A stretch of DNA of 64,000 bases from assembly GCF_002085925.2 (NCBI RefSeq), contig NZ_CP053562.1, forward strand, positions 3,361,501 to 3,425,500. The letters run 5' to 3'. The notes below the pieces were generated by a model. It was not told where the DNA came from. It saw only the letters and a list, made by a program, of their open reading frames with translations, and searched no databases. The DNA is from Thioclava electrotropha. GTDB lineage: Bacteria > Pseudomonadota > Alphaproteobacteria > Rhodobacterales > Rhodobacteraceae. A program made the position numbers and the translations under genes. Position 1 is the stretch's first letter, and each line of letters starts with the position of its first letter. Shown here in pieces: positions 1-64,000 of this stretch.

Positions 1-662
1 TTCTGGGGGTCACCTCCGCACGTCCCGAGGAAGGCAAATCGACGGTGTCTCTCAATCTGGCTGCCGTGCTCAACATGTCCAATGCACGGGTGCTCTTGAT
101 CGATAGCGACATCCGGCGCCCCGGGCTTAGCCAGCGCCTCGGCTTCCGCCATGGCGACGGGCTTGTCGAAGTGCTCGCCGGCCGCGCGCCTTGGCGCAAC
201 CTGGTGCGTGAAGTGGAAGGCACCGGCGTGCATATCCTGCCCTGCATTCCGCCGAACGGCTTCACCCACAGCGCCGAGCTGTTGTCCTCACGCGGCATGC
301 GCGAGTTGATCGCCGAGGTGCGCAGCGAATTCGATTTCGTGATCATCGATCTCGCCCCGCTCGGCGCGATCGTCGATGCGCGTGCCATGATCCCGAACCT
401 CGATACCGTGCTCCTCGTGGCAAGCTGGGGCAAGACGCCGAAGTTGATGCTGAACCGCATCCTGTCGGCCAATGCAGCGTTGCGCGAGCGCCTCTTGGGA
501 ACGGTGCTGAATCGCGTGGATATGGATGACCTGCGTGACTTCGTCGACGTCTCCAGCACCGAGGCCTATTTCGAAGATTACAACGGATATTTCGGGGATC
601 CGGGAAAAGGCTGGGACAAGCCCGAGATGCGCGGCACAAATACCAACACACGCAACAATTGA
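1..662 (+). CDS. Wzc/ExoP-like polysaccharide tyrosine autokinase, C-terminal part
   Basis: The reading frame is open from the left edge, so the gene starts outside the window; only the last ~219 residues are present. They form a BY-kinase catalytic domain. The Walker A loop (SARPEEGKST) is at bases 15-44, the Walker A' motif LLIDSDIRRP follows about 15 residues later, and the Walker B strand FVIIDLAPL comes near base 340. The last ~35 residues carry three clustered tyrosines (AYFEDYNGYF), fewer than in Wzc but consistent with an autophosphorylated tail. Members of this family couple an inner-membrane chain-length regulator to export of polysaccharide through a Wza/ExoF-type channel. The ExoF-, ExoY- and ExoQ-like genes downstream support that role. 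Confidence 0.85.
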   Translation, partial: LGVTSARPEEGKSTVSLNLAAVLNMSNARVLLIDSDIRRPGLSQRLGFRHGDGLVEVLAGRAPWRNLVREVEGTGVHILPCIPPNGFTHSAELLSSRGMRELIAEVRSEFDFVIIDLAPLGAIVDARAMIPNLDTVLLVASWGKTPKLMLNRILSANAALRERLLGTVLNRVDMDDLRDFVDVSSTEAYFEDYNGYFGDPGKGWDKPEMRGTNTNTRNN

Positions 663-736
663 ATTTCAAATGCTTGACCGGTTATTATCGAGAAGGTAAC
701 CGCTGGAGCCCAGCCCAAGTTTCGGAGTGCCAAGCC

Positions 737-1018
737 ATGCGCTTGATGCCATTTCTCGTCGTCCTGACTCTTGTCACGATCATCGCTGGCGCGGTCGGGT
801 TCTGGAATGGCATGTCTTTGGGAATGGTCGCGATTTTGTGCATCGCGATCTTTTTTCTCGGTCAGATCCTGTACGTCGGCCTCGTCGCCATCATGACCCG
901 CGAGGAAACGGTCCGGAGAAAGAATCAGGGGCCCGCGCAAGCCGGTCGCGAGGCTTCGGACGACAATACGACGTCGCATGTTTCGCGCGGCGCCTACCTC
1001 AATCAGGAAAATCGCTGA
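737..1018 (+). CDS. ExoX/SyrA-like small membrane protein, putative exopolysaccharide repressor
   Basis: This 93-residue protein has two hydrophobic segments at its N-terminus (about residues 4-21 and 27-50). A polar tail rich in charged residues follows. The ATG at 737 is chosen because GGAG lies 9 bases upstream; an upstream TTG at 659 has no ribosome binding site. Size, topology and position right after the tyrosine kinase resemble ExoX, a small inner-membrane protein that in rhizobia down-regulates polysaccharide synthesis by acting on the ExoY priming enzyme. An exoY homologue lies at 13840-14538. There is no catalytic motif, so the family call rests on size, topology and context. Confidence 0.5.
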   Translation: MRLMPFLVVLTLVTIIAGAVGFWNGMSLGMVAILCIAIFFLGQILYVGLVAIMTREETVRRKNQGPAQAGREASDDNTTSHVSRGAYLNQENR

Positions 1019-1039
1019 GCTTCAGAGCGCCGTTCGATG

Positions 1040-2863
1040 TCACACCGCGCGGCTCGTGCTGCGTTCGGCGTCACGCATCTTCATGAACCTTGCGTCGGGC
1101 TTGGTGCGCAGGATGGCAGGTGCACCGCTCTCGACGATCCGACCCTCTTCCAACGCGAAAACCATATCCGCGAATTCGACCATCGAATAACGATGCGCGA
1201 TCGTGAGGATAGCCATCGGGGTTTCGATCTTCGCAAGGTTCGCCACGATACGGTTCTGACTTTGCCAGTCGAGCGCACTCGTCGCCTCGTCGAGGATCAG
1301 CAGCTCGGGCTTTCTCAGCAAAGCGCGTGCCAGCGCGATCCGCTGACGTTCTCCCCCTGACAACAGCACGCCACGCTCCCCCAGCAGAGTGTCGAGCTGC
1401 GCGGGAAGCGAGAAGACGAAGTCCGCGGACGCGACGCGGAGGGCCGCCTCCATGTCCTGCTGATCCGCCTCCGGCGCGCCAACTTGCAGAGCTTCGCGCA
1501 CCGTCATCGGTGGCAGATAGGTGTCCTGCGTGACGTATGAAATCCGGTGCCGCCAGCTCCGAATATCCATCGGATCTAGGTCTTGACCGTCGATGAGGAT
1601 CTTGCCGGTCTCGGGCCGAATGAGGCCGCAAATCAGATCCGCGATCGTCGATTTTCCAGAACCCGACGGCCCGATCAGCGCCGTCACCTCCCCCGCGCGA
1701 ACGGAAAGGCTGACATCCTCCAACGCACGCGGCAGGTCTTCGCCGTGACGATAGGATACATTCTCCAGCCGGATTTCGTGCCATGGCGCGCGCGTCGCGA
1801 TCGGCAATCCCGCCGCGACATCGCGCTGGCGGATCATCTCACCCTGGACATTTCGAATGTGCTGCCAACCCGGTAAATTCACCAGGAACATCTGCGCCTG
1901 CTGCTGAAGCGTCATGAACCGCGGGGCCAGCCGCATCATCACGAGCAGCAAAACGACAATCTCGGAAATCGCGAGGCCGAGCTGCACGAGCGACAGGTAG
2001 ATGAAGATTACCGCACCGATCGCCTGGGCGATCTGGAAAATCCCGGAGCCCGTCGCGGTGCGCCGCGCGAATTCGCGTGTGTCCGTCCGTTCCATATCGA
2101 GGATCGCATCAAACCCTGCGATTTCCGCCTCTTCGAGGTTCATCGCTTTCGCCGTCTTGAGCCCCGACAGGAACCCCGAAACCGCACGGAACTGGTCGCG
2201 CCGGAGCCCCTGCAGCTTCACACCGTATTCCGCAGACATTTTCCGATAAGGCCTGAGGGCGAGAAAGGCGACGACGCCGAACACGGCGGACAACACCGTC
2301 ATCGGCACGGAAATCATGAGCCCCAGCGCCACGTAGAGCACAAGCGATGCAGAGCCCTGGATAAGCGACATCAACAACATCGATGCCATCCGAACCCGCT
2401 CCACCTCGCCGACCAGCGCATGTTCCAGATCGGCGTTGCGCTGGCGGACCAGATGATCCCACCGGCTCTCGGCGATGGAGGAAAATAAACCATGCCGCAA
2501 GATCGCGGAGAACCTCAGCTGGATGTCGGTGACATAGACCGTGCGCATCCGGTTGAACAAAGCCTGCAGAATGAGAAAGCAGACGAGCATCGAGAGCAGC
2601 ACGGCGAGCGGGAGCGTGAAGGCGGGAAGCGTCACTCCCATGAATTCGCGCTCAGTGATCTCGATGATCGGCGCGCCTTCCTCCGAACGGGACACGAGGC
2701 TCAGGATCGGCAGAAGCAGAAGGACGGAAATGCCTTCGCTGAGGCTGCTCAGCATCAACATACCCAAGGCGATATAGAGCTTGTTGCCCGCCGCACGACG
2801 CATCGTCGTGAAGAGGTTGCGCGCCTCGCTCAGAGACGCTCTGGCGGAGAGAACGTCGCTCAA
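1040..2863 (-). CDS. Lasso-peptide ABC exporter (D protein)
   Basis: About 607 residues, the usual length of a half-size ABC exporter. The first ~330 residues form the membrane domain, with six predicted helices. The nucleotide-binding domain follows with Walker A (LIGPSGSGKST), signature LSGGERQR, Walker B (LLILDEATSALD) and the switch His in TIAHRYS. The start is probably the TTG at 2863: it overlaps the kinase stop as TTGA, and AGGA lies directly upstream. It is the last gene of the minus-strand lasso operon and ends 21 bases from the convergent ExoX-like gene. McjD-type transporters of this architecture export the mature lasso peptide and give self-immunity. A role in polysaccharide or lipid export cannot be excluded from the protein alone, but the overlap ties it to the lasso genes. 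Confidence 0.85.
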   Translation of the reverse strand: MSDVLSARASLSEARNLFTTMRRAAGNKLYIALGMLMLSSLSEGISVLLLLPILSLVSRSEEGAPIIEITEREFMGVTLPAFTLPLAVLLSMLVCFLILQALFNRMRTVYVTDIQLRFSAILRHGLFSSIAESRWDHLVRQRNADLEHALVGEVERVRMASMLLMSLIQGSASLVLYVALGLMISVPMTVLSAVFGVVAFLALRPYRKMSAEYGVKLQGLRRDQFRAVSGFLSGLKTAKAMNLEEAEIAGFDAILDMERTDTREFARRTATGSGIFQIAQAIGAVIFIYLSLVQLGLAISEIVVLLLVMMRLAPRFMTLQQQAQMFLVNLPGWQHIRNVQGEMIRQRDVAAGLPIATRAPWHEIRLENVSYRHGEDLPRALEDVSLSVRAGEVTALIGPSGSGKSTIADLICGLIRPETGKILIDGQDLDPMDIRSWRHRISYVTQDTYLPPMTVREALQVGAPEADQQDMEAALRVASADFVFSLPAQLDTLLGERGVLLSGGERQRIALARALLRKPELLILDEATSALDWQSQNRIVANLAKIETPMAILTIAHRYSMVEFADMVFALEEGRIVESGAPAILRTKPDARFMKMRDAERSTSRAV

Positions 2864-3846
2864 TCCTCGTCTCCGGTCATTGCGCGATCCGAATTCAGAT
2901 CGGCGCGAATGGCATCTGCGAGGGTGGTCATGGCGTCAAGCGTTGCGGGAAGCCGCAGGATGCGGACCTTCACCCGCCCGGCAAGCGAGACGGCGTCCCG
3001 AAAGTGGCGATTGGCTGGCTCTCCCGACAGCAGGTTCTCTCCGAAGCGTACGCCGTAGGAAAACCGCAGGATCGCGGGCAGCGACTGGCTGGCGGCCACG
3101 TCGGCTGTGGAAGCCATCTCGCCCTCTCCGCGTTCGAGGATATAGAGACGCACGGCGGGAGCCGCATATTCTGCCGTCGCATCGCGAGGAAGCTGCACCC
3201 GCTTCTTGTCGATTGCCGCATGCACATCGCCCCGGGCGACGGACTTCTGCGGCCGGTGCGCCTCAAGGGCCGCGTCGGACAGCTTCACCTGGCCGAAGCC
3301 CGACAGAACCTCCCCGTCCGGCGTAAAGGCGACGAGGTCATCCGCGAGGAGCTTGCCGCCGGCATTCAGCAATGCCGCCGCGGAGGTCGACTTTCCCGTG
3401 CCCTTGTCCGCCATCAGAACGACGGCCTGCCCCCCGAGGGAGACCGCACTCGCATGCAGGACGAAATGCCCCTGACGCCGCAGCGCCTCGAACAGGATCG
3501 GGCCAAGCAGCGGAAAAGCGATGAGGTCGTCGCTGACACCCTCTGCGGGCTCGCAGAGAATTTCCGTACCGTCGAGATTGACGGAGAAGGCCCCGACGGT
3601 TTGCCAGTAGAACCGTGTTTCCGCAGCCCCGAACTCGTACCAGGTCGGCAAAGATCTGGCGTTTTCGGGCAGTTCCACCGGCGCACGGCGAATGCGCAAG
3701 CTGCGCGGCTCTGCAACCGAGCCGGGAACGACAGAGGCCAGCTCCGGGAGTTCAATATCGGAAACAACCTGCATGCCGTATGTGCTGTAGGAATATGCGG
3801 GGGCGCCAAGCCCCTGCGCGGCTTCAATATGTTCGAGTTCGGTCAC
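2860..3846 (-). CDS. HPr-kinase-like lasso peptide kinase (K protein)
   Basis: A 328-residue protein starting at GTG 3846, which overlaps the cyclase stop as GTGA and has GGGAGGT about 7 bases upstream. It shows the HPr kinase/phosphorylase C-terminal fold signatures: LHASAV near residue 130, P-loop ADKGTGKST at 146-154 and LLADD at 166-170. The N-terminal ~110 residues are not recognisable as an HPr kinase N-domain. Proteins of this type in lasso clusters, exemplified by PadeK of the paeninodin cluster, phosphorylate the side chain of the precursor's C-terminal Ser. The precursor here ends in Ser, which matches. Translational coupling on both sides (cyclase before, exporter after) indicates a dedicated role rather than carbon regulation. 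Confidence 0.88.
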   Translation of the reverse strand: MTELEHIEAAQGLGAPAYSYSTYGMQVVSDIELPELASVVPGSVAEPRSLRIRRAPVELPENARSLPTWYEFGAAETRFYWQTVGAFSVNLDGTEILCEPAEGVSDDLIAFPLLGPILFEALRRQGHFVLHASAVSLGGQAVVLMADKGTGKSTSAAALLNAGGKLLADDLVAFTPDGEVLSGFGQVKLSDAALEAHRPQKSVARGDVHAAIDKKRVQLPRDATAEYAAPAVRLYILERGEGEMASTADVAASQSLPAILRFSYGVRFGENLLSGEPANRHFRDAVSLAGRVKVRILRLPATLDAMTTLADAIRADLNSDRAMTGDED

Positions 3847-5732
3847 GCGTGGACCTCCCTTATCGGTTCTATTCCAGATGCAATCGGTTGGCGGGCGCGT
3901 TCTTCGCGCTCGAGCCACATGTCGAGCCACGCAGCGCGCCAGAGCTGCATGACCTCCAATCCACCGGCATCGGCGGAGGTGTCGAACAGCGCCCGCGCGG
4001 TCTCTTGAAGGCGCGCGATATTGACGTATGGCTCAAGTCGTTCTGGCGGGTTGTCGATATACTGCCGCAACTGTCCCTGCGGGTCCTCGCGCATCGCGCG
4101 GCGATTGTTGGCGGTGAAATCGACCTTCGTCGATCTCAATCGGACATGCTCCGGCAGGATGCCTTTCATCGCATCGCGCATCAGGGCGCGCGGCTGTCCA
4201 TTCTTGATCTTGTCCGCATCGGATCGGTTTACGCAAAGCTCGACGACGCGCCGGTCGTAGAACGGGAACCGCAACTGCAGCCCCAAGGGGCGCGTGGCTC
4301 GATCAAGCAGCTCGAACGCGCTCGGCGTCAGATCCCCCGCGAGGGCGCGCGCATGCGTCGCAAAGCCAAACGGCATGTCCGAATAGAGTGCGGTGCTCGC
4401 GGCTTCGGAACGCGCGCGCAGATCCAAACGCGAAACCAGCTCCGGCGCGACAATGCTGAACCAATCCGGTTGGGCCGGATCGCTCGAACTGAAAAGTCGA
4501 CGCTGCAACCGACCCGCCAATTTCGCGGCGCTACGGTTTCCGCCGTGGCGTGCATAGGCCATCACGAAGGACGCGACCGCACCACGGCCACCCGCGAACC
4601 CATGCAACTTTCTCAGCAACGTCCAAAGCTTCGCCCACTCACCGGACCGGGCGAGTTCATTGAGATAGGAAAAGGACGCGCCTCCGATGACTTCATCGCC
4701 GCCATGCCCGTCGATCAAAACGGCATGCCCATCCGCCCGCGCTGCGGAACAGATCGTATGCGTCGTCACCATGCCAAAGCCCGGGAAAGGCTGTTGCTGG
4801 TTTGTGAGGAAAAGGTCCGAAAGCGTTGGATCGAGTGCCGTTCCAACGCCGCCATTCAGCATCGTGGGTCGGAAGTTTCCGGCCTCCAGAAAGGCATCGA
4901 TATATTCGCCCTCATCGAGTTCAGGCGCAGAGGGAAACCGCAGCGAGTAGGTCGGGAAAGGCTCTGACGACAATCGCGATGCAAGGATCGCCAGCGAACT
5001 TGAATCCAGCCCCCCACTTAGCATCGCGGCGGCGGAGCCTCCGCTCATTGCTTCGCCGGTGGCGTCCGAGAGCGCATCTCGCAAGGCCTCGTCACTCTGC
5101 TCGGCAGCACTCAAATCCCGCGGCTCGAGGCTCCACCACGTGCGCGGTGGTGACAGCATGCCATCGCGATAGTGCATCAGCTTTCCCGGAGGCAAGCGGA
5201 CGATATCTTTCCAAGCCGTGCGCGTCTGATTGGTCAGCTGCCCCGAGAGATGTTCGGTGATCCAAAGGACGTCGTGCTCCGGACGGTCTCCGGTCATCGC
5301 GATGACGGCTTCGGGATCACTCGCCAACGCAAGCCCGCGCGCATTGGCCCGGTAGACCACCGGCTTGAGACCAAACCGATCCCGGACGACAACAACGGTT
5401 GCGCGCTTCGGATCCCAGATTGCGATCGCGAAAGCTCCCTCGAGCACATGGCCGAGCTCGTCGTCGAAGCGATCATAGGCTGCGGCAACAAGTTCGATGG
5501 CCGAGCTGTTTGGCGGCATCGCCAGACGCCGCGCCGTGTCGCGCAGGTGGGTAAGGTCCAGATCGGCCGCGACAAGCGCGCCGGTTGCGCTGCGCGTCGT
5601 CTGCGGCCCCGACATGAGAACCGACGATCGCGCGGATGCTTCAACCACGGCGTTCCGCAGCTCGGGAACGGCTGCCAGCTTGGCGGGATCCGCGAAACCG
5701 CCAATTGCGCAATGCAGTGCGGGCCGGTTCAT
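3843..5732 (-). CDS. Lasso cyclase, asparagine synthetase-like (C protein)
   Basis: About 629 residues from ATG 5732, whose ATGA overlaps the stop of the leader-peptidase gene. The N-terminal half resembles a class II glutaminase domain but begins MNRPALHC, without the nucleophilic Cys at position 2, so it should not release ammonia. RDRFGLKPVVY is at about 117-127. The synthetase half carries the PP-loop SGGLDSS (239-245) and DGHGGDE (341-347), so ATP-dependent activation should be intact. In lasso systems this enzyme adenylates the Asp or Glu side chain at core position 7-9 and joins it to the core N-terminus while the tail is threaded. The same frame stays open upstream to 5990, but that part overlaps the peptidase gene and is not used. 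Confidence 0.92.
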   Translation of the reverse strand: MNRPALHCAIGGFADPAKLAAVPELRNAVVEASARSSVLMSGPQTTRSATGALVAADLDLTHLRDTARRLAMPPNSSAIELVAAAYDRFDDELGHVLEGAFAIAIWDPKRATVVVVRDRFGLKPVVYRANARGLALASDPEAVIAMTGDRPEHDVLWITEHLSGQLTNQTRTAWKDIVRLPPGKLMHYRDGMLSPPRTWWSLEPRDLSAAEQSDEALRDALSDATGEAMSGGSAAAMLSGGLDSSSLAILASRLSSEPFPTYSLRFPSAPELDEGEYIDAFLEAGNFRPTMLNGGVGTALDPTLSDLFLTNQQQPFPGFGMVTTHTICSAARADGHAVLIDGHGGDEVIGGASFSYLNELARSGEWAKLWTLLRKLHGFAGGRGAVASFVMAYARHGGNRSAAKLAGRLQRRLFSSSDPAQPDWFSIVAPELVSRLDLRARSEAASTALYSDMPFGFATHARALAGDLTPSAFELLDRATRPLGLQLRFPFYDRRVVELCVNRSDADKIKNGQPRALMRDAMKGILPEHVRLRSTKVDFTANNRRAMREDPQGQLRQYIDNPPERLEPYVNIARLQETARALFDTSADAGGLEVMQLWRAAWLDMWLEREERARQPIASGIEPIREVHA

Positions 5733-6175
5733 GGGCGCGCCTCGCCTTGCGCAAACGCCGTCATATTCTTCAACAGCGTATGGCGCGCGAATTCCGCGCG
5801 CGTTCCACCAAGCACGATAATATTGTCGGACATCAACCAGGCATGCGGACGAAACTCTTCCCCGCCCATCGGCAGCGACAGGCGTACGGTGGAGTCGATC
5901 CCGCGACGTGCAAGCAAGAGCTGCCCCGACGTGGCCTGCGTCAAACAGGTTGCTTGCGGAACGAGACGCGCAGCAGCAGCCACGGCCCATGAAATTTCAG
6001 CGAGAGTGCCGCGGTCGGCGGCTTTCGGCTCCGGAAAACGCGCGGCATTGGACACCACGATCTTGCGCAATGCATCGTGGCGGTGGCGCCACAGATCGAC
6101 ACGCACACGCACGACTGTCACGAGCGCCTCGAACAACAGTCGAGCGTCGTGAAGGATCGGCCGTTTCCAACGCAT
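5729..6175 (-). CDS. Lasso leader peptidase, transglutaminase-like (B2 protein)
   Basis: A 148-residue protein typical in size of stand-alone lasso B2 proteins. The putative catalytic Cys is at residue 77 (PQATCLTQA). The His is at 111 in PHAW and a likely Asp at 117 in LMSDN, giving the Cys-His-Asp arrangement of this family. It removes the leader from the precursor next to the Thr at -2, working with the leader-binding B1 protein encoded one base upstream. The stop overlaps the cyclase start (ATGA). B1 and B2 are split here; many proteobacterial lasso clusters instead carry one fused B protein. Confidence 0.92.
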   Translation of the reverse strand: MRWKRPILHDARLLFEALVTVVRVRVDLWRHRHDALRKIVVSNAARFPEPKAADRGTLAEISWAVAAAARLVPQATCLTQATSGQLLLARRGIDSTVRLSLPMGGEEFRPHAWLMSDNIIVLGGTRAEFARHTLLKNMTAFAQGEARP

Positions 6176-6176
6176 T

Positions 6177-6449
6177 TCACGCAGCCTCGACGAGACCGTT
6201 TTCGTGAAGGTCGCTCAGGAGCACCGAGACATCCTCGGCAACGGTGTCGCGCGGAACAGAATAAGCGCCCGAAATCGTATCGATAATTTCTTCGACGCTC
6301 TTTTCGTCGCCCAATAGATTCCAGACGATAGCGCCGATGGAATCCAGACTGAAATAGGCATTGGAATTTAAATCCAAAATCGCGACGCCGTCACCATAAG
6401 GACAAGCAACACATTCGGAACGAACCCGATATTGGGACATTGCATTCAT
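6177..6449 (-). CDS. PqqD-like lasso RiPP recognition element (B1 protein)
   Basis: A 90-residue protein with the PqqD/RRE pattern VAILDLNSNAYFSLDSIG followed by IVWNLL. Helices matching the winged-helix RRE fold follow to the C-terminus. Such proteins bind the YxxP part of the precursor leader and deliver it to the peptidase and cyclase. Either ATG 6449 or the in-frame ATG 6440 could be the start; GGGTGGGT lies upstream of the first. The next gene (B2) begins one base after its stop. It lies 87 bases after the precursor gene, with a strong hairpin between them. Confidence 0.93.
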   Translation of the reverse strand: MNAMSQYRVRSECVACPYGDGVAILDLNSNAYFSLDSIGAIVWNLLGDEKSVEEIIDTISGAYSVPRDTVAEDVSVLLSDLHENGLVEAA

Positions 6450-6490
6450 AGACTACCCACCCACACCTTGAGAGCCACGTTGCATAGAGT

Positions 6491-6518
6491 GGACAGAGGC
6501 GAGACCACGCCCCTGTCC
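6491..6518 (-). other. Stable hairpin between precursor gene and B1 gene
   Basis: The arms are GGACAGAGGCG (6491-6501) and CGCCCCTGTCC (6508-6518). They pair over 11 bp, with one G-U wobble in the RNA, around a 6-base loop. There is no T-run on the minus strand after it, so it is more likely an RNA-stabilising or attenuating element than a full terminator. In several lasso operons a hairpin after the precursor gene raises precursor mRNA relative to the enzymes; the same role is inferred here. Confidence 0.65.
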
Positions 6519-6536
6519 TTCTCATTTTTTTACGAA

Positions 6537-6671
6537 TTACGAGAAGGTAAGACCCGCAATATCCGTACCGGGCGGCAGCACCTGGTCGGCGATCGTGGTG
6601 CTACCTGCACCGTGGGTCAGGTCTTCGAGCTTGCCGTGCTTTTGAAGCTGCGGACGAGTATACGTTTTCAT
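6537..6671 (-). CDS. Lasso peptide precursor (A protein), 44 residues
   Basis: A short reading frame, ATG 6671 to TAA 6537. AAGGGGG lies 9 bases upstream. The leader carries the lasso signature Y4-x2-P7-x-L9-x3-G13-x4-L18-T19 (MKTYTRPQLQKHGKLEDLT). His20 would be the last leader residue and Gly21 the first core residue, putting Thr at -2 as in known lasso precursors. The 24-residue core begins GAGSTTIAD, so Gly1 and Asp9 can close a 9-residue macrolactam. It continues QVLPPGTDI and ends AGLTFS. Ile18, Leu21 and Phe23 are possible steric locks. The C-terminal Ser24 fits the kinase encoded downstream. The core start resembles paeninodin, which is also G/S/T-rich with Asp9. The product and its topology are predicted, not shown. 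Confidence 0.9.
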   Translation of the reverse strand: MKTYTRPQLQKHGKLEDLTHGAGSTTIADQVLPPGTDIAGLTFS

Positions 6672-6680
6672 CAGTAGATA

Positions 6681-6687
6681 CCCCCTT
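6681..6687 (-). promoter_or_regulatory. Strong ribosome binding site of the lasso precursor
   Basis: On the minus strand AAGGGGG stands 9 bases before ATG 6671. It fixes the start of the precursor and suggests high translation of the peptide. A similar AGGGGG precedes the divergent small ORF at 6851. Confidence 0.7.
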
Positions 6688-6724
6688 TTGACGTTACGTA
6701 CTCATTTTGGCTTGCGCCTCCTAA

Positions 6725-6753
6725 AGTCTTTAATCAGGCTCCACTTGAGTCAA
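6725..6753 (-). promoter_or_regulatory. Candidate promoter of the lasso operon
   Basis: On the minus strand TTGACT (6753-6748) matches a sigma-70 -35 box. A poor -10 (TAAAGA or AAGACT) follows 15-17 bases later, near 6732-6725. It lies about 55-80 bases upstream of the precursor ATG in a region more A+T-rich than its surroundings. Only the -35 half is convincing. Confidence 0.28.
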
Positions 6754-6850
6754 ACCTTAGTCCATTCGGAGCGTCACAGCTTCAGTTCGCTGCGAAAATA
6801 ACAGGCAAAATCAAGGCAATATTCCCGCGGCCGATTTCAGGGGGTCCAAT

Positions 6851-7021
6851 ATGCGAGCATCCTGTCCGAAAACCCGCTCAAGAAATGAGCGCGTTAAAAT
6901 TTCGCCAGAAAGCTGGACATTTAAAATTGCAACCTTCGGGGAATTAAAAAGTCGCGCAATTCAACCTGAGGTTGATTTCTCGATGGATTCGATTCGCGAT
7001 TTCGTGAAGGTAGGCGCGTGA
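6851..7021 (+). CDS. Unknown 56-residue protein coupled to the nucleotidyltransferase gene
   Basis: I do not recognise this protein. ATG 6851 has AGGGGG 6 bases upstream (CAGGGGGTCCAAT), an excellent Shine-Dalgarno. The stop TGA at 7019-7021 overlaps the GTG start of the next gene (GTGA), as seen between neighbouring lasso genes. The product starts MRASCPKTRS, is basic in its first third, and ends SMDSIRDFVKVGA. It has no membrane segment, no signal peptide and no lasso leader signature. It could be a small partner of the nucleotidyltransferase, a second modified peptide or a coupling leader ORF. It faces the lasso operon across a shared promoter region of about 180 bases. It is called from its ribosome binding site and the overlap, not from homology. 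Confidence 0.5.
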   Translation: MRASCPKTRSRNERVKISPESWTFKIATFGELKSRAIQPEVDFSMDSIRDFVKVGA

Positions 7022-8124
7022 GCTTTCCGGAGAAAGAGCTCATTTACGTGAAGCGGCGCGACTGTTCGACACAGGTCGAAATTCTCAGGAAGATGGCATC
7101 CGGTCAAGCGCCGCCGATCAGCACTGACCCTCGCCTTCTCTTTGAAATCGCGCGCGTGAACAAGCTGTTGATGCACCCCGGGTGGCCAGACCTTCAAGGC
7201 GATGCAGCCGAGCAGGTGAACGCTGAGCTCAACTTCGGACGCATGCGCGGAATGCTTTCGAATAATCGCGGATTGAAGCTCGCCGCAGAGATCACCGAAG
7301 CGCTCGATGCCGGTCAGATTCCGCACCTTCACCTGAAAGGCCCGTTGCAGCAAATCCGGCTCTACGGCACGCCCCTTTTCAAGCCGTCCGGGGATGTCGA
7401 CATTCTGGTCGCGCCCAAGGACCGGATCGCGGCGGGAAAGATCCTCGAAGAGGCTGGGTTCAAGCCCACCGAAGCCGAACTCGGCAGCTGGTGGGTGCAT
7501 TTCCTCGGCGAACGCCATTTCGAAGCGCCGGACCAACCCATCTTCGTGGACCTGCACCATAGCGTCCAACAGCCCGGCTTGCCGCGCCCTCGGAACTTGG
7601 TGGGCTTCCTGCATCGGGCGGTGAGGCAGTCGGTCGCGAACAGCACACTGCCGGTGCCGTCCCCGCCAGACATGTGTTTGATCGCCGCGATCACGCTCTG
7701 CAAAGCCTTTCTTTCGCATGAACCTGCGGGCTCTGTGGCCCTCGACATGATCAAGGCATTCGAGAGTCTCGAGCTGGACGAACGGGATCAGCTCGAACAG
7801 CTCGCCCGACAGACGGGCCTCTCGGAAACACTGGATTTCGCAATGGCCCTCGCAACCAGCAGCATCGGGCAAGACGGCCTCCCGCCGCGATCGCACGAAC
7901 TGCTTGCCGACCGTTCTGCGGAAACCGTTCGCGACATGGTCTTTCAGCCTTGGAAGAAAGGGCTGAGTTTCCCCAGACGGCGCGAAATTCTGGCAAGCCT
8001 CTGCGGGCGCGACCTGTGGCGTCTGGTGCGCGAAAGCAATCGGGCCTTCCTCTCGAACGCCTTCCTTAACGTGATCGCGCGCACACGAAAGCCCGTCGGC
8101 GAAGTGGGAGAAACGAAACGATGA
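7018..8124 (+). CDS. Lasso-associated nucleotidyltransferase family protein
   Basis: A 368-residue protein with the core of the uncharacterised nucleotidyltransferase family PF14907: LHLKGPLQQIRLYG at about 104-117, then PSGDVDILV, where the GD-x-D acidic pair should bind metal and nucleotide, and VDLHHSV further on. The GTG 7018 start has GAAGG 7 bases upstream and overlaps the preceding small ORF. Members recur in lasso clusters that also carry an HPr-like kinase, where they are thought to modify the peptide after phosphorylation; the exact reaction here is unknown. The gene is divergent from the lasso operon and overlaps the next glycosyltransferase gene by 4 bases. A role in the surrounding polysaccharide locus is the alternative. 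Confidence 0.8.
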   Translation: MSFPEKELIYVKRRDCSTQVEILRKMASGQAPPISTDPRLLFEIARVNKLLMHPGWPDLQGDAAEQVNAELNFGRMRGMLSNNRGLKLAAEITEALDAGQIPHLHLKGPLQQIRLYGTPLFKPSGDVDILVAPKDRIAAGKILEEAGFKPTEAELGSWWVHFLGERHFEAPDQPIFVDLHHSVQQPGLPRPRNLVGFLHRAVRQSVANSTLPVPSPPDMCLIAAITLCKAFLSHEPAGSVALDMIKAFESLELDERDQLEQLARQTGLSETLDFAMALATSSIGQDGLPPRSHELLADRSAETVRDMVFQPWKKGLSFPRRREILASLCGRDLWRLVRESNRAFLSNAFLNVIARTRKPVGEVGETKR

Positions 8125-9104
8125 CCCCGGAGATTTGCGTCGTAATCACTGCGTATAACGCCGAAGACACGATCGGCGATGCGGTCCGGTCCGCACTCGA
8201 ACAGCCGGAAGTCGCCGAGGTTGTCGTGGTCGATGATGCTTCCACGGACAGAAGTGCAAAGGCCGCGCAGGACGCCGCGGCGGGTGACGCGCGTCTGATC
8301 GTTCTTCGAAACGACAGCAATCAGGGGCCGGCCGCAGGCCGCAACCGTGCAATCGCCGCCTCCCGGTCCCCGTTTCTGGCAGTGCTCGATGCAGATGACT
8401 TTCTGCTCCCCGGCCGCTTCTCGCGCCTCCTCGCCTATGAAGGCTGGGATCTGATCGCGGACAATATCGCCTTCGTGCCCGCCGATATGGCGCAGGCATT
8501 CGACCCTACCCGGCTTCCCGACAGTGAGACGCGGGTTTTCGAACTCGATCTGGCCGGGTTCGTAGAAGGGAATATGGGCAAACGCGGCGAGACGCGGGGC
8601 GAGCTTGGCTTTCTCAAACCGCTCATGTCGCGCGCCTTTCTGGAGCGGCACGCTCTGCGCTATGACGAAAGCCTGCGGTTGGGCGAGGACTTCGATTTCT
8701 ATGTCCGCATGCTCGCGCGCGGTGCGAAATTTCTTGTCACCAGCGAATGCGGCTATGCTGCACGCGTGCGGGAAAATTCGCTCTCGGGCCGGCACGGGAC
8801 GGGGGATCTGAGTGCGCTGATGACAGCGGCATCGGCACATCTCGACGACCAATCGGTGCCCCGCGCGGCGAATTCCGCCATGCGTCGGCATCACGACCAG
8901 ATCCGCGACCGCTACCTGCTGCGGCGCTTTCTCGACATCAAGGCGCAGGACGGTCTCAGGGCGGCCTTCGGCTTCTCTATCAAGCCGCCGCGGAACTTCA
9001 TGCCGATCGCGTCGGGTATTTTGCGGGACAAATTGCGTGCCCAAAAACAACCCGCCGCACCGGCGACAAACACGCTCCGCCTCTTGCTTCGCCCCGAGGA
9101 CTAG
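8121..9104 (+). CDS. Family 2 glycosyltransferase, ExoO-like
   Basis: A 327-residue GT-A fold enzyme. VVITAYNAEDTI opens the nucleotide-binding domain, VVVVDDAS follows, and the metal-binding DxD is in AVLDADDF near residue 92. LGEDFDFYVRML supplies the catalytic-base region (ED). No membrane segment is seen, so it is likely a cytosolic or peripheral enzyme. Its ATG overlaps the stop of the nucleotidyltransferase gene (ATGA). It shares the block LGFLKPLMSRAFL..RYDESLRLGEDFDF with the convergent gene at 9131-10330, and the two look like paralogues. It may add a sugar to the exopolysaccharide repeat unit or, given the coupling, to the lasso peptide. Confidence 0.85.
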   Translation: MTPEICVVITAYNAEDTIGDAVRSALEQPEVAEVVVVDDASTDRSAKAAQDAAAGDARLIVLRNDSNQGPAAGRNRAIAASRSPFLAVLDADDFLLPGRFSRLLAYEGWDLIADNIAFVPADMAQAFDPTRLPDSETRVFELDLAGFVEGNMGKRGETRGELGFLKPLMSRAFLERHALRYDESLRLGEDFDFYVRMLARGAKFLVTSECGYAARVRENSLSGRHGTGDLSALMTAASAHLDDQSVPRAANSAMRRHHDQIRDRYLLRRFLDIKAQDGLRAAFGFSIKPPRNFMPIASGILRDKLRAQKQPAAPATNTLRLLLRPED

Positions 9105-9130
9105 AGCGCGTTCCGCAGCTTCGGCCGCGC

Positions 9131-10330
9131 CTAAGCCTGCTCCTGCGCCCATTGCGGCAAAAGCCACCGCGCCCAGGCCCCTGCCCCATCCAGAGCCTCC
9201 GGAATGACGTCGTTCGCTTCGGAAAGGGCGCTCAACTTCGCGGCCATTTTCGCGGGCGGCGAAGCCCACATCGCACCGGGCGCGACCGGCTTCGGTACGC
9301 TGACATGCATTTTCTCCGCGACGGATGCGGTCGCGATTTCATCGGCCAGCACGTCAGCCCCTTCCTCAGCCCCGAGAGAGACCCGAACCGCACGGCGCTC
9401 CGGGCCAGTCGCGTCTTTGCCTTTGCGTCTCTCGGCGAGACTTCGGAGAACGTCCTGCGCCAGAGACGGACGCCGCGCGATTTTTATCGCGGCCGCCGCG
9501 AACTGCCGGGCTTTCAGGTTGGCCACGAGCGCTTCGAAGTCTGCCATCTTCCGCAACCCGCGATGGCGCGCGGCCAACTGCGCGGCAACGGCTGGGTCCA
9601 GCCCCTCCGACAACCGCTGCTGCGCGCGGATCATCGCGCCGATCGCGGCAGGCGAAAGCCGATGCGAAATCGATGCATTATGTCGACGGTACAGATACAT
9701 CGGGTCGGGCAAAGCATGGAACTTCGCGCCCTTCAGCAAGAGACGCAGGACGAAATCGAAATCCTCGCCGATCCGAAGATCGGGATCGTAACGCAGATCG
9801 CCGAGGATCGCGCGACGGATCATCGGCTTGAGATACCCAAGCGGCGGGAGCTCGGTCTCCGGCGCGGCGGCCTCGACCCACAGCTTCGCCGTAATCTCGA
9901 GCGGCGCCACCAGAGACATCGGTTCAAGCAAAGTGCGACCGCCCGATCCCGGCACGGTCCCGAAGAAGACCATGTCATCCGCGATAACATCCGCACCCAG
10001 CGTTTCCGCCCCTTCCAGCATCCGCTTCAGCCGCTCTGGATGCATGAGGTCGTCACTGTCGAGAATGGCGACCCACTCGCCTTTGGCCCGCTCGAGCGCG
10101 CGATTGCGTGCGGTTGCCGGGCCGGAAGACGTATCGGCTGTCAGCACGTCGATGCGCGGATCCTGCCGCGCGAAATCCTGTGCAATGGCCACGCTGTCAT
10201 CATCCGATCCGTCATCGGAGATGATCAGCCGCCAGTCCGATACGGTTTGGCGGCGTAGCGATGCGATTGCAGTCGCGAGATAGGACGCGCCGCACCAGTT
10301 CGCCATGATAACCGTGATGCGCTCCGCCAA
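9131..10330 (-). CDS. Family 2 glycosyltransferase, ExoO-like
   Basis: About 399 residues. ITVIMANWCGASYL and LIISDDGSDD start the GT2 domain, with the DxD in VAILDSDDLM. LRIGEDFDFVLRLLLKG is the acceptor/catalytic block shared with the neighbouring convergent gene. The start is placed at TTG 10330 because GGTGGAG lies 7 bases upstream; the frame is open to 10390 but without a ribosome binding site. The ~170 residues after the catalytic domain are helical and of unknown role. Likely one of the enzymes that build the lipid-linked repeat unit of the exopolysaccharide. Confidence 0.85.
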   Translation of the reverse strand: MAERITVIMANWCGASYLATAIASLRRQTVSDWRLIISDDGSDDDSVAIAQDFARQDPRIDVLTADTSSGPATARNRALERAKGEWVAILDSDDLMHPERLKRMLEGAETLGADVIADDMVFFGTVPGSGGRTLLEPMSLVAPLEITAKLWVEAAAPETELPPLGYLKPMIRRAILGDLRYDPDLRIGEDFDFVLRLLLKGAKFHALPDPMYLYRRHNASISHRLSPAAIGAMIRAQQRLSEGLDPAVAAQLAARHRGLRKMADFEALVANLKARQFAAAAIKIARRPSLAQDVLRSLAERRKGKDATGPERRAVRVSLGAEEGADVLADEIATASVAEKMHVSVPKPVAPGAMWASPPAKMAAKLSALSEANDVIPEALDGAGAWARWLLPQWAQEQA

Positions 10331-10562
10331 TACAGTCTCCACCAGTGATGAAGACACGCTAGCCCATGCGTGCTGCCGAGTCGGCTGCACGCGCGCCTGA
10401 CAAGAAAGCTGCCGAAGTCAGGTCTGCATCACGCTGCATTTGCGAGCCACAGAAAGCGAAACGCCAAAAAATCCATCGCTTTAAGACAGCTATGCCCGAG
10501 GCCTCCTGCATGTGCCACCAAAGCCCGAGCGATTCGACTGCGGGGCGCGGTACAAAGGCTGC

Positions 10563-11333
10563 ATGTCGATCTTACGCATCCTTTCTTGTCTCGTCGCTCT
10601 CGCCATTTTGGCCCCGAGCCTCGCCCGCGCGGAGAAACCTCTGGGCGGTGCCTTCTTCGACAGTTTCGACAGTTTCAACAAGAAGCGATGGTATATCTCC
10701 GATGGCTGGACCAACGGCGACCACCAGAGCTGCACCTGGGCGCGGCGTGCCCTCAAGCTCGAGAAAAGCAAACTGGTCATGTTCTTCCTGCCCGAAGCGG
10801 GACCGGACAAGACCAACCTGTGCGCCGAAATTCAGACCCGCGCTAGATACAGCTACGGCACTTACGAGGTGCGGCTGAACACGCCGAAGAATTCGGGGCT
10901 CAACGCTTCGTTCTTCACCTATATCGGGCCGGTCCACGGCATGCCGCATGACGAGATCGACATCGAAATCCTCACCAAGGATCCCTCGAAAGTCTCGCTC
11001 AACCGATACCTCTCGGGCAAACCGATGGGCGGCGGGGAATTCCCCCTGCCGAAACCGACGACCGAAGGGCTCCAGACGCTTGCCTTCCGTTGGGAGCCGG
11101 GCGCGATCACCTGGTATGCCGACGGCAAGGAAATCCTGAAAGTCACTTCAGGCGTGCCCAGCGCGGCTCAGAAGATCTATCTGTCCTTCTGGAGCACGCA
11201 GACGCTGAGCGAATGGATGGGGCGCTATAAGAAGCCCCCCGGCCCCTTGCGCTACACGATCGACTGGGTCGGTTACACGCCGCTCGGCGAGACATGCCAA
11301 TTCCCTGAATCGATGCTGTGCAAGGAACCATGA
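10563..11333 (+). CDS. Secreted GH16 endo-beta-glycanase, ExoK-like
   Basis: A 256-residue protein with a signal peptide (cleavage after about residue 23, LARA|EKPL). The GH16 catalytic motif ExDxE is intact: Glu131 and Glu135 in DEIDIEIL, with the four-residue spacing of the lichenase-like branch. Length and type match ExoK, a periplasmic or secreted glycanase that trims nascent succinoglycan to low-molecular-weight forms. The ATG at 10563 has AAAGG 5 bases upstream. Its stop overlaps the start of the polymerase gene (ATGA), linking chain trimming and polymerisation. Confidence 0.9.
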   Translation: MSILRILSCLVALAILAPSLARAEKPLGGAFFDSFDSFNKKRWYISDGWTNGDHQSCTWARRALKLEKSKLVMFFLPEAGPDKTNLCAEIQTRARYSYGTYEVRLNTPKNSGLNASFFTYIGPVHGMPHDEIDIEILTKDPSKVSLNRYLSGKPMGGGEFPLPKPTTEGLQTLAFRWEPGAITWYADGKEILKVTSGVPSAAQKIYLSFWSTQTLSEWMGRYKKPPGPLRYTIDWVGYTPLGETCQFPESMLCKEP

Positions 11334-12547
11334 CGGCCCAAACTGCACATGGCGGTTATCCGTATCGAAATGAGATCGTGATCAGCCCGACGGCGCTCTT
11401 CGCGACATTGGCGCTGTTCATCCTGCACATCACGCCGAAGATTGGGACGCTGGGCGCGCTTGGCTTTCTGATCGTCGGGTGTTTCCTGATCCTTCGGCAA
11501 CCATGGCGTTCGCGCGATGAGATCGTCGATATGTGGTGGCTTCTCGCTCTGCCCGGCTGGACCGTGCTTTCGGTGCTCTGGTCGGATGCGCCAGCTCTCA
11601 GCCTTCGATACGGCATCCTTCTGACATTTACCTTCATGGTCGCCATCCTGATTGCGCGGCGCCTGTCCCCGCTCAACTACTACAAGGCCGTTTTCTACTC
11701 TTTCGCCGCGGTCAACGTCATCAGTGCGGTGCTGGGGCGCGAGCGCGCGGATGGGCTGGGCTTCCTCGGGATATTCCACAGCAAGAACGCAATGGCGAGC
11801 ACCGCCTCGATGCTGCTCATCTCGGCGGCGCCACTGTTTTTCGACCGCAGCCTGCCGCGATGGCTGCGCTACTCGGGCGTGGCGATGACCCTGCTGGCCG
11901 CGCTGCTTCTCGTGAAAGCGCAATCCGTCGGCGCGATCCTTGCGAGCGTGGGAGCTTTGGCCGTCGCCGTGGGGATCGTGCTTCTCTCGCGAACCTCGGC
12001 ATGGAAGCGGTTCTTCCTGCTCGTCATGATGTCGATGCTACTGCTTCTGGTAGTTCTGCTCATCATGGCGAATTTCAGCCATGTCGAGTCGTGGTTCTTC
12101 CATTCGACGGGCAAGGACGTCACGCTCACCGGGCGCACCGACCTCTGGGCGATCGCGATAAGACAGATTGCCGAACGTCCGGTTCTTGGCACAGGTTTCC
12201 AGGCGTTCTGGATTCCCGGTCAGCCCGTCGCGGAGGAAGTCTGGGCGCAGTTCGGGATCGCGTCGAAATCCGGTTTCCACTTCCACAACACCCTGCTCAC
12301 AAACGCCGTGGAGCTCGGCCTGCCCTTCGCACTTCTGCAGACGGGCCTCGTCTTCTGGGCTGGCTATGTCGTGATTGCCTGGGCGATCCGCGATGTGCGC
12401 GCCGAAACGATCTTTTTCGCGGCCTTCATGATCCGTCAGTTCGTTCTGTCGCTGGTCGAAGTGACGTATTTCTTCCAGTTCGATCCGATCACGGTGATCA
12501 CGGTCGGCGCGATGGTTTACGCGATCCGATTGCGACGCGGCGAATAG
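11330..12547 (+). CDS. Exopolysaccharide polymerase, ExoQ/Wzy (O-antigen ligase family)
   Basis: A 405-residue integral membrane protein with about ten hydrophobic helices. A periplasmic loop after the middle of the protein carries the Wzy_C features TGRTDLWAIAIRQI, PVLGTGFQAFW and HFHNTLLTNAVELG; this loop binds polymer substrate in the O-antigen ligase/polymerase family. ATG 11330 overlaps the glycanase stop and has AAGGA upstream. It should polymerise undecaprenyl-linked repeat units in the periplasm. It ends 12 bases from the convergent ExoF-like gene. Confidence 0.85.
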   Translation: MTAQTAHGGYPYRNEIVISPTALFATLALFILHITPKIGTLGALGFLIVGCFLILRQPWRSRDEIVDMWWLLALPGWTVLSVLWSDAPALSLRYGILLTFTFMVAILIARRLSPLNYYKAVFYSFAAVNVISAVLGRERADGLGFLGIFHSKNAMASTASMLLISAAPLFFDRSLPRWLRYSGVAMTLLAALLLVKAQSVGAILASVGALAVAVGIVLLSRTSAWKRFFLLVMMSMLLLLVVLLIMANFSHVESWFFHSTGKDVTLTGRTDLWAIAIRQIAERPVLGTGFQAFWIPGQPVAEEVWAQFGIASKSGFHFHNTLLTNAVELGLPFALLQTGLVFWAGYVVIAWAIRDVRAETIFFAAFMIRQFVLSLVEVTYFFQFDPITVITVGAMVYAIRLRRGE

Positions 12548-12559
12548 GCGGGACGCGCC

Positions 12560-13831
12560 TCAGCCGTTGCTTCCGGCTGCCTGCTTTTGCGGAGCTTCCG
12601 TCGTGGCCGCTGTCTCGTTGGGGTCACGCGAAAGCGTCACCTCCACGAGGTCACCCGGTGACAGCCGCGTGTCGAAATCGGCGACGGTCTTCGCAGTGCC
12701 TCCGCCTGCAGGCGTGACGACGACCTGCAATTGCGGGCCGCCCTCTTCGCCTGCCAAGCCTGCGCCGATAGCGCTCGGCACGGCCAGCCGCATCAACCCA
12801 CGTTGAAGGTCGAGGCGCTCACGAACATCGGAAAGTTCGGATTCCGCTTTCTGCTTATCGTTCAGCAGCTGTGTGATGCGCCCGGCGCCCAGATCGAGAC
12901 GATCATTTTCGGCGCGGGCCAGTGCTTGACGAGACCGCAAAATCGCAGTGTCGACATCGAGGATCTGACTTTGGATTGCGGCAAGCTTCTGTTCGGCTTC
13001 GATTGCCCGGTTACTGGGGCTCAGGCCCCGATCAACGAGCTGCGCAACCTTGTCGCGCTGCTCTGCAATCAACTCCCGTTGGTGGTCCAAGCCTTTGGAT
13101 TTTTGCTGCAACTTGTCGATCTCTTGAGTCAGGAGGGTCACCTGCCCGTCCACGAGTTCGCTTTTGCGCTTCGCCGAGTCGAGCCGCAATTTCAGAAGCG
13201 ACTGCTCTTGTGCAACGCGCAGCTCTCCATCCTGCCCGAGTGAGGCGGCCGTCGGAAAGTTCGCATCAGTGGTGCCAGCCTGTTCCGCGTCGAGACGCGC
13301 GATGCGCAGGCGCAAATCGCCCTCCTGCCGCGCAAGCTGGGCCTCCTGTGCCGCGATCGAAAGATATTGGGACATCGTCCCATCGCCGGAGACGCCCGTC
13401 AGCCCCCCCGCGAGTGCGAGGGCGTGGCGAACAGTCATCCCGGAGGTGAAGTCCACCGGCCCCGGCTTTCTCGCGAGCCCGCCGACGATCACCGGCGCAC
13501 GCTGCGTGATGCTCAGCTGAACATCGAGTTGTTCCGTCAGCGCCAACGTATCCTTCAAGCGCGCCGAGATTTCCTCGGCGACATCCTCGGCCTCGCGCCC
13601 CTTCGTCTCGACCTTCCCGATAAACCCGATATCCAAGGCACCGTCAGACGAGATTTCATATGGCCCCTTCAGCGCGGCCCATTGTGCCATTTCACCGGCG
13701 ACGCTGCGCCACTCAACGATATTGAGCGAGACAACATCACCGGCTTCAAGCTTTTCGGCATAGGCCGGAAAGGCAGTCAGCGCAGTTACGGCCAACGGAA
13801 AGAGGAAACGCCGCAACGGGACACGGGACAT
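12560..13831 (-). CDS. exoF: Polysaccharide export protein ExoF
   Basis: 423 residues, close to S. meliloti ExoF (about 420). The start is ATG 13831, which opens an N-terminal signal peptide ending FPAYA|EK; GAGG lies 10 bases upstream. A poly-export domain (GDVVSLNIVEW to about residue 110) is followed by an SLBB-like segment (VIVGGLARKPGPVDF...GMTVRHALALAGG). Then comes a long coiled coil (about 190-330) with heptad Gln/Leu/Ala patterns. ExoF-type proteins differ from Wza by this coiled coil and act with the ExoP-like kinase in export. The gene lies 8 bases downstream of exoY in the same operon. Confidence 0.85.
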   Translation of the reverse strand: MSRVPLRRFLFPLAVTALTAFPAYAEKLEAGDVVSLNIVEWRSVAGEMAQWAALKGPYEISSDGALDIGFIGKVETKGREAEDVAEEISARLKDTLALTEQLDVQLSITQRAPVIVGGLARKPGPVDFTSGMTVRHALALAGGLTGVSGDGTMSQYLSIAAQEAQLARQEGDLRLRIARLDAEQAGTTDANFPTAASLGQDGELRVAQEQSLLKLRLDSAKRKSELVDGQVTLLTQEIDKLQQKSKGLDHQRELIAEQRDKVAQLVDRGLSPSNRAIEAEQKLAAIQSQILDVDTAILRSRQALARAENDRLDLGAGRITQLLNDKQKAESELSDVRERLDLQRGLMRLAVPSAIGAGLAGEEGGPQLQVVVTPAGGGTAKTVADFDTRLSPGDLVEVTLSRDPNETAATTEAPQKQAAGSNG

Positions 13832-13839
13832 TGGCACAG

Positions 13840-14538
13840 CTACCTCGCCCCGCTCGCAAACAGGACCGCCGGGATCGTGAGAACCAGAACCTTGATATCC
13901 AGGAGCACGTTCCACGACATCACGTAGTGACGATCGAGAAGCACCCGCGTCGCGTAGCCAGTGTCGCTACGTCCGCTGATCTGCCAGAGGCCCGTCACAC
14001 CGGGACGCACGCGCAGATAGTGACGGCCAGAGCGGCCATATTTGCGCATTTCCTCGTCAACGACGGGACGCGGCCCGACGAGGCTCATCTCGCCGACAAG
14101 CACATTGATCAGCTGCGGAAGTTCATCGAGGCTTAGCTTGCGCAGGACAGCCCCCAAAGGCGTGACCCTCGGATCGTCATGCAGCTTTCTCTCTTCTTCC
14201 CAGATAGTGCGCTCTTCGGGGAAACGCCGGAAATGCTCTTCCAGGATCCGGTCGCCATCGACGACCATCGTCCGGAATTTCCAGCACCGAAACTTCTTGC
14301 CGCCCCGACCGACGCGGACGTGTCCGAAAAGCACGGGCCCCGAACTCGTCATACAGACAAGCGCGGCAACCCCGAGCAAAAGCGGAACAAGCAGCGGTAG
14401 GAAAACGAGCACAAGCAGCAGATCGAGCCCACGCTTGGCAATATCTCCTGCAGGACGCTCAACGAGCGGTTCAGCAGAAGCAGCACTATGGACTGTAGTC
14501 GGAGCAAAGAAGTGCCCCTTACGCGTTTCAAAGGTCAT
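13840..14538 (-). CDS. exoY: Undecaprenyl-phosphate sugar-1-phosphate transferase, ExoY
   Basis: A 232-residue bacterial sugar transferase. It has one N-terminal hydrophobic segment (about 38-62), then KFRTM (87-91), DELPQLINVL (138-147), GPRPV (155-159) and a late RPGVTGLWQ, all typical of this family. ATG 14538 has GGGGGGTG 6 bases upstream; the frame stays open further upstream without a better start. It transfers the first sugar phosphate (galactose in ExoY) to undecaprenyl phosphate and thereby starts repeat-unit assembly. It is the first gene of the exoYF-type operon; about 520 bases of regulatory DNA precede it. Confidence 0.88.
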   Translation of the reverse strand: MTFETRKGHFFAPTTVHSAASAEPLVERPAGDIAKRGLDLLLVLVFLPLLVPLLLGVAALVCMTSSGPVLFGHVRVGRGGKKFRCWKFRTMVVDGDRILEEHFRRFPEERTIWEEERKLHDDPRVTPLGAVLRKLSLDELPQLINVLVGEMSLVGPRPVVDEEMRKYGRSGRHYLRVRPGVTGLWQISGRSDTGYATRVLLDRHYVMSWNVLLDIKVLVLTIPAVLFASGAR

Positions 14539-14785
14539 GTTTTCACCCCCCAGTGAAAGAGCGACAGTTTGAAATCCCTCGATTAACGATTTGGTAACCT
14601 TGCGAAACGAACAAGACGAAATGATCCTTTCGCACCTGCAGCATAAATTTCGCATCACCGATCCGCGAAATTGCGCCATTCTGGAGGCGGTCCGCACGAA
14701 AAACGGGCGCTAGGAATCCAATTTGAGGATTATGGGCGGCAGAATCACCTTTAATCCCAGGTGCGAAGCTCGTTCGCTTTCCCAG

Positions 14786-14807
14786 AATTCCGCTAAATCG
14801 CGGAATT
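14786..14807. repeat. Inverted repeat in the exoY upstream region
   Basis: The arms AATTCCGC (14786-14793) and GCGGAATT (14800-14807) are perfect inverted copies around TAAATC. The element lies about 250 bases from both flanking starts. An operator for a dimeric regulator is possible; no T-run follows, so a terminator is unlikely. Confidence 0.55.
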
Positions 14808-14856
14808 ACCCCTAATTCGAAGAAATTCTTGCGACTTATTTTAGCGATGGCCAGAA

Positions 14857-14868
14857 AATTGGCCAATT
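14857..14868. repeat. 12-bp palindrome AATTGGCCAATT
   Basis: A perfect palindrome about 190 bases upstream of the plus-strand gene at 15057 and about 320 bases upstream of exoY. Flanking TGGCC (14848-14852) adds partial symmetry. It is a plausible protein-binding site in the locus's main regulatory gap. Confidence 0.45.
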
Positions 14869-15056
14869 GTGTGGCAGGCGTACGGTTTCATTAAGAGTGC
14901 TCTCCCCGTTCAGCGCTTTGCACCTCACAGCGCGGGCCGTTCCTCAGTAAGCCATTGGTATGAAGATGCCGCGACCGGCCCTTTCAAAGGAGGCCGCAGA
15001 CGCAGCGGCGGCTGCCGACCGCAGTCTGATGCAACGGTGAGAAGACGGAGGATGAT

Positions 15057-15959
15057 GTGACGACGCCCCGAATTCGCCTCCATCTCGGAGCCCACAAGAC
15101 AGCGACAACCTATCTCCAGGCGCGCCTCGAACTGAACGCGAAGCTTCTTGCCGCGCAAGGTGTCGCTTTCTGGCCTATCAACAACATTCGTCCCCTCTTC
15201 CATCAGGTATGGACCGAAAGCAAAGGCGCGGGCAGGTCGGAAAAGCTCAAGGCACTCTCGGGACGTCCAACGCGCCTCGACAAGCTTGGATCGAAGATCA
15301 CGAGCCTGTTCGACACCTCGGACGAACTGCTTGTTTCCGAAGAGAACCTGTTGGGCGAAACGGGTGAATTCCTCGACGGGGCGTTTTATCCGACGGCGAT
15401 ATCGCGGCTTCAGCTTCTCGCGACATTCCTGCCGGATCGCCCCTTGGATATCTGGCTCTGCATCCGGTCCTATCCCGACTTTCTGGCATCGATCTATGGC
15501 GAAGCGATCCGCTTCTCTCCCGTTCCAAGTCCCGAGCAATTCGCATCCGCCTTTTCCTCACCGCAGGGGGCATGGCTGCAGATCATCGACGACATCCGCG
15601 ATGCCTTGCCGCACGCGAATGTCTTCATCTGGCGCTACGAGGATTTCCGCGACCTCGAGCCCCGCATCCTCGAAGGGTTGAGTGACGTCGAGGCTGAGGC
15701 GTTTGAGCCGCTGCAGAACCCTACTGTGCGGGGAAGCGCTTCCGACAGTGCAATCCGCGCCATGGCCGAGACCGCTGAACCGCTCTCAGCGACGGAATGG
15801 CGGTTTCGAATGGCGGCTCTGGAGCATGAGTATCCGGTGCAAAGCGCACGGGACCGGTTCTCCCCATGGCCCGAAGACCAATTCCGAAAAATGCAGCAAG
15901 ACTACGTTTCGGACATCTCCGCGATTGAAGCGCGCGCGGATATCACGTTCATCCATTGA
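15057..15959 (+). CDS. Sulfotransferase-like protein
   Basis: A 300-residue protein. Its N-terminus, LHLGAHKTATTYLQ, matches the 5'-phosphosulfate-binding loop of PAPS-dependent sulfotransferases (HxGxHKTxTTxLQ type). FIWRYEDFRD and the Arg/Ser-containing LCIRSYPDFLAS could form the 3'-phosphate site. GTG 15057 is preceded by GGAG at 6 bases. It lies upstream of the Wzx-like flippase and probably modifies a sugar of the repeat unit. This subgroup is divergent, so sulfate transfer is inferred from the loop. Confidence 0.7.
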   Translation: MTTPRIRLHLGAHKTATTYLQARLELNAKLLAAQGVAFWPINNIRPLFHQVWTESKGAGRSEKLKALSGRPTRLDKLGSKITSLFDTSDELLVSEENLLGETGEFLDGAFYPTAISRLQLLATFLPDRPLDIWLCIRSYPDFLASIYGEAIRFSPVPSPEQFASAFSSPQGAWLQIIDDIRDALPHANVFIWRYEDFRDLEPRILEGLSDVEAEAFEPLQNPTVRGSASDSAIRAMAETAEPLSATEWRFRMAALEHEYPVQSARDRFSPWPEDQFRKMQQDYVSDISAIEARADITFIH

Positions 15960-16012
15960 TCGCCGGGCGACCACCTCGATCATAGTTTGCTGCGAAAGGA
16001 CGCCCAGAACAG

Positions 16013-17524
16013 ATGACCGACACACGGACACGCCTGCTGAAGGGAGCCGTCTGGATCGCGCTCGGAAGCATGATCGCGAACGGAATCGGGTTCCTGAACA
16101 CGATCATCATGGCCCGGCTTCTCGTGCCCGAGGATTTCGGGCTTGTGGCAATCTGCGCTGCGGTGATGGCCATTCTTCTGTCGCTCGCGGAAATGCCCCT
16201 GTCGGAGACGCTGGTGCGCCATGACGCCCCGACCGAAGAGCATTTCAACACTGTCTTTTCGATGTCCTTCGCGCGTGGCCTCATCGTCGGGGGCGCGGTG
16301 GCCGCGCTGTCCTACCCGGTCGCGTTGCTCTATGGCGATATGCGACTGCAGAACATCCTGCTCGTGATGGCGGGGTCCTTCGTCTTCGCCGGTCTCGCGA
16401 ATCCAAAACTCGCCTTGTTCGAGCGAGAACTGGTTTTCCATCAAGTCGTCCTCATGAAGGTCGGCGAGAAACTCTTCGGCACGATCGTCGCAATTACGCT
16501 TGCACTCGTGTTTCGATCCTATTGGGCCTTGGTGCTGGGCGCCGTGGCCTCGGACGTCGCCCGGATCGTTCTCTCCTATGTCTTCTATCCCTTCCGGCCC
16601 CGCCTGACCTTCAGCAAGTATCGCGAGATCCTCTCTTTCTCGATCTGGATCACCCTGGGCACTTGGATTCAGGCGATGAACTGGCGCGCCAATCCGCTGC
16701 TTTTCGGGGCCGTGCTGCCAACCAACATTCTGGGGCAGTACAGTTTCGGCAACCGGATCACGAATGTGGTCATCGCGCAGCTGAACCAACCCCTGCAAAG
16801 GACATTCTTCCCGGCCTTTTCCCGGGTGAAGAACGATCGGCAAAAACTGGTATCCGCCTATAAACGTGTGCAGGGCGTTGCCTGCCTCTGGATTTTCCCC
16901 TTCGGCTTCGGCCTCGCGGTGATCGCCCATGACCTTGTCGCGTTGGTCTTGGGAGAGAAGTGGATGCCCGCCGTCCCCGTCATTCAGATACAGGCGATCA
17001 TCCTAGCCTTGCAGGCGACGGTGGCGATCCAGCCGATCGCCATGGCAACGGGAGACACCCGGCATCTCTTTTTCCGCGACCTGCGCGCATTCTTCATTCG
17101 ATGGCCACTGATCCTGCTCGGGATGTATCTCGGCAGCGCGAGCTACTACGGCATGCTCATCGGCGCCCTGATTGGCGGCGCGGTGGCGGTCGTCATCAAC
17201 ATTATCTGGAACATGACCCTGGTCACGCAGATCGCAGGCATCAGGCTGCGCGAGCAGCTGCAACTCGCCCTGACCCCGACGATCGCTGTGGCCTTTATGG
17301 CCCTCGTGGTCTGGTCGACCGGAAACCTTTGGCCGCAGCACACAAGCGTCCCTCTGGAGGCGGTGCGTCTGGTGAGCCTGATCACGATAGGCGGCATGGC
17401 CTACGTGGCTGCGGTCGCCGCGCTCTGGCAGTTCAACGGGCGCAAAGCGGGGCCGGAACTCGAAATGGCTCAGTTGTTGAAGGCGCTATTCACGAAAGCA
17501 TCGAAGTTTCGCCGGACTTCTTGA
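16013..17524 (+). CDS. Wzx/ExoT-like polysaccharide flippase
   Basis: A 503-residue protein with about twelve to fourteen hydrophobic helices. It starts with the amphipathic LLKGAVWIALGSMIANGIGFLNTIIMARLL pattern (split here as LLKGAVWIALG and IGFLNTIIMARLL) of the MOP superfamily's polysaccharide synthesis branch. It should flip lipid-linked repeat units across the inner membrane for the ExoQ-like polymerase. Its last 35 bases overlap the 3' end of the convergent sulfotransferase gene. Confidence 0.88.
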   Translation: MTDTRTRLLKGAVWIALGSMIANGIGFLNTIIMARLLVPEDFGLVAICAAVMAILLSLAEMPLSETLVRHDAPTEEHFNTVFSMSFARGLIVGGAVAALSYPVALLYGDMRLQNILLVMAGSFVFAGLANPKLALFERELVFHQVVLMKVGEKLFGTIVAITLALVFRSYWALVLGAVASDVARIVLSYVFYPFRPRLTFSKYREILSFSIWITLGTWIQAMNWRANPLLFGAVLPTNILGQYSFGNRITNVVIAQLNQPLQRTFFPAFSRVKNDRQKLVSAYKRVQGVACLWIFPFGFGLAVIAHDLVALVLGEKWMPAVPVIQIQAIILALQATVAIQPIAMATGDTRHLFFRDLRAFFIRWPLILLGMYLGSASYYGMLIGALIGGAVAVVINIIWNMTLVTQIAGIRLREQLQLALTPTIAVAFMALVVWSTGNLWPQHTSVPLEAVRLVSLITIGGMAYVAAVAALWQFNGRKAGPELEMAQLLKALFTKASKFRRTS

Positions 17525-18260
17525 TCGCGCGCTCCGCGAAACGCTTCGAAAGCGCGCGTTTCAGGCGGAGGAATTTCCCGCGGTCATCGTGTGACTTCTG
17601 CAGGTGAACGAGCCAATTCTGAGACACCGAAGCCAGAAGCGCTTCATCGACCTCTTCCCCAAGCCACTCGAGCAGAGGGCGGAACCCGTCCGGTTTGCCC
17701 TTGTAGTCGGCATAGTCGATCAAGAAGGCCCGATCTCCGAGCGCCTTGGCCGACGCCTCGAAACGGCGGTCCGCATCCTCGATCAGATCGCGGATCCGTT
17801 TCATGTTCGACTCGTAGCGCCACCAGCCGGACTCTGCGACCTCGCGCCAATCGCGCGTGTTGAAGATGATACGCGAGCCGGGAAAATATTGCGTCAGAAA
17901 CGCGATGGAACTCTCATACTCTGCCAGCGAAGTCTCATGGGCAGTGAACCGGATTTCCTTGAAGCCCGTGACGCGTGTGTCCGGGTCCGGGCGTAAGATC
18001 TCCTCGACGAACGCGTCAGCCAGCTTCTGGCCCCAGCTGTCGACCTTCGGATCGTTGATCCCGAACCAGGGCGCGTCCGGATTATGGGACTTTGCATGCG
18101 GGTGCTCCTGTGCCTCGGCAAGCACGGAGACGCTCATGCCGAGATGGTTGGCAATCCCGTTATTCTCGCCGCGAATGCAATACCCCTCCAACCTGTTGAG
18201 CAAGTTGAGCAGGACCGTTGAACCGGACCGACCGTAAGTGACGACAAAAAGATACTGCAT
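17490..18260 (-). CDS. PAPS-dependent sulfotransferase family protein
   Basis: A 256-residue protein beginning MQYLFVVTYGRSGSTVLLNLL. GRSGST is the 5'-phosphosulfate loop of the sulfotransferase family, and IIFNTRDWREVAESGWWR carries the 3'-phosphate-binding Arg and Ser. ATG 18260 is chosen because it directly opens the first beta strand; the frame is open to 18299. It probably sulfates a polysaccharide or glycolipid of this locus. It is the second sulfotransferase-like gene here and is unlike the one at 15057. Confidence 0.82.
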   Translation of the reverse strand: MQYLFVVTYGRSGSTVLLNLLNRLEGYCIRGENNGIANHLGMSVSVLAEAQEHPHAKSHNPDAPWFGINDPKVDSWGQKLADAFVEEILRPDPDTRVTGFKEIRFTAHETSLAEYESSIAFLTQYFPGSRIIFNTRDWREVAESGWWRYESNMKRIRDLIEDADRRFEASAKALGDRAFLIDYADYKGKPDGFRPLLEWLGEEVDEALLASVSQNWLVHLQKSHDDRGKFLRLKRALSKRFAERAIKKSGETSMLS

Positions 18261-18572
18261 TCTCTGGGCTACCTTTGAACTGTATCGAGCACTCCCCACT
18301 CGAACCTAAGCGAGCCCTGCGCCCTCTTCACCGCGTGACGGTTCTCGCGCCTCCGATCCGACCCCGAGTTGCAATTTATTTGGGCAGATGCGGGCGCGAC
18401 GGATAAGAAACCGGCGCATCTCATATGCGAGCCGGCCACCGAGAGCTCTTGCGCGCGGGCTGTCTTGCTCGGCTGGGGCAGCCCTCCTACCGTTTTTCGA
18501 AGCGATACTCAGGAACGGGGACCTGCCCGTGCCTGCCTTCAGGAAAGCGTTTTCAGATTGTGGCAAGAAACG
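18261..18572 (+). other. Intergenic region between divergent sulfotransferase and glycosyltransferase genes
   Basis: This stretch of 312 bases shows no credible gene. The downstream glycosyltransferase frame is open through part of it, but without homology-like sequence or a ribosome binding site. It presumably contains both promoters; no clear boxes, repeats or hairpins were found. Confidence 0.5.
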
Positions 18573-19448
18573 ATGGCCTCACAGTCCCGACCTTTAGCCG
18601 AGCAGCTTCCACGCGACGACGCGTCCCCGCGATATGCGGCGCTGATCAGGGCCTATGAATGCCCGCCGCTGCTTGCAGAGGTGATCGCGAAACTGCGCGA
18701 GCAGAGCTTCCCGCCAGAGGACATCATCATCGTGGATTCCTCGCATGAGGAACAGGTTCGCGACCAGTTCGCGGCCCTGGGCGCGACCGTCGTGCCCTAC
18801 GACGACACCGAGTTCAATTATTCCAAGGCGATCAACGTCGGCGTCGAGGCGAACACGCTTCCCTATACGCTCATCTTCAGCAGTCATGTTGTCTTCGACG
18901 ATCCGAAGTTCGTGGAAAACGGCTGGCGGGAGATGAAAGCGCGAGATCTCGAGATCGTCTACTGGGCGCCGGCGCATTCCGAATGCCCGGACCCGAGCAA
19001 GCTCGAACCCGTTTCGATCACCCCTCGGCTCTTTAACGGCCGCAACGGGATTTCGAATAGCGCCGCGTTGACGCCCACGGCTTTGATGCGCGAACGTCCT
19101 TTCCGCGAAGAGGTCTTCTCAGCCGAGGATCAGGAATGGACGCGATACTATCTGAAGCGCTTCAAGCGGCCCGTGCTCCGGATCGAGAGCGAGAAGTTTC
19201 GCTACCTCAACCCCAATCACGGAGAGACCGTCTGGAGTCAGGCGAAACTTCTCAATGAAGAACTCGCGATCGGGCATTTCGTGAATCGAAGACTGGTGAT
19301 GCCCGACCGGATCGCCGCACGTTTTCTGCGCGGTGTGCTTGCCACCATCCGCCGCCGCCCCGATCGTGCCCGTATGCATTTCGCGATCGCCAAAGCTCTG
19401 CTGGCAGCGAATTTCAAGCCTCCCAAGAGACAGTCCCGATATTTCTAA
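18573..19448 (+). CDS. Family 2-like glycosyltransferase
   Basis: A 291-residue GT-A-type protein. ALIRAYECPPLLAEVIAKL and IIIVDSSHEE form the start of the nucleotide-binding fold. LIFSSHVVFDD takes the place of the DxD region and FSAEDQEWTRYYL is the ED catalytic block. ATG 18573 is the last start before the conserved fold; its ribosome binding site is weak. No membrane segment is seen. It likely adds a sugar of the exopolysaccharide repeat unit. It is followed 28 bases later by a second glycosyltransferase. Confidence 0.8.
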   Translation: MASQSRPLAEQLPRDDASPRYAALIRAYECPPLLAEVIAKLREQSFPPEDIIIVDSSHEEQVRDQFAALGATVVPYDDTEFNYSKAINVGVEANTLPYTLIFSSHVVFDDPKFVENGWREMKARDLEIVYWAPAHSECPDPSKLEPVSITPRLFNGRNGISNSAALTPTALMRERPFREEVFSAEDQEWTRYYLKRFKRPVLRIESEKFRYLNPNHGETVWSQAKLLNEELAIGHFVNRRLVMPDRIAARFLRGVLATIRRRPDRARMHFAIAKALLAANFKPPKRQSRYF

Positions 19449-19476
19449 CAGGCGAACTGATCGCAAAGGACTCCGA

Positions 19477-20397
19477 ATGATGTACGACGTCCGCGAGCCG
19501 CATGCCGCGTATGACCCGAACGTGATCGACATCGTTTGCGTGACCGATTCCAACTATGCGCCGCATTTCGTGTCGCTGCTGAAATCCATCGAGGCGGGCA
19601 AAGGCGCGGAGCAGATCCGGGTTCACGCGATACTCGATTCCGTCGATGAGGCAAGGTTCTCGAAGATCGCAGAGACGGCGACGGGTCTCGAAATCCATCC
19701 CTATCACGTTGCGGATCATAAGGCGCTGAAGCTTCCGCCGATCCTGCATATCAGTCGCGCGACCTACCTGCGCCTCATAATGACAGAGCTTCTGCCGCAG
19801 GACATCTCACGCGTGATCTACCTGGATATCGACATGGTTGTGACCGGAAGTCTCGTCGACCTCTGGAGCACCGATCTGAAAGGTATGGCCTGCGGCGCCG
19901 TGCAAGACGCGTTCGTGGACCCGACGAACTTCGCGCGGCAACATGAGCTGCCGAGCGCGGGCACTTATTTCAATGCCGGTGTCCTCCTGTTCGATCTCGA
20001 TGCGATCCGGGCCACGGACGCATTGTCCCGAGCGCTCGACATGCTCCTGGCCGCGCCCGAGAAATACGAGTTCGCGGATCAGGACGCATTGAACAAGGTA
20101 TTCTGGGAGAACTGGTCGGCGCTGGACGCGAAGTGGAATTTCCAGCGCCTCTTTCTCTGGGAAGGGTGCGACTACACCTCTTCCGTTCCCTTGGCTCAGG
20201 CTTTGCCGCGGATCGTCCATTTCACGGAGTCGCCGAAACCCTGGCAGGCCGCCGAATGGCACCCCTATGCGTGGCTCTACTGGAAATACCTCCGCCGCAC
20301 GCCCTTTCTCGAAGAGGTAATGGAGCGCGAGAAGGTCGGTTGGCTCAGGCTTCTGAAGTTCTGGCTGAAGTTTTACCTGAAGAAACCGCGCTCCTGA
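19477..20397 (+). CDS. Family 8 glycosyltransferase
   Basis: A 306-residue protein of the GT8 (LPS galactosyl/glucosyltransferase) type. It has IVCVTDSNYAPHFVSLLKSI at the start, RVIYLDIDMVV with the DxD metal site, YFNAGVLLFDL, ADQDALNKVF, and IVHFTESPKPW near the end. All family landmarks are in order. ATG 19477 has AAAGGA at 6 bases. It is likely a retaining transferase using a UDP-sugar to extend the repeat unit. Confidence 0.9.
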   Translation: MMYDVREPHAAYDPNVIDIVCVTDSNYAPHFVSLLKSIEAGKGAEQIRVHAILDSVDEARFSKIAETATGLEIHPYHVADHKALKLPPILHISRATYLRLIMTELLPQDISRVIYLDIDMVVTGSLVDLWSTDLKGMACGAVQDAFVDPTNFARQHELPSAGTYFNAGVLLFDLDAIRATDALSRALDMLLAAPEKYEFADQDALNKVFWENWSALDAKWNFQRLFLWEGCDYTSSVPLAQALPRIVHFTESPKPWQAAEWHPYAWLYWKYLRRTPFLEEVMEREKVGWLRLLKFWLKFYLKKPRS

Positions 20398-20456
20398 GCG
20401 AATAGAATGCCGACGCCGGAAGGCAAGCAAAGGCGGTGACGAGCTACACTCTCAAC

Positions 20457-21584
20457 TCATTCCGCGGCCCCGAGCCTAGGACGCTGGCGCATGCTTCTAA
20501 GGATAGCTCTCTGGAGTGTCGCCGTATGACGCTCAAAAAGCCAATGAACACACCACGCGAGCAAGAAGGAGGACAGGATATACACCCCGAACAGGACCAT
20601 CCCGTTCCGCAAAGCGTCGAACCTCGCGACATGACGCATCGAACTGAGCAAGGCCATCAGAGGGAAATGAACAAGATACAGAGAGTAAGAGATTTTGGAG
20701 AGGAACTCTGCCAGTCGCGCGCAGTGGTCGAAAACCGGATTTGAGAGCGCGATCACCGCGAAAAAGGTCGCGACAGCCGTGATGTAGAGTGAGCCGATTG
20801 AGTAATCATTGACGAACTTGAGAGCGGACATGACGACGAAAAGCGCGAAGACCACCGCGAGCGCATAGATCGCTTTCGTTGCAACAAGGCGTCCGAGAAG
20901 CCCGTCGCGTGCTTTCCACGCAAAGTATCCAAACAACCAAGTCGGAAAGAGTACTGCCAAGTCGAGCCCGATGAACCACATCGTCAGAACGAAGAGCGCG
21001 GCAAAAAAGAGCTGATAACGGCCTGGTTTCAATGCAAAAAAGCCGAGCGGAAAAGCGACGTAATACCAAAATTCGTAGGCGATGCTCCAAAGCGGTCCAT
21101 TACTCCCGTAAACGGGAACGATAATATTGTGCAGGAAGAAAGCATTGCCCAGAAAAACGAGGACGCCGTTGGCCACCGGCTCGTTCGGGGCGCTCGCGAA
21201 CTCGGCCCCAAACTCACCTCGATAGTAAGCCGGGTCAAATTGAGACGCTCCAAGCCAGTCGAACATTGCTGTCATGACGAGCACCGGGAGCAAGACGATA
21301 CCCAAACGGACCACCCTGTGAACCGCGTACTCTTTCCACGACCATCGACCTTCGTGATAGACCCGATCCACGGAGCCAGCGACCAGATAGCCTGAGAGCA
21401 CGAAGAAAATGATTACGGAATAGGTGCCGAGACCGGTGAGCAAATAGAAGACTTTGGCGACGACCGTCGGGTCGTTCGCAAGCTCGGAGAAGTCGACGAA
21501 AAGGAAAGCTCTCGCGTGGCCGATCATCACCAGTATCGCGGCGATTGCGCGAAGCCAGTCGAGACCTACAATCTTCTGTGCCAT
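20457..21584 (-). CDS. Acyltransferase 3 family membrane protein (OafA-like)
   Basis: A 375-residue protein with about ten transmembrane helices. It opens GLDWLRAIAAILVMIGHARAF with the catalytic His of the family, followed by the conserved SGYLVAGS and later GPLWSIAYEFWYY. Members O-acetylate or O-succinylate cell-surface sugars. It closes the exopolysaccharide locus on the minus strand and converges with the GT8 gene. The donor acyl group cannot be deduced. Confidence 0.88.
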   Translation of the reverse strand: MAQKIVGLDWLRAIAAILVMIGHARAFLFVDFSELANDPTVVAKVFYLLTGLGTYSVIIFFVLSGYLVAGSVDRVYHEGRWSWKEYAVHRVVRLGIVLLPVLVMTAMFDWLGASQFDPAYYRGEFGAEFASAPNEPVANGVLVFLGNAFFLHNIIVPVYGSNGPLWSIAYEFWYYVAFPLGFFALKPGRYQLFFAALFVLTMWFIGLDLAVLFPTWLFGYFAWKARDGLLGRLVATKAIYALAVVFALFVVMSALKFVNDYSIGSLYITAVATFFAVIALSNPVFDHCARLAEFLSKISYSLYLVHFPLMALLSSMRHVARFDALRNGMVLFGVYILSSFLLAWCVHWLFERHTATLQRAILRSMRQRPRLGAAE

Positions 21585-21645
21585 TGCGCGCCCTCGTAGC
21601 TCGAACGGGGCAGGGCGATTTCGATGCGAAGTAAACTTGGGTGCC

Positions 21646-21669
21646 GCGCTCCCTCAACTCAGGGAGCGC
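21646..21669. repeat. 9-bp inverted repeat upstream of the acyltransferase gene
   Basis: GCGCTCCCT (21646-21654) and AGGGAGCGC (21661-21669) are perfect inverted copies around CAACTC. It lies about 60 bases upstream of the acyltransferase start. Without a T-run it is more likely an operator or leader hairpin than a terminator. Confidence 0.5.
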
Positions 21670-21870
21670 ACATACCATCCGCAAGGCAAGTATTGCTCAT
21701 CGCGGCCATCCGAGACCAAGGAGCCACACACGTTAAATGAAGCATTGTTGGCCTGCATGCGAAGAAATTACGCACGCGATGAACACGCAGATTTGAAAGG
21801 ACCATCTATCAGCTCTGCACGGGGGCAAGACCGCCCCTCACATGCTTCGCGACGTTAACGGTGCCCTCAG

Positions 21871-22134
21871 TTATTGCAGGGCGCGCAGAGAGGTCAGGAC
21901 CTCGTAATTGGGGCAATCCGTGGGGATGGCCTGCGGGCCTTCGCCCTTCTCCGCCAAAACAGCGAGGCAGAACTCGGTGCGTCCACAGGTGCGGCAGGTG
22001 GTGATCATCTCGGCGAAATCGGCTTGCGTGAGGAAGCCGTTATGCATCGCTTCGGAGATATTCACTCCAAGACGCCGCGCCATACCGCGCGTCACCCAGA
22101 AGTTCAGATCGATTTCGCTTTGCATTCCCATCAT
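21871..22134 (-). CDS. DUF6455 family protein (second of tandem pair)
   Basis: An 87-residue soluble protein with the cysteine pattern C-x2-C-x5-C in CRTCGRTEFCLAVL, preceded by a helical N-terminal half. ATG 22134 overlaps the stop of the upstream paralogue (ATGA); ATG 22131 is an alternative with better spacing to AAGGAG. It resembles the upstream neighbour across the whole length (GMARRLGVNISE against MAQQMGGDLSME). Function unknown; the cysteines could bind a metal or form a disulfide. Confidence 0.75.
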   Translation of the reverse strand: MMGMQSEIDLNFWVTRGMARRLGVNISEAMHNGFLTQADFAEMITTCRTCGRTEFCLAVLAEKGEGPQAIPTDCPNYEVLTSLRALQ

Positions 22135-22424
22135 TCCACTCCTTGGGGTTCGGCGCCGACGGTGGCGCGGAGCCGCGACATCATCAGGCGGTTTTCGCAA
22201 TAGGCGGGAGGTGCCTTCGCGGGGTTGCTTTGCGGGTCATGCTCGGCCAGCCAGAGCAGGCAGGCCCCGGCCTCGCGGCACTTGGTGCAGCGGATCAGCG
22301 CGTCTCTCCAGCCCTCGCCACTGAGCCGTCCGCTGGCCATTTCCATGCTGAGATCGCCGCCCATCTGCTGGGCCATCCGGTTCATCATCGCCGCGTGGCG
22401 ATTGAGATGTTTGGCAGCGGTCAT
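22131..22424 (-). CDS. DUF6455 family protein (first of tandem pair)
   Basis: A 97-residue protein starting at ATG 22424, with AAGGGAGG 5 bases upstream. It has C-x2-C-x5-C in CTKCREAGACLLWL and a later lone Cys (YCEN). It is a paralogue of the next gene, to which it is coupled by a 4-base overlap. Biochemical role unknown. Confidence 0.75.
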   Translation of the reverse strand: MTAAKHLNRHAAMMNRMAQQMGGDLSMEMASGRLSGEGWRDALIRCTKCREAGACLLWLAEHDPQSNPAKAPPAYCENRLMMSRLRATVGAEPQGVE

Positions 22425-22500
22425 GGCGGCCTCCCTTGAACAGTCATCCCGGTGATGGGGGGACTCTGCCGTAGGGTCCGCAATTTCGATATGATTCAGA

Positions 22501-23829
22501 TCAAGCGTTGCGATCCGAGGTATCGCCGTCGATTTCATGTCCGACATTGCAATCCAGATCGGGCGCGAAGCGCGCGGCCAACGCCTGCGCTTGCTCTGCG
22601 ACCACGGCGCGGTCGCGCCTCAAGGTCATCCCGGATTGCGAATGAGCTGCGGCGCGCAGCGCCTGATGCGCGGCGGGACGGCCGAAGTGATCGGGATGCA
22701 TCTCGGCCACGGCTTCCAGCACTTCCTGCTGGCGCAGAGCGACTTCCAGATGCCCCGCCCCATCGCGCCCGATCGCGGCGAAAGCATCCTCGGTATATTG
22801 CTCGGGCGTCACCGCGCGCACATAGACGCGGTCGAACACGCATTCGGGGCTGTTCGGCGGGTGCCATTCGGCCAGAACCCTCGCCAGACGCCCGAGAATA
22901 TCGATACCAGTGCCGGGGTCGTTGATCGCAGGCGAAAGCGCACGAGAGGCGATCTCGGCCAGCGCGATCAACCCGAATTGCGGATCCTGATCATAGTCGC
23001 GGGCATGGTCGATGGTGAAGGCGTCGCGCGCGGCCTCCTCGATCTCCTCGCGGGTCTCGGTATCGCCCGGCAGCGCATCGCATTGGACCAAATGAGACGC
23101 CCCATGGACGAATTCGCCGGGCCGCGCGCAAAGCCAGATCCGGCAGTCATGCGCCTCGGCGACCTTTTGCAGCGCGCCCATATCGACATGCTGCACATGG
23201 CCGGTCCGAGTCGAGGTGATCCCGAAGACACCCACGGGCGGCTCTTCCCATTCCTTGCCGCCGAGCCACGGCCGCTCGCAGCGTGCCTTCAGCGCCGTGC
23301 TCGCGGCACTCTCGACGCGGCTGATCACGTCGCCCAAGCGTCCGAATTCGCTCAGATGCTGCACCCAGCGCAACAGCGAGATCACCACCATCGCCACCAC
23401 GCCAAGCGTCACCACCAGAAGGATGAACCGCCCCGAGTCGTCATAGACATTCGTCTCGAGCGCGATGATCCCGACCAGAGAGAAGACGAAAGAGCCGATG
23501 AAGCTCGCCAGCACGTTCTGCGTGACGCGGTCGGTCTGCATCAACTTGATCGCGCGCGGCGTGGCCCCTGTCTGGGCCGAGCTGAACGCGGTGATCATGA
23601 TCTGCAACGAGAAGGTGGTGACGGTCAGCATCGCGGTCGCGATGATCTTCAGGATCGGCTCCACCGAGCCTGCCCCCATCTTGTAGCCGAGATCCGGCGG
23701 CACGAGATAGCCGAAGCCCGCCGATCCCAGCGCGGTCAGGACCCCCAGCACGCCGAAGGCCGTCACCCGCACCCAGATCTCCCGCAGGATGACCTTCAGC
23801 CGCCAGCGCAGTCGCGAAAAGATTGCCAT
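22501..23829 (-). CDS. DUF2254 family membrane protein
   Basis: A 442-residue protein. Four hydrophobic segments lie in the first ~170 residues, including the block TAMLTVTTFSLQIMITAFSSAQTGATPRAI (seen as MLTVTTFSLQIM and ASAQTG-like turns), and a ~270-residue soluble domain follows. DPQFGLIALAEIASRALSPAINDPGT is the most conserved-looking stretch of this family. The function is not known. The last residues end in a polar tail (DGDTSDRNA). It stands alone between the DUF6455 pair and an M48 lipoprotein gene. Confidence 0.82.
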   Translation of the reverse strand: MAIFSRLRWRLKVILREIWVRVTAFGVLGVLTALGSAGFGYLVPPDLGYKMGAGSVEPILKIIATAMLTVTTFSLQIMITAFSSAQTGATPRAIKLMQTDRVTQNVLASFIGSFVFSLVGIIALETNVYDDSGRFILLVVTLGVVAMVVISLLRWVQHLSEFGRLGDVISRVESAASTALKARCERPWLGGKEWEEPPVGVFGITSTRTGHVQHVDMGALQKVAEAHDCRIWLCARPGEFVHGASHLVQCDALPGDTETREEIEEAARDAFTIDHARDYDQDPQFGLIALAEIASRALSPAINDPGTGIDILGRLARVLAEWHPPNSPECVFDRVYVRAVTPEQYTEDAFAAIGRDGAGHLEVALRQQEVLEAVAEMHPDHFGRPAAHQALRAAAHSQSGMTLRRDRAVVAEQAQALAARFAPDLDCNVGHEIDGDTSDRNA

Positions 23830-23928
23830 TGGTTCTGTGTTCCCGTCCCCAGTTCCCGCGTCCCGGACCCGCCTTTGCCGGGGGCCTCTATGTCAAATCT
23901 CAAGTGCGCAGGCCCTGAACGGGTTCCC

Positions 23929-24666
23929 TCAGCTGCCCGCCGGGATCTTGCCCGCACGCAATTGGGCGACGGTGTCGCGCACCACGTCGAAGCGCAGCTT
24001 GTTGGGCGGGTGGGTGCCCAGCGTCTTGTCGCCCGGGTCGGGCAGGCGCAGGAAGAACTGCGCGCCTTTGAGCGGATCGTAGCCCGCGTCCCATGTGATG
24101 ATCGTGCCGAGCCGGTCGGCCTCCAACTCGTAATCCTTGGAGTAGAGCCGCGAACCGATCTCGGCCCCGATTCTGCGCGCGCGCTGCACGGTCAGGGGAT
24201 CGGCGCCCTGTGCCTGCACCGCACGGCCCAGATAGGCCGCTCCCACCGCAGCATCGCGTTCGCGCGCCGCGATATGACCCGCGATGTGATGGGCGGCCTC
24301 GTGGCCGATCACGAAGGCCAGCTCGTCGGCATTGCGCACTTCGGCGATCATCGCAAGCGTCACCCCGATCACCGGGCGGCCCGAGCGATCGGTGGTCTGA
24401 AACGCATTCGCATCCAGATCGAGCCGGTCATCGACCACGAAGAGGTAATCGCAGTTGAGCTTTCGCGTGCGCTTTCGGCATTCCTGCTCGATCTGCGGCT
24501 CCATCCGGTCGCCCACATCGACCAACCGCGACACGGCCACTTCGGCGCGTTGCCTGTCTTCGGGCGAGATTTCGGTCTGCGGCAAAGGCGCCATTGTCGG
24601 CACGCAGCCCGAAAGCAGCGTCACCGCGAGCGACAGGATCACGAGGAGAAAGCGGAAGGAAGGCAT
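23929..24666 (-). CDS. M48 family metalloprotease lipoprotein
   Basis: A 245-residue protein. ATG 24666 opens a lipoprotein signal peptide (LLVILSLAVTLLSGC, Cys21 as lipidated residue). The zinc motif HEAAH is at 122-126 and the third ligand region YELEADRLG follows about 50 residues later, as in M48 peptidases. The short C-terminal domain with THPPNKLR is also family-like. A likely role is periplasmic proteolysis or outer-membrane protein quality control, as for BepA/LoiP relatives. No TPR domain is present. Confidence 0.88.
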   Translation of the reverse strand: MPSFRFLLVILSLAVTLLSGCVPTMAPLPQTEISPEDRQRAEVAVSRLVDVGDRMEPQIEQECRKRTRKLNCDYLFVVDDRLDLDANAFQTTDRSGRPVIGVTLAMIAEVRNADELAFVIGHEAAHHIAGHIAARERDAAVGAAYLGRAVQAQGADPLTVQRARRIGAEIGSRLYSKDYELEADRLGTIITWDAGYDPLKGAQFFLRLPDPGDKTLGTHPPNKLRFDVVRDTVAQLRAGKIPAGS

Positions 24667-24808
24667 CGACGGGAAGGCGCCCCTGAAAGAGGATTTCGCC
24701 CAGCTTAACGACTTGGTTCGCAGCCGCATAGCCTTCTGCACGTGATCGCCTGCAAGCGCCGGCGTGATTTCGCTTTTTCGGATCGAAAAGCCGCGCTAGC
24801 ATAAGAGC

Positions 24809-25075
24809 ATGTTTACCATCGAACACGAATTCGACGCGACCGTGATCACCCTTGTCGACGAGGGGACGGATCCGCTTGATTATCTGCAGGAAGACATCAC
24901 GATCAGTTCCTTCGAGGACTGCGTCGTGGTCGAACAGCTCGACGAGCAGACCGAGCAGGTGCAGACGATCACCTTCAGCCATGCCCAGCTGCGCGAACTC
25001 GCCGCGGCGCTCAACCTGCCTGAAGGCGTCTATCGCCTGAAGCAGACCGGCAGCGCCTCCAGCGAGGACGGCTGA
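24809..25075 (+). CDS. Conserved-looking 88-residue protein of unknown function
   Basis: I do not recognise this protein. It is acidic and mostly soluble. It starts MFTIEHEFDATVITLVDEG and ends with a helix (FSHAQLRELAAALNLPEGVYRLK) split as FSHAQLRELAAALNL and PEGVYRLK. Beta strands in the first 60 residues followed by one amphipathic helix are likely. It is divergent from the M48 lipoprotein and convergent with the DUF167 gene. No signal peptide or motif is seen. Confidence 0.65.
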   Translation: MFTIEHEFDATVITLVDEGTDPLDYLQEDITISSFEDCVVVEQLDEQTEQVQTITFSHAQLRELAAALNLPEGVYRLKQTGSASSEDG

Positions 25076-25102
25076 CCCCCCTGCCCGCGCCGCGATGCAC
25101 GC

Positions 25103-25351
25103 TCAATCGAGGCGGAACACCTTGTCGCGCGCGGTCTCGCCGCGGATCAGCGTCAGCCGCGATTTCGCGACGCCCAGCGCCTTCGCCAGCAATTTGACCA
25201 CCGCCGCATTGGCCTTGCCGTTCTCCGGCACGACCGTGACATAGGCCCGAAGCCCTTCATCCCCCACGCGTATCTCGTTGCGCGACGCTTTCGGCGTCAC
25301 GCGCAGCGCGATTTCGCTGCCCGGAATGGCAAGGTGGCTGAGATCCGTCAT
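25103..25351 (-). CDS. DUF167 (YggU) family protein
   Basis: An 82-residue protein starting at ATG 25351. The family landmarks are present in order: IALRVTPKASRNEI, VTVVPENGKANAAVVKLLAKALGV, and LTLIRGETARDKVF. The fold is known for this family but its function is not. It is a compact, single-domain protein of the usual length. Confidence 0.9.
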   Translation of the reverse strand: MTDLSHLAIPGSEIALRVTPKASRNEIRVGDEGLRAYVTVVPENGKANAAVVKLLAKALGVAKSRLTLIRGETARDKVFRLD

Positions 25352-25459
25352 CGCGCCGCAGCATAGACCCTGCTCAATGGCGCACAAGCCAGTTGCCCAT
25401 GCTGCGGTTGCAATCGCGCGCCGAGCGCCCGATATCTGGCGCAACAAACGGAGAATTTC

Positions 25460-26062
25460 ATGACTGAACTGCCCGAAGTGAACCCGGCCGAGCGCAATGA
25501 CGCGGCGATGGCTTTCCTTCTGACCCGCCGGTCGCGCCCGGCCAAGACCCTCAAGGCCCCTGCCCCCGACGCGGCCGCGCTGCGCGAGATCCTGACCGCC
25601 GCGGCGCGCACCCCCGATCACGGCAAGCTGGAGCCGTGGCGCTTCATCACCATCACCCGCGAGGCCGCGCAGCGTCTGGGCGCCGAGGCCGAGACCCGCG
25701 CGAAGGCGCAGGGCCTGCCCGAAGAGAAGATCGCCAAGGCGGGCAAGCAATTCCATGACAGCCAGCTTTGCGTGGCGGTGGTGTTCTCGCCCAAGGACAG
25801 CGAGAAGGTGCCGCAGGTCGAGCAGCTCTATTCGGCGGGCGCGGTCTGCCTGTCGCTTCTGAACGCGGCTCTCGCCGCGGGCTGGGGCGCGAACTGGCTC
25901 ACCGGCTGGGCCGCGCATGACGAGGCCTTCGGGCGCGAGATGCTGGGCCTCAAGGAGGGCGAAAGCGTCGCGGGCTTCATCCATCTGGGCACCGAAGGCG
26001 TGCAGCCTCCCGAACGCCCCCGCCCCGACCTCGACGCGATCACGACCCGGATTTCGGAATGA
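25460..26062 (+). CDS. Nitroreductase family protein
   Basis: A 200-residue FMN-dependent oxidoreductase of the YdjA-like nitroreductase group. It has RRSRPAKTLKAPAPD with the FMN-phosphate Arg-Ser-Arg, AARTPDHGKLEPWRF, GAVCLSLLNAALAAGWGANWLTGW and the glycine-rich FIHLGTE strand. ATG 25460 has GGAG upstream. The stop overlaps the next gene's start by 4 bases. The physiological substrate is unknown. Confidence 0.9.
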   Translation: MTELPEVNPAERNDAAMAFLLTRRSRPAKTLKAPAPDAAALREILTAAARTPDHGKLEPWRFITITREAAQRLGAEAETRAKAQGLPEEKIAKAGKQFHDSQLCVAVVFSPKDSEKVPQVEQLYSAGAVCLSLLNAALAAGWGANWLTGWAAHDEAFGREMLGLKEGESVAGFIHLGTEGVQPPERPRPDLDAITTRISE

Positions 26063-26754
26063 TCATCTCGAGCTATGTGAAAGCCTGGGCCGATCTGCTG
26101 CGGCCCGGTGCGATGAAAGTCGTGGGCTTCGGCGTGGCCCTCTCGCTGGGCCTTCTGGTCGCGATCTATGTGGCGATGGTGATGCTGATCGGCTGGCTGG
26201 TGCCGGACAGCTTCTCGCTGCCCTTCATCGGCGAGGTCGGCCATATCGATACCGCGCTGTCGATCGTGTCGGCGGGCGTGATCCTGTTCGCCTCGATCTT
26301 CCTGATGGTGCCCGTGGCCTCCGCCTTCACCGGCTTCTTCCTCGAAGACGTGGCCGAGATGGTGGAGGACGTGCATTATCCGACTCTGCCGCCGGTGCGC
26401 AAACTGACCTTCGCCGAAGGGATGCGCGACACGGTGCGGTTTTTCGGGGTGATCCTCGCGGCCAACATCATCGCGCTGATGATCTATCCTTTCGTGATCC
26501 CGCTGGCGCCGTTTCTGTTCTTCGGGCTGAACGGCTACCTTCTGGGGCGTGAATATTTCCAGATGGCCGCCTTCCGGCGGATGGAGCGTGAAGCGGCGCT
26601 CGAGCTTTACGAGCGCAACAAGGTCACGATCTGGGCCGCGGGCGCGCTGATGGCGGTGCCGCTGTCCATCCCGCTGGTGAACCTCTTCGTGCCGGTTCTG
26701 GGCGCTGCGGGCTTCACCCACCTGTTCCACGCGATCACCGGTCGGCGCGGGTGA
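26059..26754 (+). CDS. EI24 domain membrane protein (CysZ-like)
   Basis: A 231-residue integral membrane protein with about five hydrophobic segments. The EI24/CysZ pattern is visible in FTGFFLEDVAEMVE and in FGLNGYLLGREYFQM. CysZ relatives transport sulfate, but many alphaproteobacterial EI24 proteins are uncharacterised. It is translationally coupled to the nitroreductase (ATGA overlap). Confidence 0.85.
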   Translation: MIISSYVKAWADLLRPGAMKVVGFGVALSLGLLVAIYVAMVMLIGWLVPDSFSLPFIGEVGHIDTALSIVSAGVILFASIFLMVPVASAFTGFFLEDVAEMVEDVHYPTLPPVRKLTFAEGMRDTVRFFGVILAANIIALMIYPFVIPLAPFLFFGLNGYLLGREYFQMAAFRRMEREAALELYERNKVTIWAAGALMAVPLSIPLVNLFVPVLGAAGFTHLFHAITGRRG

Positions 26755-26776
26755 CGGGGCGGCGCCAACGCGCCGC

Positions 26777-27454
26777 TCACATCTCTTCCTTGATGCCCTT
26801 GCGGATCAAGAGCCAGTTCACCGGGTAGGCGGTCACGAAACCCGCCATCATCGCGATCTGCATGGCGAACCAGAATTCCGGGTCGGCGGCGTTGATCTCG
26901 GCGCCCCAGAGCCCTTTGAACACGGCGAAATGGAAGATCGCCATCATCCCGTACATGCCGATCTGCCACGAGGTGAGCGAAGCGACATCGGCTTTTGCCG
27001 CCTCCTTGAGCCCTTCACCGAGGCCAAGCCCGCGCATCGGCGCGATCGAGAAATACTGGAACACGATCCCGATCGCGAGGGCGAAGACGTAATCGAGCCC
27101 CCAGACCGCAAAGATCTTATCTTCCCATAAACCTGGCCAGCCGAATGCGATCAGCACCGCGGGGATCGCGAGCGCGAGGTTCTCGGCCAGAATATCGCCA
27201 AGAGTGCAGCCTGCGCCGCAATGGAGCGTCCCCTTCGCGACCGAGACCGGGAAGGGCGCATTGCCATGGCCCGGAAAGCGGCCATGCAACCAGATGACCA
27301 GCGGTCCGCCGAACAACCCGCAAATCGGCCAGACCCATGCCATGATCGCCATATGCGGCGGGTTCCGACGCATCTGAACGAGAAGATAGAGAAATGAGAG
27401 AACGCCTACAGCAAGCGATAACCAGCTCAGAACGGTAAACCAGTTTGGTGTCAT
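26777..27454 (-). CDS. DUF4396 family membrane protein
   Basis: A 225-residue protein with about six transmembrane helices. GTLHCGAGCTLGDILAEN (residues about 75-92) is the signature loop of the family, with two Cys and one His that could bind a metal. MAIMAWVWPICGLFGGPLVIW and the late QIAMMAGFVTAYPVNW are other conserved helices. Function unknown; some relatives sit near copper genes, but nothing here supports that. Confidence 0.82.
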   Translation of the reverse strand: MTPNWFTVLSWLSLAVGVLSFLYLLVQMRRNPPHMAIMAWVWPICGLFGGPLVIWLHGRFPGHGNAPFPVSVAKGTLHCGAGCTLGDILAENLALAIPAVLIAFGWPGLWEDKIFAVWGLDYVFALAIGIVFQYFSIAPMRGLGLGEGLKEAAKADVASLTSWQIGMYGMMAIFHFAVFKGLWGAEINAADPEFWFAMQIAMMAGFVTAYPVNWLLIRKGIKEEM

Positions 27455-27512
27455 GGGAGGCTCCTTTCAATAACCTCCCAACTCGCTCCGCTTTACTGGG
27501 TTCCTTGCGCGC

Positions 27513-27782
27513 CTAGCGGCGCAGCTGCCCGAAGAAGTCGATATCTTCCAAGGTGATGATCCCCGACAGCAGCACCGCCGCGATGATCGCCCAGAGCACG
27601 ATGGTGACAATAGTGGTGATCTTCACCTTCGCGCCCAGATGCGCCTCATGCGGCGCCCCTGCGGGGGTGCCCGGCACGACCTCGTCTACATCGCCTTGCG
27701 TCTTCAACCGCACCGGCAAGACCATGAAGAAGATCATGAACCAGATGACCGCGAAGAGGATGATGCCGCCGGTGAGGCTCAT
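27513..27782 (-). CDS. DUF1467 family small membrane protein
   Basis: An 89-residue protein with two transmembrane helices (about 4-21 and 63-82) and a polar loop between them (LKTQGDVDEVVPGTPAGAP). The ATG overlaps the stop of the epimerase gene by one base, an arrangement common in alphaproteobacteria. Its function is not known. The loop with repeated Pro/Ala and acidic residues is typical of the family. Confidence 0.85.
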   Translation of the reverse strand: MSLTGGIILFAVIWFMIFFMVLPVRLKTQGDVDEVVPGTPAGAPHEAHLGAKVKITTIVTIVLWAIIAAVLLSGIITLEDIDFFGQLRR

Positions 27783-28186
27783 CAGACCTGCTCCAGTTCG
27801 ACCAGGCAGCCATTGAAGTCTTTCGGGTGCAGGAACAGCACGGGCTTGCCATGCGCGCCGATCTTCGGCTCGCCGCTGCCCAGAACCCGCGCGCCATCCG
27901 CTTTCAGCTTGTCGCGCGCCTCGAGGATGTCTTCCACCTCGAAGCACATATGATGGATGCCGCCTGCGGGGTTCTTTTCCAGAAAACCGTTGATCGGGCT
28001 GTCCTCGCCCAGCGGGTAGAGCAGTTCGATCTTGGTGTTGGGCAGTTCGATGAAGACGACCGTGACGCCGTGATCGGGCTCGTCCTGCGGCGCGCCGACA
28101 TTGGCACCCAGCGTGTCACGATACTTGGCCGAGGCCGCCTCGAGGTCGGGCACGGCGATAGCGACATGGTTCAGGCGTCCGATCAT
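27782..28186 (-). CDS. mce: Methylmalonyl-CoA epimerase
   Basis: A 134-residue VOC-fold enzyme that interconverts (R)- and (S)-methylmalonyl-CoA in the propionate route. Landmarks are LNHVAIAVPDLE with metal ligand His7, VTVVFIELPNTKIELLYPLG, GGIHHMCFEVEDI with a second His, and FLHPKDFNGCLVELEQV with the final Glu. Full length for the family. Propionyl-CoA arises from branched-chain or odd-chain catabolism and this enzyme feeds it to succinyl-CoA; no mutase gene is in the window. Confidence 0.92.
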   Translation of the reverse strand: MIGRLNHVAIAVPDLEAASAKYRDTLGANVGAPQDEPDHGVTVVFIELPNTKIELLYPLGEDSPINGFLEKNPAGGIHHMCFEVEDILEARDKLKADGARVLGSGEPKIGAHGKPVLFLHPKDFNGCLVELEQV

Positions 28187-28355
28187 TTGGGTCTCCTCCG
28201 GTAACGCGGGCGTTAAAAGGGGTAGCCGGGCGCGCGGCTTCGCGCAAGCCTTGCGGGGACAGTTGTGAACCCGGCTCGGATTAACCCAGTGTTAGGCAAT
28301 CTGCGCCCTACTGATCGGACAAGCCAAATCCGATCGCAGCCGAGGGGGCCCCGAC

Positions 28356-29066
28356 ATGAGCGACACGATCCCGACCCTGACCCGCATGCCGACGCCCGAA
28401 CGCCCTCTGACCGGGCTGACGGTGCTTCTGGTGGAAGACAGCCGCTTCGCCTCGGAAGCTGTACGGCTGCTGTGCCTGCGCTCGGGCGCGCGAATCCGAC
28501 GCGCCGATTGCCTCGCCTCGGCGGATCGGCATCTCAAGACCTATCGGCCCTCGATCGTGATCGTGGATATGGGCCTGCCCGATGGCTCGGGAAGCGACCT
28601 GATCGCCGAGATACGCGGGACGCGTGGGCCGCATCCGGTGATCCTTGGGACCTCGGGCGACCCCGACCTGAAAAGCGCAGCCCTCGCGGCGGGCGCGGAC
28701 GGGTTTCTGGAAAAGCCGATCGAAAGCCTCGCCGTGTTTCAGGAAGCGATCCTGTCGACCCTGCCCGAAGAGATGCGACCGCTCGGCCTGCGCGCGCTTG
28801 CCGATCTTGTGATCGCGCCGGACCCGCTCGCGCTGCGCGACGACCTGCAACACCTCTCGGAACTGCTGCGCGACACCAAGGGGGCCGACACGCGCGCCCT
28901 GCCCTATGCCGCGCATTTCCTTCATAGCATCGCGTGCTCGGCCCATGATGCGGCGCTGGACGATGCGGCGCAGCGCCTGAGACGATCCGGCGGCCCCTCA
29001 CGCGAGGATATGACCCGGGTCACTCAGATCATAGATGCGCGGATCGCGGCGGCCGGGGCGTTCTGA
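28356..29066 (+). CDS. Response regulator with unusual C-terminal domain
   Basis: A 236-residue protein. Residues about 20-140 form a CheY-like receiver: VLLVEDSRF with the acidic pair, phospho-acceptor Asp in IVIVDMGLPDGSG, the Thr/Ser in ILGTSGDPD and the Lys in FLEKPIE. The C-terminal ~90 residues are not a DNA-binding domain. They are helical, and AAHFLHSIACSAHDAAL resembles a degraded histidine phosphotransfer motif (HxLKGSA type, with K and G replaced). It could take part in a phosphorelay or act as a sink. No histidine kinase is adjacent. Confidence 0.82.
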   Translation: MSDTIPTLTRMPTPERPLTGLTVLLVEDSRFASEAVRLLCLRSGARIRRADCLASADRHLKTYRPSIVIVDMGLPDGSGSDLIAEIRGTRGPHPVILGTSGDPDLKSAALAAGADGFLEKPIESLAVFQEAILSTLPEEMRPLGLRALADLVIAPDPLALRDDLQHLSELLRDTKGADTRALPYAAHFLHSIACSAHDAALDDAAQRLRRSGGPSREDMTRVTQIIDARIAAAGAF

Positions 29067-29134
29067 CGCAGCCGGGAACCGCCCCTCCGACATCGCGTTG
29101 CTCAAACAAGTCAACGCAACCGGAGGACAGCCCG

Positions 29135-29611
29135 ATGAGCTCGATCTACGACGCCATCAAGCAAGATCACGACAATCACCGCGCCCTGATGAAGAAGATC
29201 GCTGATACGTCCGGCGACAGCGCGGAGCGCACGCAGGCGTGGAATGAGTTCTATTACGACATCAAGTCCCACGCCGCCGCCGAGGAAGAGACCTTCTATT
29301 CCAAGCTGATGACCAAAACCTGGGGTCAGGATTCAGCGCGTCACTCGGTCGAGGAACATGCCGAGCTCGACGATCTGCTCGAAGAACTCAACGAGATGGA
29401 CATGGCGAGCCCCGGTTGGCTGAACAAGTTCCACAAGCTCGAGCATGACTACAATCACCACATGGACGAGGAAGAAGACGAAATCTTCGGCCGCGCCAAG
29501 GACGTGATCGACGAAAGCGAGATCGAGAATTACGGCGAGAAATTCCTCGAGCGTAAGAAGAAAGAAATGAAGCTGGTCGACGAGAAGAAGAAAGACAGTC
29601 TCGAAGACTGA
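29135..29611 (+). CDS. Hemerythrin/HHE domain protein
   Basis: A 158-residue helical protein with the HHE iron-ligand series: DHDNHRALMKKI, SHAAAEEETFY, EEHAELDDLL and KLEHDYNHHMDEEEDEIF. The C-terminal 35 residues are very rich in Lys and Glu. It probably binds a non-haem di-iron centre for O2, NO or stress sensing. ATG 29135 has CGGAGG upstream. A bidirectional terminator follows. Confidence 0.9.
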   Translation: MSSIYDAIKQDHDNHRALMKKIADTSGDSAERTQAWNEFYYDIKSHAAAEEETFYSKLMTKTWGQDSARHSVEEHAELDDLLEELNEMDMASPGWLNKFHKLEHDYNHHMDEEEDEIFGRAKDVIDESEIENYGEKFLERKKKEMKLVDEKKKDSLED

Positions 29612-29711
29612 TCGGGATTTGAGGCTCAGGGTGGCTCGGCTTCGGCCAGAGCCCCTTCGCCTTTCCCTTCTGTGCCTTTTGCTTCCTGCACAGCCCTCCG
29701 CCGCGAATGAC

Positions 29712-29745
29712 AAAAGGCCCCGCTCCATTCGGAACGGGGCCTTTT
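29712..29745. terminator. Bidirectional terminator between hemerythrin and aspS genes
   Basis: AAAAGGCCCCG (29712-29722) and CGGGGCCTTTT (29735-29745) are perfect 11-bp inverted arms around a 12-base loop. The A-run on one side and T-run on the other make it work in both directions. It sits exactly between the convergent gene ends. Confidence 0.85.
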
Positions 29746-29766
29746 AAATGGGTAACCGTGCGAGGA

Positions 29767-31545
29767 TCAGTCCTCTTGCGGCAGAACCCGCAGGCGCAAC
29801 TCGCGCAGCTGTTCGTTCATCGGCTCCGACGGCGCGCCCATCATCAGGTCTTCGGCGCGCTGGTTCATCGGGAACATGATGACTTCGCGGATATTCGCGG
29901 TATCGGCGAGGATCATCACGATCCGGTCGATGCCGGCGGCGCACCCACCGTGCGGCGGAGCGCCGTATTTGAACGCCTTGACCATGCCGCCGAAACGTTT
30001 CTCGACTTCGGAGGCCGGATAGCCCGCGATCTCGAACGCCTTGTACATGGTCTCGAGCTTGTGGTTCCGGATCGCGCCCGAGAGGATCTCGTAGCCGTTG
30101 CAGGCGAGGTCGTACTGGTAGCCTTTGACCTGCAGCGGGTCGCCCTGCAGTGCCTCCATCCCGCCTTGCGGCATCGAGAACGGGTTATGCGAGAAGTCGA
30201 TCTTGCCCTCGTCATCGGCCTCGTACATCGGGAAGTCGACAACCCAGGCGAATTTGAACTTGGTCTTGTCGGTCAGGCCCAGCTCTTCGCCGATCACGTT
30301 GCGCGCACGGCCTGCGACGCCCTCAAAACTCGACGGAGCACCACCGAGGAAGAAGGCCGCATCGCCCTCGCCCAGACCCAGCTGCGCGCGCACCGCTTCG
30401 GTCCGCTCGGGGCCGATATTCTTCGCCAGCGGGCCTGCGCCTTCGAGCGAGCCATCCTCGCCCTTGCGCCAGAAGATGTAGCCCATGCCCGGCAGGCCCT
30501 GTTCCTGGGCGAACTTGTTCATCCGGTCGCAGAACTTGCGCGAGCCGCCCGTGGGGGCCGGGATCGCACGAATCTCGGTGCCATCCTGTTCGAGCAGTTT
30601 CGCGAAGATCGCGAAGCCCGAGTCGCGGAAGTGATCGGAGACCACCTGCATCTCGATCGGGTTGCGCAGGTCAGGCTTGTCGGAGCCGTATTTCAGCATC
30701 GACTCGGCATAGGGAATGCGCGGCCAGTTTGGATCGACTGTACGACCGTCGGCGAATTCCTCGAACACGCCCTGGATCACCGGCTGCATCACGTTGAAGA
30801 TGTCTTCCTGCTCGACGAAGCTCATCTCGACGTCCAGCTGGTAGAAGTCGGTGGGCGAGCGGTCGGCGCGCGGGTCTTCGTCACGGAAGCACGGCGCGAT
30901 CTGGAAATACTTGTCGAAGCCGCCGACCATGATCAGCTGCTTGAACTGCTGCGGCGCCTGCGGCAGCGCGTAGAACTTGCCCGGATGCAGGCGCGACGGC
31001 ACGAGGAAGTCGCGCGCGCCTTCGGGCGACGACGCGGTGATGATCGGCGTCTGGAATTCGTTGAAATCGGCGTCCCACATGCGTTTACGCATGGATTTCA
31101 CGACGTTGGAGCGCAGGATCATCTTGTCATGCAGGCTCTCGCGACGCAGGTCGAGGAAACGATAGGCCAGACGGGTCTCTTCAGGATATTCCAGCTCGCC
31201 GAAGACCGGCAACGGCAGCTCCTCGGACTCGCCCAGGATTTCGATGTCGCGGACATAGACCTCGATCTCGCCGGTCGGAATCTTCGGGTTGATCAGGCTC
31301 TCGTCGCGCAGCTTCACGGTGCCGTCGATGCGGATCACCCATTCCGAGCGCGTTTTTTCCATCGTCTTGAAGGCGGGGCTGTCGCCGTCACAGAGCACCT
31401 GCGTCATACCGTAATGATCGCGAAGATCGATGAAGAGCACCCCCCCGTGATCGCGCACGCGATGGACCCAGCCCGCAAGGCGGACGGTCTCACCGGCGTT
31501 GGCGGCGCTCAGATCTGCGCAGGTATGGCTGCGAAAGGCATGCAT
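29767..31545 (-). CDS. aspS: Aspartyl-tRNA synthetase
   Basis: 592 residues, the length of a bacterial-type enzyme with GAD insertion. It has an N-terminal OB-fold ([26 protein letters not shown], seen as [13 protein letters not shown] and FIDLRDHYG). The class II core follows: motif 2 [16 protein letters not shown] and motif 3 [16 protein letters not shown] 31545 is preceded by GGGGAG at 8 bases. It charges tRNA-Asp and, in alphaproteobacteria with GatCAB, often also tRNA-Asn. Monocistronic, with a terminator at its 3' end. Confidence 0.97.
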
Positions 31546-31788
31546 GGGAGGCTCCCCGGATCGAGAATTGCGTATAGTCGCGCCGATACACCCGTTGAGC
31601 GCGCAAAAGTCAAGCTGTGCGGAGGCACACAGACCCGTCTCGAGCTGTTCACGCGCGCGTGGCTCGAAAAAATGTAAATTTTCGGTTAACTTCAGAGACA
31701 ACGGGAACTTTGGTAATTTCACAAAGGTTGCCGTCATGAAGGCTAACGCTGGAGCCTGCCAAGCCCCGGCATGATCCGGAGAGACCAT

Positions 31789-33027
31789 ATGAGAGCTTGG
31801 GACTCGCTTCTCGACCGAATGTTGCGCCACCTGATCCGCAGGGGCACGCTCGAACTCGTCTATTCGGACGAGACGCTCAGACGCTACGGCGACGGCACCG
31901 GAGACCCGGTCCGCGTCACCATCGAAAACCCCGACGTGACGCGCAGGATTGTGCTGCGGCCCGACCTCGGCGTCGGCGAAGGCTATATGAACGGCGACTA
32001 CACGATCGCGAATGACGATCTGCGTGGCTTCCTCGCGCTTGCGATCCGCAACCAGACCGGTTCGGGCATGCCGTGGTTCGAGAAACCGCGCGAGGCGAGC
32101 CGCTTCTTCGGACGCCGCTTCGCCCAGTTCAACCCGGTCAACAAGGCGCGCACCAATGTGGCGCATCACTATGACCTGTCGGGCGAGCTGTATGACCTCT
32201 TCCTCGATGAGGACCGGCAATATAGCTGCGCCTATTTCGAGCGCCCCGACATGACGCTGGAAGAAGCGCAGGAGGCGAAGAAACACCATATCGCCAAGAA
32301 ACTGCTGATCGAGCCGGGCATGACCGTTCTCGATATCGGCTGCGGCTGGGGCGGCATGGCGCTGACGCTGGCACGCGATTTCGGCGCGAACGTGGTGGGG
32401 GTGACGCTGTCCACCGAACAGCACGCGCTGGCCCGCAAACGGGTGAAAGAGGCCGGCCTCGAAGACAAAATCGACATCCGCCTGACCGATTACCGCGATG
32501 TGACCGACAAGTTCGACCGGATCGTCTCGGTCGGCATGTTCGAACATGTGGGCGTGCCGCATTACCGCGAGTATTTCTCGAAGGTGCGCGAGCTACTCAA
32601 ACCGGGCGGCGTCTCGCTGATCCATTTCATCGGACGCTCGGGCCCCGGTGGCGCAACCGCCGATTTCATCACGAAATACATCTTCCCCGGCGGCTATTGC
32701 CCGGCCATGTCCGAAGCGTCGAACGCGGTCGAGCATGAAGGCCTCATCACCACCGACCTCGAGGTCTGGCGGCTGCATTATGCGGAAACCCTGCGCCATT
32801 GGTGCGATCGGTTCGAAGCGAATATCGACAAGGCCGTCGCACTTTACGACGAGCGGTTCTGCCGGATGTGGCGCTTCTATCTCGTGGCGTCCGAGATGGC
32901 CTTCCGCCATGGCGGGCAGGTCGTGTTCCAGTATCAGCTGGCCCATGAGGTGGGCGACGTGCCGCTGACGCGCGACTACCTCTATCGCGACGAAGACGAA
33001 CAGGAACATCGGCTGGCCGCCGAGTAA
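31789..33027 (+). CDS. cfa: Cyclopropane-fatty-acyl-phospholipid synthase family methyltransferase
   Basis: A 412-residue SAM-dependent enzyme. The SAM loop is [36 protein letters not shown] and [22 protein letters not shown] blocks (seen as [11 protein letters not shown]) precede it; [13 protein letters not shown] and [10 protein letters not shown] follow. All are landmarks of the CFA synthase family. ATG 31789 is chosen because GGAGAG lies 6 bases upstream. It adds methylene (or methyl) to unsaturated phospholipid chains at the inner membrane. Divergent from aspS. Confidence 0.9.
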
Positions 33028-33209
33028 GTCGACCCCTCCCTAACCGGGCTGAAATCAGGCTGCGCTCCTCCCGGTGCGCGGCCTGACAGACTTGGGCGCA
33101 CGCCCTCGCGTCACCCTGCAACCCGGCTATCGCGTCCTGACCCTCTTGCGACGCCTGACCCTTTGCGTATAAAGCGCCTCAATTTGCGCAGTGACCAGAG
33201 GGGATTCCC

Positions 33210-36539
<3,330 letters not shown>

Positions 36540-36569
36540 GCGACGGATACAATTAGAGAAATGATGTGA

Positions 36570-36603
36570 CTCGCGGAACACGGTTTCCGCGAGTTTCTTT
36601 TTC
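36570..36603 (+). terminator. Rho-independent terminator of carB
   Basis: CTCGCGGAA (36570-36578) pairs with TTCCGCGAG (36585-36593) around a 6-base loop. TTTCTTTTTC follows immediately. It lies 30 bases after the carB stop. Confidence 0.92.
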
Positions 36604-36679
36604 AACCCGGGGGTGATCTTGCTGCGCCTCGGTGGCTCACGCATGGCTAAAGCCTAAAAACAATTTCATGAGGCAAGTT

Positions 36680-37375
36680 ATGAACAAATGCGTTTTCGCA
36701 GCCGCGGTCCTTTTCGCGGCACTCCCCCAGATTTCCAGCGCGGCTGAAATCACCGGCGGCACCGTCGGCATCGGCTTTTCGCAATTCACCGATGACGGCG
36801 ATCTCGACAAGACCTCGGCCACCGGCTCGCTCGAAGTCGGGTTCAACCGGCAATTCTCGCTGCAAGGCGATCTGGCCTTCGCGAGTTTCGGCGCAAGCGA
36901 CACCGACGCCAACAACGTCGCACTTCACGCGATCTACCACGCCGGTCCAGCCACCTCCTTCGGCGCCTTTGCGGGCCACGACCACGCCGAAGGCGCAGGG
37001 ATGGATTACTATGGCCTCGAAGCGGGCCATTCCTACGGCCAGTTCGGCGGCGAAGCCTATGTCTCGCACGCCAAGGAAGACGGCGTCAGTGGCAACCTGT
37101 TCGGCCTGTCGGGCCGCTATGCAGTCAACGACGTGTTCGGCGTGACTGCGGGCTATGACCATATCGACCTCGAGAGCTTCGACGCGAACCGCACGCAGAT
37201 CGGCGTCGACTACAAGCTCGGCAATGTGACGCTGAGCGGCGATTTCGGCCATGCCGATGGCGACGAACTGGGGTCGAGCAACTACGTCTCGGTCGGCGCG
37301 ACCTTCGCCTTCGGTCCGCAGCGGCGCACCACGTTCAAGCAGCGCGATCTGATCCGCGTCATCCCCGGTCTCTGA
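36680..37375 (+). CDS. Outer-membrane beta-barrel (porin-like) protein
   Basis: A 231-residue protein. ATG 36680 (GAGG at 6 bases) opens a signal peptide, FAAAVLFAALPQISSA|AEI. The mature part is a run of alternating hydrophobic strands with Gly/Asp/Asn turns: GGTVGIGFSQF, GSLEVGFNRQFSLQGDLAFASFG, NLFGLSGRYAVNDVFGVTAGYDHID-like segments and YVSVGATFAFG. This suggests 8-12 strands. It is too short for a trimeric porin and ends in a polar tail rather than a terminal Phe, so the exact class is open. Confidence 0.7.
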   Translation: MNKCVFAAAVLFAALPQISSAAEITGGTVGIGFSQFTDDGDLDKTSATGSLEVGFNRQFSLQGDLAFASFGASDTDANNVALHAIYHAGPATSFGAFAGHDHAEGAGMDYYGLEAGHSYGQFGGEAYVSHAKEDGVSGNLFGLSGRYAVNDVFGVTAGYDHIDLESFDANRTQIGVDYKLGNVTLSGDFGHADGDELGSSNYVSVGATFAFGPQRRTTFKQRDLIRVIPGL

Positions 37376-37395
37376 CCGCGACGCGCTTGCAGGGG

Positions 37396-37425
37396 AAAGG
37401 CGGCCTTTCGGGGCCGCCTTTTTTT
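37396..37425 (+). terminator. Rho-independent terminator of the barrel-protein gene
   Basis: AAAGGCGGCC (37396-37405) pairs with GGCCGCCTTT (37412-37421) around TTTCGG. The run of seven Ts begins at 37419. It ends just before the convergent lysozyme gene and could act weakly on the other strand. Confidence 0.92.
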
Positions 37426-37429
37426 ATGC

Positions 37430-38260
37430 TCACGCCCGCTGCGCCCGCCGCGCGAGCCAGCTTTGCCACGCGGCCGGAGAGCCCGCGAAGGCGTTCATGT
37501 CCACGTTCCCCGGCACGCCCGGCACGACACCCGTGCCGCTATACTGCCAAAAGCTCCAATCGGCGCCGGGGTAGCGCTCCATCGGGTGCGCGGTGACCGA
37601 GCGCAGCCACATCTCATAGCCCGAGAAGCGCGACAGGTCGTTGTCCCGCCAGAAATCGATCGTCGTGTAGATCACCGGGCGCGTGCCGTAATGCCGCGTC
37701 AGGGCCGCGAGGAAGCGGTGCATCTCGGCGCGGGTGACATGGGCCGCAGGACGACGCTGGCAGGTGCGCGAGGTGTGGTTCCACTCGATATCCAGCACCG
37801 GCGGCAGATCGCCCCGGCGGCGCGGCACGTTGCGGATATACCAATCGGCCTGCTCTTCGGGGGAGCGGCAGAAGTAATAGAAGTGATAGGCCCCGACCGG
37901 CACGCCCGCCGCCCGCGCGCGGGTCGCGTTGATGTGGAAACCCGGATCGGAGTGATCGCCCCCTTCGGTCGCCTTGAGCCACGCGAAGGACACCCCCGCC
38001 GCGCGCGCCCGGCGCCAGTCGATCTCGCCCTGATAGCGCGCCGCGTCGATCCCGTGGACCGGCAACCGCGCCGGCGCCAGACCTTCCCAATCATGCGGGT
38101 CGGTATCGCCGAAGCGCGCGGGAATGCCGCTCGCCCGGTAGTTCGAGGCCGACAACACTGCCGGACGCATCAGTTTGGCCTGCTTGCCGCTGGGCGCGCC
38201 GCCGCAGCCCGCCAAGGTCAAGGCTGCGCCCGAGACGAAGAACCTGCGTGAAATCCCCAT
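37430..38260 (-). CDS. GH25 family lysozyme, lipoprotein-like
   Basis: A 276-residue protein from ATG 38260 (GGGGGAG 5 bases upstream). The signal RRFFVSGAALTLAGC|GG looks like a lipoprotein signal with a twin Arg. The GH25 muramidase domain runs from VHGIDAARYQGEIDWRRA, with the first catalytic Asp, to PPVLDIEWN, with the catalytic DIE pair; ADWSFWQYSGTG closes the barrel. It probably cleaves peptidoglycan glycan strands in the periplasm during cell-wall turnover. Confidence 0.9.
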   Translation of the reverse strand: MGISRRFFVSGAALTLAGCGGAPSGKQAKLMRPAVLSASNYRASGIPARFGDTDPHDWEGLAPARLPVHGIDAARYQGEIDWRRARAAGVSFAWLKATEGGDHSDPGFHINATRARAAGVPVGAYHFYYFCRSPEEQADWYIRNVPRRRGDLPPVLDIEWNHTSRTCQRRPAAHVTRAEMHRFLAALTRHYGTRPVIYTTIDFWRDNDLSRFSGYEMWLRSVTAHPMERYPGADWSFWQYSGTGVVPGVPGNVDMNAFAGSPAAWQSWLARRAQRA

Positions 38261-38300
38261 GCTCACTCCCCCGTGATTTTTTCCCAGCCTCTCATGCAAA

Positions 38301-38330
38301 CGCCCGCCTGTCATCGCTGACAGGCGGGCG
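38301..38330 (-). terminator. Strong hairpin after the EF-hand gene
   Basis: CGCCCGCCTGTCA (38301-38313) and TGACAGGCGGGCG (38318-38330) pair perfectly over 13 bp around TCGC. On the minus strand only TTTG follows, so termination would be weak; on the plus strand TCTTTT follows. It lies between two minus-strand genes and may insulate them. Confidence 0.65.
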
Positions 38331-38369
38331 TCTTTTGACATCGGCGAGGCTTCGCCTAAGAGGGGTCGC

Positions 38370-38885
38370 TCAGCTCCGGGGGCCGAAATCAGCCTTGGTC
38401 AGCACGCCATCACCGTTGCGATCGCGCATCGCGAACCACTGATCGGTGCCACCCACAAATTCCGCGCGCGAGATCACCCCGTCGCCATTCGCATCGAAGG
38501 CCCGCAGCCCCTCGGCGGTCGGGATATCGTGGCCCGCGCGCATCGCGTTGCGGCCCTGACCCTGTCGCTTGCCGGGCCCCTGCCCCATGCCCTCGGGCAT
38601 CTGATGCCCCGGACCTTTGCCAGCCTCGCGCTCCATCTCCTTATGCTCGTCGATCATCGCGATCTCCGCGACGGAGTAAGTGTCATCCTCGTTCGCGTCG
38701 AACATCGTGAAAATGTCGCCGCGCCGCTCGCGGGCTTCTGACAGCGTGACGCCGCCATCGCCATCGAGATCCCATTGCACGAGGAATTCCTGCCCCGGCA
38801 CCGGGGCGGTTTGCGCGAAACCCGGAGCCGCACCGAGCAGTAGTGCCGCGGCAAGCGGCGCGGCGAGAGGAGCAAAGCGTTTCAT
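38370..38885 (-). CDS. Secreted EF-hand calcium-binding protein
   Basis: A 171-residue protein. ATG 38885 has AAGGA 7 bases upstream and opens a signal peptide ending GAAPGFA|QT. Four EF-hand-like loops are seen: DLDGDGGVTLSE, DANEDDTYSVAE, DANGDGVISRAE and DRNGDGVLTKAD. Between the second and third pair lies a Gly/Met/Gln-rich linker (GHQMPEGMGQGPGKRQGQG). The first and last two loops look functional for Ca2+. A periplasmic calcium buffer or sensor is likely. Confidence 0.85.
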   Translation of the reverse strand: MKRFAPLAAPLAAALLLGAAPGFAQTAPVPGQEFLVQWDLDGDGGVTLSEARERRGDIFTMFDANEDDTYSVAEIAMIDEHKEMEREAGKGPGHQMPEGMGQGPGKRQGQGRNAMRAGHDIPTAEGLRAFDANGDGVISRAEFVGGTDQWFAMRDRNGDGVLTKADFGPRS

Positions 38886-38926
38886 CTGTCTGTCCTTCAT
38901 GAGATTTGTCGTGAATGAAACGAAAC

Positions 38927-38951
38927 GGCCCGCGCCTTTCCGGCGCGGGCC
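38927..38951 (-). terminator. Terminator of the AhpD-like gene
   Basis: GGCCCGCGCC (38927-38936) and GGCGCGGGCC (38942-38951) pair perfectly over 10 bp around a 5-base loop. On the minus strand the hairpin is followed by GTTTCGTTTC, a modest T-rich tail. It lies 28 bases after the stop of the gene at 38979. Confidence 0.7.
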
Positions 38952-38978
38952 TGACAACATGTCGCAGAGCGGGGCCGC

Positions 38979-39323
38979 TCAGCCTTTCGCAGCGGCCAAC
39001 TCGTCCCAGCAGCCCAGCGCGTGACCGGCATACATCACACCCGGGCCACCGCCCATCTGGATCGCCATGGCCAGCACGTCGCCCAGCTCCTCGCGCGTGC
39101 CGCCCGCCTTCATCAGCGCCTCGACATGGAACATGATGCAGGGCTCGCAACGCAGCACGACCGCCATGCCGAGCGCGATGAATTCCTTGGTCTTCACATC
39201 GAGCGGCCCGTTCTCCTTCACCGCTTTCGACAGCACGCCAAAACCGCCGACAGCGTCGGGGATCGTCTTGTTCATTACGCGCAGCTCGTTGCGCATCTCG
39301 TCGATTTTCGCCTTGTAGCTCAT
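38979..39323 (-). CDS. Carboxymuconolactone decarboxylase/AhpD-like protein
   Basis: A 114-residue helical protein. The active-site motif C-x2-C-x3-H is intact in CEPCIMFHVEAL, followed by GGTREELGDVLAMAIQMGGGPGVM. ATG 39323 has AAGGAG at 7 bases. The AhpD-like CxxC suggests peroxidase or disulfide reductase activity against peroxides. Short and complete for the family. Confidence 0.9.
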   Translation of the reverse strand: MSYKAKIDEMRNELRVMNKTIPDAVGGFGVLSKAVKENGPLDVKTKEFIALGMAVVLRCEPCIMFHVEALMKAGGTREELGDVLAMAIQMGGGPGVMYAGHALGCWDELAAAKG

Positions 39324-39466
39324 CGCAGGTCTCCTTCGCATTTCGTCCCTCGCGGCGTGACACGGGGCGCGGGCGAAATCCTTGACCTGCGTCAACCCAA
39401 AGGGATGGCGCTGCGTGATGTGACCAAAGTTGAGGGGGCTCCGCCCCCGGCGCGGAACGCGCGCCT

Positions 39467-39537
39467 CCCCCGGGATATTTTCACCAAGGCGAAGACCGCA
39501 GAGTTTCCCCCTTCGCCTTGGCGCGAATATCCCGGGG
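39467..39537. repeat. REP-like inverted repeat, copy 1
   Basis: The left arm CCCCGGGATATTTTCACC followed by AAGGCGAAG (from 39467) is mirrored by CTTCGCCTTGGCGCG followed by AATATCCCGGGG (to 39537). It lies in the gap between the AhpD-like and dehydrogenase genes, with G/C-rich flanks containing GGGGGCTCCGCCCCC. It shares its GGGATATTT core and CCAAG element with copies at 46661 and 50396. Confidence 0.8.
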
Positions 39538-39602
39538 GGTGAATTCGCGCAGCGAAAAGGGGGGCAGCGCCCCCCTTCTGCGGTCTCAATCGATAGACAG
39601 GC

Positions 39603-42104
39603 TCAGCCGTCGACGCGGATTCGCGCGTTGCTCGGATCGTGCGGGCTGTCCTCGGCCACTTCCGCCGGGTAATCGGCCCCGAGGATGCGCACGCTCAGCT
39701 TTGTGCCCGGCTCGGCCAGATTGGGGCGCACATAGCCCATTCCGATCTGCTTGCCGAAGGCCACCGACCAGCCGCCCGAGGTCAGACGCCCGACACGCTC
39801 GCCACCCTGTTTGATGACTTCCTTGCCCCAGGGATCGGCATCGTCCGGCCCGTCGATCAGAAGCGTCACGCATTTCGAGCGGATGCCGGTGTCGAGCATC
39901 GCCTGCTTGCCGGTGAACTCCTTCTCGAGGTCGATGAAGCGGTCGAGACCTGCTTCCTGCGGGGTCGCATCGCGGCCCAGCTCATTGCCGAAGGCGCGGT
40001 AGCTCTTCTCCTGACGCAGCCAGTTCTGGGCGCGTGCGCCGACGAGCTTCATGCCGTGCTTCTCGCCCGCCTCGACCAGCAGATCCCAGAGGTAGCGGCC
40101 GAATTCGACGGGGTGATGCAGTTCCCAGCCCAGCTCGCCCGTATAGGCCACGCGCACGGCACGGACCGGGCACATGCCCAGCTCGATATTGCGCATCGAG
40201 AGCCACGGGAAGCGCTTGTTCGACAGCACCGTCTCCGGATAGGCGTCCTTGACCACCTCCTGCAGGATCTTGCGGGCATTGGGGCCTGCCAGCGCGAAGA
40301 CGCCCCATTGCGTGGTCACGTCGTGGCAATCGACATAATCGCCGCCCGCGGCGCGGAAATCCTCGATCGACTTGCGCAGGAAGTCGCCGTCGTAATCGGT
40401 CCAGGCGCCCGCCGAGATCAGGTAGTACTCGTCCTCGGCCAGACGCACGATCGTGTATTCGGTGCGGGTCGTGCCGGCTTCGGTCAGCGCGTAGGTCAGG
40501 TTGATCCGGCCCACTTTCGGCAGCTTGTTGCAGGTGAAGGCATCGAGGAAGGCGGTCGCGCCGGGGCCACGCACCATATGTTTGGTGAAGGCGGAGGCGT
40601 CGATCAGACCGGCGGTGTCGCGCAGCGCCTCGGCCTCGGCCTTGGCATATTGCCACCATTCGCCGCGCCGGAACGATCGGCTGTCGTGGTCGAAGCTCGA
40701 GGGCGCATCCTTGGGGCCGTAATAGTTCGGGCGTTCCCAGCCGTTGGTCTGGCCCATCTGCGCGCCTGCCGCGATCTGGCGATCATAGGCGGGGGCGGTG
40801 CGCAGCGGACGGCAGGCTTCGCGCTCTTCATCGGGGTGGTGCAGGATGAAGACGTGCTCGTAGGCCTCTTCGTTCTTGCGCGCCGCGTATTCGGTGGTCA
40901 TCCACGAGCCGTAGCGCTTGGGATCGAGCGAGGCCATGTCGATTTCGGCTTCGCCTTCGACCATCATCTGCGCGAGGTAATAGCCGGTGCCGCCCGCAGC
41001 CGTGATGCCGAAGGAGAAGCCTTCCGCCAGCCACATGTTGCGCAGGCCCGGCGCGGGGCCGACCAGCGGGTTGCCATCGGGCGTGTAGCAGATCGGGCCG
41101 TTGAAATCGTCCTTCAGGCCGACTTCCTCGGAGGTCGGGAGGCGATGGATCATCGACATGTATTCTTCTTCGATACGCTCCAGATCGAGTTGGAACAGAT
41201 CGGCGCGGAAGGTCTCCGGCACATCATAGAGGAAGCGCGCGGGCGCGTTGCGCTCGTAGGGGCCGAGGATCCAGCCGCCGCGTTCCTCGCGGACATACCA
41301 TTTCGCATCGGCATCGCGCAGCACCGGGTGCTCGGGGTTACCCTCGGCGCGCCATTTGACCAGCGCCGGGTCGGCGTCGGTGACGATGAACTGGTGTTCG
41401 ACCGGGATCGCGGGAATCTTGATGCCCAGCAGGCGCGCGGTGCGCTGCGCGTGGTTGCCGGTGCAGGTCACGACGTGTTCGGCGCGGATTTCGATCTCTT
41501 CGCCGGAGCCGACGAGGTTGCCGCCCTTCTCGACCATCTTCTCAAGCGTCACGACCCATTCCGAGCCGGTCCAGCGATAGGCGTTGACCTGCAGCTTGCG
41601 CGCGATCTCGGCGCCGTGCTGACGCGCGCCCTTGGCCATCGCCTGCGTCACGTCGGCGGGGTTGATATAGCCGTCCTGCGGGTGGAACAGCGCGCCTTTG
41701 AGGTCTTCGGTGTTCAGGAGCGGCCAGCGCTCCTTCATCTGCGCGGGCGTCAGGAACTCGTGATAGACATCCGCGGTCTCGGCGACGGAGGAATAAAGCT
41801 TGTATTCGTCCATCCGCTCTTGCGTCTGCGCCATGCGCAGGTTGCCCACGATCGCGAAGCCCGCGTTCAGCCCGGTCTCGGCTTCCAGCGTCTTGTAGAA
41901 ATCGACCGAGTATTTATGGATGTGGGTCGTCGCGTAGCTCATGTTGAAGAGCGGCAGCAGACCCGCCGCGTGCCAGGTCGAGCCCGAGGTCAGCTCGTCG
42001 CGCTCGATGAGCAGCGTGTCCCAGCCTGCCTTGGCAAGATGGTAGGCGACACCGCACCCGACTGCGCCGCCACCGACGACCAAAGCTTTCACATGGGATT
42101 TCAT
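39603..42104 (-). CDS. Dimethylglycine/sarcosine dehydrogenase family protein (FAD oxidase-GcvT fusion)
   Basis: A 833-residue two-domain enzyme. The N-terminal ~390 residues are a DAO-type FAD domain, VKALVVGGGAVGCGVAYHLAKAGW with the dinucleotide loop and SGSTWHAAGLLP at the covalent-flavin-type His region. A GcvT-like folate-binding domain follows (ALTEAGTTRTEYTIVRLAEDEYYLI and AYTGELGWELHHPVE as typical parts). ATG 42104 has AAGGAGG at 7 bases. It oxidatively demethylates N-methylglycines and passes the one-carbon unit to tetrahydrofolate, part of betaine/choline catabolism common in marine Rhodobacterales. Exact substrate not certain. Confidence 0.88.
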   Translation of the reverse strand: MKSHVKALVVGGGAVGCGVAYHLAKAGWDTLLIERDELTSGSTWHAAGLLPLFNMSYATTHIHKYSVDFYKTLEAETGLNAGFAIVGNLRMAQTQERMDEYKLYSSVAETADVYHEFLTPAQMKERWPLLNTEDLKGALFHPQDGYINPADVTQAMAKGARQHGAEIARKLQVNAYRWTGSEWVVTLEKMVEKGGNLVGSGEEIEIRAEHVVTCTGNHAQRTARLLGIKIPAIPVEHQFIVTDADPALVKWRAEGNPEHPVLRDADAKWYVREERGGWILGPYERNAPARFLYDVPETFRADLFQLDLERIEEEYMSMIHRLPTSEEVGLKDDFNGPICYTPDGNPLVGPAPGLRNMWLAEGFSFGITAAGGTGYYLAQMMVEGEAEIDMASLDPKRYGSWMTTEYAARKNEEAYEHVFILHHPDEEREACRPLRTAPAYDRQIAAGAQMGQTNGWERPNYYGPKDAPSSFDHDSRSFRRGEWWQYAKAEAEALRDTAGLIDASAFTKHMVRGPGATAFLDAFTCNKLPKVGRINLTYALTEAGTTRTEYTIVRLAEDEYYLISAGAWTDYDGDFLRKSIEDFRAAGGDYVDCHDVTTQWGVFALAGPNARKILQEVVKDAYPETVLSNKRFPWLSMRNIELGMCPVRAVRVAYTGELGWELHHPVEFGRYLWDLLVEAGEKHGMKLVGARAQNWLRQEKSYRAFGNELGRDATPQEAGLDRFIDLEKEFTGKQAMLDTGIRSKCVTLLIDGPDDADPWGKEVIKQGGERVGRLTSGGWSVAFGKQIGMGYVRPNLAEPGTKLSVRILGADYPAEVAEDSPHDPSNARIRVDG

Positions 42105-42473
42105 CGCGGGGCCTCCTTGCCGATACGGACGTAGGGGCAGATTGACCCTCATATTCGCAAACGCAATCCGATCCGGGCGACATTCGCGCGACAAAAACGA
42201 CAAAAGCGCACGCGCGGCGCTTCGGGGGCGCGGCGCCTGCTCGGTGGGGCCCGTTTATGAAAGCTCAAGCCCCATTGGATGCGCGCAAACCCGGTGATGA
42301 CGCTTCCGTGAGGCGAGTCGCGAATCCGTGTTTGGTTCCCACGATTTGTAAAAATTTTTCCCCTATTTGCACAGGAACTGTGCGCCGTTTCACCAGTTCT
42401 CAGACCATCAGAGGCCGGGGAAACCGGAAACCGGGACCGACGCGCCTCACTTAAAACGAAAGGGAGACGAGAT
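42105..42473. other. Intergenic region between dehydrogenase and PRC-barrel genes
   Basis: 369 bases without a convincing gene. It should hold both divergent promoters. An A+T-rich stretch (around 42330-42370) lies about 110 bases before the plus-strand start. Short inverted arms GAACTG (from 42373) and CAGTTC (from 42392) may be an operator. AAGGGAG stands 7 bases before ATG 42474. Confidence 0.5.
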
Positions 42474-43721
42474 ATGAAAAAGCTCATCACCACTACCGCC
42501 ATCGGCCTGATGCTTGCCCTGCCCGCACATGCCGAAGACAAAGCAAATGCAAACGCGACGGCTGAAGCCAACGCGAACGCTTCGGCCAACATGTCGGGCG
42601 ACATGTTCATGAAGTCGATTCCGGATTCCTTCAACGCCTCGGGCCTCATGGGCAAGCGCGTTTACATCTCGAAGGACAAGGTCGACGCGAAGACCGCGAT
42701 CAACGAAGCGCAGGACAGCTGGGATGACGTTGGCGAAGTCAGCGACGTCGTGATCGGCACCAACGGCGAAGTTGATGCCGTCCTCGTCGACGTGGGTGGT
42801 TTCCTCGGCATTGGCGAGAAAACCGTCGCGATCTCGATGGATTCGCTCAACCTGATCCCCGATGGCGACACCGACAATTCCTATTTCGTCGTCGCTCAGG
42901 GCAGCAAGGACCAGCTGGACCAAGCGCCGAAATATGACGCCGAAATGCAGACCGCGTTCAGCGCGGACGCCAATGGCGACATGAACGGCAACGGCGAAGA
43001 CATGCAGAACGCCGATGCGTCGCAGAAGATGGATGAGGCTGGCGACAACGCCGAAGCCGCTGCTACCGCGACCGCCGCTGCTGCAGGCGCCGCTGCGAAC
43101 GAAGCTGCCGACAAGACCGCTCAGGCTGCCGATAACGCAGGCGAAGCGATGGACAACGCCGCCGAGAACACTGCCGACGCCGCTCAGAACGCCGCGCAGG
43201 AAACCGAGCAGGCGATGAACAACGCTGGCGACAAGACCGAAGAGATGGCGAAAGACGCCGCTCAGAACACCAAGGAAGCTGCAAACGCGACTGGCCAAGC
43301 CGTCGAGAACGCTGCTGACAACGCTGGCGAAGCGACCAAGGAAGCCGCGAACGAGACCGGCAACGCGATCGACGACGCTGTCGACAGCACTGCCGCTGCC
43401 GTGGGCACCATGGGTCAAGCTGACCAGGAAGACGGCCAGAAGGTCGATATCGCTTCGGTCGCTCCCGACACGCTGCGTGGTGAAGGCGTCTATGGCCCGA
43501 ACGACGACAAGGTCGGCGACGTGTCCGAGCTGGTTCAGGGCAATGACGGTAAAGTCTCGGGCGTCGTGATCGACGTGGGTGGCTTCCTCGGCATTGGCGC
43601 CAAGCCGGTCGAAATCAAGGCGAGCGAGCTGACCGTTCTGCAGAACGACACCTCGATCACCGTGCATACCGGTCTGACCGAAGAGCAACTGAAGAAGCTT
43701 CCGAAATACGAAGCGAAGTAA
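42474..43721 (+). CDS. Secreted protein with two PRC-barrel domains flanking a LEA-like repeat region
   Basis: A 415-residue protein with signal peptide (cleavage after AHA, residue 20). The first PRC-barrel (about 55-130) and second PRC-barrel (about 325-412) share VDVGGFLGIG / IDVGGFLGIG and the flanking VGEVSDVVIGTNG / VGDVSELVQGNDG. Between them, ~170 residues are almost only Ala, Asn, Asp, Glu, Lys, Thr and Gln in loose 11-residue repeats (ADNAGEAMDNAAENTADAAQ as an example), like LEA or apolipoprotein-type helices. It is acidic, has no Cys, and is probably periplasmic. It may be a stress or envelope protein. AAGGGAG precedes the ATG. Confidence 0.8.
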   Translation: MKKLITTTAIGLMLALPAHAEDKANANATAEANANASANMSGDMFMKSIPDSFNASGLMGKRVYISKDKVDAKTAINEAQDSWDDVGEVSDVVIGTNGEVDAVLVDVGGFLGIGEKTVAISMDSLNLIPDGDTDNSYFVVAQGSKDQLDQAPKYDAEMQTAFSADANGDMNGNGEDMQNADASQKMDEAGDNAEAAATATAAAAGAAANEAADKTAQAADNAGEAMDNAAENTADAAQNAAQETEQAMNNAGDKTEEMAKDAAQNTKEAANATGQAVENAADNAGEATKEAANETGNAIDDAVDSTAAAVGTMGQADQEDGQKVDIASVAPDTLRGEGVYGPNDDKVGDVSELVQGNDGKVSGVVIDVGGFLGIGAKPVEIKASELTVLQNDTSITVHTGLTEEQLKKLPKYEAK

Positions 43722-43770
43722 TCTTCGGATGATGTGACGGAGAGCCGGGGGCTGCCCCTGCTCCCAGCGA

Positions 43771-43799
43771 AGGCCCCGGGCGTGTCCCGGGGCCTTTCG
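43771..43799 (+). terminator. Terminator of the PRC-barrel gene
   Basis: AGGCCCCGGG (43771-43780) pairs with CCCGGGGCCT (43786-43795) around CGTGT. A short TTTCG tail follows. It lies 50 bases after the stop. Confidence 0.75.
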
Positions 43800-43833
43800 T
43801 CATTGCTGGACCGACTCAACCGAAGCCCAAATG

Positions 43834-43859
43834 AAAAGGCCCCGGATCTCACCGGGGCC
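43834..43859 (-). terminator. Terminator of the 2-hydroxyacid dehydrogenase gene
   Basis: GGCCCCGG (43838-43845) and CCGGGGCC (43852-43859) pair over 8 bp. Reading on the minus strand, TTTT and then CATTT follow. It faces the PRC-barrel terminator so that both convergent transcripts are stopped. Confidence 0.8.
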
Positions 43860-43879
43860 TCAAAACAGTTTCGCGCGGA

Positions 43880-44866
43880 TCAGGTCATCGACGGCACGAC
43901 CAGATCCGGCGGGCGGTGCCCGTCGGCGAAGGTCTTGATGTTGACCAGAACCTTCTCGCCCATCTCCACGCGCCCCTCGACGGTGGCCGAGCCCATATGC
44001 GGCAGCAGCACCACGTTCGACAGCTCGCGCAGCCGCGGATTGACCTCCGCGCCATGCTCGAACACGTCGAGACCGGCCCCGGCCAGCTCGCCCGCGCGCA
44101 ACGCCCGTGTCAGCGCGTTCTCGTCGATCACCTCGCCCCGCGAGGTATTCACGATCACCGCCTCGGGCTTGAGCATCTTCAGCCGCCGCGCATTGAGCAG
44201 ATGGAAGGTCGACGGCGTATGCGGGCAGTTCACCGAGATCACGTCCATCCGGCTCACCATCTGGTCGAGACTGTCCCAGTAGGTCGCCTCCAGCTCCTCC
44301 TCGATATCGGGGTGAACCTTGGTGCGGTTGTGATAGTGGATCTGCATCCCGAAGGCCTTGGCGCGCCGCGCCACCGCCTGACCGATCCGGCCCATGCCGA
44401 GAATGCCCAGCCGCTTGCCGCCGATGCGATGGCCCATGAAGGCGGTGGGCGCCCAGCCCTCCCAATTGCCCGCCTGCATATGCGCGAGCCCCTCGGGAAT
44501 GCGCCGCGTCACCGCGAGCATCAGCGCGATGGTCATATCCGCCGTGTCATCGGTGACGACGCCCGGCGTGTTCGACACCAGCACCCCACGCTGACGCGCC
44601 GAGGAAACGTCAATGTGATCGACCCCGGCGCCGTAATTCGCGATCAGTTTCAGACGCTCGCCCGCCTGCGAGATCATCGACGCGTCGATCCGGTCGGTCA
44701 CGCAGGGCACGAGGACATCGGCGCGTTTCATCGCCTCGACCAGCTCCTCCCGGCTCATCTTGCGATCGTCGTGATTGAGCTCGACCTCGAACAATTCCTT
44801 CATCCGGGTCTCGACGACCTCGGGCAGGCGTCGCGTCACGACAACACTCAGGCGCGGTGCAGGCAT
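43880..44866 (-). CDS. D-2-hydroxyacid dehydrogenase (glyoxylate/hydroxypyruvate reductase-like)
   Basis: 328 residues. The Rossmann loop is LGILGMGRIGQAVARRAKAFG. The catalytic triad is Arg in VNTSRGEVID, Glu in GLDVFEHG and His in LLPHMGSAT. The substrate-domain ANYGAGVDHIDV is also present. It is NAD(P)H-dependent and acts on D-2-hydroxyacids; glyoxylate or hydroxypyruvate is most likely, but the substrate cannot be fixed from sequence. Confidence 0.92.
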   Translation of the reverse strand: MPAPRLSVVVTRRLPEVVETRMKELFEVELNHDDRKMSREELVEAMKRADVLVPCVTDRIDASMISQAGERLKLIANYGAGVDHIDVSSARQRGVLVSNTPGVVTDDTADMTIALMLAVTRRIPEGLAHMQAGNWEGWAPTAFMGHRIGGKRLGILGMGRIGQAVARRAKAFGMQIHYHNRTKVHPDIEEELEATYWDSLDQMVSRMDVISVNCPHTPSTFHLLNARRLKMLKPEAVIVNTSRGEVIDENALTRALRAGELAGAGLDVFEHGAEVNPRLRELSNVVLLPHMGSATVEGRVEMGEKVLVNIKTFADGHRPPDLVVPSMT

Positions 44867-45050
44867 CTCGGTCCTCTCCTCTCTTCCATCGCGGGGCGGT
44901 TGGATGCAAACTGCCCCTCAACGCGGGCAGGCACAAGGCCCGGCAAGAGCAGTAATGGCCGAAATCGACATGGGAGCGCAATTTTATTGCGCGCCGGATG
45001 TTGCAGACCCGCGGATCAGCCAGCGGGCGGGCCGGGATATGAGGCGGACG

Positions 45051-45692
45051 ATGACGGGCAGCAAAATCCTCGCGGCGGTATCCTCAATTGCGATTCTGGT
45101 CGGCGCAATCTGGAGCGTGTCGGGCAATGCCTCGGGCGCGCAGTCGAAATCGAACGCCCCCGCCGCTCAGCCCGCTGCAACCAGCCAGACCACCAAGCCG
45201 CAAGCGAAGCCTGTGGCCAAGCCCGCCCCCAACGGCCCCGACGTGCAACTGGCGAAACCCCAGCGCCGTGGCCCGGTCACCCACCTGCCGATCCCGCGCT
45301 ATGTCTCGCTCAAAGGCTCCAAGGGCAATGTGCGTCGCGGGCCCTCGCTCTCGCACCGGATCGACTGGGTCTTCACCCATCCCGGCATGCCGCTGAAAGT
45401 CACCGCAGAGTTCGGCCATTGGCGGCGGGTCGAGGATAACGAAGGTCAGGGCGGCTGGATTCACTACACGCTGATTTCGGGCGTGCGCAACGTGATCGTC
45501 ATGCAGGACATGGTGTCGCTTCACGCCCGTCCCGACCCGAAATCCGCAGTCACCGCCAAGGCACAGGCCGGCGCGATCGCGGGCCTCGGCGCCTGCACCC
45601 ATGATTGGTGCGAAATTGAGGGCTCGGGCGCGGATGGCTGGCTGCCGAAAACCGAAATCTGGGGCGTCGACCCCGACGAGACCCGTGACTGA
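45051..45692 (+). CDS. SH3 domain-containing exported protein
   Basis: A 213-residue protein. ATG 45051 (GAGG at 6 bases) opens a hydrophobic segment ILAAVSSIAILVGAIWSVSG, either signal peptide or anchor. A Pro/Ala/Lys/Gln-rich linker of ~50 residues follows. Then come two bacterial SH3-like repeats: YVSLKGSKGNVRRGPSLSHRIDW-type (NVRRGPSLSHRI) and DMVSLHARPDPKSAVTAKA. Such domains bind cell-wall or protein ligands. It is probably periplasmic. An upstream ATG at 45039 is possible. Confidence 0.82.
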   Translation: MTGSKILAAVSSIAILVGAIWSVSGNASGAQSKSNAPAAQPAATSQTTKPQAKPVAKPAPNGPDVQLAKPQRRGPVTHLPIPRYVSLKGSKGNVRRGPSLSHRIDWVFTHPGMPLKVTAEFGHWRRVEDNEGQGGWIHYTLISGVRNVIVMQDMVSLHARPDPKSAVTAKAQAGAIAGLGACTHDWCEIEGSGADGWLPKTEIWGVDPDETRD

Positions 45693-45740
45693 GACGCTCA
45701 CCTGCGCTAGAGGATCGGCGCAAAGGTAGAGACGGCAGCG

Positions 45741-46625
45741 ATGGCCTATAGCGAAAACGAACACCGGATGAACACCTCGGCGGGTCTGGCCTCGGTCGGC
45801 ACCGCAGCACTGCTCGTTGCGATCAAGGCCTGGGCGCTGTGGCAGACCGGCGCGCTCTCCGTGGGCGCCTCGCTCGCCGACAGCGCGGTGGACCTGCTGA
45901 TCTCGGGCGCGGGGCTGCTCGCGATTCTCTATGCCGCGAAGCCCGCCGATGACGATCACGCCTTCGGGCATAGCTCGGCCGAAGACCTCGCAGCCCTCGG
46001 TCAGGCGCTGATCGTGCTGGGCGCGGGCATCACGATCGGCATCACCGGCGTTCAGCGCCTGCTGGCCCCGACCCCGCCCCCGCTTGCCGCCGAAGGTATT
46101 GGGATCGCGGTCATGGTCGCCTCTGCGGGGATTACCTTCGGCCTGATATGGTGGCAGGGCCGCGTGGCGCGCAAGACCGGCAACAAGGTCGTCGCCGCCG
46201 ACCGGCTGCACTATGTGGGCGATCTGCTGCCGACACTGGGCGCGATCCTCGCGCTCTGGCTGTCACATGCGTTCGGTTGGGGCGACGTGGACAGCATCGT
46301 CGCCCTGATCGCCGCCGCGATCATGCTAGCCGGCGCGGCGAAGATCTTCATTGGCGCATGGCACGCCCTGATGGACCGCGCGGCCCCTGACGACGTGATC
46401 GAAGGCATCGCCAAGATCGCCCGCAACTGGCCCGGCGTGCGCGGCTTCCACGATCTCAAGACCCGCACCGCAGGGGCACAGATCTTCGTGAACCTGCATA
46501 TCGAACTCGACGGGGATCAGACGCTGGAAGAGGCCCATGACATCGGCGCCGCGCTCAAACGCGCCATCGTCGAGGCCTATCCGCAGGCCGATGTCATCAT
46601 TCATAAGGACGTCTATCGGGGCTAA
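45741..46625 (+). CDS. Cation diffusion facilitator (FieF-like)
   Basis: A 294-residue membrane transporter with six predicted helices and a C-terminal cytosolic domain. Metal-site residues are in LADSAVDLL (helix 2) and AADRLHYVGDLLP (helix 5, HxxxD). DDDHAFGHSSAEDLAALGQ is the conserved loop. The C-terminal domain (FHDLKTRTAGAQIFVNLHIELD, seen as DLKTRTAGAQIFVNLHIEL) is the dimerising metal sensor. It exports divalent cations (Fe2+, Zn2+ or Cd2+) by proton exchange. Confidence 0.92.
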   Translation: MAYSENEHRMNTSAGLASVGTAALLVAIKAWALWQTGALSVGASLADSAVDLLISGAGLLAILYAAKPADDDHAFGHSSAEDLAALGQALIVLGAGITIGITGVQRLLAPTPPPLAAEGIGIAVMVASAGITFGLIWWQGRVARKTGNKVVAADRLHYVGDLLPTLGAILALWLSHAFGWGDVDSIVALIAAAIMLAGAAKIFIGAWHALMDRAAPDDVIEGIAKIARNWPGVRGFHDLKTRTAGAQIFVNLHIELDGDQTLEEAHDIGAALKRAIVEAYPQADVIIHKDVYRG

Positions 46626-46660
46626 GCGCGGAGGGGGCGCTGCCCCCACGGCTTGCGCCG

Positions 46661-46730
46661 CCCCCCGGGATATTTTGGCCAAGAGGAAGGCAGATCGTCC
46701 TGCTTCCAACTGCCCTAAATATCCCCGCCG
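46661..46730. repeat. REP-like inverted repeat, copy 2
   Basis: CCCCCCGGGATATTTTGGCC with AAGAGGAAG (46661-46689) is mirrored by CTTCCAACTGCCCTAAATAT with CCCCGCCGG (46703-46730). It fills the convergent gap between the cation transporter and the M3 peptidase. The arms are less perfect than in copy 1. A G-rich flank GGGGGCGCTGCCCCC precedes it. Confidence 0.75.
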
Positions 46731-46753
46731 GAGGCTCCGGCATCACCAGCCGC

Positions 46754-48775
46754 TCAGGCGGCCGGATCAAGCAGCCCGCGGCCCTTAAGAAGCGGCTCCA
46801 CCCCCGGCATCTTGCCCCGGAACTCGGTGTAAAGCTCCTCTGGCGGCCGCGAATTGCCTGCGGACAGCACGAAGCGTTCGAGCTTCGCCGCCGTTTCCGG
46901 GTCGAACACGTCGCCTGCTTCCTCGAAAGCCTCGAACGCATCGGCATCCATCACCTCGGACCACATGTAGCTGTAATAGCCAGACGAGTAGCCGTCGCCC
47001 GAGAAGACATGGGCGAAATGCGGCGTCGCGTGGCGCATCCGGATCGCATGCGGCATGCCGATCTCGCGCAGCACCTCGGCCTGTTTCGCCATCGGGTCTT
47101 TGGGGGCCGCACCCTCGTGGAAAGCCAGATCGACCAGCGCCGAGCCGAGATATTCCACCGTCGAGAAGCCCTGATCGAAGGTGGCAGCCCCTTTCAGCTT
47201 CTCGCGCAGCTCCATCGGCATCGGCTCGCCGGTCTTGTAATGGCGCGCGTGCTTTTCCAACGTCTCGGGCACGTCGAGCCAATGCTCGTACAACTGGCTC
47301 GGCAGCTCCACGAAATCGCGCGCGACCGAGGTGCCGGAGAGGAACTGATAGGTCACATCCGACAGCATCTGGTGCAGCGCATGGCCGAATTCATGGAACA
47401 GCGTGCGCGCGTCGTCATGGCTGAGCAGCGCCGGATCGCCCTTCGCGAAGTTGCACACGTTGACCACGATCGGCACTGGCGCGCCGCCGAGCTTGCGCTG
47501 CGAGCGCATCGCCGAGCACCACGCGCCAGAGCGTTTCGAACCGCGCGCGAAATAATCGCCCAGGAACACGGCCAGCACGTCTCCCCCGCGCGAGACCTCC
47601 CAGCCGCGCACGTCGGGGTGATAGAACGGCCCGTCGATCTCCTTGAACTCCAGCCCGAAGAGCCGGTTCGCCGTATCGAAAGCCGCGCCGATCATCGCGT
47701 CGAGCGAGAGATAGGGCTTGATCTGCCCCTCGTCGAAATCATGCTCTGCCACGCGGCGCTTCTCGGCATAGTAGCGCCAGTCCCACGGCTCCAGATCACC
47801 GTTGATTCCGTCGGCATGCATCATCTCGGCCAGCTTCGCGGCATCAGCCTCGGCAGCAGCCTTCGCAGGCTCCCAGACCCGCATCAGAAGGCCGCGCACG
47901 GCCTCGGGCGTCTTGGCCATCTCGGGCTCCAGCTTGAAGGCTGCGAAGCTCTCGTACCCCAGAAGCTTCGCGCGCTCCTCGCGCAGCTTCAGCACCTCGG
48001 CGGCGATCTCGCGATTGTCGGTCTCGCCCCCGTTTGCCCCGCGCGACGTCCAGGCTTCATAGGCGATGCGCCGCAATTCGCGATTGGGCGAGAATTGCAG
48101 GAAAGGCACGATCAGCGAGCGCGAGAGCGTCAGCACCGGGCCGTCCTGCCCGCGCTCCTTGCCCGCCGCGCGGGCGGTGTCGATCACGAAGTCAGGCAAA
48201 CCTTCCAGCTCATCCTCGGCCAGCGGGCGGAACCAGCCGCTCTCGTCGGCCAGCAGGTTCTGACTGAACTGCGTGGTGATCGAGGCGAAGCGCTGCTTGA
48301 TCTCGCGCATCCGTTCGGCCGCCTCCCCTTCCAGCGCCGCGCCCGACCGGGTGAACATCTGGTAATACTGCTCCAGAAGCCGCGCCTGCTCCGGGCCAAG
48401 CCCGAGGCTTTCGCGGCTCTGCCAAAGCTGGTCGATCCGGGCGAACAGCGCGGTGTTCATCGTGATCTCGGAGGAAAACGCCGCGAGCTTCGGCGCCAGA
48501 TCGCGCATCAGCTCCTGCCGTGCTGGCGTCGCATCGGCACCGGCGAGGTTGTAGAACACGCCCGCGACCTTCTCGAGCGCCTCTTCCGCCAGCTCCATCG
48601 CCTCGATCGTATTGGCGAATGTCGGGGCGTCGGCGCTATCTGCGATCGCCGCGATATTGGCACGCGCCTCGGTCAGCGCCGCGTCGAACGCAGGCGCAAA
48701 ATCGGCGTCGGAAATCTCAGTGAAGGGCGGCAGTTTGTAGGGGCCGGTCCAGTCGGTGAGAAGCGGGTTGGTCAT
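46754..48775 (-). CDS. M3 family oligopeptidase (oligopeptidase A/Dcp-like)
   Basis: 673 residues. The zinc site HEFGH lies near residue 458 in TLFHEFGHALHQML, with the third-ligand Glu region about 25 residues later (RDFVELPSQLYEHW). ATG 48775 has AAGGAG at 7 bases. No signal peptide, so it acts in the cytoplasm on short peptides, including cleaved signal peptides. Full length for the family. Confidence 0.95.
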   Translation of the reverse strand: MTNPLLTDWTGPYKLPPFTEISDADFAPAFDAALTEARANIAAIADSADAPTFANTIEAMELAEEALEKVAGVFYNLAGADATPARQELMRDLAPKLAAFSSEITMNTALFARIDQLWQSRESLGLGPEQARLLEQYYQMFTRSGAALEGEAAERMREIKQRFASITTQFSQNLLADESGWFRPLAEDELEGLPDFVIDTARAAGKERGQDGPVLTLSRSLIVPFLQFSPNRELRRIAYEAWTSRGANGGETDNREIAAEVLKLREERAKLLGYESFAAFKLEPEMAKTPEAVRGLLMRVWEPAKAAAEADAAKLAEMMHADGINGDLEPWDWRYYAEKRRVAEHDFDEGQIKPYLSLDAMIGAAFDTANRLFGLEFKEIDGPFYHPDVRGWEVSRGGDVLAVFLGDYFARGSKRSGAWCSAMRSQRKLGGAPVPIVVNVCNFAKGDPALLSHDDARTLFHEFGHALHQMLSDVTYQFLSGTSVARDFVELPSQLYEHWLDVPETLEKHARHYKTGEPMPMELREKLKGAATFDQGFSTVEYLGSALVDLAFHEGAAPKDPMAKQAEVLREIGMPHAIRMRHATPHFAHVFSGDGYSSGYYSYMWSEVMDADAFEAFEEAGDVFDPETAAKLERFVLSAGNSRPPEELYTEFRGKMPGVEPLLKGRGLLDPAA

Positions 48776-48812
48776 GGCGGGTCTCCTTTGCATCGCAAGC
48801 TAGGGCGCGTGC

Positions 48813-49877
48813 TCAGGATTGACCATCCCCTGCCCCGTGAACTTCTCCGCAAACCGCGCAATCGGCGCGCCGTTTGACGCCGAACTGACGGCTCTCGCCC
48901 CAAAGCGCGTCATAGATCATCAGCCGCCCGCGCGCCGATTGGCCCGCGCCAGTGATCTCCTTGATCGCCTCGGTCGCCATCATCGAACCCACCACGCCCG
49001 GCAACGCGCCCACCACGCCTGCCTCGGCACAGCTCGGCGCGAGCCCGGCGGCTGGCGCTTTGGGGAAGACGCAGGCATAGCAGGGCGCACCCTTCGCCGG
49101 ATCGTAGAGCGACAGCTGCCCTTCCCATTGCGTGATCGCGCCGGAAATCAGCGGCGTGCCGGTCGCCACGCAGGCCGCGTTCACCAGATAGCGCGTGTCG
49201 AAATTGTCAGTCCCGTCGAGAACGAGGTCATATTCGGCGACCAGCCCTTCGGCATCCTCGGCGCTCAGGCGACGGTTATAGGGCAGCACCTCGATATGCG
49301 GGTTGAGCGCCAGCATCGCCTTTTGCGCGGAGAAGACCTTGGGCATCCCGAGATCGGCATCGCGATGGATCACCTGCCGCTGCAGGTTGGAATTCGAGAC
49401 GATATCGTCATCCACGACCCCGATCCGCCCCACCCCAGCCGCGGCGAGATACAAAAGCGCGGGCGAACCCAGCCCCCCGGCCCCAACCACCAGAACCTTA
49501 GCCTGCTTGAGCCGCTTCTGCCCCGGCCCGCCGATCTCGCGCAGCATGATGTGGCGCGCATAGCGATCCAGTTCGGCCTCGGAAAAGCTGCCCGGTTTGG
49601 GCGCGGGCGCCTCGGGCTCCTTCGCCTCGGCTTTCGCCCTGATCGCCCCGAGCATCCGGCGATAGATCAGCACCAGTACGACCACCACACCCAAGCCGAT
49701 CCAGCCCGCAAGCGAGCCGCCCAGAACGCGCCCGAGCGGACCAAACCCGGGGATGGGAAGATGCGCGATCACCAGCGCCGCCCAGATCAGCACGAGCATC
49801 CCGAAGATCGCACGCGCGGAGGCCTTGAGCACCAGCCCGAGCCCCACGATCGCCGCCATCAGAACCAGTCCGAGCAT
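48813..49877 (-). CDS. moeB: Membrane-anchored MoeB/ThiF-type adenylyltransferase
   Basis: A 354-residue protein. An E1-like domain (from about residue 97) has GAGGLGS (132-138), NSNLQRQVIHRDADLG with the Arg/Gln of the active site, LDGTDNFDTRYLVN and two zinc CxxC pairs (CYAC, CAVC). It adenylates the C-terminal Gly of MoaD or ThiS-type proteins for molybdopterin or thiazole sulfur transfer. The first ~75 residues form three hydrophobic helices plus a Lys/Glu/Pro linker (about 78-96), absent from E. coli MoeB. It lies 3 bases after dut. Confidence 0.85.
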   Translation of the reverse strand: MLGLVLMAAIVGLGLVLKASARAIFGMLVLIWAALVIAHLPIPGFGPLGRVLGGSLAGWIGLGVVVVLVLIYRRMLGAIRAKAEAKEPEAPAPKPGSFSEAELDRYARHIMLREIGGPGQKRLKQAKVLVVGAGGLGSPALLYLAAAGVGRIGVVDDDIVSNSNLQRQVIHRDADLGMPKVFSAQKAMLALNPHIEVLPYNRRLSAEDAEGLVAEYDLVLDGTDNFDTRYLVNAACVATGTPLISGAITQWEGQLSLYDPAKGAPCYACVFPKAPAAGLAPSCAEAGVVGALPGVVGSMMATEAIKEITGAGQSARGRLMIYDALWGESRQFGVKRRADCAVCGEVHGAGDGQS

Positions 49878-49880
49878 CGC

Positions 49881-50351
49881 TCAGCCCTTGCCGGTCGAGC
49901 CGAACCCGCCCGCGCCGCGTGCCGTGTCGCCCAGAGCGTCCGTAACCTCGAAGCGCGCCTGCACCACCGGGGCGACGATCGCCTGCGCGATGCGGGCGCC
50001 ATGCTCGATCAGGTAAGCCTCAGTGCCGAGATTGATCAGCAGCACACCCAGCGGCCCGCGATAATCGGCGTCGATCGTGCCGGGCGTGTTAGGCAGGCTG
50101 ATCCCGTGTTTCAGCGCCAGCCCCGAGCGCGGCCGGATCTGCATCTCGAACCCTTTGGGGATCTCAACGCGCAGCCCGGTCGGAATGATGGCACGCTGCA
50201 TCGGCGCGAGTGTGATCCCGCCCGCGCGATTCTCGGGGGCGAGATTGGCGCGCAGATCCGCCCCGGCGGCGCCGTGGGTCTCGTAGCGCGGCAGCGCGAT
50301 CTCGGGATCGGCCCAATCCTCGCGCAGAACCTTGATGATCGGTGTGCTCAC
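49881..50351 (-). CDS. dut: dUTP diphosphatase
   Basis: 156 residues with all five dUTPase motifs in order: GAAGADLRA, RPRSGLALKHGI, GTIDADYRG, the strand RIAQAIVAP, and the C-terminal RGAGGFGSTG. GTG 50351 is used because GGAG stands 8 bases upstream. It converts dUTP to dUMP, keeping uracil out of DNA. It is followed by the MoeB gene and preceded by a REP-like repeat and coaBC. Confidence 0.96.
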   Translation of the reverse strand: MSTPIIKVLREDWADPEIALPRYETHGAAGADLRANLAPENRAGGITLAPMQRAIIPTGLRVEIPKGFEMQIRPRSGLALKHGISLPNTPGTIDADYRGPLGVLLINLGTEAYLIEHGARIAQAIVAPVVQARFEVTDALGDTARGAGGFGSTGKG

Positions 50352-50395
50352 GTGTCTCTCTCCTGCCCGATGTCGCGCGGGCGTCAAATGCGGAT

Positions 50396-50475
50396 GCCTC
50401 CGGCGGGGATATTTGGACCAAGCCGAAAGAGGCGCGCTTCGTTTCGGCTTGGCATAAATATCCCCCGCGGAGCGT
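50396..50475. repeat. REP-like inverted repeat, copy 3
   Basis: CCTCCGGCGGGGATATTTGG with ACCAAGCCGAAA (50397-50428) is mirrored by TTTCGGCTTGGCATAAATAT with CCCCCGCGG (50442-50470). It occupies nearly the whole coaBC-dut gap. Together with the copies at 39467 and 46661 it defines a family with the core GGGGATATTT..CCAAG. Confidence 0.8.
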
Positions 50476-50478
50476 CCC

Positions 50479-51687
50479 TCAGGCGCCAGCCGCGCCCAAG
50501 CTTTCTGCGATGCGCGCAGCCAACCGCCGCGCGACCTCTTGCTTGCCCATCCGGTCCCAGCTTTCCGCGCCGGTCTCGTCGATGATCGTCACCGCATTCT
50601 CGGTCCCGCCCATGATCCCGGTCGCAGGGCTCACGTCATTCGCGACGATCCAGTCGCAGCCCTTGCGCGCGCGTTTGTCGGCCGCAAACCGCGCGACATC
50701 GTGGGTCTCGGCGGCGAAGCCCACCACGAGGCCCGGTCGCCCTTCGCCCATCTTCGAGACGGTGGCGAGGATGTCGGGGTTCTCGGCGAATTCGAGCGCG
50801 GGCGGCGCGCCGGTGCCGTCCTTCTTCATCTTCCGTTCGGCCGCGTTCGCCACGCGCCAATCGGCCACGGCGGCCGCGAAGATCGCTGCCTCGACGGGCA
50901 GCGCGGTCTGCACCGCGTCCAGCATCTCGCGCGCGGTCTCGACCTTGACCACCCGCACGCCCGCAGGCGGCGCAACCGTCGCAGGACCGGTGACGAAGGT
51001 GACAGTCGCGCCGAGGTCCCGCAGCGCCCCGGCAATCGCCGTGCCCTGTGCGCCCGACGAGCGGTTCGCGATATAGCGCACCGGGTCGATCGGCTCATGG
51101 GTGGGCCCAGACGTCACGAGGATATGGCGGCCCTTCAGCGGACCGTCCGACAGCGCGGTATCGATCGCAGCAAGGATCGCCTCGGGTTCGATCATCCGGC
51201 CCTCGCCGAACTCGCCACAGGCCATGTCGCCCTCGGTCGGGCCTGCGAAGATCACGCCATCGGATTTGAGCGTCGTGATATTGCGCTGCGTTGCGGGGTG
51301 CTCCCACATCCGCACATTCATCGCGGGCGCGATCAACACGCGCTTGTCGGTCGCAAGCAGCAGGGTCGAGGCGAGATCATTGGCCAGACCGTTCGCCATC
51401 TTCGCCATCAGATCGGCGGTGGCGGCCACGACGACTACCAGATCGGCGGCACGCGACAGCTGAATATGACCGATCTCGGATTCATGCGTCAGATCGAAGA
51501 GGTCGGAATGAACCGCCTCACCCGCAAGCGAGGAGACGGTCAGCGGCGTGACGAACTCGGCCCCGGCCTTGGTCAGGACCGGGCTCACCGAGGCCCCTGC
51601 CCCGCGCAGCAGACGGATCAGCTCGGGCGCCTTGAAGGCCGCGATACCGCCGCCGATGATCAACAGGATGCGTTTGCCCGCAAGCAT
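50479..51687 (-). CDS. coaBC: Bifunctional phosphopantothenoylcysteine decarboxylase/phosphopantothenate-cysteine ligase
   Basis: 402 residues. The CoaC half has the flavin-binding GGGIAAFKAPELIRLLR, catalytic His in HIQLSRAAD, PAMNVRMW and the substrate Cys in DMACGEFGEGRM. The CoaB half starts at ILVTSGPTHEPIDPVRYIAN and has AAVADWR and the Lys-rich KMKKDG loop. It makes 4'-phosphopantetheine for coenzyme A. ATG 51687; it is the first gene of the coaBC-dut-moeB run. Confidence 0.96.
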   Translation of the reverse strand: MLAGKRILLIIGGGIAAFKAPELIRLLRGAGASVSPVLTKAGAEFVTPLTVSSLAGEAVHSDLFDLTHESEIGHIQLSRAADLVVVVAATADLMAKMANGLANDLASTLLLATDKRVLIAPAMNVRMWEHPATQRNITTLKSDGVIFAGPTEGDMACGEFGEGRMIEPEAILAAIDTALSDGPLKGRHILVTSGPTHEPIDPVRYIANRSSGAQGTAIAGALRDLGATVTFVTGPATVAPPAGVRVVKVETAREMLDAVQTALPVEAAIFAAAVADWRVANAAERKMKKDGTGAPPALEFAENPDILATVSKMGEGRPGLVVGFAAETHDVARFAADKRARKGCDWIVANDVSPATGIMGGTENAVTIIDETGAESWDRMGKQEVARRLAARIAESLGAAGA

Positions 51688-51746
51688 TTGCCTCTCCGTG
51701 AAACTCTCTCAGATGGTCTAAGCGCCGGGGCGCATTGGCGCAAGGA

Positions 51747-52559
51747 TCACTTGAACGCGGCGCAGGGATCGGCGCGTTCGGTCGGCGGCGTGATGATCCA
51801 GTCGTCAAAGGGCTGCGTGCCGGGATCGGTGCCCGGCTCCGCCTCGATCTGACCGATCGCCACGACCTTCGCCTGCGGGTCCGCCTTGCGCAGAAGCGCG
51901 GGAACGGCGAGGTCGGTCTTCGCATGGCCAGATCCGGTGATGACCGCGACCGGCCCGCCGGTCTCCTTCAGCGCCTCGAGCGCCACCCGCGCGAAGACCG
52001 CATCGCGGAAGCGTTGCGCCGCGACCATGCCGGGCAGCAGATCGGGCGGCAGCGCGTTGCAATGATCCTCTTGCGACTCCGCTTCCAGCTTGGCCTGCAG
52101 GTCTTCCGGATAGGCTTTGTCGAGCCCGTAGCGTGCCGCATTCGGCCCGAAAACCTCCGGCAGCGGCTTGGTCATCGCGGCGCGTACGGTCTCGCGCGGC
52201 TGCGCGGCGCCATAGACCTTCGCATCGCCCAAAGCGGCGAAAATCGGATAGTAGATCGCGAAATCGGGCCAGCCCGAATTGTCCCAGTCCAGAGCTTTTT
52301 CCAGCGCGCCCTCATCCTTCAAAAGCGCCGGCGTGATCTTCGCCGCCTGCTCGGGCGTCAATTGCTCGAACACCACGGCGGCGGGCTCCAGCGCCTTGAT
52401 CGCGCGCGCCTGATTGAGGTGATGGGTCGGGTTGTCGTGTATCTCGCCCAGAACGACAATATCGCCCGACAGCGTATCCAGCTGGGCGGGCGATATTTCG
52501 GCGCCAAAGGCGGGACCGGTCAGAGACAGCAGGCAGAGCGCGGCAAGAAACTTCTTCAT
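51747..52559 (-). CDS. ChaN family haem-binding protein
   Basis: A 270-residue protein with signal peptide (CLLSLTGPAFG|AEI). The ChaN/haem-uptake fold is marked by GDIVVLGEIHDNPTHHLNQARAI-type sequence (VVLGEIHDNPTHHLNQ) and VITGSGHAKTDLAVPALLR. Relatives bind haem and are iron-regulated lipoproteins; here no lipobox Cys is seen, so it is likely soluble periplasmic. Its ATG overlaps the rpoH stop by 4 bases (ATGA). Confidence 0.85.
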   Translation of the reverse strand: MKKFLAALCLLSLTGPAFGAEISPAQLDTLSGDIVVLGEIHDNPTHHLNQARAIKALEPAAVVFEQLTPEQAAKITPALLKDEGALEKALDWDNSGWPDFAIYYPIFAALGDAKVYGAAQPRETVRAAMTKPLPEVFGPNAARYGLDKAYPEDLQAKLEAESQEDHCNALPPDLLPGMVAAQRFRDAVFARVALEALKETGGPVAVITGSGHAKTDLAVPALLRKADPQAKVVAIGQIEAEPGTDPGTQPFDDWIITPPTERADPCAAFK

Positions 52560-53434
52560 ACGAAGAAGCTTTGCACCTCGCCCTGATGCGTTTCAAGCGA
52601 TTTGCGCATCTTGCCGAAAGCCTGCGCTTCGAGCTGACGAATACGCTCTTTCGAAAGCCCCAACTCTTCACCGAGGCTTTCCAAAGTGCGCGGATCTTCG
52701 ATCAGACGACGCTCGCGGACGATATAGGCTTCGCGGTCGGTCAGACGGCCCATCGCCTCGCCCAGCCAGACTTTCATCGTCTGACCGTCATGGCTGTCGG
52801 CCACGGTTTCCTCGGGGCTCGCGCCGTCATCTTCCAGCGTATCGACCCATTCGCGGCCTTCGTCTTCGCTGGACTGCGTGGCATTAAGCGAGAAGTCGGA
52901 CCCGGACAGGCGGCCTTCCATCATCTCGACATCCGAGAGCGGCACGCCGATCACCTCGGCCACGCGCTGACGCAGCTGCATCGCGTCGAGCTGTTCGCCC
53001 TCTTGCTGCGCTTCGCGGGTCAGCTGGGCCTGAACGCGGCGCATGTTGAAGAACAGCGCCTTTTGCGAGGAGGTCGACCCGGTGCGCACCATCGACCAGT
53101 TGCGCATCACGAATTCCTGGATCGAGGCTTTTATCCACCACACCGCGTAAGTCGAGAACCGCACACCGCGTTCCGGGTCGAACTTGTCAGCGGCTTTCAT
53201 CAGACCAAGTGAGGCTTCCTGGATCAGATCGTTCATGGGCGCGCCATAGCGGCGGAACTTCGAGGCCATCGAGATCGCGAGGCGCATATAGGCCGTCACA
53301 AGCCGGTGCAGTGCTTGTTCGTCCCTATTATCGCGCCACGCTCGCGCCAGTTCTGCTTCGGTTTCTGCATCCAGGAACTCTGCCCGCATTGCTTGGCGTG
53401 GCAGGGTTTCATCGGTCATACCATCGAGTGCCAT
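52556..53434 (-). CDS. rpoH: RNA polymerase sigma-32 factor RpoH
   Basis: 292 residues. Region 2 has DLIQEASLGLMKAADKFDPERGVRFSTYAVWWI, shown here in parts DLIQEASLGLMKA and RFSTYAVWWIK. The RpoH box is QKALFFNMRR at 124-133. Region 4 ends with ESLGEELGLSKERIRQLEAQA. GGGAG lies 7 bases before ATG 53434. It directs the heat-shock/oxidative-stress regulon; Rhodobacterales often carry two RpoH proteins and which one this is cannot be told. A hairpin lies in its leader. Confidence 0.95.
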   Translation of the reverse strand: MALDGMTDETLPRQAMRAEFLDAETEAELARAWRDNRDEQALHRLVTAYMRLAISMASKFRRYGAPMNDLIQEASLGLMKAADKFDPERGVRFSTYAVWWIKASIQEFVMRNWSMVRTGSTSSQKALFFNMRRVQAQLTREAQQEGEQLDAMQLRQRVAEVIGVPLSDVEMMEGRLSGSDFSLNATQSSEDEGREWVDTLEDDGASPEETVADSHDGQTMKVWLGEAMGRLTDREAYIVRERRLIEDPRTLESLGEELGLSKERIRQLEAQAFGKMRKSLETHQGEVQSFFV

Positions 53435-53902
53435 TTACAATCTCCCTGGGGTGTCCAGCCCAAACCGGCGCAACCTTGAATTGGGTGGCTGCTTTGCCCA
53501 CCCAATGCGAATGACATGTTTTGGTTCCTCACGGAAATGTTGAATTTTGCCTGAAACTTTGTGCGCGTGGCGCACTTGACGTCGTTTTCAAGCGAAAAAT
53601 GGAAGAAATTCATGCCGCTACGGGAAGGCCATCACTCCTTCTTGAGCACCGCATATCATAAGCGTGCTCACGGACACTTGAGCGACTGTAACGCAACATG
53701 TTGATCTTGTGCGCGAAACTGAAGCGATGGCTGTGCAGATATGCAGGAATTGCACCTTTATCCCTCTATTTCCACTGATGTTTCGAGCGGCGCATTCGTC
53801 TCCGAGTCGAGGGGCGAAGGACGCGGTGCCCGCCCCTACACCCGTTAACCATTCCTAAACCACGGCTGCGCTACCCCTCGGGGAAGAGGCGCAGGAGAGC
53901 CT
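53435..53902. other. Intergenic region upstream of rpoH and comM
   Basis: 468 bases between divergent starts, with no credible gene. The rpoH-proximal part contains a hairpin (53480-53506). The central part is A+T-richer. Possible heat-shock-type boxes (CTTGAA on either strand) were seen but without a well-spaced partner. AGGAG stands 5 bases before the comM ATG. Confidence 0.55.
53480..53506 (-). promoter_or_regulatory. Hairpin in the presumed rpoH leader
   Basis: ATTGGGTGG (53480-53488) and CCACCCAAT (53498-53506) pair over 9 bp around a 9-base loop. It lies 46-72 bases upstream of the rpoH ATG on the minus strand. It may act as RNA structure in the mRNA leader or as a protein-binding palindrome. 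It does not enclose the ribosome binding site, so a simple thermosensor is not shown. Confidence 0.5.
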
Positions 53903-55414
53903 ATGGTCAGCCAGAGCTATACGGTCGCGTTCGAGGGGGTGGAGGCCCGCCTCGTGGAGGTGCAATGCGCGCTCTCCGAAGGCATGCCTGGCTTCGCGGT
54001 CGTAGGCCTGCCCGACAAGGCCGTGTCCGAGGCGCGCGAACGGGTGCGCGCGGCGCTCGGAGCGCTGGGGATCGCGTTGCCGATGCAGAAGATCACCGTG
54101 AATCTCTCGCCCGCCGATCTGCCGAAGGAGGGCTCGCATTTCGACCTGCCGATCGCACTGGCGCTGCTGGGCGCGATCGGGATCGTGCCCCGCGACCGGA
54201 TCGAGGCGCTGGTCGCGGTCGGAGAATTATCGCTCGACGGGCGGCTCCTGGCGGTCGCCGGCGCCCTGCCCGCCGCGATGGCCGCCGCCGCGCAGGACAA
54301 GGGGCTGATCTGCCCGAAGGGCTCGGGCGCAGAGGCGGCCTGGGTCGGCGCGGCCGAGGTGACAGCGCCGGAGACGCTCGGCGCCGCGATCGATCATCTC
54401 AGCGGTCGCCTGCCGCTGGAGCCCGCCCGTCCGGGTCTCGTCCGGGACGCACCGCATCCGCGCGACCTGCGCGACGTGAAAGGACAGGAACGGGCCAAAC
54501 GCGCGCTGGAGATCGCCGCTGCCGGTCGCCACCACCTGATGATGATCGGCACGCCCGGCTCGGGCAAATCCATGCTGGCCGCGCGCCTTCCCTCGATCCT
54601 GCCCGAAATGCGCCCCGAGGAGGTGCTGGAAACTTCGATGATCCAGTCGCTGTCGGGGCTGCTGGCCGAGGGTGGCATCTCGCGCACCCGGCCCTTCCGC
54701 GAACCGCATCACACCGCTTCGATGGCCGCGATGATCGGCGGCGGGCGTGGCGCGCGGCCCGGCGAAGTCAGCCTTGCCCATAATGGCGTGCTGTTCATGG
54801 ACGAGTTTCCCGAATTCCCCCGCGCCGTGCTGGAAACCCTGCGCCAGCCGATCGAGACCGGCGAGGTCGTCGTCTCACGCGCCAATGCTCATACGCGCTA
54901 CCCCTGCCGCTTCCTGCTGATCGCGGCGGCGAACCCATGCAAATGCGGATATCTCGGCGATGCCGAGCGCGCCTGCGCCCGCGCGCCCGGTTGCGGCGAC
55001 GACTATCTGGGGCGGATTTCAGGACCTCTGATGGATCGGTTCGACCTGCGCATCGAGGTGCCCCCGGTGCGCTACGCTGATCTCGATCTGCCAGCCTCCG
55101 GCGACAGCTCCGCCGAAGTCGCGGCCCGCGTCGCGACCGCGCGCGAGCGGCAGGCCCAACGCTTCGCGGATCACCCCGCGATCCGCGTCAATGCCGAAGC
55201 CGAAGGGCAGTTGCTGGAAGACATCGCGACGCCGGATGCGCAGGGGCGAGATTTATTGGCCCGAATGGCGGAGCGGGTCGGACTGTCGGCGCGCGGCTAC
55301 CACCGGGTTTTGCGGGTTGCGCGCACCATCGCCGATCTCGACCATGCCGAGCACGTGCGCCAGCCCCATATCGCCGAGGCGTTGAGCTATCGGCTCAGCG
55401 CCGTGGCAGGTTGA
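53903..55414 (+). CDS. comM: YifB/ComM family AAA ATPase
   Basis: 503 residues. An N-terminal ChlI-like domain (VQCALSEGMPGFAVVGLPDKAV, seen as EGMPGFAVVGLPDK) precedes a Mg-chelatase-type AAA domain. Walker A is GTPGSGKSMLAARLPSILP, the Walker B region is GVLFMDEFPEF, and a zinc-like Cys cluster (CKCGYLGDAERACARAPGC) lies between. ComM relatives are hexameric helicases that extend heteroduplex during natural transformation. Its last 20 bases overlap the convergent hydrolase gene. Confidence 0.92.
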   Translation: MVSQSYTVAFEGVEARLVEVQCALSEGMPGFAVVGLPDKAVSEARERVRAALGALGIALPMQKITVNLSPADLPKEGSHFDLPIALALLGAIGIVPRDRIEALVAVGELSLDGRLLAVAGALPAAMAAAAQDKGLICPKGSGAEAAWVGAAEVTAPETLGAAIDHLSGRLPLEPARPGLVRDAPHPRDLRDVKGQERAKRALEIAAAGRHHLMMIGTPGSGKSMLAARLPSILPEMRPEEVLETSMIQSLSGLLAEGGISRTRPFREPHHTASMAAMIGGGRGARPGEVSLAHNGVLFMDEFPEFPRAVLETLRQPIETGEVVVSRANAHTRYPCRFLLIAAANPCKCGYLGDAERACARAPGCGDDYLGRISGPLMDRFDLRIEVPPVRYADLDLPASGDSSAEVAARVATARERQAQRFADHPAIRVNAEAEGQLLEDIATPDAQGRDLLARMAERVGLSARGYHRVLRVARTIADLDHAEHVRQPHIAEALSYRLSAVAG

Positions 55415-56303
55415 GCATCCGGCGCGCCGCCGCAGCCGCATCCTCCAGCGCCGCGCGCGCCTCGGGTACCCGCCCATCGAAGAAATGCCAGACATGCGGC
55501 GCATCGGGCCAGCTTTGCACCGTGACATCCGCGTCGAAGCTGCGCAGCCGTTCGGCCATACGTAGCGCATCGTCGCTCAGGATCTCCCCCATCGAATGCT
55601 GGATCAGCACCGGAGGCGGATCGGGGAACTCCGCGAAAAGCGGTGAAAAGCGCGGATCGCGCGCGTCATGCCCGCGCAGCACCATTTCGCAGGTATCGCC
55701 AAGCCGTTCGACTGGCAGCATCGCATCCTTCGCGGCATTGACGCGGAGGCTCTCGCCCGAACAGGTCAGGTCCGTCCACGGGCAGAAGGTAATCGCCCCG
55801 GCAGGCCGCGTGCCGCGCTGGCACAGCACGCTCAGAAGCGCCAATGTCAGACCGCCCCCCGCGCTGTCGCCCGCGATAACGATCGCGCTCGGGTCGTATC
55901 CCATTTCCACCAGCGCATCGAAAGCTGCGGTCGCATCCTCGAGCGCCGCACCAACCGGCGCCTCGGGCGCGAGGCGGTAATCCGGCACGACCACCTCGAG
56001 CCCGCTCAGCTTCGCCAAGCGCCCCGCGAGCCCGCGATACATCCACGGGGAGCCGGTGACGTAACCGCCGCCATGAAGATAGAGAATGATGCGCCCAACC
56101 GAGGGCCGCCCCGCGCGCAGCGACAGCGCATTGCGCCCGGCCAGCTTGGTCGGCAGACGGCAAAGCCCGGTCGGCTCGCGCACGACCCAACTGGCCAATC
56201 TCTCCGTCGCGCGCCGGGTTTGCGCAGCCCCGTGGAACCGTCGCACCATCGGTTTCGCGATGCTGCGCAGCCAAAGATTGAGAAAGACCAGCCGGATCGA
56301 CAT
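55395..56303 (-). CDS. Alpha/beta hydrolase, HSL-type esterase
   Basis: 302 residues. The oxyanion motif HGGG is at 77-80, the nucleophile is Ser147 in GDSAGG, and the late catalytic residues are in LIQHSMGEILSDD and APHVWHFF. This is the hormone-sensitive-lipase branch (family IV esterases). The N-terminal cap carries a hydrophobic first 20 residues (LVFLNLWLRSIAKP). Substrates are probably short acyl esters. It is 1 base downstream of gshB in the same direction. Confidence 0.9.
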   Translation of the reverse strand: MSIRLVFLNLWLRSIAKPMVRRFHGAAQTRRATERLASWVVREPTGLCRLPTKLAGRNALSLRAGRPSVGRIILYLHGGGYVTGSPWMYRGLAGRLAKLSGLEVVVPDYRLAPEAPVGAALEDATAAFDALVEMGYDPSAIVIAGDSAGGGLTLALLSVLCQRGTRPAGAITFCPWTDLTCSGESLRVNAAKDAMLPVERLGDTCEMVLRGHDARDPRFSPLFAEFPDPPPVLIQHSMGEILSDDALRMAERLRSFDADVTVQSWPDAPHVWHFFDGRVPEARAALEDAAAAARRMLNLPRR

Positions 56304-56304
56304 A

Positions 56305-57246
56305 TCAGCTCCGTTTCGCTTCGATCGCCTCCCAGATGCGGCCGGTGATATTCACGCCGTCGAACCGCTCAAGCTCCTGAATGCCCGTCGGCGAAGTGAC
56401 GTTAATCTCGGTCAGCCAGTCGCCGATCACGTCGATACCAACGAAGATCTGTCCCTTCTCACGCAGATACGGGCCGATCCGCTTGCAGATTTCGCGATCA
56501 CGCGCGGTCAGTTCGACTTTCTCCGGGCGTCCGCCGACATGCATGTTCGACCGCGTCTCGCCCGCAGCCGGCACCCGGTTGATCGCGCCCACCGGCTCGC
56601 CGTCGACGAGGATGATCCGCTTGTCGCCCTTCGAAACGGCAGGCAGGAACTTCTGCGCGATCAGTGGCTCGTTGTTGATGCCGATGAACAGCTCGTGCAG
56701 CGACGACAGGTTGCGATCGTTCGGATCGAGCCGGAACACTCCCGCCCCGCCATTGCCGTAGAGCGGCTTGAGAATGATATCGCCGTGCTCCGCCTTGAAG
56801 GCGCGGATCGCCTCGAGATCGCGTGCGATCAATGTCGGCGGCGTCAGGTCAGGGAAATCCAGAACGAGAAGCTTCTCGGGCGAGTTCCGGACCCAGAAAG
56901 GATCGTTGACGACCAGCGTCTCGGGATGGATCCGCTCCAGCAGATGGGTCGTCGTGATATAGCCCATATCGAAGGGCGGGTCCTGCCGCAGCCAAACCAC
57001 ATCCCAGTCGCCCAGATTGATCTCGGTCTCTTCGCCCAGCGTGAAGTGGTTGCCCTTCTCACGCCGCACCACCAGAGGCCAGCCACGCGCATAGACGTGC
57101 CCCTCGCGGTAGATCAGGCGATCCGGCGTGTAGTAGAAAAGCTCGTGCCCACGCGCCTGCGCCTCTTCGGCGATCCTAAACGTGCTGTCAGCCTCGATAT
57201 TGACCGCTTCGATCGGATCCATCTGGATCGCAACTTTCAATCCCAT
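56305..57246 (-). CDS. gshB: Glutathione synthetase
   Basis: 313 residues (E. coli about 315). [20 protein letters not shown] starts the N-domain. ATP-grasp landmarks are [32 protein letters not shown] and the final [24 protein letters not shown] 57246 has GAGGGGG at 5 bases. It joins gamma-glutamylcysteine and glycine. The order rsmI-yraN-gshB is conserved in alphaproteobacteria. Confidence 0.96.
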
Positions 57247-57319
57247 CCGCGCCCCCTCATTAGACTGCAATCTTGATGCAATGTGGCGCGTCTGGATGCA
57301 ACCTCAACCCACGGGCCGG

Positions 57320-57685
57320 TCACATTCCGAAATAGGCGTTCTCCAGCACCTTGATCTCCCCGATCTCATTAACCAGGGCGAGATCGAACCGGACCTTGCG
57401 ATTGCAGTTTGCCGGAGCGGGATGTCGCATCAGATATTCTTCGACCGAAATGCATATACGGCGCATCTGGCGCTGCGAGAGACGTTCCGCGGCGCGGGCA
57501 TGGCTGCGCGATTTCTTCACCTCGACGAAGATCAGGGTATCGCCATCGCGCGCGATCAGATCGATCTCGCCGCCATACTTGCCCCGCCAGCGATGTTCCG
57601 AGACCGCGCGCCCTGCCCGTTCGTAATGCAGCATCACTTGCTCTTCGGCGGCGAGACCGGAATGATATGATAGCGATCCACTCAT
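57320..57685 (-). CDS. yraN: YraN family (UPF0102) endonuclease-like protein
   Basis: 121 residues with a restriction-endonuclease-like core: GEIDLIARDGDTLIFVEVKKSRS (seen as GEIDLIARDG and LIFVEVKK), which holds the D-x(n)-ExK metal residues. GLAAEEQVMLHYERAG is the family's N-terminal helix. Its ATG overlaps the rsmI stop by 4 bases. Nuclease activity is suggested by the fold but not established. Confidence 0.92.
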   Translation of the reverse strand: MSGSLSYHSGLAAEEQVMLHYERAGRAVSEHRWRGKYGGEIDLIARDGDTLIFVEVKKSRSHARAAERLSQRQMRRICISVEEYLMRHPAPANCNRKVRFDLALVNEIGEIKVLENAYFGM

Positions 57686-58602
57686 CTCTTTTTCTCCATG
57701 GCCAGAGCGGCCTGATAGACCTTGCGCCGCGGCAACCCGGTCGCCCCTGCGACGGCGTCGACCGCGTCGCGAAGCGACTTGCGCGCCAATGCCGCTTCGA
57801 GGCGCTCTTCCAGTTGGGCGTTGTCGATTTCGACTGCATGCGGCCTGTCGACCACGACGACGATTTCGCCCTTGACCGGCGACTCAGCCACGCTTTCCGC
57901 AAGCTCTTCCAGCGTTCCCCGGCGGACCTCTTCGAAGCGTTTCGTCAACTCCCGGCACAGCGCCGCTTGCCTCTCTTTTCCCAGACTATGGGCCGCGTCA
58001 GCTAACATTTCCCTAATGCGTTTGGGGCTTTCATAGAAAACCAGCGTCGCCGGAATTTCCTTGAACTCCGCGAGCCAGTTGCGCCGCGCGCCTTTGCTGT
58101 TCGGCGCGAACCCCGCGAAGAGGAAGCGATCCGTCGGCAGGCCCGACAAAGTCAGCGCCGTCAGCACCGCCGAGGGGCCCGGTGCGCTATAGAGCGGCAG
58201 CCCGGCTTCGATCACCGCGCGGCCAAGCTGATAGCCCGGATCGGCGACCAGCGGCGTGCCCGCCTCGGAGGCGTAGACCACCGACTTCCCCGCCTCCAGG
58301 GTTGCGAGGATTTTCGGGCGCATCGCGGCGCCGTTATGGTCGTGATAGGCGAGCACCTGACGCCCGTTCAGCGGCACGCCGTGAATCTCCATCAGGTGCC
58401 GCAGGCTGCGCGTATCCTCGGCCGCCAGAACGTCGGCTGCGCGCAGCATGTCGAGGGCACGCAGGGTGATGTCGCGGGCGGCTCCGATGGGCGTGGCAAT
58501 GAAATGAAGCCCCGGGCTCAACGGCGCCGGAACACTCTTGGTTCCCTTATTTTCCGCGTTTGCATCAGATACAACACCCTCGCCCATCGCCCGCCTCATC
58601 AC
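57682..58602 (-). CDS. rsmI: 16S rRNA (cytidine1402-2'-O)-methyltransferase RsmI
   Basis: 306 residues of the tetrapyrrole-methylase fold. LHFIATPIGAARDITLRALDML and LAAEDTRSLRHLM form the N-domain. GTPLVADPGYQLGRAVIEAG carries the SAM loop and LPTDRFLFAGF the linker to the C-domain. It methylates the 2'-O of C1402 in the decoding centre. The first ~25 residues are a polar extension; the start could be at an internal Met. Confidence 0.95.
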   Translation of the reverse strand: MMRRAMGEGVVSDANAENKGTKSVPAPLSPGLHFIATPIGAARDITLRALDMLRAADVLAAEDTRSLRHLMEIHGVPLNGRQVLAYHDHNGAAMRPKILATLEAGKSVVYASEAGTPLVADPGYQLGRAVIEAGLPLYSAPGPSAVLTALTLSGLPTDRFLFAGFAPNSKGARRNWLAEFKEIPATLVFYESPKRIREMLADAAHSLGKERQAALCRELTKRFEEVRRGTLEELAESVAESPVKGEIVVVVDRPHAVEIDNAQLEERLEAALARKSLRDAVDAVAGATGLPRRKVYQAALAMEKKR

Positions 58603-58721
58603 TTGTGTGGAACGTTTACTTCACGCCTGCTTGTGCGTAGTCTCAACCGCGTCATTTCCTCGCGGTTCGCAGGCCTTGCTTCAGTGCCCGGACCGGACGC
58701 CAACGCCCAAAAGGACGTATC

Positions 58722-59897
58722 ATGTTTAATCTCATTCGTAACCCCCGCGCCCTCGCCGCGCGAATCGCAGCCCTCCTCGCGCTGGTCTGGCTTGCGGCCT
58801 GTCAGCCGGGGCCGATGGGCAATTCCGGTCAGAAGATCGACACCAGCGCACCGGTCAAGGTGGCACTTCTGGTTCCGGCCGGGTCCGGCAACGCTGGCGA
58901 CGAGACGCTCGCGCGGGCGCTGCAGAATGCGGCAAATCTCGCGATTCAGGATCTGCAAGGCGCACGGATCGACCTGCAGGTATACAACACCGCCGGCAAT
59001 CCGCAGCAAGCTGCCGCGATGGCCACCAAGGCCGCCGACGAGGGCGCCAAGATCATCCTCGGCCCGGTCTATGCGCAATCGGCGAATGCCGCAGGTCTCG
59101 CGGTCGCCTCGCGCAACATCAACGTGCTTGCGTTCTCGAACAACACCAATGTCGCGGGCGGCAACGTCTTCGTGCTCGGCCCGACCTTCCAGAACACCGC
59201 CAACCGCCTCGTGAGCTTCGCCGCACGGCAGGGCAAGAAGCGGATCATGGTCGTGCATGAGCAGACCACGGCGGGCGAGATCGGCGCACAGGCGATCCAG
59301 ACCGCGGTCGCACGGTCGGGCGCTTCGCTCGCAGGCGTGGCCTCCTACCCGTTCTCGCAGCAGGGCGTGGTCGACGCGACGCCGCAGATCGCAAGCCGCG
59401 TGAAGTCCGGTGACGTCGATGCGCTGTTCCTGACAGCCGATACCGCAGGCGCACTCCCGCTGCTCACGCAGCTGATGGGCGAGCAGGGCGTGACCCCGCA
59501 GATGACGCAATATATCGGCCTGACCCGCTGGGACATTCCGCCGGCGACGCTGTCGCTGCCGGGCACTCAGGGCGGCTGGTTCGCCGAGCCCGATCCGGCG
59601 CTGCAACAGCAGTTCGTGTCGCGCTACAGCGCTGCTTACGGCCAAGCGCCCCACCCGATCGCAGGCCTCGCCTATGACGGGATCGCGGCAATCGGCGCGC
59701 TGGTGAAGTCCGGCAATCCGAGCGCGCTGACCAAGCAGGGCCTGACCCAGCGTTCGGGCTTCGTGGGCGTCAACGGCGTCTTCCGCTTCCTGCCCGACGG
59801 CACCAACGAACGGGCGCTCGCCGTGGCGCAGGTCCGCAACGGCCAGGCGGTCGTGATCGACCCGGCGCCGCGCAACTTCGGCGGCTTCGGGTTCTGA
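58722..59897 (+). CDS. LpoA-like lipoprotein, periplasmic-binding fold (penicillin-binding protein activator)
   Basis: 391 residues. The lipobox LAAC places the lipidated Cys at residue 27. The rest is a type I periplasmic-binding fold (VKVALLVPAGSGNAGDETLARAL, then KIILGPVYAQSANAAG and FVLGPTFQNTANRLV). LpoA-like proteins activate peptidoglycan polymerases from the outer membrane; in alphaproteobacteria this protein sits next to the rsmI-yraN-gshB group, as here. Lacks the N-terminal TPR domain of enterobacterial LpoA. Confidence 0.88.
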   Translation: MFNLIRNPRALAARIAALLALVWLAACQPGPMGNSGQKIDTSAPVKVALLVPAGSGNAGDETLARALQNAANLAIQDLQGARIDLQVYNTAGNPQQAAAMATKAADEGAKIILGPVYAQSANAAGLAVASRNINVLAFSNNTNVAGGNVFVLGPTFQNTANRLVSFAARQGKKRIMVVHEQTTAGEIGAQAIQTAVARSGASLAGVASYPFSQQGVVDATPQIASRVKSGDVDALFLTADTAGALPLLTQLMGEQGVTPQMTQYIGLTRWDIPPATLSLPGTQGGWFAEPDPALQQQFVSRYSAAYGQAPHPIAGLAYDGIAAIGALVKSGNPSALTKQGLTQRSGFVGVNGVFRFLPDGTNERALAVAQVRNGQAVVIDPAPRNFGGFGF

Positions 59898-59946
59898 CCC
59901 GGACCGCCTTCAAACGAAAGGGCCCGTCAAGGGACAAGACTGCGCA

Positions 59947-62718
59947 GTGACCAGCATGACAGACCCCGCCCCGGCATCGACCGGGGCGCCCCTCCTTCTA
60001 AATCAACAGCGTTTGTTCGAGGCGCTCGACGCAGCGACCTCTGACATGCGCGACCCGAAGGACATCCGGGCCGCGACGGTGACCTTCCTCTCCGAGGAAC
60101 GCCGCGCCGCCGCCGCCGCGATCGAGGCCGATTTCGAAACCCATCCGCGCGCCGCGCGCGACACGGTCGAAGCCTATGCTCAGATGACGGACGGCATCGT
60201 CCGCTCGGTGCTGCGCATCGCGACGGAGCGTCTGCACCCCAGCGGCACCCGCACCGAGGCGGAGCGTTTCGCAGTGCTCGCCGTGGGCGGCTATGGCCGG
60301 GCCGAGATGGCGCCGCATTCCGATGTCGATCTGCTGTTTCTCACCCCCTACAAGGTCACCCCCTGGGCCGAGAGCGTCATCGAGTCGATGCTCTACATGC
60401 TCTGGGATCTGAAGCTGAAGGTCGGTCACTCGTCCCGCACGCTCGACGACTGCATCCGGCTGGGGCGCGAGGACATCACGATCCGCACCGCCCTTCTCGA
60501 ACATCGCTGCGTAGGCGGCGACGAGAAGCTGGCCGAGGCGCTGTCGCTCCGGCTTCGTCACGATCTCTTCGAGGGCAGCGAGGCCGAGTTCATCGAGGCC
60601 AAGCTGGAGGAACGCTCGCAGCGCCACCGCCGTCAGGGCGGGCAGCGTTACGTGCTCGAACCCAATGTCAAAGAGGGCAAGGGCGGGTTGCGCGATCTGC
60701 AGACCCTCTACTGGATCGGCAAATATATCCATCACGTGGGCCGCGCCCGCGAATTGATGAAGATCGGCGCCTTCTCCCCCGAGGAATACGAGACCTTCCA
60801 CGAGGCCGAGAATTACCTCTGGGCGGTGCGCTGCCACCTGCATCTGATCTCGGGCCGGGCCTCGGATCAGCTGACCTTCGACATGCAGGTCGAAGTGGCC
60901 GAGCGCATGGGCTATCGCGATCTGGCGGGCCGCCGCGCGGTCGAGGTCTTCATGCAGGATTACTTCCGCCACGCGACCGCCGTGGGCGACGTGACCCGCA
61001 TTTTCCTGACTAAGCTCGAAGCGCAGCATGTGAAAAGTGCACCGATGCTGCAGCGGATTTTCCGCAGGCGGCGCAAGCTGAAAGCCCCCTATTGCGAAGA
61101 GAACGGGCGCATAAATGTCGCCGACGAGAAGGCGTTCCTCTCCGATCCGGTGAACCTGCTGCGGCTGTTCGAGGAAGGGCTGCGCTCGGGGATGCTGATC
61201 CACCCCGACGCGATGCGGCTTGTTTCGGCCAATCTCGACCTGATCGACGACAAGGTTCGCAACAACCGCGAGGCGCAGCGCATCTTCCTCGATCTGCTGC
61301 TAAAGCACGGCAACCCGGAACGCGCGCTGCGGCGGATGAACGAGCTGGGCGTGCTGGCCGCTTTCATCCCGGAATTCGAGCCGATCGTCGCGATGATGCA
61401 GTTCAACATGTATCACAGCTACACGGTGGACGAGCACACGATTCAGGTCGTCTCGACGCTCGCGCAGATCGAGCGCGGCGAACTGGTCGAGGATCTGCCG
61501 CTGTCGTCGCACATCCTCGAGGAAGGCATCAATCGCAAGGTCCTCTATGTCGCGCTTCTTGTGCATGACATCGGCAAGGGGCGGCCCGAGGATCACTCGA
61601 TCCTCGGTGCGAAGATCGCCCGCAAGGTCGCGCCGCGGCTGGGGCTGAATCAGGAGGATTCCGAGACCGTCGAATGGCTGGTGCGCCACCACCTTCTGAT
61701 GTCCGACGTGGCGCAGAAACGCGACCTCTCGGACCCGCGCACGATCCGCGATTTCGCCAAGCGCGTGAAGTCGCGCAAGCGGCTCGACCTGCTGACAGTG
61801 CTGACGGTCTGCGACATTCGCGGCGTCGGCCCGAATGTCTGGAACAACTGGAAAGCGACGCTGCTGCGCAAGCTGCATTCCGAGACCGCGATGGCGCTGG
61901 AGCACGGGCTGGAAGCGGTCAATCGCGAGCAGCGCACCGACGAGGCCAAGCGCGCGTTGCGCGAGGTGCTGGAGGCGGATGACAACTGGGACAAGGCGCA
62001 AATCCGCGCCGAGCTGGCCCGACACTACGCGCCCTATTGGCAGGCGCTCGCCACCATCAATCACGAGATCTTCGCGCGGCTCCTGCGCGATCTGGGCGAT
62101 GACGAGATCCGTATCGACCTGCATCCCGACGACGATCACGACGCGACCCGCGTGAGCTTCGCGCTGGCCGATCACCCCGGCATCTTCTCGCGGCTCTCCG
62201 GCGCGCTCGCACTGGTCGGCGCGAATGTGGTCGACGCGCGCACCTATACCTCGAAGGACGGATATGCGACCGCCGTCTTCTGGGTGCAGGACGCCGAAGG
62301 CCACCCCTATGAGGCGTCGAAACTGACCCGGCTGCGCGGCATGATCGAGAAGACGCTGAAAGGCGAGGTCGTCGCCCGCGAGGCGCTCAAGGATCGCGAC
62401 AAGCTCAAGAAGCGTGAGCGCGAGTTCAAGTTCCCGACCCATATCACCATCGACAACGAAGGATCGGATATCTACACGATCATCGAAGTCGATACCCGCG
62501 ACCGGCCCGGCCTTCTCTACGACCTGACCCGGGCGCTGGCGTCGAACAATATCTCGATCTCCTCGGCGGTGATCGCCACCTATGGCGCGCAGGTCGTGGA
62601 CAGCTTCTATGTGAAAGACATGTTCGGCCTGAAACTGCATTCCAAACCCCGCCAAGAGGCGCTCGAGAAGAAGTTGATGGACGCCATCGCGTCGGGCGCG
62701 AAACGGGCGGGCAACTAA
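59947..62718 (+). CDS. glnD: Bifunctional uridylyltransferase/uridylyl-removing enzyme GlnD
   Basis: 923 residues. Nucleotidyltransferase site GGYGRAEMAPHSDVDLLF at 114-131, HD domain with LLVHDIGKGRPEDHS near residue 540, and two C-terminal ACT domains (SFALADHPGIFSRLSGAL and VDTRDRPGLLYDLTRAL). It senses glutamine and modifies PII proteins, controlling nitrogen assimilation. GTG 59947 or ATG 59956 may be the start; neither has a strong ribosome binding site. It is followed one base later by murJ. Confidence 0.96.
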   Translation: MTSMTDPAPASTGAPLLLNQQRLFEALDAATSDMRDPKDIRAATVTFLSEERRAAAAAIEADFETHPRAARDTVEAYAQMTDGIVRSVLRIATERLHPSGTRTEAERFAVLAVGGYGRAEMAPHSDVDLLFLTPYKVTPWAESVIESMLYMLWDLKLKVGHSSRTLDDCIRLGREDITIRTALLEHRCVGGDEKLAEALSLRLRHDLFEGSEAEFIEAKLEERSQRHRRQGGQRYVLEPNVKEGKGGLRDLQTLYWIGKYIHHVGRARELMKIGAFSPEEYETFHEAENYLWAVRCHLHLISGRASDQLTFDMQVEVAERMGYRDLAGRRAVEVFMQDYFRHATAVGDVTRIFLTKLEAQHVKSAPMLQRIFRRRRKLKAPYCEENGRINVADEKAFLSDPVNLLRLFEEGLRSGMLIHPDAMRLVSANLDLIDDKVRNNREAQRIFLDLLLKHGNPERALRRMNELGVLAAFIPEFEPIVAMMQFNMYHSYTVDEHTIQVVSTLAQIERGELVEDLPLSSHILEEGINRKVLYVALLVHDIGKGRPEDHSILGAKIARKVAPRLGLNQEDSETVEWLVRHHLLMSDVAQKRDLSDPRTIRDFAKRVKSRKRLDLLTVLTVCDIRGVGPNVWNNWKATLLRKLHSETAMALEHGLEAVNREQRTDEAKRALREVLEADDNWDKAQIRAELARHYAPYWQALATINHEIFARLLRDLGDDEIRIDLHPDDDHDATRVSFALADHPGIFSRLSGALALVGANVVDARTYTSKDGYATAVFWVQDAEGHPYEASKLTRLRGMIEKTLKGEVVAREALKDRDKLKKREREFKFPTHITIDNEGSDIYTIIEVDTRDRPGLLYDLTRALASNNISISSAVIATYGAQVVDSFYVKDMFGLKLHSKPRQEALEKKLMDAIASGAKRAGN

Positions 62719-62719
62719 T

Positions 62720-64000
62720 ATGAAACCAATCCGGCTGGTGCGCGGCTTCCTCACGGTGGGCGGCTGGACCATGGCGAGTCGCATCCTCGGTTTTGCGCGC
62801 GACATGATGATCGCAGCCTACCTGGGTGCGGGTCCGGTAGCCGAGGCCTTCCTCGTGGCCTTCTCGCTGCCCAACCTGTTCCGCCGCTTCTTCGCGGAGG
62901 GCGCGTTCAACACCGCCTTCATCCCGATCTTCTCGAAGAAGCTGGAGGGCGGCGAGAACGCGCAGGGCTTCGCACGCGAGGCGATGGGCGGCTTGGCCTC
63001 TGTGCTGATCTTGCTGACGCTGGTGGCCTCGGCGGCGATGCCGTGGCTGGTGCTGGCGATGGCCTCGGGTTTCGCGGGCGATGAGCGGTTCACGATCGCC
63101 ACAACTTATGGCCGGATCGCCTTTCCCTATATCCTCTTCATCTCGCTGAGCGCGCTTCTGTCGGGAGTGCTGAACGCGGCCGGGCATTTCGCAGCCGCTG
63201 CCGCGGCACCCGTGCTGCTGAACATCACGTTCGTGATCGCGATGCTGATGGCCGATCAGGCGGGCTGGCCGGTGGGCGATGCGCTGGCCTGGGCGGTGCC
63301 GGTCGCGGGCGTGGCACAGCTTGCGCTCGTCTGGGTCGCCGCATGGCGCGCGGGTTTCAAGATCGTCCCGAAGCGCCCGCGCCTGTCGCCCGACATGAAA
63401 CGCCTTGTCCGCATCGCGATCCCGGCAATGCTGGCGGGTGGCGTGGTTCAGATCAACCTGCTGGTGGGCCGTCAGGTCGCCTCGCATTTCGACGGCGCGA
63501 TCGCGTGGCTGAACTATGCCGACCGGCTCTATCAGCTGCCGCTGGGTGTGGTGGGCATCGCGATTGGCGTGGTGCTACTGCCAGACCTCTCGCGCCGGTT
63601 GCGCGGCGGTGACACGGCTGGCAGCCGCTATTCCTTCTCGCGCGCAGGCGAATTCGCGCTCCTCTTCACCGTCGGCCCCGCCGTAGCGCTTCTGGTGGCG
63701 GCCCAGCCCATCGTCTCGGTCCTGTTCGAGCGCGGCCAGTTCACCCACGAGGACACGATCGCCACCGCCTGGGCCACCGCGATCTACGGGCTCGGCCTGC
63801 CCGCTTTCGTGCTGCAGAAAGTCCTGCAGCCCTTGTATTTCGCGCGCGAGAACACCCGCACGCCGTTCAACTATGCGCTGGTCGCGATGGTGGTGAACGC
63901 GGTGCTGGCGATCGGGCTGTCTTTCGTGATCGGCTATCTCGCGGCGGCTGTCGGCACGACGCTCGCCGCCTGGGCGATGGTTGCGCAGCTCTGGCTCGGT
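62720..64000 (+). CDS. murJ: Lipid II flippase MurJ, N-terminal part
   Basis: The gene starts at ATG 62720, one base after the glnD stop, and is still open at the window edge, giving 427 residues of an expected ~510-530. Landmarks are GFARDMMIAAYLGAG, FSLPNLFRRFFAEGAFNTAFIPIF (seen as LPNLFRRFFAEGAFNTAF) and LPLGVVGIAIGVVLLPDLSR. About eleven membrane helices are present. It moves lipid II to the periplasm for peptidoglycan synthesis. glnD-murJ is a common alphaproteobacterial order. Confidence 0.95.
   Translation, partial: MKPIRLVRGFLTVGGWTMASRILGFARDMMIAAYLGAGPVAEAFLVAFSLPNLFRRFFAEGAFNTAFIPIFSKKLEGGENAQGFAREAMGGLASVLILLTLVASAAMPWLVLAMASGFAGDERFTIATTYGRIAFPYILFISLSALLSGVLNAAGHFAAAAAAPVLLNITFVIAMLMADQAGWPVGDALAWAVPVAGVAQLALVWVAAWRAGFKIVPKRPRLSPDMKRLVRIAIPAMLAGGVVQINLLVGRQVASHFDGAIAWLNYADRLYQLPLGVVGIAIGVVLLPDLSRRLRGGDTAGSRYSFSRAGEFALLFTVGPAVALLVAAQPIVSVLFERGQFTHEDTIATAWATAIYGLGLPAFVLQKVLQPLYFARENTRTPFNYALVAMVVNAVLAIGLSFVIGYLAAAVGTTLAAWAMVAQLWLG

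What the first reader, a model, noticed from the sequence alone, without database searches (positions are those of the whole stretch)
1040..8124. Complete lasso-peptide gene cluster with a previously hidden precursor gene
Seen: six consecutive minus-strand genes with exactly the parts list of a lasso system (precursor, RRE, leader peptidase, cyclase, kinase, ABC exporter), the last five separated by 1 base or joined by 4-base overlaps. The 44-residue precursor (6537-6671) is below the size normally annotated and is antisense to an unrelated open frame, so standard gene calling can miss it. It carries Y4..P7..L9..G13..L18-T19 and a core starting GAGSTTIAD. Known: this leader pattern, Thr at -2, Gly1 and Asp9 define class II lasso precursors. 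Inference: the product is a 24-residue lasso peptide with a Gly1-Asp9 ring.
Basis: partly seen in the sequence, partly recalled or inferred. Interest (0 to 1): 0.95.

Follow-up and report, generated by a model that had tools for sequence, protein, structure and literature searches.

The report
Lasso peptide genes inside exopolysaccharide locus
A bacterium very close to Thioclava carries genes predicted to make a knotted (lasso) peptide that would likely receive a phosphate and a sugar; they sit inside a gene set for outer-surface polysaccharide, as in all 20 loci with a matching precursor that could be checked, so the peptide may serve that polysaccharide rather than be a free antibiotic.

Summary
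In detail: 1040-6671(-) is a complete lasso operon (A-B1-B2-C-K-D) with a 44-aa precursor and a predicted 24-residue Gly1-Asp9 core. The reading is incomplete. (1) A divergent nucleotidyltransferase gene N (7018-8124) goes with the cluster: present in 5 of 5 Thioclava genomes with B2, 0 of 11 without. K plus N is the gene pair of phosphoglycosylated pseudomycoidin, so C-terminal Ser24 is the likely phosphate and sugar site. (2) The precursor type is not hidden: 493 relatives, some already named RiPP precursors; 117 of 120 fetched end in Ser. (3) The operon lies inside an exopolysaccharide locus. Of 20 loci with this precursor type, 20 have two or more polysaccharide markers and 19 have N; of 62 other alphaproteobacterial lasso loci, 1 and 0. 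Such co-localisation is in print for Bacilli paeninodins; my searches showed none for Alphaproteobacteria. (4) An orphan second precursor lies 8 kb left of the window; relatives of it elsewhere lack a ring acid. Verdict: new variant of a known kind. Product, modifications and role are untested.

The parts
6537..6671 (-). A: precursor, 44 aa; leader 1-20, predicted core GAGSTTIADQVLPPGTDIAGLTFS (24 aa; Gly1, Asp9, Ser24)
6177..6449 (-). B1: PqqD-like leader-recognition protein (RRE)
   Evidence: PqqD 64 bits
5729..6175 (-). B2: leader peptidase; Cys77 and His111 conserved
   Evidence: NF033537 57.1 vs 33
3843..5732 (-). C: lasso cyclase (asparagine-synthetase type), SGGLDS loop conserved
   Evidence: (NF033535 292.6, below its cut-off 525)
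2860..3846 (-). K: HprK-like kinase, predicted to phosphorylate the C-terminal Ser of the precursor; His131, Lys152, Ser153, Asp169, Asp170 conserved
   Evidence: (all below cut-off)
1040..2863 (-). D: ABC exporter
   Evidence: ABC_tran 128 bits
7018..8124 (+). N: NTP_transf_5 nucleotidyltransferase, divergent from the operon; predicted to add sugar to the phosphorylated Ser
   Evidence: PF14907 90.6 bits; (5 of 5 with B2, 0 of 11 without); fold; Asp126, Asp128 conserved
8121..9104 (+). GT1: family 2 glycosyltransferase of the polysaccharide locus, overlapping N by 4 bases
   Evidence: PF00535 100.7 bits; also present in Thioclava G300, which has no lasso genes there
9131..10390 (-). GT2: family 2 glycosyltransferase
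   Evidence: PF00535 107 bits
10512..11333 (+). GH16: family 16 glycosyl hydrolase
   Evidence: PF00722 93 bits
11318..12547 (+). Wzy-type polymerase / O-antigen ligase family
   Evidence: PF04932 59 bits
13840..14697 (-). WbaP-like sugar transferase (polysaccharide initiation)
   Evidence: PF02397 199 bits
16013..17524 (+). Wzx-type flippase
   Evidence: PF13440 238 bits
1..662 (+). 3' end of a Wzc/Wzz-type polysaccharide gene that begins left of the window
   Evidence: (AAA_31)

Best explanation
The window encodes a lasso-peptide operon (A-B1-B2-C-K-D) with a divergent nucleotidyltransferase gene N inside an exopolysaccharide locus; its product is predicted to be a 24-residue class II lasso peptide with a Gly1-Asp9 ring that is likely phosphorylated on its C-terminal Ser24 by K, then likely given a sugar by N, and would act in or on the exopolysaccharide made by the neighbouring genes. 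Predicted order of steps: B1 binds the leader YxxPxL motif and presents the precursor; K phosphorylates Ser24 of the linear precursor; B2 cuts after His20 (Thr at -2); C joins Gly1 to the Asp9 side chain around the threaded tail; N adds one or more sugars to the phospho-Ser (before or after folding is unknown); D exports. Shown by sequence: gene content, order, conserved motifs, conserved Ser24, Asp9 and Thr(-2), N found together with B2, and the exopolysaccharide setting. Inferred: every chemical step and the role.
For: Family hits. Same order A-B1-B2-C-K-D with N in relatives of several genera. Precursor: 493 relatives at E <= 1e-3; of the 120 fetched, 117 end in Ser and 112 in TFS, and 116 fit Thr(-2), Gly1, Asp9 and a 24-residue core; the search profile was built from such sequences. 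K motif His131/Lys152/Ser153/Asp169/Asp170 conserved in at least 95% of 21 aligned sequences, N motif Asp126/Asp128 of 20. N present in 5 of 5 Thioclava genomes with B2, 0 of 11 without. Two or more polysaccharide markers in 20 of 20 loci with this precursor type against 1 of 62 other lasso loci; N in 19 of 20 against 0 of 62. Eight of the 20 came from a search by precursor alone over 398 genomes of the phylum. NCBI annotation of a Paracoccus plasmid shows the same block among sugar transferase, O-antigen ligase, GH16 and glycosyltransferases. Precedents: PsmK phosphorylates the C-terminal Ser and PsmN is needed for one or two hexoses on it; SyanK of a sphingomonad phosphorylates the C-terminal Ser (PMC9266682 and PMC8498205, passages). 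Bacilli paeninodins often co-localise with capsular polysaccharide loci (PMC13381572, passages and discussion).
Against: No product, expression or phenotype is known. K is below every curated kinase cut-off and was not compared with PadeK, ThcoK or SyanK (no sequences in hand). A kinase alone does not predict the polysaccharide link: 25 of the 62 control loci have a K match and none of those 25 has two markers. The Asp of the B2 triad that I recall from McjB is not conserved here (Gly-Gly at 123-124 instead). In the LPP system deleting lppN changed nothing detectable in a heterologous host, and BsfN has no assigned function. The window core is a divergent member: Thr5, Ala8, Leu12 and Gly20 where the family mostly has Gly (114 of 116), Leu (105), Phe (111) and Asp (106). 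The marker set came from the window's own locus and the loci share ancestry, so the p value ignores relatedness. In Thioclava the polysaccharide locus is itself patchy: a strong Wzy match is in 6 of 16 genomes, 5 of them with lasso genes, so only G300 separates the two. Linkage does not prove function.
Confidence: 0.6

Rival explanations
1. An ordinary lasso peptide used against competitors; the polysaccharide genes are only neighbours that travel on the same mobile segment, such as plasmids.
For: The whole block with its polysaccharide genes lies on a 41.8-kb Paracoccus plasmid and the cluster is patchy: 5 of 16 Thioclava genomes. Patchiness of this kind was read in Bacilli as typical of biological conflict.
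Against: Two or more polysaccharide markers are found in 20 of 20 loci over at least four families with different gene orders, against 1 of 62 other lasso loci (7 of 62 have at least one marker); the core tail is nearly fixed, whereas I would expect antimicrobial cores to vary.
Confidence: 0.25
2. The kinase acts on a ring Ser near the N-terminus, as BsfK does on Ser3, and not on Ser24.
For: Core position 3 is Ser or Thr in 92 of 116 relatives and the window has Ser4; BsfK of a cluster with the same A, B1, B2, C, D, K, N gene set phosphorylates Ser3 (PMC10368454).
Against: The window has Gly at position 3; BsfA ends in Asp, whereas this family ends in Ser in 117 of 120; the sphingomonad kinase SyanK uses the C-terminal Ser.
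Confidence: 0.12
3. N is not part of lasso maturation but a gene of the polysaccharide locus (for example a sugar-phosphate transferase acting on the glycan).
Against: Thioclava G300 matches ten of the eleven polysaccharide markers with no match to N or to any lasso gene in that stretch, but this is one genome; N is in 0 of 11 Thioclava genomes without B2; PsmN and BsfN sit in lasso clusters.
Confidence: 0.15

Closest known systems
Pseudomycoidin cluster (psmK, psmN), Bacillus pseudomycoides
   Same: HprK-like kinase plus nucleotidyltransferase with a lasso cluster and C-terminal Ser in the core (reviews PMC9266682 and PMC8498205, passages; original paper not held)
   Different: Other phylum; here N is divergent and overlaps a glycosyltransferase gene, and the core belongs to the GxSxGxxLDAxFPxGTPxxDLTFS family
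SyanA/SyanK, Sphingobium yanoikuyae
   Same: Alphaproteobacterial lasso precursor with C-terminal Ser and a kinase that (poly)phosphorylates it
   Different: Sequences not compared here (not in hand)
bsf cluster, Bradymonas sediminis
   Same: Same gene set A, B1, B2, C, D, K, N (PMC10368454)
   Different: Leader Ile(-2), C-terminal Asp and phosphate on Ser3; here Thr(-2), C-terminal Ser and Gly3
Paeninodin-like lasso and LPP clusters in Bacilli capsular loci
   Same: Kinase plus NTP transferase RiPP clusters embedded in polysaccharide loci, role unknown (PMC13381572)
   Different: The paper calls those two groups restricted to Bacillota; here Alphaproteobacteria, Tyr-type leader, and the link found in 20 of 20 loci checked

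Membership tests
Class II lasso peptide cluster | RRE, B2 leader peptidase and asparagine-synthetase-type cyclase next to a precursor | tested here: met
Class II lasso peptide cluster | Leader YxxPxL, Thr(-2), Gly1 and Asp/Glu at core 7-9, no Cys in the core | tested here: met
Class II lasso peptide cluster | Threaded product with isopeptide bond | not testable with these tools
   needs MS/MS or NMR
C-terminally phosphorylated lasso peptides (paeninodin, SyanA) | HprK-like kinase with His-Lys-Asp-Asp motif in the operon | tested here: met
   the motif is from PMC9266682 and PMC10368454; K is below Pfam and NCBIfam kinase cut-offs
C-terminally phosphorylated lasso peptides (paeninodin, SyanA) | C-terminal Ser in the core | tested here: met
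C-terminally phosphorylated lasso peptides (paeninodin, SyanA) | Phosphate on that Ser | not testable with these tools
   needs co-expression and MS
Phosphoglycosylated lasso peptides (pseudomycoidin) | Nucleotidyltransferase gene N found with the cluster, with conserved motif | tested here: met
Phosphoglycosylated lasso peptides (pseudomycoidin) | Hexose on phospho-Ser | not testable with these tools
   needs MS; sequence of PsmN not compared
Bsf-type phospholasso | Ile/Val at -2, Ser or Thr at core 3, C-terminal Asp | tested here: not met
   window has Thr(-2), Gly3, C-terminal Ser
Linear polyphosphorylated peptides (LPP) | SipW-like leader peptidase and no cyclase | tested here: not met
   B2 and cyclase are in this operon

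The most novel reading that the evidence does not exclude
The lasso peptide is a structural part of the exopolysaccharide: phosphate and sugar put on its C-terminal Ser24 by K and N form the joint through which the neighbouring glycosyltransferases attach it to, or start, the glycan, giving a knotted peptide cap on a surface polymer. The same leader-reading machinery serves a second, orphan precursor whose relatives cannot form a lasso ring, so one enzyme set makes both knotted and linear FS-tailed peptides for the same locus.
Probability: 0.15. Interest if true: 0.9.

Novelty: new variant of a known kind. Interest (0 to 1): 0.6.

Why it matters
What phosphorylated lasso peptides are for is an open question (PMC13381572 says the roles of paeninodins are unknown). 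A second, distant group of bacteria in which this kind of cluster goes with exopolysaccharide genes, with a nearly fixed peptide tail, turns a guess made for Bacilli into a test that can be done in Thioclava or Cereibacter: delete A and look at the polymer. It also predicts an unseen joint between a lasso peptide and a glycan.

Tried and rejected
Chance frame: rejected by conservation in other genera. Second B2 in the genome: none; a Transglut_core3 search of the own genome gave one match. Close match of K to solved kinases by sequence: only weak HprK hits, best E 0.0078. Sigma-70-type promoter and terminator scans: 1 promoter-like site (shuffles 1.5) and 8 terminator-like sites (shuffles 6.8, sd 3.1), so no signal. 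A shared promoter of the two precursors: only a GGGGGTAT stretch before the start codon in common. A clean empty site: Thioclava G300 has the polysaccharide genes in another order, so no simple insertion point. Selection on A from close strains: uninformative, A is identical in all three at every codon. The DLTFS tail with 'lasso' in the paper library: 0 papers. Searches for lasso with exopolysaccharide, capsule or sugar-transferase terms (listings of at most 15 shown of up to 369 papers) showed only PMC13381572 as relevant.

Rows dropped before the 20-to-62 count: the near-identical Thioclava strains G299 and G306, one 4.1-kb contig end (L037, no markers possible to judge), and the second half of a split locus (L039, which has Wzc and glycosyltransferase markers); the weak leader-only hit G830 (E 8.4e-4) was not fetched; the Paracoccus plasmid was found later and is not counted. 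One of the 20 (L177) has Ala1 and ends in TFSN; one (L043) has a 26-residue core and no N match. Three of the 62 controls (L127, L138, L139) are below the B2 cut-off; 7 of 62 have at least one marker. For the second precursor, 16 of 388 family genomes matched at E <= 0.01: two have the new type, seven show only their ordinary A gene, and seven weak hits (E 1.6e-4 to 0.007) showed no such frame; only 17 first-look candidates per genome were scored, so some may be missed.
Full report
Observation. The precursor reads MKTYTRPQLQKHGKLEDLTH-GAGSTTIADQVLPPGTDIAGLTFS (the cut after His20 is predicted). Pfam and NCBIfam name B1 as PqqD-like, B2 as lasso B2 over its cut-off, C as an asparagine-synthetase-type protein and D as an ABC transporter; K matches HprK-like profiles below cut-off. 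The genome has one Transglut_core3 match, this B2.

Organism. Two records 98-99% identical in K are Thioclava sp. JE_KL1 and Thioclava sediminum; Thioclava is in the Rhodobacterales.

Precursor family. A profile of 11 precursors found 493 proteins at E <= 1e-3; of the 120 listed and fetched, 117 end in Ser and 112 in TFS, and 116 fit Thr(-2), Gly1, Asp9 and a 24-residue core. This is partly circular, as the profile was built from such sequences and these are the best 120. The window core is a divergent member. Names on record include Thioclava, Paracoccus, Cereibacter, Devosia, Mesorhizobium, Roseobacter and the cyanobacterium Rivularia. So the precursor type is widespread and partly annotated already.

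Setting. Left of the operon lie a Wzc-type gene and further genes with glycosyltransferase matches (three over a Pfam cut-off, two below it); right of it N, GT1, GT2, GH16, Wzy, a WbaP-like sugar transferase and a Wzx-type flippase. I counted tblastn matches (E <= 1e-5) to 11 such proteins in loci of up to 21 kb. Among loci with the precursor type, one per genome, 20 of 20 have at least two markers and 19 of 20 have N; among B2-bearing alphaproteobacterial loci without it, 1 of 62 (1 of 19 in the family, 0 of 43 in the class) and 0 of 62. With one marker of the strict set (GH16, Wzy, WbaP, Wzx, Wzc) it is 20 of 20 against 6 of 62. Fisher p is 3e-18 for two markers, but relatedness is ignored and the markers come from the window's own locus, so distant polysaccharide genes in controls may be missed. 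25 of the 62 controls have a K match and none of these has two markers, so the link goes with this precursor type and N, not with a kinase as such. Eight of the 20 came from a search by precursor alone in 398 genomes of the phylum, in which 10 matched, own included. Gene order differs among loci, so the link has outlived rearrangement. A Paracoccus plasmid annotated by NCBI shows the same block. Thioclava G300 matches ten of the eleven markers but has no lasso gene or N in that stretch, so the lasso part is optional to the locus; a strong Wzy match is in only 6 of 16 Thioclava genomes, the five lasso genomes and G300.

Second precursor. The precursor profile found a second place in the own genome, about 8 kb left of the window, between a PALP-family gene and a glycosyltransferase-like gene at the edge of the same locus (L144:3902-4087, minus, E 1.9e-5). 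Its leader ends YERPKLKHLGSLEDLTH and its core GGRGRGHKDDDYDGHGSYCPPDLAFS has Asp9 and a C-terminal Ser. It is in 3 of 16 Thioclava genomes, all three with the lasso operon; two genomes with the operon (G296, G307) lack it. In G051 a like gene lies 65 kb from its lasso operon, with no polysaccharide marker within 10 kb. Four database proteins, three of them named from Rhodobacter or Cereibacter, have Gly/Arg/His-rich cores ending in DYTFS without Asp or Glu at 7-9, so they should not form a lasso ring. In the family the type was found in 2 of 388 genomes.

Mechanism. Reviews report that PsmK phosphorylates the C-terminal Ser and PsmN is needed for one or two hexoses on it, that PsmN could be a glycosyltransferase or act indirectly, and that SyanK phosphorylates the C-terminal Ser of SyanA (PMC9266682 and PMC8498205, passages). 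I infer the same for K, N and Ser24. The role in the polysaccharide is inferred from linkage alone; PMC13381572 (passages and discussion) makes a like suggestion (biofilm), untested, for Bacilli.

Verdict. The finding is real. The lasso cluster as such is a new member of a known kind; with N, the exopolysaccharide link in Alphaproteobacteria and the orphan companion precursor I rate it a new variant.

Noticed in passing
L144:3902-4087 (-), about 7.9-8.1 kb left of window base 1: Orphan second lasso-type precursor (61 codons, or 56 from an inner GTG) beside a PALP-family gene; conserved at 97% in two close Thioclava genomes.
   Followed up: yes
L163:1471-1647 (+); P0121-P0124: Lasso-leader precursors with Gly/Arg/His-rich cores ending in DYTFS and no Asp or Glu at core 7-9, in G051 and in database proteins from Rhodobacter and Cereibacter: possibly linear products of lasso machinery.
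   Followed up: partly
L195 (NZ_CP067230.1, Paracoccus sp. MC1862 plasmid): A 41.8-kb plasmid carries this lasso block with N and polysaccharide genes: a possibly mobile polysaccharide-plus-lasso unit, typed non-mobilizable by PLSDB.
   Followed up: partly
L196 (NZ_CP084955.1, Sulfitobacter indolifex plasmid) about 7021-7182 (+) and 4713-5022 (-): A kinase-bearing lasso cluster with two precursor-like frames whose cores would begin with Thr or Ala instead of Gly; Wzz and sugar-transferase genes nearby.
   Followed up: no
window 5729-6175: B2 and its relatives have Gly-Gly (123-124) about where I recall the Asp of the McjB triad; the third catalytic residue is unclear.
   Followed up: no
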